A DNA stretch of 38,385 nt from contig SLNH01000009.1 in the NCBI GenBank assembly GCA_007133195.1, forward strand, positions 1 through 38,385, in the 5' to 3' direction. The position numbers and the translations under genes were made by a program. The stretch comes from Nannocystineae bacterium (GTDB taxonomy: Bacteria > Myxococcota_A > Polyangia > Haliangiales > Haliangiaceae). Below are positions 1 through 38,385 of this stretch, piece by piece. The notes beneath the pieces are model-generated. The model did no database searches and was not told the origin of the DNA. It was given only the letters and a program-made list of their open reading frames with translations. Position 1 is the first letter of the stretch. Each line of letters opens with the position of its first letter.

Positions 1-638
1 GCCAGCGGGGACATCTGTCGCACCACGGCGGCGATGACCACCAGCGCGATCAGCACGCCGAGCGCCGCGTGCGCGAGCATCAGCGCCATGATCCGCAGCG
101 CGCCGGCACCGGCGGGGCTCGCGCCGAGCTCGGTGAGCTCCCGATAGCTCTCGTGCGCCGCGACGCCGAGCGCGACGGCGGTGGCGTAGACGATGAGGGC
201 CAGCGGCTGCTCGCGACTCCGCGGCAGCGCCGCATAGCGTATAGCCAAATATTTGGCTGCCTCGTAGCTGAGGCCGACCACCGCGATCGCGCTCACCACG
301 CGCGGTAAGGTGAGCTCGGGCGAAGGAGACGAGGCGAGCGGGTGCGCGGCTCCGAGGTTGTCGGCGACGAGCCGCGCGGCCGGACCCGCCACCAGCGCGC
401 CCAGAACGAACAGGCCGACGATGAGCGGTGTGCTCGCGAGGTCCCGCGTTTGCGTGCGCAGCGCGAAAAACCAAACCGCCGCTGGGAAGGTGGCCGCCGC
501 GAGGGCGACGGGAACCGTCATGGGTGCGCTCTCGCCGCCCCACAGCCAATGCTCGGCGAGATACCCGACACCCACGAGGGCGAGCATGCCGAGGATGAGG
601 GCGAGCTCGGCGGAGAGTAGGGGGCGGGCGCGGCGCAT
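1..638 (-). CDS. PrsW-like intramembrane protease, 3' end cut by window
   Basis: The frame is open from the ATG at 636-638 to the window edge, so the C-terminus is missing; 212 residues are visible. They form a multipass membrane protein with hydrophobic segments near residues 10-27, 37-52, 65-80, 110-125, 140-155 and 180-205. Three conserved-looking spots fall in the order expected for the PrsW/CPBP-like membrane metalloprotease superfamily: YEAAKYL (family EExxK), AAHESY (family AxxEN.Y) and LAHAAL (membrane His). PrsW-type proteins cleave membrane substrates such as anti-sigma factors. The motifs are degenerate: the first Glu pair is YE, not EE, and His precedes Glu in the second. It could therefore be a divergent or inactive relative or an unrelated membrane protein. 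The gene lies divergent to the next one. Confidence 0.5.
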   Translation of the reverse strand, partial: MRRARPLLSAELALILGMLALVGVGYLAEHWLWGGESAPMTVPVALAAATFPAAVWFFALRTQTRDLASTPLIVGLFVLGALVAGPAARLVADNLGAAHPLASSPSPELTLPRVVSAIAVVGLSYEAAKYLAIRYAALPRSREQPLALIVYATAVALGVAAHESYRELTELGASPAGAGALRIMALMLAHAALGVLIALVVIAAVVRQMSPL

Positions 639-796
639 GCGGGGGAATATCCTACTTCATGTTGACGGGGGCATGTTCCCGCGAGGAGCTCGTGCTAACG
701 TTAGCAATGATGGCGAGGGAGCGGCCTCGGGGCGGGGCGATTGCGCCCCCGGCGAGGGGGCGGACGGCCCGCCTACCGAAGCGGAGCGAGCAGCCG

Positions 797-1363
797 ATGC
801 GCCGATCGGCGCGGTCGGCGGTCGAAATCGAGGGTCACCGGCTCCTGATCACCAATCCAGAAGGCGCGAGGCGCGCGCTCGACATTCACTGGGCTCGGTT
901 CGCCGTACGCGACGCCTCTGCAGCGCAGCGCTTCGTCCGCGAGCTGACCTTGGAATGCACGAGTGGGGTGGTTTGCTTCATGACGCCGCCAGAGGAGGGC
1001 GCGATCGCGCCGCGGGCTCTCGGCCTCCCGCCCGCGCCGAGCGATGCCTTCGTCTTGGAAGCGGCGGAGTGGGACATCCTTTGTGAGTGGCTGCGCGGCG
1101 GCGGCCGGCTGAGTGGGCGCACAGTCATGGAGTTGGCGAGGCTCGCTCGCGTCGCGACCTCGGCGTTCGCCATCGCAATCGGTGAGATGGCGGCGCGGGT
1201 CGCCAGCGAGATGACCTGGGAGCGCGCGGGGCCCATGCGCGGCAGTGAGGCGGCGCCGAGTGATCTGCTGCGGCCCCTCGAGGAGGAGGCGCGCCACTCG
1301 GCTCGTGCCGGTGACGCGCTCGTGGCCGCGCTCGCCGCGGGCACGAGCATCTCTCGCTCCTGA
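797..1363 (+). CDS. Hypothetical soluble protein
   Basis: A 188-residue protein of unknown function with no signal peptide or membrane segment. The N-terminal part (EIEGHRLLITNP) reads as a short beta-rich module, followed by helical segments rich in Ala, Arg and Glu. I chose the ATG at 797, preceded by a GGAG-like site (783-786). An upstream ATG at 659 would add 46 low-complexity, arginine- and glycine-rich residues unlike the rest. The gene stands alone between a divergent membrane protein and a convergent lipoprotein gene. The opposite strand is also open over this stretch, which is common at this GC content, so the coding call rests on protein-like composition and is moderate. Confidence 0.55.
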   Translation: MRRSARSAVEIEGHRLLITNPEGARRALDIHWARFAVRDASAAQRFVRELTLECTSGVVCFMTPPEEGAIAPRALGLPPAPSDAFVLEAAEWDILCEWLRGGGRLSGRTVMELARLARVATSAFAIAIGEMAARVASEMTWERAGPMRGSEAAPSDLLRPLEEEARHSARAGDALVAALAAGTSISRS

Positions 1364-1415
1364 CAAGCCGCGTCTGTGGGGCCGGGGCGCGAGGCGCGGA
1401 CTCGGCGCAGCCGAC

Positions 1416-2012
1416 CTACCGGCACGCCGCCAGCACGGCCTCGGTGGCGTCGGCCACGTTCGTGAGCCCGTTTTTCGTCCGCGACAGCGAGGCCTCGGCG
1501 GCTGCTCCGCCGCCGCGATCGAGGTCTTCGCCGAGGGACGAAAATCCGTCCGCGAGGTCGCGCAGCGCCGCCTCGAGCTCGGTGTGACGCCGCGCCGCCC
1601 GGTGGTCGGTCGGCCGCAGCCCGGTGAGGGCGTCGGCCGTTAGGGCCGCGTCGCTGGCGAAGCTGTGCACGATGTCGAGGGATGCCGAGGTTGCGACGTC
1701 TTCGCTGGTCTCGTCCGCGCTCACGGCGAAGGCCCGCAAGACGTCGCTCGCCGGTTCGGCGTACCCCGGACACAAGAGCGCATCGCTTGCAGCCGCCTGG
1801 CGGATTGTCTGCGCTAGCGCCGCGAGCTCCGTCGCGGGGACGAGCTCGACTGCGATCTGTTCTGGCGCTCCTTCGGCCCCGTGTCCGCCGTCGGCCAAAG
1901 CGTCCTCGGGCGCCGCCTGGTCTTCGCTGCCGGTGGAGTCGCCTTCGCACGCGGCGCAGGCCAGCGCGGCGAGCCCGAGGAGGGTGCCGATGGGCTGGCG
2001 CCGAGGGATCAT
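1416..2012 (-). CDS. Putative helical lipoprotein
   Basis: A 198-residue secreted protein. The ATG at 2012 gives an N-terminus MIPRRQPIGTLLGL with a hydrophobic core ending in LACAAC, a loose lipobox, followed by an acidic linker rich in Asp, Glu, Ser and Gly. The rest is predicted mostly alpha-helical with few aromatics, which fits a periplasmic or surface helical bundle; I do not recognise a family. Longer starts up to 2144 exist but would bury the signal peptide. A strong -10-like box, TATACT, ends six bases before the ATG and no Shine-Dalgarno sequence is present, so leaderless translation is likely. It is divergent from the next lipoprotein gene. Confidence 0.6.
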   Translation of the reverse strand: MIPRRQPIGTLLGLAALACAACEGDSTGSEDQAAPEDALADGGHGAEGAPEQIAVELVPATELAALAQTIRQAAASDALLCPGYAEPASDVLRAFAVSADETSEDVATSASLDIVHSFASDAALTADALTGLRPTDHRAARRHTELEAALRDLADGFSSLGEDLDRGGGAAAEASLSRTKNGLTNVADATEAVLAACR

Positions 2013-2018
2013 CGGAAT

Positions 2019-2047
2019 AGTATAGGCCGCCCGCCTGTGGGCTCCAA
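2019..2047 (-). promoter_or_regulatory. Candidate sigma70-type promoter, leaderless
   Basis: Reading the minus strand, TTGGAG (2047-2042) and TATACT (2024-2019) are separated by 17 bases. The -10 matches consensus at five of six positions and the -35 at three. The predicted start of transcription falls on the A of the ATG at 2012. Confidence 0.45.
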
Positions 2048-2181
2048 TCGCCGCGCGACCTCGCGACGAGCTTCCGGACCATCCACGCCCGCCGCGCGCC
2101 ATCGCGATCTGCATGCCCCCGCCGGCCCGCCGGAGATGACGCAAAGTTGCGGATCCGGACGGGCGTCACTAGGCTCGGGGC

Positions 2182-2562
2182 ATGAAGAGCGCCCGAGCCG
2201 CCGCATTGGCCACCGCGCTGGCGCTGTCCGCGCTGACGTTGGTCGCGTGCCAGCAGAGCGCCGAGGTGTCGCGCGCGGTCGGCGCGATGTGCGACGAGAA
2301 GGCCGAGTGCGACGAGCGCTGCATGCCGCCAGACGCGCTCACCCCCGGCGGATTCTGTACGCTCAGCTGTTTGAACGACGGCGACTGCCCGGCGGACACG
2401 CGCTGCGCGGACGTGGAGGGCGGCGTGTGTCTGTTCGCGTGCCAGCACGATTTGCAGTGTGAGTTTCTCGGCCAGGACTGGGGCTGCAGCGAGGAAGAGC
2501 TCCTGTCGGATGACCCCGAGGAGATCGACGAGGTGGAAGTTTGTCTCGGCTCGCCGCAGTAA
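2182..2562 (+). CDS. Cysteine-rich lipoprotein
   Basis: A 126-residue protein with a clear lipoprotein signal: MKSAR, a hydrophobic core and the lipobox LVAC near residue 23. The mature part holds about eleven Cys in a pattern such as CDEKAECDERC, CTLSCLNDGDC and CLFACQHDLQC, resembling the small disulfide-rich domains common in myxobacterial surface lipoproteins. The function is unknown; a secreted binding or structural role is an inference. The start is the first ATG and places the signal peptide correctly. The next gene begins inside its last codons (TTG at 2541), so the two are probably translated together. Confidence 0.75.
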   Translation: MKSARAAALATALALSALTLVACQQSAEVSRAVGAMCDEKAECDERCMPPDALTPGGFCTLSCLNDGDCPADTRCADVEGGVCLFACQHDLQCEFLGQDWGCSEEELLSDDPEEIDEVEVCLGSPQ

Positions 2563-3455
2563 TCGGCTGTGTGATGGCTGTGTCCGCCGCGGCGGCTTTG
2601 GCCGATGAGGCCGCCGCCGGGACGCCTGGTGAGAGCCGGCCGTCGCCGGCGGGCGGCGCCGACCCTGCGGCCGGCGTGCTCGCCCAGGCGGAGCCAGCGG
2701 GCGCGGATCGCGAAGGCGCGGCCGGGGAGTCGGCCGGGGAGTCGGCCGAAGATCTGGCCGAGGATCCCGCCTCACCTGACGCGGACGGGGGCACAGAGGC
2801 CCGCCCGCTGCCGGAGGTGCCGCAGTCATCGCCGTTTCCCGATGATTCGGAGCCTTCACCAGAGCCTTCAGGCGACGCCGCTGCGGACACCAGCGCCGCG
2901 GACGGGGAGGGGCAGGCGGACCCCACACCGCAAGACCCTCTCCCCGGCGAGCAGGAGCTCGGTGCGAGTCTCGGCCTGGCGCTGGGAGGCGGCAGCACGC
3001 CAGGGGGGCTGCGGATCGGCGGCCGCTACTACTACCGGCTATCCAGCAGGGACTGGTTCGACGCGGGGGTGGGGTTTACGTTCGGGAGCTCGCGCGAGGC
3101 CTGCTTTCGCGATCGGCGCGATGACGTCGTTTGTGACCACGGGTTCGCGAGCGGATTCGCCGCCGAGGTGCGCGCGGGGGGAATCCGCTTTTTCGGCTCT
3201 GACGACACCTTCAGCCCTTACGCACGGCTCGGCGTCGCCGGGCGCATCATCGCCTTCCCCGGCGACGAGGTGCGGGGCATCGCGGCCCCGGCGTTCGTCG
3301 GCGCCGGGGTGCGCGCCCGCGTGCACGACTTCGTCGCGGTCACCGGCGGGGCCGAATTTCTGTCCGGTCCCGCGTGGATGAGCCGCGGCATGGGCCTCGA
3401 GCCCCACGCCTCGTTCGCGGTCTCCGCGGGCGTCGAGTTCACCGTGGTGGACTGA
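2541..3455 (+). CDS. Predicted outer-membrane beta-barrel protein with Pro/Ala-rich linker
   Basis: A 304-residue secreted protein. The TTG at 2541 follows AGGTGG (2531-2536) and gives a good signal peptide cleaved after AAALA near residue 21. Residues about 25-135 are low-complexity, rich in Ala, Pro, Glu, Asp, Gly and Ser, and include a 12-bp tandem duplication that encodes GESA twice. Residues about 138-304 alternate hydrophobic and polar residues with Gly and aromatics (GGRYYYRLS, FDAGVGFTFG) and end SAGVEFTVVD, typical of a small eight-stranded outer-membrane barrel. Overlap with the upstream lipoprotein gene suggests an operon. The ligand or function is unknown. Alternative starts at 2571 (GTG) and 2574 (ATG) would shorten the signal peptide. 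Confidence 0.72.
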   Translation: MSRLAAVIGCVMAVSAAAALADEAAAGTPGESRPSPAGGADPAAGVLAQAEPAGADREGAAGESAGESAEDLAEDPASPDADGGTEARPLPEVPQSSPFPDDSEPSPEPSGDAAADTSAADGEGQADPTPQDPLPGEQELGASLGLALGGGSTPGGLRIGGRYYYRLSSRDWFDAGVGFTFGSSREACFRDRRDDVVCDHGFASGFAAEVRAGGIRFFGSDDTFSPYARLGVAGRIIAFPGDEVRGIAAPAFVGAGVRARVHDFVAVTGGAEFLSGPAWMSRGMGLEPHASFAVSAGVEFTVVD

Positions 3456-3465
3456 ACACGGCCAG

Positions 3466-3861
3466 CTATCGACCCGGGGCGCCGGACCGCGTCGCGCCCG
3501 GCGCCTGCGGGAGCACGATTCGCGGGCGCTCGGGGTGGCGCCGATACAGCAGCACGGTTCGCCCCAGCACCTGCGCGACGTGACTCGAGGTTCCCTCCGC
3601 CAGCGCGGCGCCGGCCTCGCGGGGCGCCTCCGGCGCGCCCTGTCCGAGCTTCACCTTGACGAGCTCGTGGGTGAGGAGCGCCTCGTCGAGCGCCGAGATC
3701 ACGGCCTCGCTCACGCCCTCCCTCCCTACGGAGACCGCCGCCGTGAGGTGGTGCCCGCGCGCGCGAAGAAACCGTTTCTGCTTTCCGGTCAGTCCGGACG
3801 GTAAATCCCCTGGCTCGCCGGTGCCGTGATCGATGTCTCGGGCGTCGTCCTCGGGTCTCAT
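3466..3861 (-). CDS. yhbY: YhbY-family (CRM domain) RNA-binding protein
   Basis: A 131-residue protein. After a short acidic leader, LTGKQKRFLRARGHHL begins a CRS1-YhbY (CRM) fold that continues through VSVGREGVSEAV and ALLTHELVKVKLG; the family GxxG loop appears here as VGREG. Family members bind pre-50S ribosomal particles. About 25 extra residues at each end exceed the roughly 100 of the E. coli protein. The ATG at 3861 overlaps the stop codon of pepP (TGATG), so translation is probably coupled to pepP. It is the last gene of the minus-strand cluster and ends head-on against the outer-membrane protein gene, with ten bases between the two stop codons. Confidence 0.85.
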   Translation of the reverse strand: MRPEDDARDIDHGTGEPGDLPSGLTGKQKRFLRARGHHLTAAVSVGREGVSEAVISALDEALLTHELVKVKLGQGAPEAPREAGAALAEGTSSHVAQVLGRTVLLYRRHPERPRIVLPQAPGATRSGAPGR

Positions 3862-5189
3862 CAGCTGGCCTCTGCGTCGTGAAGGCGCGCCCGGCACGCC
3901 TGTTCGATCTCGCTCACGCTTTTGGGCGTGCCCGCCGACAGCACCTCGGGCGCACCGTCCGTGATGGCCACATCGTCCTCGATGCGCACGCCGATGCCGC
4001 GCAGCTCGGCCGGGACCTCTTCGGCCTCGGAGATATACAGCCCCGGCTCGATGGTGATCACCATCCCCGGCTCGAGCGGCCGCGGCTTTTTGCTCACGCT
4101 ATAGGTCCCGACGTCGTGCACGTCCATGCCGAGCCAGTGCGAGGTCTGGTGCGGGTAAAAGCGCTTGTAGCTCTCGTCCTCGATGCGCGCCGAAGCGGGG
4201 CCCTCGAGGAGGCCGAGCTCGACCATGCCCTCGGTGAGGATCGACACGCAGCGATCGTGAAGATCGGCGAGCGTTCCGCCGGGCCTGGCGAGCTCGATCG
4301 CCTCGCGCTGGGCGCGGAGGACGAGCTCGTAGACCTGGCGCTGAGGCGGGGAAAACTGCCCGCTCGCCGGGAACGTGCGCGTGACGTCGGCCGTGTGGAA
4401 CTCGAACTCGCAGCCCGCGTCGATGAGGACGAGCTCCTCGCCGGTGAGCGTGCGGTCGTTTTCCACGTAGTGAAGGATGGTCGCGTTTTCACCCGAGCCC
4501 ACGATGGTGCCGTACCCTGGACCCGCGCCGCCCCGACGCCGAAACGTGTAGTCGACGAGCGCCTCGAGCTCCCTTTCGGTGATGCCCGCCCCGGCGCTCG
4601 CCATGGCCGCGCGGTGCGCCTCGCCCGTGATCGCCGCCGCGCGGCGTAGGGTCTCGAGCTCGCCTTCGTCCTTTCTGAGCCGCATCTCGTGGAGGCTGTA
4701 ATGGGGGTCGGCGATCCGAGCGGGCGGACGCTTCCCCTTGCGGGGCCTTCGGCGCAAGCTGGCGATGGCTTCGCCCACGGTCCGGTCGGCCTCCGGGTTT
4801 TCGCCGACCGGATACACGAGCTCGGTGGCGTTGGCCAACAAGTCCGAAAGCCGGCCTTCGAGCTCCTCGATGGGATGCGCCTCGTCTGCGCCGAACTGAC
4901 CCAGCGCGCCCTCGACGCCGATGCGACGTCCCTCCCAGCGCTCGCGATCGGGATCTTTATCCCTCACGAACAGCACGTACGGCGCGCTCGAGCCCGGCCG
5001 CAGAACGAGCGCCGACTCCGGCTCGGCAAGGCCGGTTAAGTAGTAGAAGTCCGACGACGTCCGGTAGGGGTAGGTGACGTCGGCGTTTCGCGTCTTTTCG
5101 GGGGGCGCCATCAACAGAATCACGGCCCCGTCGCCGACGAGGTCCATGAGACGCTGCCTGCGCCGCTCGTAGGTCGCGCGATCTGCCAT
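3861..5189 (-). CDS. pepP: Xaa-Pro aminopeptidase, M24 family
   Basis: A 442-residue cytoplasmic metallopeptidase that removes an N-terminal residue preceding proline. The N-terminal creatinase-like domain (about 1-170) has the family signature RTSSDFYYLTGL. The pita-bread catalytic domain follows, with the dinuclear metal ligands visible: Asp in LIDAG (about 255), Asp in TADVTR (about 267), His in SHWLGMD (about 350), Glu in TIEPG (about 381) and Glu in VRIEDD (about 404). Length matches E. coli PepP. The ATG at 5189 gives MADRATYERRR; a longer open frame upstream is arginine-rich antisense to the ROK gene. It lies 77 bp after the ROK kinase gene and overlaps yhbY by one base. Confidence 0.93.
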   Translation of the reverse strand: MADRATYERRRQRLMDLVGDGAVILLMAPPEKTRNADVTYPYRTSSDFYYLTGLAEPESALVLRPGSSAPYVLFVRDKDPDRERWEGRRIGVEGALGQFGADEAHPIEELEGRLSDLLANATELVYPVGENPEADRTVGEAIASLRRRPRKGKRPPARIADPHYSLHEMRLRKDEGELETLRRAAAITGEAHRAAMASAGAGITERELEALVDYTFRRRGGAGPGYGTIVGSGENATILHYVENDRTLTGEELVLIDAGCEFEFHTADVTRTFPASGQFSPPQRQVYELVLRAQREAIELARPGGTLADLHDRCVSILTEGMVELGLLEGPASARIEDESYKRFYPHQTSHWLGMDVHDVGTYSVSKKPRPLEPGMVITIEPGLYISEAEEVPAELRGIGVRIEDDVAITDGAPEVLSAGTPKSVSEIEQACRARLHDAEAS

Positions 5190-5266
5190 GCCCGCCCTAT
5201 AGCACGGATGGCCCGCCCCGGTGTGGGGGCGGCGGTGAGCGCATCGGCTCGGGCGAGCGCGCCGGT

Positions 5267-6256
5267 TCAGGGGCGCGCCGCGAGCAGCGCGCTGCCCACG
5301 ATGCCCGCGTCGTCCCCGAGCGCCGCGGTGGTGACCTCCACCGACGCGAGCGCAGGCGGATTGCAATACGCCTCGAACGCGGCGACCACCTGCTCGCGTA
5401 GCACGGGTGTGCGGGACAAAACGCCACCGCCGAGGATGAGCCGCTGCGGATTGAGGAGTGTGACCGCGTTGGCGAGGGTGGCGCCGAGGAGCGGCGCGAC
5501 CTCGGCGTACAGCGCGAGCGCGTAGGCGTCCCCGCCGGCGGCGGCGACGTCGACGTGGCTGAGGCGCACATGGTCCGGGCCGCCCCCCAGGTCCACGGCG
5601 CGCGAGCTGGCGCCGGCGGCGAGCTCGTCGCGCACGCGGCGCTCGAGGAAGCTGCCGCCCGCGTAGGCCTCGACGCACCCGCGCAGCCCGCACGCGCACA
5701 GGCGGGCGTCGTCGCCCAGGACGACCTTCATGTGGCCGATTTCGGCCGCGCAGTGGTCGCTGCCGGTGATGAGCTCGCCCCCCGCGACGATGCCGCCGCC
5801 CACGCCCGTGCCCACGAACACCGCGAGCAAGTCGCGGGCGCCCCGCCCGGCGCCGACGACGTGTTCGCCGTAGGTAATCGCGTTGACGTCGTTGTAAATG
5901 CCGACGGGAAACCGGGGCCCGAGCCGCGCGCGCATGAGGTCGCCGAGCGCGACGTCCCGCCAGTGCAGGTGCGGCGACTGCGCCACCACGCCCTCGTGGC
6001 CGCGAAGCATGCCCGCGAAGCCAATGCCCACCGGGACTGTGTCGTCCACGTCGGACGCGATGTCGAACACGAGGCGCGCGAGCCGGTCGGCGATGATCTC
6101 GGGGCCGCGGTCATCGCCGGTGAGCTCGCGGTGATGGCGGACCGGCTCGATAGCGGAGTCTGCCCCGGGGCGGGCGAGAAGCTCGAGCGGGTCGCGGAAC
6201 AGGGCGGCGCGCAGGTTGGTGCCGCCGAGATCGATACCGATCGCGTACGCTGTCAT
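5267..6256 (-). CDS. ROK-family sugar kinase, probable glucokinase
   Basis: A 329-residue ATP-dependent hexose kinase. Visible motifs are the phosphate loop DLGGTN near residue 9, the catalytic Asp in YNDVNA, the second phosphate loop FVGTGVGGG, and the ROK zinc site CACGLRGC (about 185-195) after EIGH, which sets the sugar pocket. The substrate is most likely glucose, but mannose or N-acetyl-hexosamine cannot be excluded. Its ATG overlaps the phosphomannomutase stop by four bases (ATGA), so the kinase and mutase are probably made together, which suggests it supplies hexose-6-phosphate to that enzyme. No HTH domain is present, so it is an enzyme and not a ROK repressor. Confidence 0.9.
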   Translation of the reverse strand: MTAYAIGIDLGGTNLRAALFRDPLELLARPGADSAIEPVRHHRELTGDDRGPEIIADRLARLVFDIASDVDDTVPVGIGFAGMLRGHEGVVAQSPHLHWRDVALGDLMRARLGPRFPVGIYNDVNAITYGEHVVGAGRGARDLLAVFVGTGVGGGIVAGGELITGSDHCAAEIGHMKVVLGDDARLCACGLRGCVEAYAGGSFLERRVRDELAAGASSRAVDLGGGPDHVRLSHVDVAAAGGDAYALALYAEVAPLLGATLANAVTLLNPQRLILGGGVLSRTPVLREQVVAAFEAYCNPPALASVEVTTAALGDDAGIVGSALLAARP

Positions 6257-7653
6257 GACGAAAGCTCCGTCACGGCGTCCTCGACGGCGCTTTGGACGCC
6301 TTCGGCGATCGCCTCGAGGCGCGCCTCGTCGTCCGCCTCGCAGCGCACGACGAGCGCGGGCTGGGTGTTGGAGGCGCGCACGAGACCCCAGCCGCCCGTA
6401 AAGCGGACGCGGACGCCGTCGATCGCCACGACCGACAGCGCGTCGTGCCTCGCGCGCAGGCGCTCGCCGGCGCGTCGCACCACCTCGAACTTGCGTTCGT
6501 CGTCGCAGTCGATGCGCATCTCCGGCGTCGCGAAGGTTTCGGGGAGCGTGCTCGCGAGCTCCGCGAGCGACCGCGCCTCCCGAGACAAAAGCTCGAGGAG
6601 CCTCGCGCCGGCGTACAGGGCGTCGTCGAAGCCCGGGTAGCGGTCGTTGAAGAACAAGTGGCCGCTCATCTCGCCGCCGAGCGCCGCGCCCTCATCTCGA
6701 ATTTTGGCCTTGATGAGCGAGTGGCCGACCTTCCACATGATCGGGCGCCCGCCGGCGCGCTCGAGCTCGTCGTACAGCGCCTGCGAGCACTTGACTTCGG
6801 CGACGAACGCCGCGCCCGGCCGGCGGGCCAGGATGTCGCGCCCGAACAGGATCATGAGCTGGTCGCCCCACAAAACGCGGCCTCCGCCGTCGATGACGCC
6901 CAAGCGATCGGCGTCGCCGTCGAGGGCGAGGCCGAGCTCCGCGCCTTCGCGCGCCACTGCCTCGCGGAGATCGGCCAGATTTTCGACCTCGGTGGGATCG
7001 GGGTGGTGGTTCGGGAACCGGCCGTCCATCTCGCAGAAAAGCGGGACGACGTCGAACCCGAGGCGGCGGTAGAGCGAAAGCGCGGCCGGGCCGCCGGCGC
7101 CGTTTCCGGCGTCGACGACGACCCTGGGCCGGCGCGGGCCGAGATCGAGGGCGGCCTCGGCGTGATCGAGATAAGCGGGGAGCACGTCGGCAGGGCGCAC
7201 CTGTCCGCGCTCGTGCGCCGGGAGCGAGCGGATGTCACCGCTGGCGATGCGGTCGCCGAGCGCGCCGATGGCATCGCCGAACAGCGCCTCTTTTCCGGCG
7301 AGGATTTTGAAACCGTTGTCCCCGGGAGGATTGTGGCTGCCCGTGATCACCACCGCGCCGGCGGCCGGCAGGTGGTGCGAGGCGAAGTACAAAACGGGCG
7401 TGGGGACCACGCCGATATCCACCACGTCCGCGCCGCCCTCTGTGATGCCGTCGGCGAGCGCGTCGAAGATCCGCGGCGAGGTGAGCCGGCAGTCGCGGCC
7501 GACGATCACCTCGAAAGGCTCCGCTGATTCGGCGTCTCGCCGCGCACGGAGCGCGGCCGCGATGGCGCGGCCGAGATCGTGCACGAAGCTTCCGGTGAGG
7601 TCGCGGTCGGCGTCGCCTCGAATGTCGTACTCGCGGAAGACCTGGGGATTCAT
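6253..7653 (-). CDS. Phosphomannomutase/phosphoglucomutase
   Basis: A 466-residue alpha-D-phosphohexomutase that interconverts hexose-6-phosphate and hexose-1-phosphate. It starts FREYDIRG, typical of AlgC/ManB enzymes. The phosphoserine loop is TGSHNP (Ser about 105), the Mg-binding loop is DGDADR (about 245), the sugar-specificity loop is GEMSGH and the phosphate-binding loop is RASNTQP (about 425). All active-site elements are intact, and the length fits dual-specificity PMM/PGM enzymes. I chose the ATG at 7653 because the frame above it crosses a repeated intergenic motif. It follows manC by 66 bp and overlaps the ROK kinase gene, so its mannose-1-phosphate would feed ManC directly. Confidence 0.93.
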   Translation of the reverse strand: MNPQVFREYDIRGDADRDLTGSFVHDLGRAIAAALRARRDAESAEPFEVIVGRDCRLTSPRIFDALADGITEGGADVVDIGVVPTPVLYFASHHLPAAGAVVITGSHNPPGDNGFKILAGKEALFGDAIGALGDRIASGDIRSLPAHERGQVRPADVLPAYLDHAEAALDLGPRRPRVVVDAGNGAGGPAALSLYRRLGFDVVPLFCEMDGRFPNHHPDPTEVENLADLREAVAREGAELGLALDGDADRLGVIDGGGRVLWGDQLMILFGRDILARRPGAAFVAEVKCSQALYDELERAGGRPIMWKVGHSLIKAKIRDEGAALGGEMSGHLFFNDRYPGFDDALYAGARLLELLSREARSLAELASTLPETFATPEMRIDCDDERKFEVVRRAGERLRARHDALSVVAIDGVRVRFTGGWGLVRASNTQPALVVRCEADDEARLEAIAEGVQSAVEDAVTELSS

Positions 7654-7693
7654 GACCCGAGCTCGCTGCGCTTGGATGACCGCCGCGGGGGAG

Positions 7694-7723
7694 AGGCACG
7701 CAGATTTTGGGGACACCCCCTAG
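7694..7723. repeat. Solo copy of REP/MITE-like motif at the manC stop codon
   Basis: The plus strand reads AGGCACGC, eight variable bases, then GGGACACCCCCTAG. The same two blocks with the same eight-base spacing occur at 27688-27717. On the minus strand the motif begins with the TAG stop codon of manC. It fills about half of the manC-phosphomannomutase gap. Confidence 0.6.
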
Positions 7724-8829
7724 TCGAGGAACTCGTCCAGATCCTCGGCCTTGAGCGCGTCGACGACCCGGCGGACGTCTTGCGCCCGCTCGCGGGGCAC
7801 GACGAGGATACCACGGCCCGACTGCACGACGACGACGTCCTCGAGCCCGACCACCGCGACGGCGTGATCACCGTCGCCCACGACGATGTTTCGGCGCGCG
7901 TCGATCAAAACTGCGTTGCCGCGGGTGATGTTGCCGTCGTCGTCGCTCGCGCGGGTCTCGGCGAGCGAGGCCCACGAGCCGACGTCGCTCCACCCGATGT
8001 CGGCGGGGATCGCGACGGCCGCAGAGGTCTTTTCCATGACCGCGTGATCGATCGAAATCGCGGGCAGGTCGGGGTAGACCTCTCGGGCGCGGCGCGCGGC
8101 CTCGGCCTCGCCGCCCGTTCGCAGCGCCTCCCCGATCGCTTCGAGCCCTCGCCACGTCGCGGGCGCGTGGCTCGCGAGCTCCTCGCAAAGGCGTCGCGCC
8201 GGGGCGAAGAACATGCCCGCGTTCCAAAGGTGCCGCCCCGACGACGCGTACTCGGCCGCGGCGTCGGCGCCCGGCTTTTCGACGAACCGCATCACCGCGC
8301 GGGCCCCTTCGCCGCCCACCGGCTCGCCGAGCTCGATGTAGCCGAACCCGGTCTCCGCGCGGGTGGGCACGATGCCGAGGAGCACGATCGCGTCTCGCTC
8401 CGCGGCGACCGACAGCGCGCGCGCGGCGAGCTCGGAAAACCGCGCCTCGTCGCCGATGTCCTGGTCGGCGGGGATCGCGCCGATGATCGCGCCGGGATCT
8501 CGGCTCCGGGCGTAGACGGCCGCGAGGCCGATCGCCGCGGCCGTATCGCGAGGCGCGGGCTCAGCCAGGATGCGGGCCTCCGGCACCGCGGGGAGCGCTT
8601 CGCGGACCCGCGGCACCTGGGACGATGCCGTGACGACGAGGAGTCGATCATCGCCGCCGCACACGGCCGACAGCCTGCGCGCGGCGCCGGCGATCAGCGG
8701 CTCGCCTTCCCGGCGGCCGAGCGGGAGGAACTGCTTGGGTCGCGCGCGTGTGCTGGCCGGCCACAGCCGCGTGCCGCCGCCCCCAGCGAGGAGCACCCCG
8801 CAGGTTTTTCCGCGCCCGGCTGCGCTCAT
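7720..8829 (-). CDS. manC: Mannose-1-phosphate guanylyltransferase
   Basis: A 369-residue nucleotidyltransferase that makes GDP-mannose from mannose-1-phosphate and GTP, the donor for surface glycans and protein mannosylation. The GT-A signature is at the N-terminus (LAGGGGTRLWP, PKQFLPL), followed by PADQDI, GFGYIELG, RFVEKP, WNAGMFF and DIGWSDVGSW, all diagnostic of GMP-type enzymes. The length fits the short single-domain form that lacks the phosphomannose isomerase cupin domain of long ManC/AlgA proteins. The ATG at 8829 is preceded by GGAG about ten bases upstream. It is probably the first gene of the cluster that continues with phosphomannomutase, ROK kinase, pepP and yhbY, and starts 63 bp after the lipoprotein gene. 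Confidence 0.93.
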   Translation of the reverse strand: MSAAGRGKTCGVLLAGGGGTRLWPASTRARPKQFLPLGRREGEPLIAGAARRLSAVCGGDDRLLVVTASSQVPRVREALPAVPEARILAEPAPRDTAAAIGLAAVYARSRDPGAIIGAIPADQDIGDEARFSELAARALSVAAERDAIVLLGIVPTRAETGFGYIELGEPVGGEGARAVMRFVEKPGADAAAEYASSGRHLWNAGMFFAPARRLCEELASHAPATWRGLEAIGEALRTGGEAEAARRAREVYPDLPAISIDHAVMEKTSAAVAIPADIGWSDVGSWASLAETRASDDDGNITRGNAVLIDARRNIVVGDGDHAVAVVGLEDVVVVQSGRGILVVPRERAQDVRRVVDALKAEDLDEFLD

Positions 8830-8892
8830 GATCCGTGGTCTCCGAGACGGACCGCCGGATTGGCCCGGCGGCCGCGTCGCCTCGGTGCGAGG

Positions 8893-9948
8893 CTATTCCT
8901 GAGGGGAGCCGTCGGCGAACTCGGCGCCCACCGCCGAGAAGCCGACTCCCAGCGAGATCGAGTCGGCCTGGTGGTCAGGGTCGTCGGGGTGCGTGGGGTC
9001 GTACTGACCGTCCTCGTTCAAAAGGTCCACGTCTGCGCTGAGCACCGTCTCGAGCAGGTTATTTTCGATGATGTCGACTGCTTCCACCTCGCAGGTGTCA
9101 CCCACGTCCAGGAGGCCGATGATCGTGTCGAGAAACTCCTGGTCCTCGGGACAGCCGCACGGGCTGCCGTTTTCGTCGTCGTCTCCGTTGTCTTCGTCTG
9201 CCTGCGGACCCTCGCACTCCTCGTCGATGACGTCGGTGAGCGCGTCCGCCGCCACGGGAGCGATGTCGTTGTGGAGCTGGTCGATCGTGAGCCCACCGCC
9301 GATGCGGCCGCTCACGAGCCCGTCCTCGCTCACGTCGTCGATCTCCACGCGGGCGCCGACGAGATCGACGGTCAAGGCGGGAATCGCCTCGATGAAATCG
9401 ATGGTGAGGCTCACGTCACCCGGGCCGCCCTCGTAGCTACCTCCGCTGATGTCGCCCACGACACCGGCCTCGGTGGGAGAGTCCGGGTGGATGGAAAACG
9501 AGGTCTGGCCGTCCAAGTGCTGGCCGCAGTCATCTCCGTCGCACGGAGCATTGCTGGGATCGTCGCCGATGTAGACCCAGAACCCGGCCGCAGACGCGTC
9601 GGACAGATCCGTCGCTTGCAGGTCGGCGAGCACGATGATTGTCCCCTCCTGGAACTGCTCGCCGACGAGTTGGTTCACGTCGAAGTCGGCGACGCCGAGG
9701 ACGGTCTGCATGAGCTCGCCGAGCTTGTTATCGACATCGCCGTCCAAGTTCAGATCGACGCCGTAATCGCCGCCCTGGGTAGCGTTTTCGGGGATGGTGA
9801 GCTCGTCGACCACGTAGGCGTGGTGGTCGCCTTCGGGCTGGGCGGCGTCGGGGATGCCGCCATCGCCGTTTTCGTCGCCGCCGCAGGCGGCCAGGGCGGC
9901 GCTAAAGAAAAACAGCGGAATAAGTCGAACAGGTGCACGGCGCAGCAT
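8893..9948 (-). CDS. Acidic lipoprotein with calcium-loop-like motif
   Basis: A 351-residue surface lipoprotein. The signal MLRRAPVRLIPLFFFSAALAAC ends at a lipobox Cys near residue 22, followed by a GGDENGDGG linker. Residues about 64-75 read DLNLDGDVDNKLG, which matches the DxNxDGxxD calcium loop of dockerin and EF-hand proteins. The mature protein is strongly acidic, beta-rich, and has an Asp/Glu/Asn low-complexity stretch near 250-262 next to paired Cys (PCGCPED). I recognise no enzyme domain. The start is supported by AGGAGA six bases before the ATG. It is probably a separate transcription unit upstream of manC. Confidence 0.8.
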   Translation of the reverse strand: MLRRAPVRLIPLFFFSAALAACGGDENGDGGIPDAAQPEGDHHAYVVDELTIPENATQGGDYGVDLNLDGDVDNKLGELMQTVLGVADFDVNQLVGEQFQEGTIIVLADLQATDLSDASAAGFWVYIGDDPSNAPCDGDDCGQHLDGQTSFSIHPDSPTEAGVVGDISGGSYEGGPGDVSLTIDFIEAIPALTVDLVGARVEIDDVSEDGLVSGRIGGGLTIDQLHNDIAPVAADALTDVIDEECEGPQADEDNGDDDENGSPCGCPEDQEFLDTIIGLLDVGDTCEVEAVDIIENNLLETVLSADVDLLNEDGQYDPTHPDDPDHQADSISLGVGFSAVGAEFADGSPQE

Positions 9949-9973
9949 GTCATTCTCCTGAAAGCTTGCGTAA

Positions 9974-9989
9974 GGCTACCTTTGTAGCC
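9974..9989. repeat. Short inverted repeat upstream of the acidic lipoprotein gene
   Basis: GGCTAC (9974-9979) and GTAGCC (9984-9989) form a six-base stem with a four-base loop, 25-40 bases before the lipoprotein start. It may be an operator or leader hairpin. The rest of 9949-10215 shows no gene I can support. Confidence 0.3.
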
Positions 9990-10215
9990 CAGCATCTCGA
10001 CCCTGAGCAATGTACCAAGGCACACCTTCGGGCCGAATCACCGGCGTATCGGCGACCGGCGGGCGCAGAGTATTCATTTGTCCCACCTCATGCAAACGGC
10101 GGCAGGTTGGCGTGACGCGTCACTCGCTCGGCAGCGCCGCATGGGAGGTGCTCGCGGCGGGAGCGCTACGGGCTGAGCAGGGACTGACTCGGCGCTCGCG
10201 CCGAATGCGGGCGGC

Positions 10216-10395
10216 ATGAGGGTTTTGGGCGCCCTGCTTTTCGCGCTGGCGAGCGGCGGCTGCGGCTATTGCATTCGGGCGATGTTCGACAGCAGGCGCC
10301 CGCGCGACGTGGTGTTCGCGCTGCTCGCACCCGCCGCGTTCGTGTTGGCGGTGTTTGGGCTCGTCCTGGTCTTCGCCCCAGGGGCCTGCGCTTGA
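10216..10395 (+). CDS. Small predicted membrane protein (59 aa)
   Basis: An ATG at 10216 opens 59 codons that end in TGA at 10393-10395. Two hydrophobic stretches, LGALLFALASGG (residues 4-15) and VVFALLAPAAFVLAVFGLVL (34-53), flank a short basic loop CIRAMFDSRRPRD, consistent with a two-helix inner-membrane protein with the loop in the cytoplasm. No Shine-Dalgarno sequence is obvious and I recognise no family. It converges with ilvE, with a possible terminator hairpin at 10429-10443. It could be a chance ORF at this GC content, but the hydrophobic-basic-hydrophobic layout favours a real gene. Confidence 0.5.
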   Translation: MRVLGALLFALASGGCGYCIRAMFDSRRPRDVVFALLAPAAFVLAVFGLVLVFAPGACA

Positions 10396-10428
10396 TGCCG
10401 CGCTGCGTTGGCGCGGGAATCGCCCGCC

Positions 10429-10443
10429 ACCGCTCGAAGCGGT
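10429..10443. terminator. Candidate bidirectional hairpin between convergent genes
   Basis: ACCGCT, loop CGA, AGCGGT forms a perfect six-base stem between the 59-aa ORF and the ilvE stop. No T-tract follows on either strand, so termination by this hairpin is uncertain. Confidence 0.3.
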
Positions 10444-10450
10444 TCGCCGG

Positions 10451-11380
10451 TCAGGTGTAGGTGAGCCACTCCTCGCGGACGCCCTTCGCCCCGCGAACCA
10501 CCTCGAAAAACCGATCTTGGATGGCCCGGGTGACGGGGCCGGGCTCGCCCGAGCCGATCCGCCGGTCGTCGATCTCGCGAACCGGCGTGACCTCGGCGGC
10601 CGTGCCCGTTAGGAATACTTCGTCGGCGATCCACAGCTCGTCTCGCGTAAACGGCTGCTCGGTTATCTCGATGTCCAGGTCGCGAGATAGTTTGATCACG
10701 GTGTCCCGCGTGATACCGGGCAAGATCGAGGCCGACGTCGGCGGCGTACGCACGACGCCGTTTTTCACGAGGAAAATGTTCTCGCCGGTCCCTTCGGCGA
10801 CGAGCCCGTGACCGTCGAGCATGATGGCTTCGTCGTGGCCGGTCTTCATCGCGTCACGTTTGGCGAGGATCGACGTCGTGTACTGGCCGGTGACCTTGGC
10901 CTTGGTCATGATGGCATCGACCCCGCCGCGGCGGTAGCTCGATACCTTGGCGCGAATGCCGCGCCGCAGTCCTTCCTCCCCGAGGTAGGCTCCCCATGGG
11001 AACGCCGCGATCACCGTGCGCACGGGATTTGCCTGGGAGCCGAGGCCGAGCTCGCCCGGCCCCAGATAGACGATGGGGCGGAGGTAGCATTCCTTGAGCC
11101 CGTTTCGGCGCAGCGTCTCGAGACACGCCTCGAGGAGTTGGGTTTTCGTGTAGGGGACGTCGAGCAGGCAGGCGTGGCAGCTTTCGAGCAGGCGATCGAT
11201 GTGTTCCCCCAAGCGGAACACGGCTGCGCGTCCTCCGGGCTGCTCGTAGGCGCGGATGCCCTCGAAGGCGCCCAGCCCGTAGTGAAGGGTGTGCGCCAGT
11301 ACGTGCTCGCGCGCGTCGTTCCACGGCACGAACTCGCCATCCACCCAGATGTGTCCCGCTTTGTCCATGATCGCCGACAT
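10451..11380 (-). CDS. ilvE: Branched-chain amino acid aminotransferase
   Basis: A 309-residue PLP fold-type IV aminotransferase that makes valine, leucine and isoleucine from their keto acids, using glutamate. Family signatures are HTLHYGLGAFEGIRAY near the N-terminus, YLRPIVYLG, the PLP lysine in AKVTGQY (Lys about 162), HDEAIMLD, VAEGTGENIF, SILPGITRDTVI and FLTGTAAEVTPV. Length matches E. coli IlvE (309). The ATG at 11380 gives MSAIMDKAGHIWVDGEFV; the next ATG, four codons on, is also possible. It begins 21 bp after the glnE stop, so both probably share one transcript linking glutamine-synthetase control to a glutamate-consuming enzyme. Confidence 0.95.
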   Translation of the reverse strand: MSAIMDKAGHIWVDGEFVPWNDAREHVLAHTLHYGLGAFEGIRAYEQPGGRAAVFRLGEHIDRLLESCHACLLDVPYTKTQLLEACLETLRRNGLKECYLRPIVYLGPGELGLGSQANPVRTVIAAFPWGAYLGEEGLRRGIRAKVSSYRRGGVDAIMTKAKVTGQYTTSILAKRDAMKTGHDEAIMLDGHGLVAEGTGENIFLVKNGVVRTPPTSASILPGITRDTVIKLSRDLDIEITEQPFTRDELWIADEVFLTGTAAEVTPVREIDDRRIGSGEPGPVTRAIQDRFFEVVRGAKGVREEWLTYT

Positions 11381-11401
11381 TACTGCGGCGGCTGTCCGCT
11401 A

Positions 11402-14400
11402 TCAAGTCGGACCTCGCCACGACCCGGTCCGCATCGCGTCAGCGCCGCGCCGAGCGCCGCTTCCCAGCAGCCGGTCGAACGTCGTGCGCACGGCGCGCGT
11501 CCACCGCGCGTAGGCGTCGCGGAGGCTGCCGCCGTCGGGGTAGCCCGCGCGCCGTGCGAGCTTTTCGAGCTCTGTGGGGTCGTCGGGTAGCCGATGGACG
11601 GATCGATCGTGAACGATCCGCATTCGGTGCTCGAGAAATCGCAGGAACACATAGCCCTCCATGAGGAGCTGGCAATCGGCCGGGTCGGCGAGGACGAGTT
11701 CGGCGGCGGCGGACAGCGCGGCCGTCGTCGACGGAGTACGGAGCTCCTCGTGGGCGTGCCCGCTGGCGAGCTGGAGGTACTGGGCGGCGAACTCGATATC
11801 GATGAGACCGCCCCGTCCCGCTTTGAGATCGAGATCGGGGATGGCGCCAGCGAGCTCGCGTTCGATGCGATCGCGCATCGAGGTCATGGTCGACGCGAGC
11901 TCCGTGCGGTCGGCGAGGTCGCGAGCCGCCTGCTCGCCGTAGACGAACCGGTGGGCGTCGCTTAGCACGAGCGCGCCGAGCTCGTCGTCGCCCGCGACGG
12001 GGCGGAGCTTGGTGAGCGCCTGCCGCTCCCAAAGGCGCGCGCTCTCGCGGTGGTAGCGCTCCCACGCGGCCACCGAGGAGACGAGCAGGCCCCGCGTTCC
12101 CTCGGGGCGCAGCCGCGTGTCCACCTCGTAGAGTCTCCCGCTGGGGTGGAGCGTGTGCAGCCCGCGCATGAGCCGCTGCGCCACGCGGGACATGTAGGTG
12201 ACGTTGTCGAGGGGCCGTGACCCGTCGCTGTCGCCGTCGGCCGAGTACACGAAGATGACGTCGAGGTCCGAGGCGTAGCCGAGTTCTCGGCCGCCGAGCT
12301 TCCCCAGGCCGAGGATCGCCATGCGCGCTTCGGCGCCGCTCGCCGCCTCTCGGGGCCGGCCGTGGCGCTCCACGAGCGCGTCGCGGACGAAGTCGTAGGC
12401 GTGCGCGAGGCACACCTCGGCGAGCTTCGTGAGCTCGCGACACACCCCCGTGGGCTCGAGCTCGCCGGTGATGTCGGCGAGGCCGATGCGCAGCACCTCG
12501 CTCAGCTTGAACTCCGCGAGGGCGTTCCAGCGCGCCTCCTCGTCGTCGGGGTCGCAGCCCGACAGCCGCCCGGCCAGCGCGCCGCAAAGCTCCTCCTTCG
12601 ACTTGATCGGGCTCGCGCGGCCGGCCAGGAGCAGGGTGTCGAGGATTTCGGGGTGGCTGACGAACGCCTTCGACAGGTACTCGGAGGTTCCGAACAGCGA
12701 GGCGACGAGGCGGATGATGTGGGGACTGTCGGCCATGAGCCGGAACATCGACCACCACGCGCCGCGGCGGGAAATGAGCTCGGACAGGTAGCGCAGCGCC
12801 TGATCCGGATCCGGGCAGGACGAAATTTCGGCCAAAAGATCAGCCGCCACCCGCGCGTTCGCCCCGCTCGCACCGCCGCCGAGCGGCGAGCCCGGCCGCT
12901 TTCGCGCGCGCGCCAGCCACGCCTGTGATGCAGCCGGGTCGCGAAAGCCGAGCGCCGCCAAAAGCTCGCGTTCGCGCCCTTCGTCCAAGTCGCCCCCGAG
13001 GATGGCGGTCACCTCGGCGGGCGGCCCCGATTCGCCGTCGCCGAGCGAGGCGAACAGATCGGCAACCTCGCGGGTGTAGCGCGTGAGGTCGCGGCCGAAG
13101 TCATCGCCGCCGCGGTAGCCGAGCCGGCGCGCCACGAGCGAAAGCTCCTCCGGGTCGGCGGGCAGCCGCTGGGTCTGACGCCCGCTGTCGAGCTGAAGGA
13201 GGTGCTCGACGCGCCGGAGGAATCGGTAGGCGACGGCGAGGGCTCGGTGCTCGGCCTCGGTGATGATTCCGGAAAACAAGAGCTGATCGAGGGCGACGAG
13301 CGTGGTCTTGCCGCGCACCGAGGGGCGCTGGCCCGCGTGGATGAGCTGCAGCGCTTGCACGAAAAACTCGATCTCGCGGATGCCGCCGACGCCGTTTTTG
13401 ACGTCGAAGCCGCTCTCCACGCTGCTCACCACGAGCTCCGCCTTGATGCGGCGGTTGAGCTGGGCCACCTCGTCGATGATCGAGGGCGACGTGTGACGCG
13501 GATAGATGAACGGCGCCAGCATGGTCATCACCGCCTCGCCCAGCGCGCGGCTGCCCGCGCACGGCCGCGCTTTGAGCCAGGCCTGCCGCTCCCACGGCCG
13601 GCCCCAACTCTCGTAGTAGCGCTCGAGCGACGGCAGCGAGTTGGCGATCGCCCCTCGGGATCCCTCGGGGCGAAGGCGGAGGTCTACGCGAAACACCACG
13701 TCCTCGTCGGTGACCTCGCCGAGGGCGCGGGCGACGCGCTCGCACAGCTTGGAAAAAAACTCGTGGAGGCTGAGCTCCCCGGCGGCGCCGGCGTCGGAGG
13801 AGTACACGAAGATCAGATCGATATCTGACGTGAAATTCAGCTCATCCCCCCCGAGCTTGCCCATCCCGATGACTGCGAGCTCGGCTTCGCGCTCGTCTTC
13901 GCCGTCCTCGCTGCACAGCGGCCGGCCGTGGTGGCGCGCGAGGGCTTCGCGATGGTGGTCGATGGCGGCGTCGAGGCAGACTTCCGCAAGGCGCGATAGC
14001 TCCCGGCCGACCTCGGCGCCCGTTCCGAGCCCGAGCTCTCGAGCTCCAAGCCTCACCATCTCGTCGGCGCGGTAGCGGCGGAGCGTTGCGGAAAACGCGT
14101 CGTGATCGTCCGGGGCCACCGACGAAAGGCGCGCAGCGAGCTCCCCGCTCATGATTTCTGCCGGCTTTTCGCGCCGCAGGTAGCGGTCTTCGGCGGCGCG
14201 GCAAAGGCGTCCCGGATCGCGGGTGATGAGCGAGACGAGATACGGCGCCCGCTGGCAGGCGAGGGTGAGGACGATGAGCGCGTCGCCGGACAGCGCTTCG
14301 GGGGCCACCTCCGCGAGCTCGGCGGCGCGGCGAAACCGATCGAGTCGGCGGCCGGCGTCGACCGGATCGGGCGCCTCATCGCAGACCGTGGCCCGGACGT

Positions 14401-14440
14401 GATCCATGGGCGAGAGAATGACGGATCGGGGGGCGCCCAT
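11402..14440 (-). CDS. glnE: Bifunctional glutamine synthetase adenylyltransferase/deadenylylase
   Basis: A 1012-residue regulatory enzyme that adds AMP to, and removes it from, a tyrosine of glutamine synthetase in response to nitrogen status. It has two nucleotidyltransferase domains. The N-terminal (adenylyl-removing) domain carries GMGKLGGDELNFTSDIDL near residue 190, and the C-terminal (adenylylating) domain carries GLGKLGGRELGYASDLDV near 707. Both DxD metal sites are intact, and each domain is followed by its helical bundle. Length fits the family (about 950). The start at 14440 is the first ATG; a second, eleven codons on, is equally plausible. It implies an adenylylated type I glutamine synthetase elsewhere in the genome. 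ilvE lies downstream. Confidence 0.95.
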   Translation of the reverse strand: MGAPRSVILSPMDHVRATVCDEAPDPVDAGRRLDRFRRAAELAEVAPEALSGDALIVLTLACQRAPYLVSLITRDPGRLCRAAEDRYLRREKPAEIMSGELAARLSSVAPDDHDAFSATLRRYRADEMVRLGARELGLGTGAEVGRELSRLAEVCLDAAIDHHREALARHHGRPLCSEDGEDEREAELAVIGMGKLGGDELNFTSDIDLIFVYSSDAGAAGELSLHEFFSKLCERVARALGEVTDEDVVFRVDLRLRPEGSRGAIANSLPSLERYYESWGRPWERQAWLKARPCAGSRALGEAVMTMLAPFIYPRHTSPSIIDEVAQLNRRIKAELVVSSVESGFDVKNGVGGIREIEFFVQALQLIHAGQRPSVRGKTTLVALDQLLFSGIITEAEHRALAVAYRFLRRVEHLLQLDSGRQTQRLPADPEELSLVARRLGYRGGDDFGRDLTRYTREVADLFASLGDGESGPPAEVTAILGGDLDEGRERELLAALGFRDPAASQAWLARARKRPGSPLGGGASGANARVAADLLAEISSCPDPDQALRYLSELISRRGAWWSMFRLMADSPHIIRLVASLFGTSEYLSKAFVSHPEILDTLLLAGRASPIKSKEELCGALAGRLSGCDPDDEEARWNALAEFKLSEVLRIGLADITGELEPTGVCRELTKLAEVCLAHAYDFVRDALVERHGRPREAASGAEARMAILGLGKLGGRELGYASDLDVIFVYSADGDSDGSRPLDNVTYMSRVAQRLMRGLHTLHPSGRLYEVDTRLRPEGTRGLLVSSVAAWERYHRESARLWERQALTKLRPVAGDDELGALVLSDAHRFVYGEQAARDLADRTELASTMTSMRDRIERELAGAIPDLDLKAGRGGLIDIEFAAQYLQLASGHAHEELRTPSTTAALSAAAELVLADPADCQLLMEGYVFLRFLEHRMRIVHDRSVHRLPDDPTELEKLARRAGYPDGGSLRDAYARWTRAVRTTFDRLLGSGARRGADAMRTGSWRGPT

Positions 14441-14608
14441 GAAGGGCGAACCCCCGATCGATGCCGCGTTCGCCGCGTTCGGTGGCGCGGGTTGTCGCTC
14501 GCCGGCCTGGTCGCCGACGCCACGCCGCGAGCCGTGATGTGGACAGGCTTGTGGTGGGCGCGGGCCCGTGCAAGTGGACGGTGAGCGCGACCCAGGGGCT
14601 CCGGCGGG

Positions 14609-14637
14609 TTGACACTGAGGCGGCGGAGATTTACCTA
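14609..14637 (+). promoter_or_regulatory. Candidate dnaJ promoter
   Basis: A perfect TTGACA (14609-14614) is followed after 17 bases by TACCTA (14632-14637), a weak -10. It lies about 70 bases before the dnaJ start in the glnE-dnaJ divergent gap. No CIRCE inverted repeat was seen. Confidence 0.35.
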
Positions 14638-14704
14638 GAGCACGGCCGCACCGTGGACGATGGCGCCCTCGGAATCCGTGTGACTGGTCCGCACTGCAGT
14701 GTAA

Positions 14705-15796
14705 ATGCGTGATTTTTATGAAGTTTTAGGGGTGTCTCGCGACGCCAGCGACGACGAAATCAAAAAGTCGTTCCGTCGGTTGGCGCGCGAGTACCATCCG
14801 GACCGCAACAGCGGTGATCCGGCCGCCGAGGAGCAGTTCAAGGAGATCGCGAACGCCTACAAGGTGCTCTCCGACCCGCAGCAGAGGGCTCGCTACGATC
14901 GGTTCGGGCCGGAGGGCCTGGGCGGCGCGGCCGATCCCGGGGGATTTGGTGGCGCTGACGACATCTTCTCCGCGTTCGGGGATTTGTTCTCGGACTTTTT
15001 CGGCGGCGGCCGCAGGCGGCCGGGTCGGGGATCAGATTTGCGGGTCGATCTCGAGCTCACGTTTGCGGAGGCCGTGCACGGCACGTCCAAGGACGTTGAG
15101 GTCGCGCATCGGGAAAAGTGCGACACCTGCACGGGGACCGGCGCCAAGGCGGGCACGAGCCCCGAGCGCTGTTCGGTCTGCGCGGGCAAGGGGCAGGTCG
15201 TCCACGCGCAGGGGTTTTTCATGCTCCAAACCACCTGCCCGAACTGTCGCGGCCAGGGGACGGTGGTCAAAGAGCACTGCAGGGATTGCCGCGGGCGCGG
15301 CATGGTGCAAAAGACCTCATCGCTGACGGTGAACGTCCCGGCCGGCGTCGACGACGGGCAGACGCTGAGGCTCGCCGGCAAAGGCGAGGCCTCCGCCGAG
15401 GGCGGCCCGCCGGGCCATCTGTACGTGGTGCTCCACGTCGGGCAGGACGAGCGGTTCGAGCGCGAGGGCGAAAACGTTCTCACCGAGGTGCCGATTTCCT
15501 ATCTCGCGGCGATCCTCGGCGGCGAGGTCGAGGTGCCCACGCTGGATGACGACTGCGAGGGCAAGACCACGATCGAGGTCAAGCCGGGGACTCAGCCCGA
15601 GGACGTGGTGGTGCGCCGCGGCGAAGGAATCCAGCGCGTCGACGGGCGCGGCCGAGGCGACCAGGTGGTGAAGTTCAAAGTCGAAATTCCCACCAAGCTC
15701 TCGTCCCGGGAAAAGGATCTCCTGCGCGAGCTCGCCGACGAGACCGGCGCCGATACGCGGGAGCCGAAGCGCAAGTTCTTCGGCCTGCGGCGCTAA
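14705..15796 (+). CDS. dnaJ: Chaperone protein DnaJ (Hsp40)
   Basis: A 363-residue co-chaperone that delivers unfolded clients to DnaK and stimulates its ATPase. The J domain (1-70) has the HPD motif in YHPDRN, and a Gly/Phe-rich linker covers about 72-108 ([15 protein letters not shown]). The zinc-finger domain starts near 138 with four CxxCxGxG repeats: [24 protein letters not shown] and CRDCRGRG. The two client-binding beta domains follow, with [11 protein letters not shown]. It is a full type I DnaJ. No dnaK or grpE lies beside it. It ends head-on with the DUF2914 gene across an 11-bp hairpin. Confidence 0.95.
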
Positions 15797-15808
15797 GTAG
15801 CGCGCGCC

Positions 15809-15840
15809 GGGCCGAAACGGTTTGGCCAGCGTTTCGGCCC
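15809..15840. terminator. Bidirectional hairpin between dnaJ and DUF2914 gene
   Basis: GGGCCGAAACG (15809-15819) and CGTTTCGGCCC (15830-15840) form a perfect 11-base stem with a ten-base loop, placed between two convergent stop codons. There is no T-tract, as is common in GC-rich genomes. Confidence 0.6.
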
Positions 15841-15855
15841 AGCGGCGATCGCACA

Positions 15856-16311
15856 CTAGTCGACGGTGAAGCTCACGCTTCCGAGCTCTTCGCCGTCTTC
15901 GGCGACGACGCGCACGGCGTAGTCACCCGAGGCGACCTGGCTGCGCGTCCACGTTCGCCAGCTCTCGCTGCCGATCTCGAGCGAGATGTCGGCGATCTCT
16001 GCGCCGTTTCGCTCCCACACGTGCCGCACTTCGCTGTCGGCGGCCCCCATGATGCGGCTCCAAATGAACACTCGATCGCCGTCGTCGAAGGTGTCCGACA
16101 CATCGACCGGCTCGCGCTCCTCGACGCCGGCCGCGGCCTGGACTTCGGCGGATGCTTCGACGGTCCTGTCCGGTCGCTCCTCCTCGGCCTCCGCGCGATC
16201 GCCGTCATCTCCTCCTTCAGTGTCCTGGTCCTCGGCGACGGCAGTCGTCGCGAATGCAGCGGTCAGCGCGAGCGCCGAGGCCGCGCTGAGTAGGTTCCGG
16301 TACCGTGCCAT
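15856..16311 (-). CDS. Secreted DUF2914 domain protein
   Basis: A 151-residue protein with a signal peptide (MARYRNLLSAASALALTAAF, cleavage after VAE or nearby), an acidic Asp/Glu-rich linker to about residue 60, and a C-terminal domain with features of DUF2914: VFIWSRIMG, VRHVWERNG, EIGSESWRTWTR and a final beta strand SVSFTVD. DUF2914 domains are thought to be small periplasmic beta-rich modules of unknown role. The ATG at 16311 follows GAAGGAGG, a very strong ribosome site, so the longer open frame upstream is not used. It stands alone and converges with dnaJ. Confidence 0.82.
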   Translation of the reverse strand: MARYRNLLSAASALALTAAFATTAVAEDQDTEGGDDGDRAEAEEERPDRTVEASAEVQAAAGVEEREPVDVSDTFDDGDRVFIWSRIMGAADSEVRHVWERNGAEIADISLEIGSESWRTWTRSQVASGDYAVRVVAEDGEELGSVSFTVD

Positions 16312-16526
16312 GAGCCCTCCTTCCGAATCTGGGTTCGCATCGCCGCGCCGGCGACTTGCGCGTCGCTGAACGCGAGGACACTCATGGTATCGCGAACCCC
16401 GAAGGCGGGGAACAGAGGTGGCGAGGTTCGGTTCGGCTCTTGCGGCGGCACAAGATTCGAGAATCTTTATTTTCGCCTTCGCTCGATTATCAGCAGTGGA
16501 TAGAGCTGCAATGCGCATTACTGTGC

Positions 16527-17213
16527 TCACACCCCGAGGGTGACGGAGCGGTGCCACGCGGGGAGTTCGGCGAGGGTGTTCATCACCGCGTCGGGATGCG
16601 CCGCCTCGAGCTCATCGCGCGAGATCGTCCCGGTGGCGACCGCGACCACGCGAACGCCGCAGGCGCGCGCCGCCCGTACGTCGTAGGGCGTATCGCCCAC
16701 GACCACGATCTCGTCGCGGTTTAGCTTACCGGGCCCGTTTTCGAGCCCACGCTCGATCGCGCGTTCGACCAGGCGCGCGCGATCCGCATCGTCGCATCCG
16801 AAACCCCCGGTCTCGAAGTGGCCGTCGAAGCCCGCTCGCTCGAGCTTGGCCCAAGCGGCCGGGCGGACGTTTCCGGACGCGATGGCCAGGTGAACGCGCG
16901 GCTGCTCCGCCAAAAATGCGAGCGTCTCGCCCGCCCGCGGCATGGTGCGAAATTTCGGCGCGTCGGACAGCGCGCGGCGCAGTCGCGGCACGTAGTCGGC
17001 GAGCACGTCGTCGATTTCGGCGCGCGACGGGTCGGTGCCGAGCTTCGATTGGAAGATCTCTCGGATGATCAGGGGATCGGTGTTGCCGGCGGCGCGCACC
17101 CCGGCCATGGCCCCTTCGACGCCGTAGCGTTCGGCAAACAGACTGTTTAGCGCGCGGGTGCCGGCGCCGCCGGTGAGGAGGAGGGTGCCGTCGATGTCGA
17201 ACAGGTAGAGCAT
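16527..17213 (-). CDS. HAD-superfamily phosphatase
   Basis: A 228-residue haloacid-dehalogenase-type hydrolase, probably a small-molecule phosphatase of the phosphoglycolate phosphatase/beta-phosphoglucomutase type. Motif I is FDIDGTLL (nucleophile Asp and acid/base Asp), motif II is the Ser in IASGN, motif III is a Lys in the GKLNRDE region, and motif IV is VVGDTPYDV. The helical cap between residues about 15 and 85 is the C1 type. The substrate cannot be read from the sequence. It starts 24 bp after the multipass membrane protein gene and probably shares its transcript. No Shine-Dalgarno sequence is obvious before the ATG. Confidence 0.85.
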   Translation of the reverse strand: MLYLFDIDGTLLLTGGAGTRALNSLFAERYGVEGAMAGVRAAGNTDPLIIREIFQSKLGTDPSRAEIDDVLADYVPRLRRALSDAPKFRTMPRAGETLAFLAEQPRVHLAIASGNVRPAAWAKLERAGFDGHFETGGFGCDDADRARLVERAIERGLENGPGKLNRDEIVVVGDTPYDVRAARACGVRVVAVATGTISRDELEAAHPDAVMNTLAELPAWHRSVTLGV

Positions 17214-17237
17214 GGTCGTTTAAAACTCTGCACCGAG

Positions 17238-18413
17238 TTACGAGGGCGAGTTCGCGCTCTGCTGGCCGTCGCCGTCGCGGTCGCGGTCGCCGTCGCCGTC
17301 GCCGTCGCTCGAGGCAGAGGCAGATGCAGAGGCAGCTGGGCCGGCTTTTTGCCGCTCGGGCGCGTGCCCCTCGGCGCCGACTTGTTCCGGCGCGCCGTTG
17401 CTCCCGCCGCGCAAGTAGGCGAGCAGCGCGATCTCCTCCTTCTTGACGTCACGCGCCGCGTCCCAAATCGCGATGAGACCGACGGCGCTCGTCAGATAAT
17501 AAAGCGGCCAGGCGAACGCGTAGCCGCTGGCGACCACGAGGGCGAGCCCGCCGCCGAGACGCCGTCGCGCGGGCGCCGGCGCGATCAAGCAGGCGATGGT
17601 TGTCCAGCCGATCGAGCCGAGCGCGAGGACGTAAAGCGCGAGATGCGAGGTGGGCGCCCCCGGCCCGAGGTCGAGGCCGAGCCCGCTGGAGGCGACGATC
17701 GTCGCTACCTCGTAGCTATACGACAGGAGAAACGCGCCGGCGGCGGCGACCCCGATCGAAAGCAGGCCAGGAAACGGGTGAATGAGCGCCCGCGCCGCGG
17801 GCTTTGGGGCGAACAGATAGGGAGAGGCGAGCGCGACGAGCACGACCGACCACTGGCCGAAAAACTGGATCTGGTCCGGAAGGCCGAGCCAGAGCGCCTC
17901 CCGCCCGGCCGCCGTGCGGCTCGCCAGCGGCTCGAGGTAGTGGATCGACTGAGTAAGAGCGATGAGGGCGACGCCGAGCTTGGCCGCGAGCGACCCGCCG
18001 CGGCGGAGCTGGCTGAGCGCGACCAGGACGACCAGCGCCGTAAACGAGGTCTCGAACCAAAACGTGAGGGTCTCCCCCGGTGGCGAGGCCGTGGCGATCA
18101 CGGCCAAGCCCGCCAGCGAGGCCGCGCTCGCTGCCAGTGCGTAACGGGCGAGCGGCCCGAGAGCCTCCCGGCGGCGCAAAAACGCCAGCGCGTACAGGGC
18201 GACGATCGCGATCGCCAAGCAGGTCGTGAAGTACTGTAGAAACAGCGCGGTGTGATCGAGCACCTGATGCCACAGCGGCGGCGGCGCGTCGGGGCTGTCC
18301 GACGTGGGCACGCGCAGGGCGGGGACCGCGAGGCGGTTAAGGGCTAGCTCGCTCGCCGTCAGGACCAAGAGTAGGGGCACCAAAGCGGCGAGCTGGCGCT
18401 GGGGGAAGCTCAT
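17238..18413 (-). CDS. Multipass membrane protein with hexamer-repeat C-terminal tail
   Basis: A 391-residue protein with about nine to ten hydrophobic segments between residues 8 and 325 (for example LVPLLLVLTASELAL, LFLQYFTTCLAIAIVALYAL, WTTIACLIAPA), then a cytoplasmic-looking tail. The tail is low-complexity: (AS)n followed by alternating Asp-Gly and Asp-Arg, encoded by two adjacent hexanucleotide arrays. I do not recognise a family; the layout fits an integral membrane sensor or transporter-like protein, but no catalytic or ligand motif is visible. The ATG at 18413 gives MSFPQRQ. It is followed by the HAD gene and is divergent from the amidase operon. Confidence 0.72.
   Translation of the reverse strand: MSFPQRQLAALVPLLLVLTASELALNRLAVPALRVPTSDSPDAPPPLWHQVLDHTALFLQYFTTCLAIAIVALYALAFLRRREALGPLARYALAASAASLAGLAVIATASPPGETLTFWFETSFTALVVLVALSQLRRGGSLAAKLGVALIALTQSIHYLEPLASRTAAGREALWLGLPDQIQFFGQWSVVLVALASPYLFAPKPAARALIHPFPGLLSIGVAAAGAFLLSYSYEVATIVASSGLGLDLGPGAPTSHLALYVLALGSIGWTTIACLIAPAPARRRLGGGLALVVASGYAFAWPLYYLTSAVGLIAIWDAARDVKKEEIALLAYLRGGSNGAPEQVGAEGHAPERQKAGPAASASASASSDGDGDGDRDRDGDGQQSANSPS
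17265..17334. repeat. Two adjacent in-frame hexanucleotide arrays
   Basis: Seven units of GC[C/G]GTC (17265-17306) and, after four bases, four units of GA[G/T]GCA (17311-17334). On the coding (minus) strand they encode Asp-Gly/Asp-Arg and Ala-Ser dipeptides. Units of six bases change length without a frameshift. Confidence 0.85.
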
Positions 18414-18757
18414 GGCGAGTACTCAAGGAACCGGGGGCAGACCCTAAGTGAGCGCGCACATTCTGGCATGCGTCATCGGTGAGCCGTGCCATGCGGTCCC
18501 CCGAAGGCAACTCTACGTTCCTGAATAACTCAGAGCACGGCTCAGGAGAAAGACCGCGGCCCGGCCTATGGCCTGGCAGGGGGCGTCTGCGGTCCGGCCG
18601 ATGGCGTGGCGGGGCCCCGGGCATCGGGTTCACCTTCCGCGGCGCACTCGGCGCCCAGGCGCCCGTGAGCCCGGGACCGGCCGCCGGTTTGCCCTGCCGA
18701 CACGAACAATTTGAACGAAATTTGTCGCCGTATGTAGTCAGAGATATTCTATGTAGC
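18414..18757. other. Divergent intergenic region with imperfect direct repeat
   Basis: This 344-bp gap separates the divergent membrane-protein and amidase genes. It holds two GC-rich imperfect direct copies (18556-18582 and 18589-18614, about 23 of 27 positions matching, period 33), an AT-rich stretch near 18705-18755, and the amidase promoter. No gene is supported. Confidence 0.5.
18722..18750 (+). promoter_or_regulatory. Candidate amidase promoter, leaderless
   Basis: TTGTCG (18722-18727), a 17-base spacer and TATTCT (18745-18750) match sigma70 consensus at four of six positions each. The predicted start site is at about 18757, one base before the amidase ATG. There is no Shine-Dalgarno sequence, and an ATG at 18751 is followed at once by a stop. 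Confidence 0.45.
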
Positions 18758-19564
18758 ATGGGCTGCGCACCTACCCTTCGCTCTGCGGTCGTGGCATGCG
18801 CTGTGCTGGGCGTCGCGCTCGCGGCGTCCCCGGCGGTAGCCGAGCGCGATCGCGCCCGGCCGCTCGTCGTCGTGGATCCAGGGCACGGCGGCACGAACGT
18901 GGGCGCGCGCGGCGTGCTGGGCCTCGCGTACGAAAAGCAGGTAACCCTCGCGCTCGCGCGGAAGCTAGAGCGCGAGCTCGAAGCGCGGGGCGCGCAGGTC
19001 GCGCTCACCCGCGATGACGACCGGTACGTATCGCTTCGCCGGCGCGCGGCGCTTGCGAGCGACTTGGACGCGGACGCCTTCGTGAGCCTGCACGCCAACG
19101 CCAGCGGAGCGGGCGACCGGCGCGGCTACGAAACGTTCATCCTCTCGCCGGAGGCGGTCGAGGTCGACGCGCCCGCGACGCGCGGCCTCGGCCAGGGACG
19201 GCGCTCGGAGGGCGCCCACGACGTAGTGGGCGCTTTGGTTAGCGACGTGGAGCGGGGGGCGGCCGTCCCCCGCGCTGCCGCGCTGGCCGGCGCGATCCAA
19301 GATGAGCTCCGCGAGCTTCGCGGGGCCGAAGGAGATCGCGGCGTGCGGCAGGCCCCGTTCGGCGTCCTCATGGGGGCGCCCATGCCCGCGGTGCTCGTCG
19401 AGGTGGGCTTTCTCGACCACCCCATCGAGGGGCTCGAGCTCCTCCGCCGCGACACGCAGCGCGCGCTGGCCGCGGCGATCGCCGAAGCGGTCGCGGGCCC
19501 CCGAGGCGTCGACAGCGCCCCGCCGCCGCGCCGGACGATTGCCGGACACACCGATCCGGGCTAG
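18758..19564 (+). CDS. N-acetylmuramoyl-L-alanine amidase (Amidase_3)
   Basis: A 268-residue zinc amidase that cuts the bond between MurNAc and the peptide stem of peptidoglycan, as in cell separation and remodelling. A signal peptide (to ASPAVAE, about residue 29) sends it to the periplasm. The catalytic domain shows VVVDPGHGG (zinc His about 42), Glu in AYEKQV (about 58), SLHANA (zinc His about 111) and the catalytic Glu in VEVGFLDH (about 214). No SPOR, LysM or AMIN targeting domain is present. The ATG at 18758 is chosen for the signal peptide; the frame is open further upstream but crosses the promoter. rph follows after 11 bp. Confidence 0.9.
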
Positions 19565-19575
19565 CGTTCGCGCCC

Positions 19576-20280
19576 ATGACGCGCACAGGTGGCAGGCGAA
19601 ACGACGCGCTCCGGCCGGTGACGATCGAGCTCGATTTTCAGAAGCACGCCGAAGGGTCGGCGCTCATCCGCGCCGGCGATACGTGGGTTCTCTGCTCGGC
19701 CTCGGTCGAGGACGGGGTGCCGCCGTTCATCAGCGCGGGCGGCTGGGTCACCGCCGAGTACGCGATGCTTCCGCGCGCGACGCACACGCGCAGCGGGCGC
19801 CAAGGAGGTGGTCGCGCCAAGGAGATCCAGCGCTTGATTGGACGCGCGCTGCGCGCCGCCTTCGACCTCGACGCCCTCGGCCCGCGCACCATCACGCTCG
19901 ACTGCGACGTTTTGCAAGCCGACGGCGGAACCCGCACCGCCGCCATCACGGGCGCCTACGTCGCCGCCGTCCGCGCGCTGAAAAAGCTCGAGAGCGCTGA
20001 CGCGATCGCCGACTGGCGCGCGGTGTTGCCCGAGCCGGTCGCCGCCATCTCCGTGGGGATCGTCGATGGCGAGGTGGTTTTGGATTTGCCCTACGAGGAG
20101 GACTCGCGCGCCGAGGTCGATATGAACGTGGTGATGACCGAGAGCGCGAAGGTGATCGAGCTGCAGGGGACCGCAGAAGCGCAGCCGTTTTCGCGCGAGG
20201 AGCTCGGTGCCCTCGTCGATCTGGCGACCACGGGCATCCGCGAGCTGTGTCGCATCCAGCGCAGCGTTCTCGAGGTGTAG
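19576..20280 (+). CDS. rph: Ribonuclease PH
   Basis: A 234-residue phosphorolytic 3'-5' exoribonuclease that trims the 3' ends of tRNA precursors. The family opening [12 protein letters not shown], then [66 protein letters not shown] and [15 protein letters not shown] are all intact, including the phosphate-binding Arg and metal-binding Asp residues. Length equals the family norm (about 238). It sits between the amidase and rdgB; the rph-rdgB pair is a common arrangement in bacteria. The ATG has no clear Shine-Dalgarno site and is probably reached by ribosomes finishing the amidase. Confidence 0.95.
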
Positions 20281-20282
20281 CC

Positions 20283-20936
20283 GTGCCGCACCGTCTCGTT
20301 TTCGCGACGCGCAACGAGGGGAAGGTCGCGGAGCTTCGCGAGCTTCTGGCGGACCTGGCCATCGACGTAACCTCCCTCGCCGAGCTCGAGGCCCGGGCGG
20401 GCGCGCAGCGCGTCCCCGAAGTCGACGAGGACGGCGAGACGTTCGCCGATAATGCGGTGAAAAAGGCCAGGCAGGTGAGCCGGGCCACGGGCTTGCCGGC
20501 GCTCGCCGACGACAGCGGCCTGGAGGTGGATGCGCTCGGCGGTGCCCCAGGCGTCATCAGCGCCCGCTACGCGGGGGCGGGGGCGACGGACGAGGAAAAC
20601 AACGAAAAGCTCCTTGCCGCGCTCGCCGGCGTGCCGCCGGGCGACAGGCGGGCGCGGTTTCGTTCGGTGGTCGCGCTCGCCGATGAGACTGGCCCCCTCG
20701 CGGGCGACGTGATCACGGCGTCGGGCACCTGCGAAGGCCAAATCACCGGCAGCCCCCAAGGCGAGGGCGGCTTCGGCTACGATCCCCTGTTTTTCGTACC
20801 CGAGCTCGGGGCCACGTTCGGCGAGCTCGGCGTCGGCAGCAAGAAAGAGCGCTCCCACCGGGCGCGCGCCATTCGCGCCCTCGCTCCCGAGCTCATCGCC
20901 TACTTCCAGCTTGCAAACGCCGGCTCCTCCAAGTAA
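20283..20936 (+). CDS. rdgB: XTP/dITP diphosphatase (HAM1/RdgB)
   Basis: A 217-residue nucleotide-pool cleaner that hydrolyses dITP, ITP and XTP to monophosphates and so keeps deaminated purines out of DNA and RNA. The family motifs are [12 protein letters not shown] (substrate pocket SxxNxxK type, here TxxNxxK), [16 protein letters not shown] and GFGYDPLF. I chose the GTG at 20283, two bases after the rph stop, because GAGGTG lies five bases before it and it places the first beta strand [10 protein letters not shown] at the N-terminus; an earlier ATG at 20247 would sit inside rph. It is the last gene of the amidase-rph-rdgB unit, just before the tRNA pair. Confidence 0.93.
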
Positions 20937-20972
20937 TCGTTACGGCGCGGGTCGCGTCGTCGCGCCCGCCTC

Positions 20973-21046
<74 letters not shown>

Positions 21047-21223
21047 CCGGAGCGCATGTTTACGCCTGCATCGCGCGAGCCGGCGGTCGAACGTCGCCCC
21101 GCGTCAGGCGGGTCTTAGCCGAGCGTTCCGTCGTCGAACCGACCGGGCAGCGTCTTACGGACTGCCCATCGAGCTCGGTCCGATGTTGAGATACACTGTA
21201 GCGCCGCGCCACGCGGGGCATTC

Positions 21224-21297
21224 GCGCCTATAGCTCAGCTGGATAGAGCAACGGCCTTCTAAGCCGTAGGTCGCAGGTTCGAATCCTGCTAGGCGTG
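21224..21297 (+). tRNA. tRNA-Arg (UCU), integration site of the islet
   Basis: A 74-base cloverleaf. The acceptor GCGCCTA pairs with TAGGCGT (G-U at the end), the D arm is AGCTCAGCTGGATAGAGCA, the anticodon stem ACGGC/GCCGT encloses a loop with TCT, and the T arm is GCAGG-TTCGAAT-CCTGC. CCA is not encoded. Its 3' 29 bases plus CC recur imperfectly at 24438-24468, so the gene was kept whole when the islet inserted. Confidence 0.96.
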
Positions 21298-21299
21298 CC
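21269..21299 (+). repeat. Candidate attL: tRNA-Arg 3' end
   Basis: This 31-bp segment covers the variable loop, T arm and acceptor 3' strand of tRNA-Arg. It matches 24438-24468 at 28 of 31 positions in direct orientation, the arrangement left by tRNA-targeting integrases. Confidence 0.7.
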
Positions 21300-21519
21300 G
21301 AACCATTGAGGAAATTTGAGGCGGGCAGGAAGGAAGGGCGCGCGGTCACCGGGCGGTCACCGGGTGCCCCGGCAAACTCGGCGACTGCGAGTTGAGCGGT
21401 CCGGGCCTCCTTGTGCCAGCCTCTTCGCGTCCGTGACGATGGGCGAGATGCCTTACTGGCCGCACCGGCGTCTGAGCGCTTCACGCATTGCCGCTTCGAG
21501 CCGAAGTCGGGGGCGGCCT

Positions 21520-21903
21520 ATGAGTCCCCTCGCGTTGGCTTGGGTCTTTGTGCCGTTGCTTCTGATCCTCATCGGATGCGGCGATGGCGAGCTGCCTCCA
21601 GATGCAGCAACTCAGAGCGATGACCCCTTGGCTGACGCTGCGTCAGAACCCGCAGATGCCTCGCCTCGCATAGATGCCGAGCCGGCGCCCTCTGTGTGGC
21701 ACTGCTCCATCATGCGGCGTTGTGATCAGGGGGCACCCGAGAGCGTTTACAGCGACACCGTTTGCTCGACTGAGGACCCGTCTCGATCGTTCCACGATGA
21801 GCACGGGGATGAATGCTACGAGGATTCCGGGCACGGAAGCGCTTGCCCCTCTGTTACGCAATGCTTCGCGGAGTGTTTTACTTACGATGAGGAGTGTGAG
21901 TAG
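21520..21903 (+). CDS. Cysteine-rich lipoprotein, islet cargo
   Basis: A 127-residue lipoprotein. The ATG at 21520 gives MSPLALAWVFVPLLLILIGC, a good signal with lipobox LIGC at residue 20. An Asp/Ala/Pro/Glu-rich linker (about 21-58) precedes a compact domain with eight Cys (WHCSIMRRC, TVCSTED, DECYED, SACPSVTQC, AECFTYDEEC), probably disulfide-linked. I recognise no family; the layout is like host-type myxobacterial lipoproteins, but codon third positions are less GC-biased than in neighbours. The frame is open further upstream, but the signal peptide fixes the start. The AlbA_2 gene follows after 47 bp. Its role in the islet is unknown. Confidence 0.65.
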   Translation: MSPLALAWVFVPLLLILIGCGDGELPPDAATQSDDPLADAASEPADASPRIDAEPAPSVWHCSIMRRCDQGAPESVYSDTVCSTEDPSRSFHDEHGDECYEDSGHGSACPSVTQCFAECFTYDEECE

Positions 21904-21950
21904 CCTGCGACCTGTGGCCACTGCCACGATTCGTTGCCATCGTCTACTGT

Positions 21951-23255
21951 GTGAGTTCTGTGCGAGATTACGAAAATATTGTGAGACGCCTCGTCGCTTT
22001 GGGGAACGAGGGGATTAAGTTCGACTTCAAGCGAGAAGCGGACCTGTCCAAGCGGGGTAAACGCGACAAGGTCGAGCTTGCGCAGCTCGTCATCGCGATT
22101 GCGAATAGCGACGCTGATGATCTGGACGACACGGGTTACATCATCCTCGGTGCTGAGCGTGGCAAGATCGTCGGAGGGCTCCCAGAGCTGAGCGACTCAA
22201 CGTGTGCGGCGCTAATCAGAGCGCTGAACAACTACGTCAGCCCACCCGCCCGGATTGAGGTGAAGGGGTTCTGCGATAGCGCTGTGGGCTGGTTTGGCGC
22301 GATCATCGTTCACCCGAGCACGATGAGGCGGCCGCACTTTGTTGCGAAGGAGTACACTTCCCCGGACGGGAAGCTGCACATCAGGAAAAACGAGTGCTAT
22401 GTCCGCGATGGTGAAAACATAGTGCTCGCTGGCCGAGATGACTTCGACCGAATGTACGCGCAGATATACGAGCCACAGATTCGGGCAGCCGAGGGCCGAC
22501 GCGACCCACAGCCAGCGCCCTTGCTTCGCTGGCTTAACCGCGGCGAGGCGACCGACTCCATTGTCCTGCCGCCTGCGCCATCGATTGAGAGCTTCGAAGT
22601 AGACGAGGTAGAAGAGGAGCCTGTCGGCGCTGAAGAGGTGGCCGAGTTTTTGGGGAAAGACCCTAGCGAAGCGACCGAGTACAACGAAAAATTGAAGCGC
22701 TACCGTGCTGCCGTTGCGGAGCACGCCCCAGAGATTCGACGGCACCGGCGGTCAGAGAACAATCTTAACGCCTTGGTCGTTCGCTGTGATGTCCACGGTG
22801 AAGCACCGTTACTGAATTATCAGGTCGAGCTATTCTTCCCGAGCGCGTTCGAGCTGTTCGATAAATCGCGCCCACCTAAGCCACCGCCATTGCCTGAAAA
22901 GCCTTCGTGGCCACACTTTGGGCCCGTTAACCGCGTGGGCACGATGCTTGACAGAATTGCGGCTGGCCCCCCGCACCTAGACTTTGGTCCCTTGCTCAGC
23001 CACCGGGCACCTCCAACTTGGGGCGGGCTAGATGTAGAGGATCGTCGCGTCTCTGGCTGGTGCGACAAAACCAAGCACGGCTTCGGGATGGACTTCTCAC
23101 CGGTCTTTGTCGTTCCGCCTGAGGAAGAGGACATTTACGAGGTGAGGTGGAAGGTTTCTGCCGAAAACCTTCGTGCTCCTGTTGAAGGCGTCCTCAAGAT
23201 ACGGGTTGTGCAAGGGGCCAAGCCGGCTCTAGCGCCTATGCCAGGCGAGCACTAG
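21951..23255 (+). CDS. AlbA_2 (Schlafen-type) domain protein with novel C-terminal region
   Basis: A 434-residue protein that starts at a GTG (21951; GTG at 21960 is an alternative). Residues about 10-130 fit the AlbA_2/Schlafen domain: NEGIKFDFKREAD (E..xFK), a helix ELAQLVIAIANS, then GYIILGAERGKIVGGL and a beta strand IIVHPS with HIRKNECYVRDGENI. Such domains bind or cut nucleic acid and are frequent in defence and regulatory proteins. Residues about 175-250 are a charged linker with helices; 255-434 is a separate beta-rich region (LVVRCDVHGEAPLLNYQVELFF; EEDIYEVRWKVSAENL) that I do not recognise. Composition is less GC-rich than the flanking genome. It is the main intact cargo gene of the tRNA-Arg islet; a defence role is an inference from domain and setting. 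Confidence 0.75.
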   Translation: MSSVRDYENIVRRLVALGNEGIKFDFKREADLSKRGKRDKVELAQLVIAIANSDADDLDDTGYIILGAERGKIVGGLPELSDSTCAALIRALNNYVSPPARIEVKGFCDSAVGWFGAIIVHPSTMRRPHFVAKEYTSPDGKLHIRKNECYVRDGENIVLAGRDDFDRMYAQIYEPQIRAAEGRRDPQPAPLLRWLNRGEATDSIVLPPAPSIESFEVDEVEEEPVGAEEVAEFLGKDPSEATEYNEKLKRYRAAVAEHAPEIRRHRRSENNLNALVVRCDVHGEAPLLNYQVELFFPSAFELFDKSRPPKPPPLPEKPSWPHFGPVNRVGTMLDRIAAGPPHLDFGPLLSHRAPPTWGGLDVEDRRVSGWCDKTKHGFGMDFSPVFVVPPEEEDIYEVRWKVSAENLRAPVEGVLKIRVVQGAKPALAPMPGEH

Positions 23256-23601
23256 CCAGATCCGCCTGCGCCCGCTTCTGGCGGAGTACCCGGCCCCCGG
23301 CGCGCGACATGGCCAACTCCTCGACTCCCCATTCGGCGAACGCCTCGCGGATTTCCTCGCTGGGTGGTGGAGCTAGTGTGCGATCCGCGGACGTTGATCC
23401 GCGATAGGAATTGTCGGGTATGGCGGTGCGCGAGTTGGCCGAAGGGCTTACTCGGCTCGTGTACCCATATGACATATATGTCATATGGGTACACGTCTCG
23501 AAAATAAGCCCACGAGCGTTCGGCATCTGCGTCCATCGAATCACGCTCAGTCGCGAGTCTGCCGGCATTGCCAGATCGATCGGAATGTGATCTGACGGGG
23601 T
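23256..23601. other. Islet intergenic region carrying the palindrome
   Basis: About 346 bp without a gene I can support. The only clear structure is the 38-bp palindrome at 23458-23495. A minus-strand frame ending near 23236 has a protein-like last stretch (SEEIREAFAEWGVEEL) and could be the tail of a decayed gene, but it has no convincing start. Confidence 0.45.
23458..23495. repeat. Perfect 38-bp palindrome without spacer
   Basis: The left arm CGTGTACCCATATGACATA (23458-23476) is followed directly by its exact reverse complement (23477-23495). There is no mismatch and no loop; symmetry breaks at the next base on each side. The core is AT-rich, in contrast to its surroundings, and holds two CATATG hexamers and two GTAC tetramers. 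It may be an operator, a recombination or resolution site, or a replication-related site; the sequence alone does not decide. Confidence 0.9.
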
Positions 23602-23843
23602 ATGCCCGCTCCGCTTCCTGTCGAGCTTCGCGAGCGCATCGTTCGCGCGTACTTCGAGCACGACCTCAGGAAGGCAGAGGTCGGACTTGTTCAACGTTGG
23701 CGAGGCCGCCGTCACTCGGCTGCTGGCCAGGAATCGGCGTGGCTCTTGGAAGCCAGGTCGCGCGCCAGGCCCAACGCCGAAGGTTGCCCCGATGCACGAG
23801 CAGTGGCTGCGTGAGCAGCTTGAAGCCGACCCCTACCTCAGCA
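23602..23843 (+). pseudogene. Frameshifted, truncated IS630-like transposase N-terminus
   Basis: The ATG at 23602 opens MPAPLPVELRERIVRAYFEH, the start of the IS630-type transposase HTH. After AEV (ends 23682) the homology jumps to another frame, reading DLFNVGEAAVTRLLARNRR then PTPKVAPMHEQWLREQLEAD to about 23843. A two-base loss (or one-base gain) near 23683 explains the shift. The DDE catalytic domain is absent. No terminal inverted repeats were identified. It marks past IS activity in the islet and cannot make a working transposase. Confidence 0.72.
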
Positions 23844-23870
23844 GCGGCCGGCGTGTCCCTGTTTGTGCTC

Positions 23871-24230
23871 ATGCTCTTCGGGGTGCATTACGAAGAAGTG
23901 CCCGAGATCGCCCTCGACTACATCGACGACCTCGGCGACCTCTACGAGGACCTGACTACCTCCGAACTGGACGGCATCAGGGACGACATGAAACCTCTCG
24001 CCGAAGCTGCCCTGAAGTCCGCCGAGTCGGCTGGGATCGGCGTCGGCGGGGTGTCGTTCGAACGAGACGGCTACCAGGGCAAGCAGGAGATCGTCGTGGA
24101 GTCCCGGGGGTGCGACGCGGACGTTGCAGACGACATCCTCGACGGCGTGCGTTCGGAGATGCGAGCCGCCGATGTCGAGATCTTCGTGTGCTCCGCGAGC
24201 AGGAACAGGCGGTACATTTCGCGCCTGTAA
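23871..24230 (+). CDS. Orphan acidic protein downstream of transposase remnant
   Basis: A 119-residue ORF with strong codon bias (mostly G or C in third positions), so it is very likely coding. It is acidic and helical in the first half (DYIDDLGDLYEDL, ELDGIRDDMKPLAEAALKSAESA), followed by a short beta-helix-beta module (GVSFERDGYQGKQEIVVESRGC, DADVADDILDGVRSEM, VEIFVCSASRNRRYISRL). I recognise no family. The start is uncertain: ATG 23871, or GTG at 23853, 23865 or 23880; none has a good ribosome site. It may be an intact small gene or the 3' part of one whose 5' end was replaced by the transposase fragment, whose frame runs into the same stretch. Confidence 0.5.
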   Translation: MLFGVHYEEVPEIALDYIDDLGDLYEDLTTSELDGIRDDMKPLAEAALKSAESAGIGVGGVSFERDGYQGKQEIVVESRGCDADVADDILDGVRSEMRAADVEIFVCSASRNRRYISRL

Positions 24231-24392
24231 CCTGAACCGAATCCGGGGCTTCGAAGCCGCTATCGTCCGTCATGTCCTCACCGACCTCCGCAGGCGCGAC
24301 CGAATCGCCCCTGCGCCGCGTTCAGGCTGAGCGCCGCTCATTTAGGGTCCGAGGTGGCGCCGCCGTGGGGCAGCACCGGGCGGCGTGGCCCG

Positions 24393-24468
24393 CTATAGCC
24401 CGAATGGCTAGGTGGAAGCCCGGGCGAGAACACGATTGGTCGCAGGTTCGAATCTTGATAGGCATGCC
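24393..24468 (+). pseudogene. Degenerate tRNA-Arg copy containing candidate attR
   Basis: The last 31 bases (24438-24468) match tRNA-Arg 21269-21299 at 28 of 31 positions. Upstream, CTATAGCCCGAATGGCTAGG also lines up with the tRNA 5' half (CTATAGCTCAGCTGGATAGA) without gaps, but the anticodon stem and acceptor pairing are lost and the T stem has a mismatch (GCAGG/CTTGA). It therefore cannot fold as a functional tRNA. Confidence 0.6.
24438..24468 (+). repeat. Candidate attR: displaced tRNA-Arg 3' end
   Basis: A direct repeat of 21269-21299 with three substitutions (C to T, C to A, G to A). It defines the right edge of the islet. Confidence 0.7.
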
Positions 24469-24775
24469 ATGACGTTCCGGCGAGTTCGGCGGTCTGCGCC
24501 GGATCGTTCGCCCTTCGGCGCCTCACGAGTTTTGTCTCGGATCGGGCCCGTACGCATTGGGGCCCGCGGTGCTCGGCAGGGCGTCGCCGCTGCAGCGGGG
24601 CGCGCTCGCCGCGCACGCCCCGGCCGGCCTTTGGGTCGCCGCCGGGGGGGGCGGACCGCGGAGCGCGTGAGCGCACGTCCGGTGGGCTCTTGGCGCCGCC
24701 GGAGGCGGACCGCGGAGCGGGTGACGCGGTAGGTGCGGGCTCGCGCGCCTCGTTGGGCCGTGGTATCGCGCGGCG

Positions 24776-25681
24776 GTGACGGAACAGGACGACACCTCGC
24801 GCGCCGCTTCCCGCGGCGCGGGCTTGGCTGCCGTCGTCCTGGCGACCATGGGGTTTAGCTGGGGCTACATCATCGTCAAGCTGATCCCCCTGTCGGCGCC
24901 GGTGCTCGCGGCGTGGCGCTTGGCGATCGGGGCGGCGGTCCTGGTCGCGGTGGCGCTCGCGCTGCGTCTTCCGCGCCGGAGGCTGTGGCTGTCGGCGCTT
25001 GCGGGGGTCGCGTTCGGTGTTCATCAGCTCCTATTCATCGAGGCGACGAAGCTCACGGCGGTGGCGATCGTCACCCTCCTCGGCGCGACCCAGCCCCTCC
25101 TCGTCGCGCTCGGCAGCCGGCCGATCGCGCGCGAGCGCGTGCCCCTGCCGCTTTGGGGCATGGCCGCGCTGGCGCTTTTCGGTATCGGCATCGTCGTGCA
25201 GGCGGATATGGGGCACGAGGTGCGAAGCCGGGCAGGGGATCTGCTGGCCGTGCTCAACGTGTTCGCGTTCACGGCGTACTTTCTCATCGGCAAGCGCGCG
25301 CGGATGGGCGGCGAGCACACCGTCACGTTTACGGCCACGATGCTCACCGCGGCGCTCGTCGTGGTCGCACCGTTCGCCTTCGTCGCGGGCTTCGAGGCGC
25401 CGGCCGCGGGCGGTGCGGCGCTCATCGTGCTGCTCGCGCTCGTGCCCGGCAACGGCCATCTGCTCCTCAATTGGGCCCATCCCCGCGTGACAGCGGCGCT
25501 CGCGTCTCTGGTGCTCGCTTCGGTGCCACTTTGGGCCGGGCTGTGGGCGCACCTCGTGCTCGGCGAGCCCTATACGTGGCGCCACGTCGCCGGGATGGTG
25601 CTCGTCGCCGCTGCCATCGAAGGGGGGCGGCGGTTCGAGGCCCGCCGAGCCATATCGGCGGAACGGAATTTCAGGCCGTGA
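24776..25681 (+). CDS. EamA/DMT-family transporter
   Basis: A 301-residue inner-membrane protein with ten predicted helices in two five-helix EamA repeats (about 14-135 and 148-285), the drug/metabolite transporter layout used for export of amino acids or metabolites. The first repeat opens MGFSWGYIIVKLI, near the family pattern FWG..F. The second repeat holds GDLLAVLNVFAFTAYFLIGK, and a late segment ends LGEPYTWRHVAGMVLVAAAI, typical of the family (GE..t..q..G..lI..G). The substrate cannot be predicted. It starts at a GTG (24776) just outside the islet. An MFS gene follows 89 bp later on the same strand. Confidence 0.85.
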   Translation: MTEQDDTSRAASRGAGLAAVVLATMGFSWGYIIVKLIPLSAPVLAAWRLAIGAAVLVAVALALRLPRRRLWLSALAGVAFGVHQLLFIEATKLTAVAIVTLLGATQPLLVALGSRPIARERVPLPLWGMAALALFGIGIVVQADMGHEVRSRAGDLLAVLNVFAFTAYFLIGKRARMGGEHTVTFTATMLTAALVVVAPFAFVAGFEAPAAGGAALIVLLALVPGNGHLLLNWAHPRVTAALASLVLASVPLWAGLWAHLVLGEPYTWRHVAGMVLVAAAIEGGRRFEARRAISAERNFRP

Positions 25682-25769
25682 GGGGTGCGCGTCGTCGCGC
25701 GCGGCTTGACAGAACTGGCGCCGGCGCGGTCTCCGGCGCGGCTGGCCGAGGTTGGTAGAGTCCGGGCGC

Positions 25770-26915
25770 GTGCCGATCGCCGTTTTTTACATCTTTTACT
25801 TCTCGGCGGTGGGGGTCCTCATCCCATACCTTCCGCCGTATTTTCGAAGCCTCGGGCTTAGCGGGGCGGAGATCGGTGCGCTCACCTCGATCGCGCCGCT
25901 CCTCATGGTGTTCGTCCCGCCGGTTTGGGGTTACCTGGCCGACCGCACGAGGCGCACCGCGCTCCTACTTAAGCTGGCCACGCTCGGCGCGGGCTTGGCG
26001 TTTACGCCCCTCGTCGGCGTCACGGCGTTTTGGGCAATCGCGGCGATCCTCGTCCTGCACGCCCTGTTTTTTACGCCGATCACGACGCTCGCCGACACCG
26101 TCGCCGTCGCCGAAGCGCGCCGCCGCGGGACGGAGTTCGCGCGGCTTCGGCTGTGGGGCTCGCTCGGGTTCATCGTCTCGACGTTTTTGTTCTCGCTCCA
26201 CCTCGAAGCGGGCGGCGAGCCCGGTCACGCGGTCTACGCGATCGCGGCTTTGCTGCTCTTCGCGGCGCTCGCCTCGCTGTCCGTCCCCGCGGCCCCGCGC
26301 GCGGGCCGTCCGCCCTCGCTGCGGGCCGCCGCCCGGCTCGTCGCCGACCCGCGCCTTTTCTTCTTCCTGATCGCGGGGGCGCTTCACTGGGCGTCAGCGG
26401 CGCCGTATCACATCCTGTTCGCGGTCCACCTCGAGGACCTAGGCGTGCTCCCTCGCTACGTCGGCATCGGCCTCGCGATCGCCGTCACCGCAGAGGTCGT
26501 CACGATGTGGGCGTTCCCGGCGATCCGGCGCCGGTTTTCGCTGCCGCTGTTGCTCGGGGTGGCGTTCGTGGCGACCGCGGCGCGCTGGGGGATCACGGCC
26601 GTGGCGACGACGGGACTCGCCCTGGCGGCGGCGCAGGTGTTACACGCCTTTACGTTCGGGCTGTTTTACGTGGCCAGCATCGCCACCCTCGAGCGCGAGG
26701 TGCCGGGCGAGCTGGCCGGAACGGGCCGAGCTCTGTTTTCGGCCGTGGCGCTCGGCGTGGGGGGCGCCGGCGGCAACGCGCTCGCCGGCGGTTTGTACGA
26801 TCAAGGCGGCGGCGAGCTCGCGTTCCTCGTCGGCGCGGTCCTGTCGCTCACCGCGCTCGTGTTCGTGGCGCTGTCGGCCGCGCGCCCCCGCGCACGCTCT
26901 CGCGCTTTGCCGTGA
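25770..26915 (+). CDS. MFS transporter (PPT/LacY-like)
   Basis: A 381-residue inner-membrane protein with twelve predicted helices. The first reads VFYIFYFSAVGVLIPYLPPYFRSLGLSG and is followed by IGALTSIAPLLMVFVPPVWGYLADRTRR, which carries the MFS motif between helices 2 and 3. This opening is typical of the phenylpropionate permease (HcaT) and nucleoside/LacY-type branch. LRLWGSLGFIVS in helix 5 supports that. The substrate is unknown. The start is uncertain: I use the GTG at 25770, nine bases after a weak GGTAGAG; a TTG at 25752 would add six residues. It converges with the Smr gene 60 bp away. Confidence 0.87.
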   Translation: MPIAVFYIFYFSAVGVLIPYLPPYFRSLGLSGAEIGALTSIAPLLMVFVPPVWGYLADRTRRTALLLKLATLGAGLAFTPLVGVTAFWAIAAILVLHALFFTPITTLADTVAVAEARRRGTEFARLRLWGSLGFIVSTFLFSLHLEAGGEPGHAVYAIAALLLFAALASLSVPAAPRAGRPPSLRAAARLVADPRLFFFLIAGALHWASAAPYHILFAVHLEDLGVLPRYVGIGLAIAVTAEVVTMWAFPAIRRRFSLPLLLGVAFVATAARWGITAVATTGLALAAAQVLHAFTFGLFYVASIATLEREVPGELAGTGRALFSAVALGVGGAGGNALAGGLYDQGGGELAFLVGAVLSLTALVFVALSAARPRARSRALP

Positions 26916-26974
26916 TCCCGCCGCGCTTGCCGCGCGCCCTGCCGGCTCGGCGCGTCCCTCGCCGGATCGCACGG

Positions 26975-27490
26975 CTACGCTTTCGGGCCGCGCGGCGCGC
27001 GGCGCCTGCTTTGCTTGCGCCGGCGCCCGCGCAGGCGGACCTCGGTGGCCCCCCAGTTCCCGCCGCCGCGCCCGGCGAACTCGAAGTCCACGACGTGAGG
27101 GTGGCGCTCCAAGATCGCCCACGTCGTGCGGCGGAGAACACCCTTTCCCTTGCCGTGGATGATGCGCACCTCGTAGATGCCGCGCCGCCGGCATTCGGCG
27201 ATGAACTCGGGGATCAGGTCGCCCACCTCCTTTGGCGAAAACAAGTGCAGATCGAGCGTGCCGTCGATCGGCATCTCGATCGGCTCCGTTTTGCCCGCCG
27301 CGTCCGGATCGCCGGCATCCTCGCGATCGCCCGCGCGCGCGCCGCCTCGCGCTCTGGGAGCGCTCGCCTCGGCGTCGCCGGCCGCCTTGGGGTCTCGGTG
27401 GCCCGATGCGCGGCGCCCGCTCAGCACCACGAGCGCGCCCGCTGCGAGGGCGAGGACGATCCCTGCCGCGATGGCTTCGGCGCCGCTCAT
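26975..27490 (-). CDS. Membrane-anchored Smr domain protein
   Basis: A 171-residue protein. An N-terminal hydrophobic segment, EAIAAGIVLALAAGALVVL (about 4-22), could anchor it. A basic and acidic low-complexity linker runs to about 70, then an Smr domain covers about 75-155, with DLHLFSP (family LDLHG), VRIIHGKGKGVLR (family hiIhGkG.g.LR) and GGNWGATEVRL (family GG.GaT.v.L). Smr domains bind nucleic acid and some nick DNA or cut RNA, as in MutS2 C-termini. A stand-alone Smr tethered to the membrane is common in deltaproteobacteria, with no assigned role. The final residues are very basic. Confidence 0.82.
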   Translation of the reverse strand: MSGAEAIAAGIVLALAAGALVVLSGRRASGHRDPKAAGDAEASAPRARGGARAGDREDAGDPDAAGKTEPIEMPIDGTLDLHLFSPKEVGDLIPEFIAECRRRGIYEVRIIHGKGKGVLRRTTWAILERHPHVVDFEFAGRGGGNWGATEVRLRGRRRKQSRRRAPRGPKA

Positions 27491-27558
27491 CTCGAGATTT
27501 CTGCTCGGCGACGGCTTCGATCTGCGCGTTGTCGCCTTTGCGCGAGGGCGCCGGACTC

Positions 27559-27714
27559 GGGGGTGTCCCTAAATAGCACGCACCACCTGGAGAGCCCTTG
27601 AAACCCCGCGCTTCGTCGCTCCTCGGTCACGGGCTTCAGCCCGCTCACTCGTCGCTCCTTGCGTGGGATTTCATGTGCTTATCCAGGAGGCACGCGGTAC
27701 TCAGGGACACCCCC
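27559..27714. mobile_element. Short REP/MITE-like element with inverted ends
   Basis: GGGGGTGTCCCT (27559-27570) and its exact reverse complement AGGGACACCCCC (27703-27714) bound about 156 bp with no ORF. Similarity extends inward imperfectly. Inside are a hairpin CGGGC-TTCA-GCCCG (27630-27643) and two direct copies of TCGTCGCTCCT (27613-27623 and 27649-27659). This layout resembles non-autonomous elements moved by REP-associated Y1 transposases (inference). The right end abuts the stop codon of the peroxiredoxin-like gene. Confidence 0.6.
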
Positions 27715-28295
27715 TAGCCGGCGTAGTCAGGAGCGGCGCCTGGCTTCCACTTGATATTGCAGCCGATCGACGGCCGCTGGTCCTCGGGAGCCGGGCGTTT
27801 GGCGAGGACGGCATCGGCGGCGGCCCGCAGGTCTTCGCCGGTGACGGGTACGTCGTTTCCGGGCCGCGCGCCGTCGAACTGGCCTCGGTACGCGAGCTTC
27901 CGGTCGCCATCGAACAGGAAGAAGTCCGGCGTGCACGCGGCCCGAAACGCTTTGGCGATTTCCTGGCTCTCGTCGAACAGGTAGGGAAACGGGTAGCCGA
28001 CGGACTTCGCCTGCTCCGCCATCTTGTCGGGATGGTCGTCGGGAAATCGGGACACGTCGTTGCTGTTGATCCCCACGACGGCGAGGCCCCGCCCCTCGTA
28101 GTCGCGAGCAAAGCGCGCGAGCTCACTTTGGATGTGAATGACGAAGGGGCAGTGGTTGCAGATGAACGCGACGAGGAGCGCGGGCGCCTGGGCGAAGTCG
28201 TCCCGCGCCACCTGTCGGCCGCTCACGGCGTCAGTAAGCCTGAAATCGGGACAGGGGGTGCCGACGGGCAGCATGGTCGATGGCGTTTGGGCCAT
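27714..28295 (-). CDS. Peroxiredoxin-like thioredoxin-fold protein (PRX_like1 type)
   Basis: A 193-residue cytoplasmic protein of the redoxin fold. MLPVGTPCPDFRLTD begins the domain, followed by LLVAFICNHCPFVIHI, the hallmark NHCPFV motif of the PRX_like1 group with a CxxC (CNHC), then VGINSNDVSRFPDDHP and CTPDFFLFDGDRKLAYRGQFD. It probably reduces peroxides or disulfides, but its partner is unknown. The ATG at 28295 follows GGGAGGAATTT, a strong ribosome site, so the longer upstream frame is not used. Its TAG stop is the first three bases of the repeated GGGGGTGTCCC motif. It lies 129 bp after uup. Confidence 0.87.
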   Translation of the reverse strand: MAQTPSTMLPVGTPCPDFRLTDAVSGRQVARDDFAQAPALLVAFICNHCPFVIHIQSELARFARDYEGRGLAVVGINSNDVSRFPDDHPDKMAEQAKSVGYPFPYLFDESQEIAKAFRAACTPDFFLFDGDRKLAYRGQFDGARPGNDVPVTGEDLRAAADAVLAKRPAPEDQRPSIGCNIKWKPGAAPDYAG

Positions 28296-28424
28296 AAATT
28301 CCTCCCGGTTACGGGCAGCGTGACGCGCTGCGCGCCGAGGGTCAAGACGGCGCGAGCCAACCTGCAGCGCCGGCCGACCGGCGGCGAATCCCATCGCGCC
28401 TGCGGGGCGAATCCGGCCCGCTCG

Positions 28425-30263
28425 TCACGAAGATCCCTTGGCGATCTCCTCGAGCTCGAGCCAGCGCGCGTAGAGCCGCTCGACCTCGGCGCGGGCGCCG
28501 TCGAGCTCGCTCACGAGCGCGGGCACCTCGTCTCCGCGATCCTTGAATAACTCGGGATCGGACAACACCCCTTCGAGCTCGCTCACGCGCGACTCGGCGG
28601 CGCCGATCGCCTCCTCCATGTCCGCGAGCTCGCGCTGTTCGTTGAACGTGAGCTTGCGCGCTCGCGACTTTTGCGCCGGCCGCGCGTTCGGCTGTCGGCC
28701 GGGCTCCTTTTCTGCCCGAGCGTCGCCGCCGGAGCCGCGGCCCGGACTCGAGGCCTCCTGTGCCGCGAGGTGATCGCGGTACGAGCTGTAGCCGCCCGCC
28801 ACCAGCCGCGCCTGCCCGTCGCCCTCGAGGGCGAGGATGCCGGTCGCCACGCGATCGAGAAACCACCGGTCGTGAGAGACGATCAGCGCGCAACCGGGAA
28901 AACCCGCGAGCGCCTCCTCCAGCACGCTGAGCGTCATGAGGTCGAGATCGTTCGTGGGCTCGTCGAGCACGATGAAGTTCGCCCCGGCACGGAGGAGCTT
29001 CGCGAGCTGGACCCGGTTTCGTTCACCCCCAGACAGGTCGCCGACCCGGGTGTCGGCCGCGGTGGGAGAGAATTGCAGCATGCGCAAGAAGCTGCGCACG
29101 TGGACGGAGCCGCCCTCGAGGTCGACGAACTCGCTGTCGCCCGACACCTGTTCGAGCACCGTGCGGTCGTCGTCGAGGTCGCTCCGCCCCTGCTCGAGGT
29201 AGGCAAAGCGCGTGTTCTGACCGATCTTGACCGTCCCGGCGTCCGGCTCCTCCATGCCCAAGATGGTGCGAACGAGCGTCGACTTCCCCGCGCCGTTCGC
29301 CCCCACGACGCCGAGCCGGTCGCCTGGCTTCATCACCAGGTCGAGCCCGGAGAACAAGTCCTTGCCCCCGAGCCGCTTTTTCAGCCCGGTGAGCTCGAGC
29401 ACGGTCTTGCCGAGCCGGGCGCCGCGCGGCAGCTCGAGTGTCGGCGCGGCCTGTCGCCGATCGTCCTCGCCCGGCGCGGCTTGCGCGGCCTCGGCGAAGC
29501 GATCGAGGCGAGCCTTGGCCTTGGTGCCGCGCGCCTTCGGGCCGCGCTGCACCCACGCGAGCTCGCGCTCGACGAACCGCGTCCGCTCGTGCTCGCGCCT
29601 TTCCTCCTGCGCGAGGCGTTCGCTCTGCCGCTTGATGAACGTGGTGTAGTCACCGTCGTAGGCGTACAGCCTGCCCCGGTCGATCTCGAAGATCCGCGTG
29701 GCCACGCGGTCCAAAAAGGCGCGATCGTGGGTGACGACGATCAGCGTGCCGCGGCGCCGGCGCAGCCGATTTTCGAGCCACTCCACCGTGCGCGCGTCGA
29801 GGTGGTTGGTCGGTTCGTCGAGAGCCAGCACGTCGGCGTCAGACAGAAGCGCGCGCGCGATGGCGACGCGGCGGCGCTCGCCGATCGACAGCGAGCCCAC
29901 TCGCGCGTTCGGCGGCGGCAAATCCAGCGCCGCCGATAGCCCCCGGATCTCGTAGTCGGGCACCTCTCCCCCCTGTGACAGGACCTCGGCCACCTCCGGC
30001 TCCGGCGGCATGCGGGGCTCCTGGGGGACGTAGTCTACGCGGAGTCCGCGCCGCCTGGTCACGAAGCCCGCGTCGGGTGCGAGCGCGTGGTCCTCGTCGT
30101 CGCCTTCAGTGACGAGGAGCTGAAGAAGGGTGGACTTCCCCGAGCCGTTGATCCCGATGAGTCCGATCCGATCGCCGTCGTAGGCAGCGAGCGAGACGTC
30201 TTTGAGCACGCGCTTCGGCCCAAAGCTCTTTTCGAGGTTCTGTGCGGTGAGGACGGCCGACAT
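28425..30263 (-). CDS. uup: ABC-F family ATPase Uup
   Basis: A 612-residue cytoplasmic protein with two ABC ATPase domains and no membrane segments, a translation or ribosome-associated factor. Domain 1 has Walker A GINGSGKST (about 37), signature LSIGERRR and Walker B VLALDEPTNHLD. Domain 2 has GANGAGKST (about 325), LSGGERNR and FIVLDEPTND. The arginine-rich inter-domain linker (about 235-270) is the P-site tRNA interaction motif region. A C-terminal coiled coil (about 545-612) identifies it as Uup rather than EttA; in E. coli this tail binds DNA. A 30-codon ORF ends three bases before its ATG, and no Shine-Dalgarno sequence is present, which suggests coupling. Confidence 0.92.
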   Translation of the reverse strand: MSAVLTAQNLEKSFGPKRVLKDVSLAAYDGDRIGLIGINGSGKSTLLQLLVTEGDDEDHALAPDAGFVTRRRGLRVDYVPQEPRMPPEPEVAEVLSQGGEVPDYEIRGLSAALDLPPPNARVGSLSIGERRRVAIARALLSDADVLALDEPTNHLDARTVEWLENRLRRRRGTLIVVTHDRAFLDRVATRIFEIDRGRLYAYDGDYTTFIKRQSERLAQEERREHERTRFVERELAWVQRGPKARGTKAKARLDRFAEAAQAAPGEDDRRQAAPTLELPRGARLGKTVLELTGLKKRLGGKDLFSGLDLVMKPGDRLGVVGANGAGKSTLVRTILGMEEPDAGTVKIGQNTRFAYLEQGRSDLDDDRTVLEQVSGDSEFVDLEGGSVHVRSFLRMLQFSPTAADTRVGDLSGGERNRVQLAKLLRAGANFIVLDEPTNDLDLMTLSVLEEALAGFPGCALIVSHDRWFLDRVATGILALEGDGQARLVAGGYSSYRDHLAAQEASSPGRGSGGDARAEKEPGRQPNARPAQKSRARKLTFNEQRELADMEEAIGAAESRVSELEGVLSDPELFKDRGDEVPALVSELDGARAEVERLYARWLELEEIAKGSS

Positions 30264-30266
30264 GGT

Positions 30267-30359
30267 TTAGAGGTTGCCCAAGGCGGCGAACCCGGCGGCG
30301 CTGGCGACCAGAGCACCTCCCATGATGAGGACGAGGCGGCGAATCATCACGTAACGCAT
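30267..30359 (-). CDS. 30-codon hydrophobic ORF upstream of uup
   Basis: ATG at 30357-30359, TAA at 30267-30269. The peptide begins MRYVMIRRLVLIMGGALVAS and ends in GNL: two or three basic residues followed by one hydrophobic helix, as in small single-pass membrane peptides. It sits between the flavocytochrome gene (ends 30383) and uup (starts 30263). A purine-rich GGGTGGGGG lies about ten bases before its ATG. It may be a real microprotein or a leader ORF that couples translation to uup. Chance cannot be excluded at this length. Confidence 0.4.
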   Translation of the reverse strand: MRYVMIRRLVLIMGGALVASAAGFAALGNL

Positions 30360-30382
30360 GGTCTGTACCCCCACCCGAACTT

Positions 30383-31717
30383 TCACACGAGGTTAAAGCG
30401 CTCGGCGTGTACGCGCGACCGGGGGACCCCATCGGCCGCCAGGGTACTCTCTACCACATCCATCATGGGCTCAGGTCCGCAGATGAAGTAATAGGCGTCC
30501 GCCGCGCCGAGCCTTTGCCGGATGCGGGCGACCGTGTCGGCGGTGAAGGGCCCGCGCTCGCCCTGCCAGTCGGGGGGAGGCTCGTCGAGCACGTAGACGA
30601 GCTCGAGGTCGAGCTCCGCGGTGAGCGACTCGAGCTCGTCGCGAAACACGAGCCGGTCCAGGTCGACGGCGCCGTAGACGACGACGATAGGCGTCGTCTG
30701 GCCGCGATCCCGCATCGTGCGGAGCGTGCTCATCGCCGGCGTAACCCCGATCCCGCCGACGACGAACACCGTGGCGTCCGCCGAGATGCCGTCCGGGGTG
30801 AACTGCCCGTAGGGGCCTTCCAAGAACGCTAGCGCGCCGGGCTCGACGTCGCGGATCGTCTGGGTGAAGTCGCCGAGCTCCTTGATCGTGAGCTCGATCC
30901 GGCTGCCCCGCTCGGCACTCGAGGCGATGGTAAACGGGTGCTGCTGGAGCGACAGCGGAGAGCTCTCGAGCGAGAGCCACACGAACTGGCCCGGCGAAAA
31001 CGAAAGGCCCGGGTGTCCTTCGGCCTCGAACGCGATCGACCACACCCGCTCGCCCTCCGGGCGAACCTCCGCCACTCGCCACGGGCGCTGCCGTACGGCG
31101 ATCGGCCGGACGATACGCGTGTGCGCGAGGAGGAGCAGAGCACCGCCGGTCATCGCGATCCAGACGAGCGGCTTCGCGACCCCCGAGACGTAGTGCCCGA
31201 CCATGAGCACGTGGCCGAGGCCGACGAAGACGGCGAGGAACGCCAAAATCGAGTGGGTGAGGCGCCACCATTCGTACGAGATGCCGAGGCGCCGCCGATA
31301 CAGGGGCAGCACGAGCAGGAGGATCACGGCCGCGGTCGCCACGACGAGCGCGATCGTGCGCGGGGCGTTCACCCGGGGATCGAGAAACGAGAAGTAGGCA
31401 GGATGCGCCGCGAGCAGGATCACCGGGTGCGCGAGCACGAAGACCACGGCTAAAATTCCGGCCTGCCGGTGGACCTGCATCATATCGTCCAGGCTCACCC
31501 CTCGCCCGATCCAGCGAAACCGCGCGGTGAGCGCGAACTGAAGACCCATCATGGCCAGGCCGGCGAAGCCGAGCGCGACGCCGAGCTCGATCCAAAAACC
31601 GCGTCCGTCCTCGGTGTGACGCCACAGGGCGATCGGCAGGGGCGCGACCGCCATCACGAAGTAGAGCGCGGCCCACAGCGGGCCGCGAAAGCGCTGGATT
31701 GCTGTCGTCTCCGGCAC
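30383..31717 (-). CDS. Ferric-reductase-like flavocytochrome
   Basis: A 444-residue membrane oxidoreductase that moves electrons from NAD(P)H through FAD to heme and an acceptor across the membrane. The N-terminal half (to about 215) has six helices with paired His in VHRQAGILAVVFVLAHPVIL and LTHSILAFLAVFVGLGHVLM, probable heme ligands. The C-terminal half is ferredoxin-reductase-like: HPFTIAS (FAD), GPYGQF, VVGGIGVTPAMS (NAD(P)H phosphate loop) and FICGPEPMM. The acceptor could be ferric iron or oxygen. I use the GTG at 31717, preceded by AGGTTGGGGG; upstream codons to 31843 give low-complexity sequence. The 30-codon ORF and uup follow. Confidence 0.87.
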   Translation of the reverse strand: MPETTAIQRFRGPLWAALYFVMAVAPLPIALWRHTEDGRGFWIELGVALGFAGLAMMGLQFALTARFRWIGRGVSLDDMMQVHRQAGILAVVFVLAHPVILLAAHPAYFSFLDPRVNAPRTIALVVATAAVILLLVLPLYRRRLGISYEWWRLTHSILAFLAVFVGLGHVLMVGHYVSGVAKPLVWIAMTGGALLLLAHTRIVRPIAVRQRPWRVAEVRPEGERVWSIAFEAEGHPGLSFSPGQFVWLSLESSPLSLQQHPFTIASSAERGSRIELTIKELGDFTQTIRDVEPGALAFLEGPYGQFTPDGISADATVFVVGGIGVTPAMSTLRTMRDRGQTTPIVVVYGAVDLDRLVFRDELESLTAELDLELVYVLDEPPPDWQGERGPFTADTVARIRQRLGAADAYYFICGPEPMMDVVESTLAADGVPRSRVHAERFNLV

Positions 31718-31812
31718 GCCCCCAACCTGACGCAAAACGCGACGACGCGCACCACCCTCGCTGTGAAATGTTTGCGCCCGGGGCGGGCGAGCTGCGCCGC
31801 GCGGGCGGAGCT

Positions 31813-31832
31813 CGCGGGCGTCCCCGCCCGCG
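31813..31832. terminator. Hairpin after the lytic transglycosylase gene
   Basis: CGCGGGCG, loop TCCC, CGCCCGCG forms a perfect eight-base stem 30 bp past the transglycosylase stop (minus strand). No T-tract follows, so it is a candidate only. Confidence 0.4.
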
Positions 31833-31861
31833 GTGGGGCTCAAGGGCCCCGCGGCGGCCGG

Positions 31862-34270
31862 TCAGCGGGAGGGGAGCTCGTTTGGCAGCTCGGGGACGCG
31901 TCCCTCGTTCAGGTATGCGTACGCGAAGTAGCTGCCGAGCAGTCGCTTGGTGTAGCGGCGCGCCTGGTCGACGCGCAGCTCCTCGACCCACGCGTCCGCG
32001 GGCAGGTGGCCGCGGCTGCGCAGCCAGCGATCGACGGCGCCCTCGCCCGCGTTGTAGGCCGGCACCATGAGCATCGGGTGGCCGTCGTAGCGATCATGGA
32101 GAAACTCGAGGAACCTGGCGCCGATGAAGGCGTTCGTGTCGGGGTCGCGCAGCGTCTGCCGGCTCACGTCGATGTCCGTGCCCCGCGCGAAGCGCCGGGC
32201 GGTGGGCAAGATGAGCTGCGTGAGGCCCACCGCGTTCGCCCACGATTCGATCAGGGGATCGAATGCGCTCTCTTCGCGGACGAGGGCGATCTGCAGCTCC
32301 GTGGAGAAGCCGCGCTCGCTCGCGTGCCGATCGAGGACGTCCCACCACGCGTTAGGATACGCGATCCGCCATCGCGCGCGGTTTTCGCCCACCGGCCAGT
32401 GTCGCTTGTAATCGACGATATGCCAGCGCGTGGGCCAGTGAGAGGTGTCGTGGGCGCCGGCGCGATCGTAGAGAAACGCGATCGCCCACAGCTTCTCTGC
32501 GCGGTCAGCGTCGTCGATGGCTTCGCGGTGCGCGGGCGGCGTCAGCCCGAGCTTGCGGAGCTCGGCCTGCGCGGGGTCGCCGAGACCGAGGCGCATGAGC
32601 TCGAGACTTCGCTCGAATCCCGGCTCACTGAAAACGGGCCTCGGCTGAAACGACAGCCCGGAGGGCGCCGCCTCCTCGGCGGCGGTCTCGGCGGCGACTT
32701 CGGCGAGGATCGCCTCGTAGCGCTCCTCGTGGCGCTCTCTCAGCCGGTTTAAGGCGAGGAGCGCGTAATAGGTGAGCGGATAGGTGCGCACGGCGTCCTC
32801 GTACGCGGCGATCGATGCCTCCTCGTCGCCGAGCTCGGCGTATGCCCGGCCCTTCCAGTATTGGGCTTGGCCCTCGGCCCAGTAGTTTTGCGCGATCGGC
32901 TCGAGCTCGATGTGTCGCTCGAGCCACTCGATCGCCTCTTCGTAGCGCTCCGCACGGAACGCGCGCCAAGCCAAACGCCACATCGCTTCACCCTTCATGT
33001 CGTCGTCCGGGTAAAGCTCGGGGAGGGTCGACAGGAGCTCGGTCACCGCGTCGTCGTCCTCCAAGACCTCGTACTGCTCCGCCTGGCGGAGGCGGGCGTC
33101 GTCGGCGAACGAGTGGTCGGGGTGGTGCTCCTCGACGAGCGCGTGGCGCGCGATCGACGCTTCGGGATCTCCCGTCCGCGAATACGATCGGCCGGCGAGG
33201 TATGCAGCGCGCACCTGCAGGTCTTCGTTATCCGTCTCGAGGCAGATCTCGCGCGCCTCGTCGAACAGGGGCGCCGCGCGACTCCGGTCGCGGGCCCGGT
33301 ACCAAGCGTAGGCGCGGTGGTAGGCCGCCTTGCACTGGTCGCCCACGTCGAGGGCGCCCGAGTCGAGCGCCGCGTCGAGATCCGCGGCGGCCTTCTCATT
33401 ACGCATGGCCGAATAATAGGCCATGCCGCGCTCGAGGTACTCCTCCGCGGTGAGCGAGTCCAGCGCGCCGCGTCCCTCGTCTCCGAGCTCCTCGGCCCGC
33501 TCAGAGGCTTTCTCCGCCCACTCCGACAGCGGGTTCGCCGTCCGGATCCGGCGGTAGTGCCGGCTCGCGCCGTCGTGATCGCCCAGCGATTCGCGCGCCT
33601 CGGCCAGCCGGAAGCGCGCTTCGCTTCGCCTGGGCCCGCCGCGGCGCGCCTCGAGGTAGCGTTCGTAGTGGCTGGCGATCGCCTCCGCGTCTCCGCGGGC
33701 GCGGAAGATGTCGCCGAGAAGGAGCTCTGCGTCGGCCCCGACGATCGACTCGGCGTCTACCGAGCTCGCCAGCGTCTCGGCTTCATCGAGCGCGCCTGCT
33801 CCGTAGTAGGCGCGCGCAGCGTGGTAGCCGATGAAGTCCTCGAGGAGGGGAAGATCGTCGCGCGCGCGGGTAAGCGATCGCGCGGCGTCCTCCCACTGTT
33901 CGAGCTCGAGCTGCGCGAGGCCCTTGAGGAGGCGCGCGCGCGCCCGGTCGAGCGCCCCGTCGGGCCCTGCATCGGAGGCGAGCAGCGCGTTGAACCCGTC
34001 CCGAGCCTGTTCGAATTGCTCGAGCTCGAACGCCCTCGCCGCATCCGCACCCGGCCCCGACTCGAAGTGCGGCGCCGCGAGGTCCTCCGTGAGCGCGAGC
34101 TCGCCGCTCGCGAGGTCGCCCGGATCGGCTGCGCGCTCCTCGGGCTGCTGTTTCGGCGCCGCTCGTTCGCGAGGCTCGGGCGCTCCTTTCGTGGGGGCGT
34201 CGCTCGACGAGCACGCGACGGCGGCGGAGGCGATCACAGTCGCCGCCGAGAGCAGGGCAGTGTGGCGCAT
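31862..34270 (-). CDS. Lipid-anchored lytic transglycosylase with TPR superhelix (Slt70-like)
   Basis: An 802-residue lipoprotein. The signal MRHTALLSAATVIASAAVAC has a lipobox Cys at about 20. Residues about 60-600 are repeated helical pairs (TPR-like, for example ARLLKGLAQLELEQWEDAARSL and YWKGRAYAELGDEEASIAAYE) that should form the superhelix of Slt70. The C-terminal SLT domain (about 650-795) shows the catalytic Glu in REESAFDP (about 667), GLTQLILPTA and VPAYNAGEGAVDRW. It cleaves the glycan strand between MurNAc and GlcNAc, leaving an anhydro end. It is longer than E. coli Slt70 (645). It is the first gene of the minus-strand run toward uup, with its own gap of 144 bp. Confidence 0.92.
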   Translation of the reverse strand: MRHTALLSAATVIASAAVACSSSDAPTKGAPEPRERAAPKQQPEERAADPGDLASGELALTEDLAAPHFESGPGADAARAFELEQFEQARDGFNALLASDAGPDGALDRARARLLKGLAQLELEQWEDAARSLTRARDDLPLLEDFIGYHAARAYYGAGALDEAETLASSVDAESIVGADAELLLGDIFRARGDAEAIASHYERYLEARRGGPRRSEARFRLAEARESLGDHDGASRHYRRIRTANPLSEWAEKASERAEELGDEGRGALDSLTAEEYLERGMAYYSAMRNEKAAADLDAALDSGALDVGDQCKAAYHRAYAWYRARDRSRAAPLFDEAREICLETDNEDLQVRAAYLAGRSYSRTGDPEASIARHALVEEHHPDHSFADDARLRQAEQYEVLEDDDAVTELLSTLPELYPDDDMKGEAMWRLAWRAFRAERYEEAIEWLERHIELEPIAQNYWAEGQAQYWKGRAYAELGDEEASIAAYEDAVRTYPLTYYALLALNRLRERHEERYEAILAEVAAETAAEEAAPSGLSFQPRPVFSEPGFERSLELMRLGLGDPAQAELRKLGLTPPAHREAIDDADRAEKLWAIAFLYDRAGAHDTSHWPTRWHIVDYKRHWPVGENRARWRIAYPNAWWDVLDRHASERGFSTELQIALVREESAFDPLIESWANAVGLTQLILPTARRFARGTDIDVSRQTLRDPDTNAFIGARFLEFLHDRYDGHPMLMVPAYNAGEGAVDRWLRSRGHLPADAWVEELRVDQARRYTKRLLGSYFAYAYLNEGRVPELPNELPSR

Positions 34271-34424
34271 GGTCGAAAGCTATCAACGCCGCCCGGCGCC
34301 GGCAAATTCCCCAGCAGCGAAACGATCGCGTATGTAACGGTCACGACGCGAGTTCGTTTCGTCCGATCGTTGCGCACGCCCGCGCCGAGCGTTCGCGAGC
34401 GAGCTGGCGGGAGCGGGGCGCGCC

Positions 34425-35327
34425 CTACTTGCGGTTCCAGGACCGGACGGTGTTGCGGCCGGCGTTCTTCGCGGCGTAAAGCGCGCGATCGGCGGCCTCG
34501 ACGAGCTGTCCCGCGCGCTCGATGTGCGGGTGCGGGAACGTCGCGACCCCCACGCTCGCCGTGAGCGGGATGGCGTGACCGCGGTAGCGGACTTCCATGG
34601 ATTCGATCTCGGCCCGCACGCGTTCGCCGAAGCGAAGGGCCTGTTGGCTGGGGATCGCCCTCGAGATGATCGCGAACTCTTCGCCACCGTAGCGCGCGAA
34701 CACGTCTTCGTTGCGGATGATTCGCTGCACGCGGCGCGCGAGCTCCACGAGCGCGTGGTCGCCGGCGAGGTGGCCGAGCTGATCGTTTATCGGCTTGAAG
34801 TGATCGAGATCGAGCAGCAGGAGCGAGAGCGTCTCGCCGTGGCGATGAGAGAACCGAAATTCGCTGCTCAGCCGCTCGTCGAAGTAGCGCTTGTTGTACG
34901 CCTTGGTGAGGCTGTCCCGGAGCGCCGAATCGTACATCTGGCGCTGGAACGACTCGTCCAGGTGATCGTGGTAGGTGAACTTGAGGATGGTCGTGCGGCC
35001 GATTTGAATCTTGTCGCCGTCGCGAAGCTCGTGTGGGCCGGCGATGGATTCGCCGTTGCAGAAGGTGCCGTTTCGGCTACCGCAATCCTCGACGACGAGG
35101 CGGTCTCCATCCCGGTAGACCCGGCAATGCATGCGGGAGATGCCGTCGTCCAAGAACCGAAGCTGGGCCTCGCGGCCCCGGCCCAGTACGCTCTCGCCGC
35201 CGAGCTTGTGCATCTCTCCGACGCCGGAGCCCGCGAGCACGATCAGATACGCACGATCCCGCTCCGGTCGCTCCCTTTCGGGCTCCGGGGCTAGCGCTAC
35301 GCTCGTGGTCTCGTCCCAGTCCGTCAC
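34425..35327 (-). CDS. FHA-GGDEF diguanylate cyclase
   Basis: A 300-residue cytoplasmic signalling enzyme. An FHA domain (about 27-118) has the phosphothreonine-binding residues in VLGRG, ISRMHC and SRNGTFCNG. A GGDEF domain (about 140-300) has DSLTKAYNKRYF, the active-site GGEEF (about 213) and, five residues before it, the product-inhibition I-site RNED. It should make cyclic di-GMP, be inhibited by it, and be directed by a threonine-phosphorylated partner, so it links Ser/Thr kinase signalling to c-di-GMP. It starts at a GTG after GAGGTGG. FHA-GGDEF proteins are typical of myxobacteria and some other bacteria. No kinase gene lies nearby. Confidence 0.92.
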   Translation of the reverse strand: MTDWDETTSVALAPEPERERPERDRAYLIVLAGSGVGEMHKLGGESVLGRGREAQLRFLDDGISRMHCRVYRDGDRLVVEDCGSRNGTFCNGESIAGPHELRDGDKIQIGRTTILKFTYHDHLDESFQRQMYDSALRDSLTKAYNKRYFDERLSSEFRFSHRHGETLSLLLLDLDHFKPINDQLGHLAGDHALVELARRVQRIIRNEDVFARYGGEEFAIISRAIPSQQALRFGERVRAEIESMEVRYRGHAIPLTASVGVATFPHPHIERAGQLVEAADRALYAAKNAGRNTVRSWNRK

Positions 35328-35495
35328 CCGCCACCTCTGGGGTCGCGACTGTAAAAATCGACATGCCGGCTCGTCAACGCGGAGCGGGTCACACCGCGAG
35401 ACTCTTACGGCGAACTCCCCAGGTCCAGTAGCACAGCGGCCGCAATCCCGCTAGGGCCTCGCCCCAGGCGTGAAGATACGAGGGCCTGCGCGCCG

Positions 35496-36347
35496 TCACG
35501 CCTTGCCGCGGATCCACGCCGCGAGCGCGACGAGCGGCGAGTCGGGGGCCGCGAGCGCCCGGGCGCGGGACTCGGCTTCGCCGGCCAAAGCTGCCAGGCG
35601 GGCGCTAGCGCGCGGTCTGAGGGGGGCGTGCTCGCCGTCGTCGCGGTCATCCGCGTGCTGAAACGCGACGCCAAGCGCCATCCCGTAGTCGGCGAGGTCG
35701 CGCCTCGCGTCGGCCTCCACGCCCGCGCAGATTCCGCCGAGCTCTGCCGCGGCGGCGAACAGCGCGCCGGTCTTGCCGCGGTGGATGGCCTCGAGACCGT
35801 CCACGTCCTCGGGTGGCCCGGCCAGATCGCGTGCCTGACCGGCGAGGAGCTCGGCGGCACCAGCCCGCGACGCGACCACCCGAATCGCGTCGGCCGCCCG
35901 CTGTCCGCCGAGATCGGCGAGCATTTCGAACGCGCGGGTGAGCAGCGCGTCGCCGACGAGGACGGCGGTGGCCTCATCGTAGGCGCGGTGCACGGTGGGG
36001 CGCCCGCGGCGAACGTCGTCGTCATCCATCGCCGGCAAATCGTCGTGTACGAGCGTGTAGGCGTGCACGAGCTCCAGCGCCGCCGCGGCCGGCAGCGCGT
36101 CCTGTTCGCGTCCGCCCACGCCCGCGCAGGCGGCGAGGCACAGGGCGGGGCGAAGGCGCTTGCCCGGGCCGAGCGCGGCGTAGCGCATGCCTTCCGCCAA
36201 GCGATGCGCCGGATCGCCGGCCTCGTACGCCTCGAGCGTGAGTCTTCGCGCGAGCTCGGCGTCGATCATCGGGGTCACGCGGTCCAAAAACCGGCGCACT
36301 TCCTCGGGGGCCGCGCCGGGGCTCAGGGTCGGATCGCCATTGGCCAA
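35496..36347 (-). CDS. ispA: Farnesyl/geranyl diphosphate synthase (polyprenyl synthetase)
   Basis: A prenyltransferase that joins isopentenyl diphosphate to allylic diphosphates for quinone, bactoprenol and hopanoid precursors. The motifs are GKRLRPAL, the first Asp-rich motif in [26 protein letters not shown] and the second Asp-rich motif in FQHADDRDD, slightly divergent from FQxxDDxxD. The start is uncertain: the TTG at 36347 has GGAG eight bases upstream and gives 283 residues, near E. coli IspA (299); an ATG at 36461 would give 321 with an arginine/alanine-rich N-terminus. It follows xseB and a receiver-domain gene, in the common xseB-ispA context. No dxs lies downstream here. Confidence 0.87.
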
Positions 36348-36518
36348 GAATCGAGCTCCGTGTTTTCTATCGTCTGCCGGGGCGCTTGCGGCCTCACCAC
36401 CGACGCGCAAAGCGGCTCGTTCGGCGGCCCGGCGCCTCCGCGCCCAGGTGGGCGCGCGCATCGCCGCCAGCCGAGCCGTGCGCGCCTCGTCCGCCGCCCG
36501 AGCGCGGCGCCGCGCCCG

Positions 36519-36932
36519 TCATGTGCCTCGTTTTGCGGTCACGTCGCGCAGGGTGTGCGCGAGCGACTCCAAGTCGAGCGGCTTTTCGAAGTAGGCCACG
36601 GCGCCGGCGTCTTCGGCGTGTTCGAGGTCGGCGCGGTCGTGGCCCGAGATGAGGACGACGGGGATGTCGCGGAACTCGACGTTGCGCTTGAGCGCCCGGC
36701 AAAGCTCGATGCCGTCGATCCACGACATCACCACGTCGAGGAGGATCGCGTCGGGGCGATCCACCTGGAGGGTACTCACGAGCCTCAGCCCGTTGGGGGC
36801 GAGGATGACCTCGAAGCCTTCGCTCGCCAAGTAGTCCGCGAGCGCTTCACGGACTTCGCGCTCGTCATCCACCACGGCGATCTTGGGGCGACCGCCGCGG
36901 GATTCGCGTTCAGGACTCGCTCTCTTCACCAC
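36519..36932 (-). CDS. Single-domain response regulator (receiver only)
   Basis: A 137-residue CheY-like receiver with a short charged N-terminal extension. The acidic pocket is in VVDDE, the phosphoacceptor Asp in LLDVVM, the switch Ser in LISGHD and the Lys in FEKP. There is no output domain, so it acts by protein contact or as a phosphorelay step. It begins at a GTG (36932) inside the 3' end of xseB, overlapping it by 23 bp with GGGAG upstream, so the two are made from one message. Its place between xseB and ispA is unusual. The partner kinase is not in this window. Confidence 0.9.
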
Positions 36933-37182
36933 CGGGTGGCTCCCAGTCGAGCGGGGCGGTCTCCGCTTCGCCGTCTCGGCTGTGGACCAAGAGCTCCACC
37001 CGCTTGTCTGCCTTGTCGAGGAGCGCGTGGCCGCGCCGCGCCAGCGTGACGCCCTCCTCGTACGCGCGCAGCGACTCCTCGAGGCTGAGGTTGCCCTGCT
37101 CGAGGCGCGTGACCACGGCGCGCAGGCGCTCGAGAATGTCGTCGAAGCCGGCCTCGCCAGCGTTTTCCTCTCGCTTCGTCAC
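36910..37182 (-). CDS. xseB: Exodeoxyribonuclease VII small subunit
   Basis: A 90-residue protein that forms, with XseA, a nuclease degrading single-stranded DNA from both ends. The signature [32 protein letters not shown] is nearly canonical: a helical hairpin with the GxLxLEeSL turn, followed by a short acidic tail. It starts at a GTG (37182). xseA is not in the window; here xseB leads a unit with a receiver gene and ispA. It is divergent from the fur-family gene, with a shared promoter region of 95 bp. Confidence 0.93.
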
Positions 37183-37216
37183 TGCGGCGCACGAGTGTCT
37201 GGTCCGAGGCGGTGAG

Positions 37217-37256
37217 CGTCAAGAATGAAAATACGATACCCCAATTATTCTTGACG
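37217..37256. promoter_or_regulatory. Dyad holding both divergent -35 boxes of xseB and fur
   Basis: CGTCAAGAAT (37217-37226) and its exact reverse complement ATTCTTGACG (37247-37256) flank a 20-base AT-rich spacer. Each arm carries TTGACG pointing outward, so it can serve as the -35 of xseB on the minus strand and of the fur-family gene on the plus strand. It may also be an operator for the regulator itself. Confidence 0.55.
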
Positions 37257-37278
37257 TTCCAATGCCATTTCCAATAAA
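37251..37278 (+). promoter_or_regulatory. Candidate promoter of the fur-family gene
   Basis: TTGACG (37251-37256) matches the -35 consensus at five of six positions. After 16 bases AATAAA (37273-37278) matches the -10 at four of six. The predicted start of transcription is near 37285, two bases before an in-frame ATG at 37287. Confidence 0.4.
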
Positions 37279-37784
37279 TGAAAGAAATGGGGACCTCGGT
37301 AGGCGACTTTCGGTCCGAGGACACGCGGCGCCTCAAGGAGCGGTGGAAGGAATACCTTCGCCACCACAACATGAATACGACCCAGCAGCGCGAGCTGATC
37401 GTCGATCAGTTTCTGCGCTGCCAGGATCACGTGTCGATCGACGAGCTGTTGGCACGGGTCCGAAAGCGGAACAAGAAGATCGGATACGCCACGGTGTACC
37501 GGACGCTCAAGCTCCTCGTCGATAGCGGCGTCGCGGCGCAGCGGCGGTTCGGCGACGGCCAAGCTCGCTTCGAAGTGACCGGCGATCACCACGACCACCT
37601 GATATGCGCCAAGTGCGGTCTCATTCTCGAGTTCGAGGACGACGACATCGAGCGCTTGCAAGAGCAGATCGCCGAGCGCCTGGGCGGCTTCAAGGTCGTG
37701 CGTCATCGCCACGAGCTCTACGCCCTGTGCCCAAAGGAGCAGGGGGTCGCCGGGGGCACGTGCCCCGCAGACGCCGCTCGCTAG
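37278..37784 (+). CDS. Fur-family metal- or peroxide-responsive repressor
   Basis: A 168-residue DNA-binding regulator. The winged helix covers about 25-95 ([30 protein letters not shown]), followed by the dimer domain with [12 protein letters not shown], the conserved His-rich metal site and first Cys pair, and a C-terminal pair of Cys ([10 protein letters not shown]) spaced more widely than the usual CxxC. It could be Fur, Zur or PerR; the sequence does not decide. Two starts are possible, ATG 37278 or ATG 37287; neither has a good ribosome site, and the promoter position favours the second. It is divergent from xseB and its stop overlaps the stop of the convergent membrane gene. Confidence 0.92.
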
Positions 37785-38385
37785 AGCGCCGAACGGACCG
37801 GGCGGCGCTCGCTGACCGGGCGGCGGGGCTCGGCGGCGGCGATCGCGACGGCCACGGCCAAAATTCCGGCCTGCGTGATCGCGCCTGCCCAGGTTGGATA
37901 GACCCCGAGCGCCACGAGCTGCGGCAGCGCGGGCGCGTCCGCGGCGCCGGCCGCGCTCGCGCCGCGGGCGACGTGACCGGCGAGCACCGCGCAGATCGCG
38001 GCGATCGCGAATCTGCGCCCAAGCGACGGCCGGCCGCGGCGAATGACGACCACCGCGGCGATCCCGAGGGCGAGCGCGGCGAGCGCCGCGCCGCCGAGGC
38101 CCGCCCAAGCGGCGCCGGCACTCCATAACACCGCGCCGAGCTCCGCGGCCCGGGGCAGCTCGAAAACGAGCGCGGCTGCGGCGAGGGCGGCCACGCTCGC
38201 GGCGTAGGCGTACCTTCGCGCGGGCGCGTGACCGCCCGCGCAACGCGCACCCCACATCCATGCGCCGACGCCGAAAAGGGTGGCCAGGGGCAGGCCGGCG
38301 GCAAAGGCACGCTCGGCCGCGACGCGCGCGATCGCGGGGTCGCTCGGGATCGCGGCGTTCTGGTCGACGAGCTCGGCGGCCCGCC
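37781..38385 (-). CDS. Membrane protein, 5' end cut by window
   Basis: The frame is open from the window edge to the TAG at 37781-37783; 200 residues are visible. A soluble-looking stretch ([21 protein letters not shown]) precedes five hydrophobic segments ([87 protein letters not shown]) and a basic tail. I recognise no family. An internal ATG at 38257 exists, but the open and membrane-like upstream sequence shows that the gene begins outside the window. It converges on fur, sharing the bases CTAG between the two stop codons. Confidence 0.65.

What the first reader, a model, noticed from the sequence alone, without database searches (positions are those of the whole stretch)
23458..23495. 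Perfect 38-bp palindrome with no spacer
The two 19-bp arms are exact reverse complements and meet at the centre. Long spacer-less perfect palindromes are unstable in bacteria and rarely kept without function. It lies between the AlbA_2 gene and the transposase scar and is AT-rich inside GC-rich DNA. Possible roles are a dimer-of-dimers operator, a telomere-resolvase or resolution-type site, or a replication or transfer site.
Basis: seen in the sequence. Interest (0 to 1): 0.75.

Follow-up and report, generated by a model that had tools for sequence, protein, structure and literature searches.

The report
Scattered myxobacterial palindromic repeat family
The perfect palindrome is one of about fourteen copies of an apparently undescribed short DNA repeat scattered between genes of this myxobacterium and one relative; its two 13-letter arms hardly change while everything around them drifts, as expected if a protein recognises them.

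Summary
The 38-bp perfect palindrome at 23458-23495 is real and far beyond chance, but it is not unique. It belongs to a dispersed intergenic repeat family with the core GTACCCATATGAC-N6-GTCATATGGGTAC. The window's genome holds about 14 copies. One MAG from another genus of the same family holds 12, with K/M at the outermost base. Only decayed relics were found in 28 other members of the family. An exact core scan of 84,980 species gave that MAG plus two terminator-like hairpins. The arms are 92-95% identical between copies; the 6-bp centre and the flanks are 37-77% identical. Spacing is always 6 bp, and perfect half-sites almost never occur alone. No compensatory changes occur in the inner 12 pairs. 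This points to sequence-specific recognition, not RNA pairing. Neighbours are unrelated, mostly housekeeping genes in every orientation, and three sites in the relative lie in DNA missing from congeners, so copies spread by insertion. The 'spacer-less' feature is incidental: the centre here happens to read ATATAT, and the sister copy has ATTTAT. AlbA_2 association, telomere and assembly-artefact readings are not supported. Best reading: a non-autonomous mobile palindromic element whose arms bind an unidentified dimeric protein, most likely a recombinase or transposase. REP/RAYT membership was tested and not met.

The parts
23458..23495 (.). perfect 38-bp palindrome (the finding)
23461..23473 (+). 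left conserved 13-bp arm GTACCCATATGAC
   Evidence: nearly invariant across copies
23474..23479 (.). variable 6-bp centre (ATATAT here; ATTTAT in the sister copy at the end of contig C40)
23480..23492 (-). right conserved 13-bp arm (GTCATATGGGTAC on + strand)
23444..23511 (.). extended, imperfect palindrome GGGCTTA...TAAGCCC around the core; decayed but recognisable in other copies
   Evidence: ssDNA fold -27.7 kcal/mol, z = -8.7
23373..23460 (+). left flank of the repeat, shared with the copy at the end of contig C40 (88-91% identity)

Best explanation
The palindrome is the core of a dispersed, non-coding, intergenic repeat (core 32 bp, flank homology to about +-35 bp in most copies and +-75-105 bp in close ones). 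SHOWN: 13-bp inverted arms of fixed sequence, exactly 6 bp apart, with freely varying centre and flanks; about 14 copies here and 12 in one MAG of a sister genus; unrelated neighbours; lineage-specific positions at the sites that could be compared. INFERRED: a dimeric or tetrameric protein binds the arms as double-stranded DNA. The likeliest protein is a site-specific recombinase or transposase acting in trans, which copied or moved the element into intergenic spaces; arms stay intact in copies that can still be recognised, while the rest drifts. UNKNOWN: the protein. The 13-6-13 geometry resembles tyrosine-recombinase core sites (recalled from memory: XerCD/dif has a 6-bp central region, Cre and Flp have 13-bp arms), but no such enzyme was linked to the sites.
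For: Family: 12 palindromic copies each in G000 and G010 with up to 3 mismatches, none with the reversed control pattern; further copies, including the C40 end. All exact TACCCATATGAC half-sites are paired at 6 bp except one upstream of recA (C327). Arms 92-95% identical between copies against 37-68% for the centre and 44-77% for adjacent flanks. Copies with flanks 39-53% diverged have 0 of 24 arm changes (P down to 1e-8). No compensatory change in the 12 inner pairs, so sequence and not pairing is conserved. All copies are intergenic by a simple gene call, beside unrelated genes in divergent, tandem and convergent settings. Three G010 sites lie in 435 bp, about 1 kb and 2.4 kb of DNA missing from congeners. 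Decayed relics exist (L108 truncated at the arm, L124, a G019 copy), as expected of mobile DNA and not of an essential site.
Against: No autonomous partner, terminal inverted repeats at the outer ends, target-site duplication or precise empty site of the element itself was found; the missing DNA at the three compared sites is longer than the repeat. Arms survive in copies with very diverged flanks, which could equally mean a host function. Copies were mostly found by the arms, so decayed ones are under-counted (flank searches found only a few).
Confidence: 0.55

Rival explanations
1. The arms are the binding site of a host DNA-binding protein (global regulator or chromosome-organising protein, as matS or parS sites are), spread over about a dozen loci; the surrounding repeat is only the vehicle that carried the sites.
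For: Arms unchanged where flanks have diverged by 40-50%; fixed 6-bp spacing in every intact copy; a low, similar copy number in both genomes; G-to-T shift of the outermost base with its partner in most copies of the other genus, as if recogniser and site changed together.
Against: No shared function or promoter position among neighbours; three positions tested lie in DNA missing from congeners; decayed copies tolerated; absent from most of the family.
Confidence: 0.25
2. A REP/REPIN-like element moved as a single-stranded hairpin by a Y1 (RAYT or TIRYT) transposase.
For: Intergenic, palindromic, hairpin-forming; both genomes carry Y1_Tnp genes (8 and 7 matches); RAYT relatives flanked by other inverted repeats are known (PMC3733652).
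Against: No copy of the palindrome beside the 11 Y1 loci examined; relatives with up to 34 Y1 matches have no palindrome; no conserved GTAG or CGTC tag; copy number about 13 and not hundreds; arms conserved at the centre, whereas REPINs conserve the outer ends (PMC3116915).
Confidence: 0.12
3. A structured RNA element or terminator hairpin in transcripts.
For: Strong predicted stem.
Against: No compensatory changes in the inner stem although the flanks diverge; several copies lie between divergent genes; no run of T after the stem; no Rfam family.
Confidence: 0.05
4. A one-off site: AlbA_2 operator, telomere-resolvase target, or transfer or replication site, or an assembly fold-back.
For: Position beside the AlbA_2 gene and perfect symmetry.
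Against: About 14 copies with different flanks in the genome and 12 in a separate MAG; no AlbA_2 at the other copies scanned; centre not palindromic in most copies.
Confidence: 0.03

Closest known systems
Neisserial dRS3 repeats, ATTCCC(N8)GGGAAT (PMC3898611)
   Same: Short intergenic repeat with fixed inverted arms, fixed spacing and variable centre, embedded in mosaic intergenic repeats; used as the target of a phage integrase.
   Different: 6-bp arms and 8-bp centre, about 700 copies; no integrase target use shown here; no sequence relation.
REP / REPIN elements with RAYT transposases (PMC3116915, PMC3733652)
   Same: Extragenic palindromic, hairpin-forming, lineage-specific repeats that occur as inverted pairs.
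   Different: No GTAG/CGTC tag, no transposase gene flanked by copies, low copy number, conservation at the centre and not at the ends.
Bacterial MITEs (ERIC, Correia, Nezha type, named from memory; review PMC10969869 seen as an abstract only)
   Same: 100-300 bp non-coding dispersed element, intergenic.
   Different: No conserved outer terminal repeats, target duplications or parent IS found.
Tyrosine-recombinase core sites (dif, loxP, FRT; from memory)
   Same: Two 11-13 bp inverted arms around a 6-8 bp centre that is free to vary between sites.
   Different: No recombinase linked, no demonstrated recombination between copies.

Membership tests
REP/REPIN | extragenic palindromic repeat able to form a hairpin | tested here: met
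REP/REPIN | GTAG or CGTC tetranucleotide at one end | tested here: not met
   no conserved tag at either end in 23 aligned copies; definition from PMC3733652
REP/REPIN | RAYT (Y1) gene flanked by the repeats | tested here: not met
   palindrome absent from 11 Y1 loci in G000/G010; no correlation across relatives
REP/REPIN | high copy number | tested here: not met
   about 14 and 12 copies per genome
MITE | terminal inverted repeats and target-site duplication shared with a parent IS | tested here: inconclusive
   flank homology fades at +-75-105 bp without clear ends; an IS630-like fragment adjoins the window copy
MITE | insertion polymorphism between relatives | tested here: inconclusive
   three G010 sites lie in DNA missing from congeners, but the missing DNA is larger than the element
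Site-specific (tyrosine) recombinase site | inverted arms with fixed 6-8 bp centre | tested here: met
Site-specific (tyrosine) recombinase site | cognate recombinase and recombination between copies | not tested
   no recombinase among the neighbouring proteins scanned; no whole-genome recombinase search was left in the budget
AlbA_2 (Schlafen-like) operator | site recurs with AlbA_2 genes | tested here: not met
   AlbA_2 found only in the window among the neighbours scanned
Regulon operator | sites upstream of functionally related genes | tested here: not met
   mixed orientations and unrelated genes
Structured RNA | compensatory base changes in the stem | tested here: not met
   none in the 12 inner pairs; only the outermost pair changes on both sides

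The most novel reading that the evidence does not exclude
Two genera of one myxobacterial family carry a previously undescribed palindromic site system: about a dozen dispersed 13-6-13 sites recognised by a dedicated recombinase or chromosome-organising protein that changed specificity together with its sites (outermost base G in one genus, mostly T in the other).
Probability: 0.25. Interest if true: 0.65.

Novelty: new variant of a known kind. Interest (0 to 1): 0.45.

Why it matters
It defines an exact 32-bp probe for fishing out the cognate protein, and a small, clean repeat family in which arms, centre and flanks evolve at visibly different rates. That makes the question of what keeps low-copy palindromic repeats in bacterial genomes testable. 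It also warns that a 'perfect spacer-less palindrome' can be a chance centre in a known kind of repeat.

Tried and rejected
Phage and plasmid records, and IMG/VR core patterns: no related copy; looser cores in IMG/VR gave an unrelated tandem repeat and chance hits. Pedobacter and Vibrio hits are terminator-like hairpins. RAYT link: tested and rejected. Rfam: nothing meaningful. tRNA association: tRNAs or tmRNA lie on only three of the 25 loci scanned. Gene-family link: a POMP-type surface protein gene lies near copies in two loci, with no recombinase. Covariance model over 30 family genomes: only one extra relic. Unbiased palindrome scan of about 0.4 Mb each from G019, G004 and G010 contigs: no further copies of this family, apart from the G019 relic. 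Paper searches for the arm found only unrelated hits, probably primer sequences.

Full report
Observation. The palindrome CGTGTACCCATATGACATATATGTCATATGGGTACACG at 23458-23495 is exactly as described. It is the longest spacer-less palindrome in the window (19-bp arms, next best 8), with about 2e-6 expected from composition.

It is a family. The window is contig C73 of a 5.64-Mb, 496-contig assembly. Searching the genome with one arm gave matches on many contigs and none with the reversed control (two chance control matches with a shorter, looser pattern). With the full core GTACCCATATGAC-N6-GTCATATGGGTAC (up to 3 mismatches), 12 copies occur in this genome and 12 in G010, none in 93 other relatives. 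The G010 contigs match a deposited MAG, Myxococcales bacterium TH-Jun18-119. A half-site census added the copy at the end of contig C40 and one lone half-site upstream of recA (C327), and showed that apart from C327 every exact half-site is paired at 6 bp. An exact scan of 84,980 species with the core gave only that MAG plus one Pedobacter and one Vibrio hairpin that look like terminators. IMG/VR had none.

Anatomy. Across 23 aligned copies the 13-bp arms are 92-95% identical (up to 99% for one arm within G010), the 6-bp centre 37-68%, adjacent flanks 44-77%. Outside the core lies a decayed extended palindrome with GGGG-type ends; close copies share +-75 to 105 bp. The window copy and the C40-end copy form one subfamily (left flank 88-91% identical); the C40 copy has centre ATTTAT where the window has ATATAT. 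A palindromic centre is expected by chance in about 2% of copies, so the 'no spacer' feature is incidental.

Constraint. Measured against each genome's own consensus, copies with flanks 39-53% diverged still have 0 arm changes in 24 positions (P down to 1e-8). The caveat is that copies were mostly found through their arms. Searches with flanks alone recovered few decayed copies: one truncated at the arm boundary (L108) and one with a degraded core (L124). A relic occurs in G019. In the arms no compensatory change occurs in the inner 12 pairs, so it is the sequence that is kept, not pairing. That favours protein recognition of DNA over an RNA stem.

Context. All copies fall between genes by a simple codon-usage gene call. 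Neighbours include glutamine synthetase, phosphoglycerate mutase, LolA, recA, FloA, mfd, rimP and an ABC-F gene, an RNA methyltransferase, EF-Tu and aquaporin genes, in divergent, tandem and convergent arrangements. Congeners of G010 lack 435 bp, about 1 kb and 2.4 kb of DNA at three of the sites. The sites are therefore lineage-specific and arrived with inserted DNA, although no precise element boundary could be drawn.

Mechanism. Most likely a non-autonomous mobile palindromic element whose arms are bound by a dimeric or tetrameric protein in trans, probably a site-specific recombinase or transposase. Shown: the family, its geometry, the constraint, and lineage-specific location. Inferred: protein binding and mobility. 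Unknown: the protein. The main rival is a host regulator or nucleoid protein site. REP/RAYT membership fails on tag, copy number and transposase link. The closest known analogue in architecture is the neisserial dRS3 repeat, ATTCCC(N8)GGGAAT, a phage-integrase target (PMC3898611).

The AlbA_2, telomere, transfer and artefact ideas are not supported; the general idea of a dimer-of-dimers or resolution-type protein site remains open and is close to the best explanation.

Noticed in passing
window:23586-23850: Frameshifted N-terminal fragment of an IS630-like transposase (weak HTH matches); part of it recurs at 93% at the end of contig C27 (4193-4313).
   Followed up: partly
window:20973-23255: Lower-GC islet with an AlbA_2 gene directly after tRNA-Pro and tRNA-Arg genes; looks horizontally acquired.
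   Followed up: no
L071:2219-4208: Two copies in the same orientation with the same centre (ATCCGC) flank a POMP-type surface protein gene, a possible excisable unit if the sites recombine.
   Followed up: partly
L072:7709-7815: Local 54-bp duplication of half of the repeat beside an intact copy.
   Followed up: no
L074:4705-4736: One intact arm with a wholly degenerate partner, about 160 bp upstream of recA.
   Followed up: no
L270:280 and L277:5734 (genome G019): A different long palindrome family with 27-30 bp arms, AAGTTGTCAAAGTTGACACCGTCCCC..., in a sister genome.
   Followed up: no
genomes G005, G006, G007: Large expansions of Y1 transposase genes (34, 31 and 17 matches) in relatives that lack the palindrome.
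   Followed up: no
G000:C40:40108-40137 and G000:C100:1-38: Contigs end or begin at copies of the palindrome, as if the assembler stopped there.
   Followed up: partly
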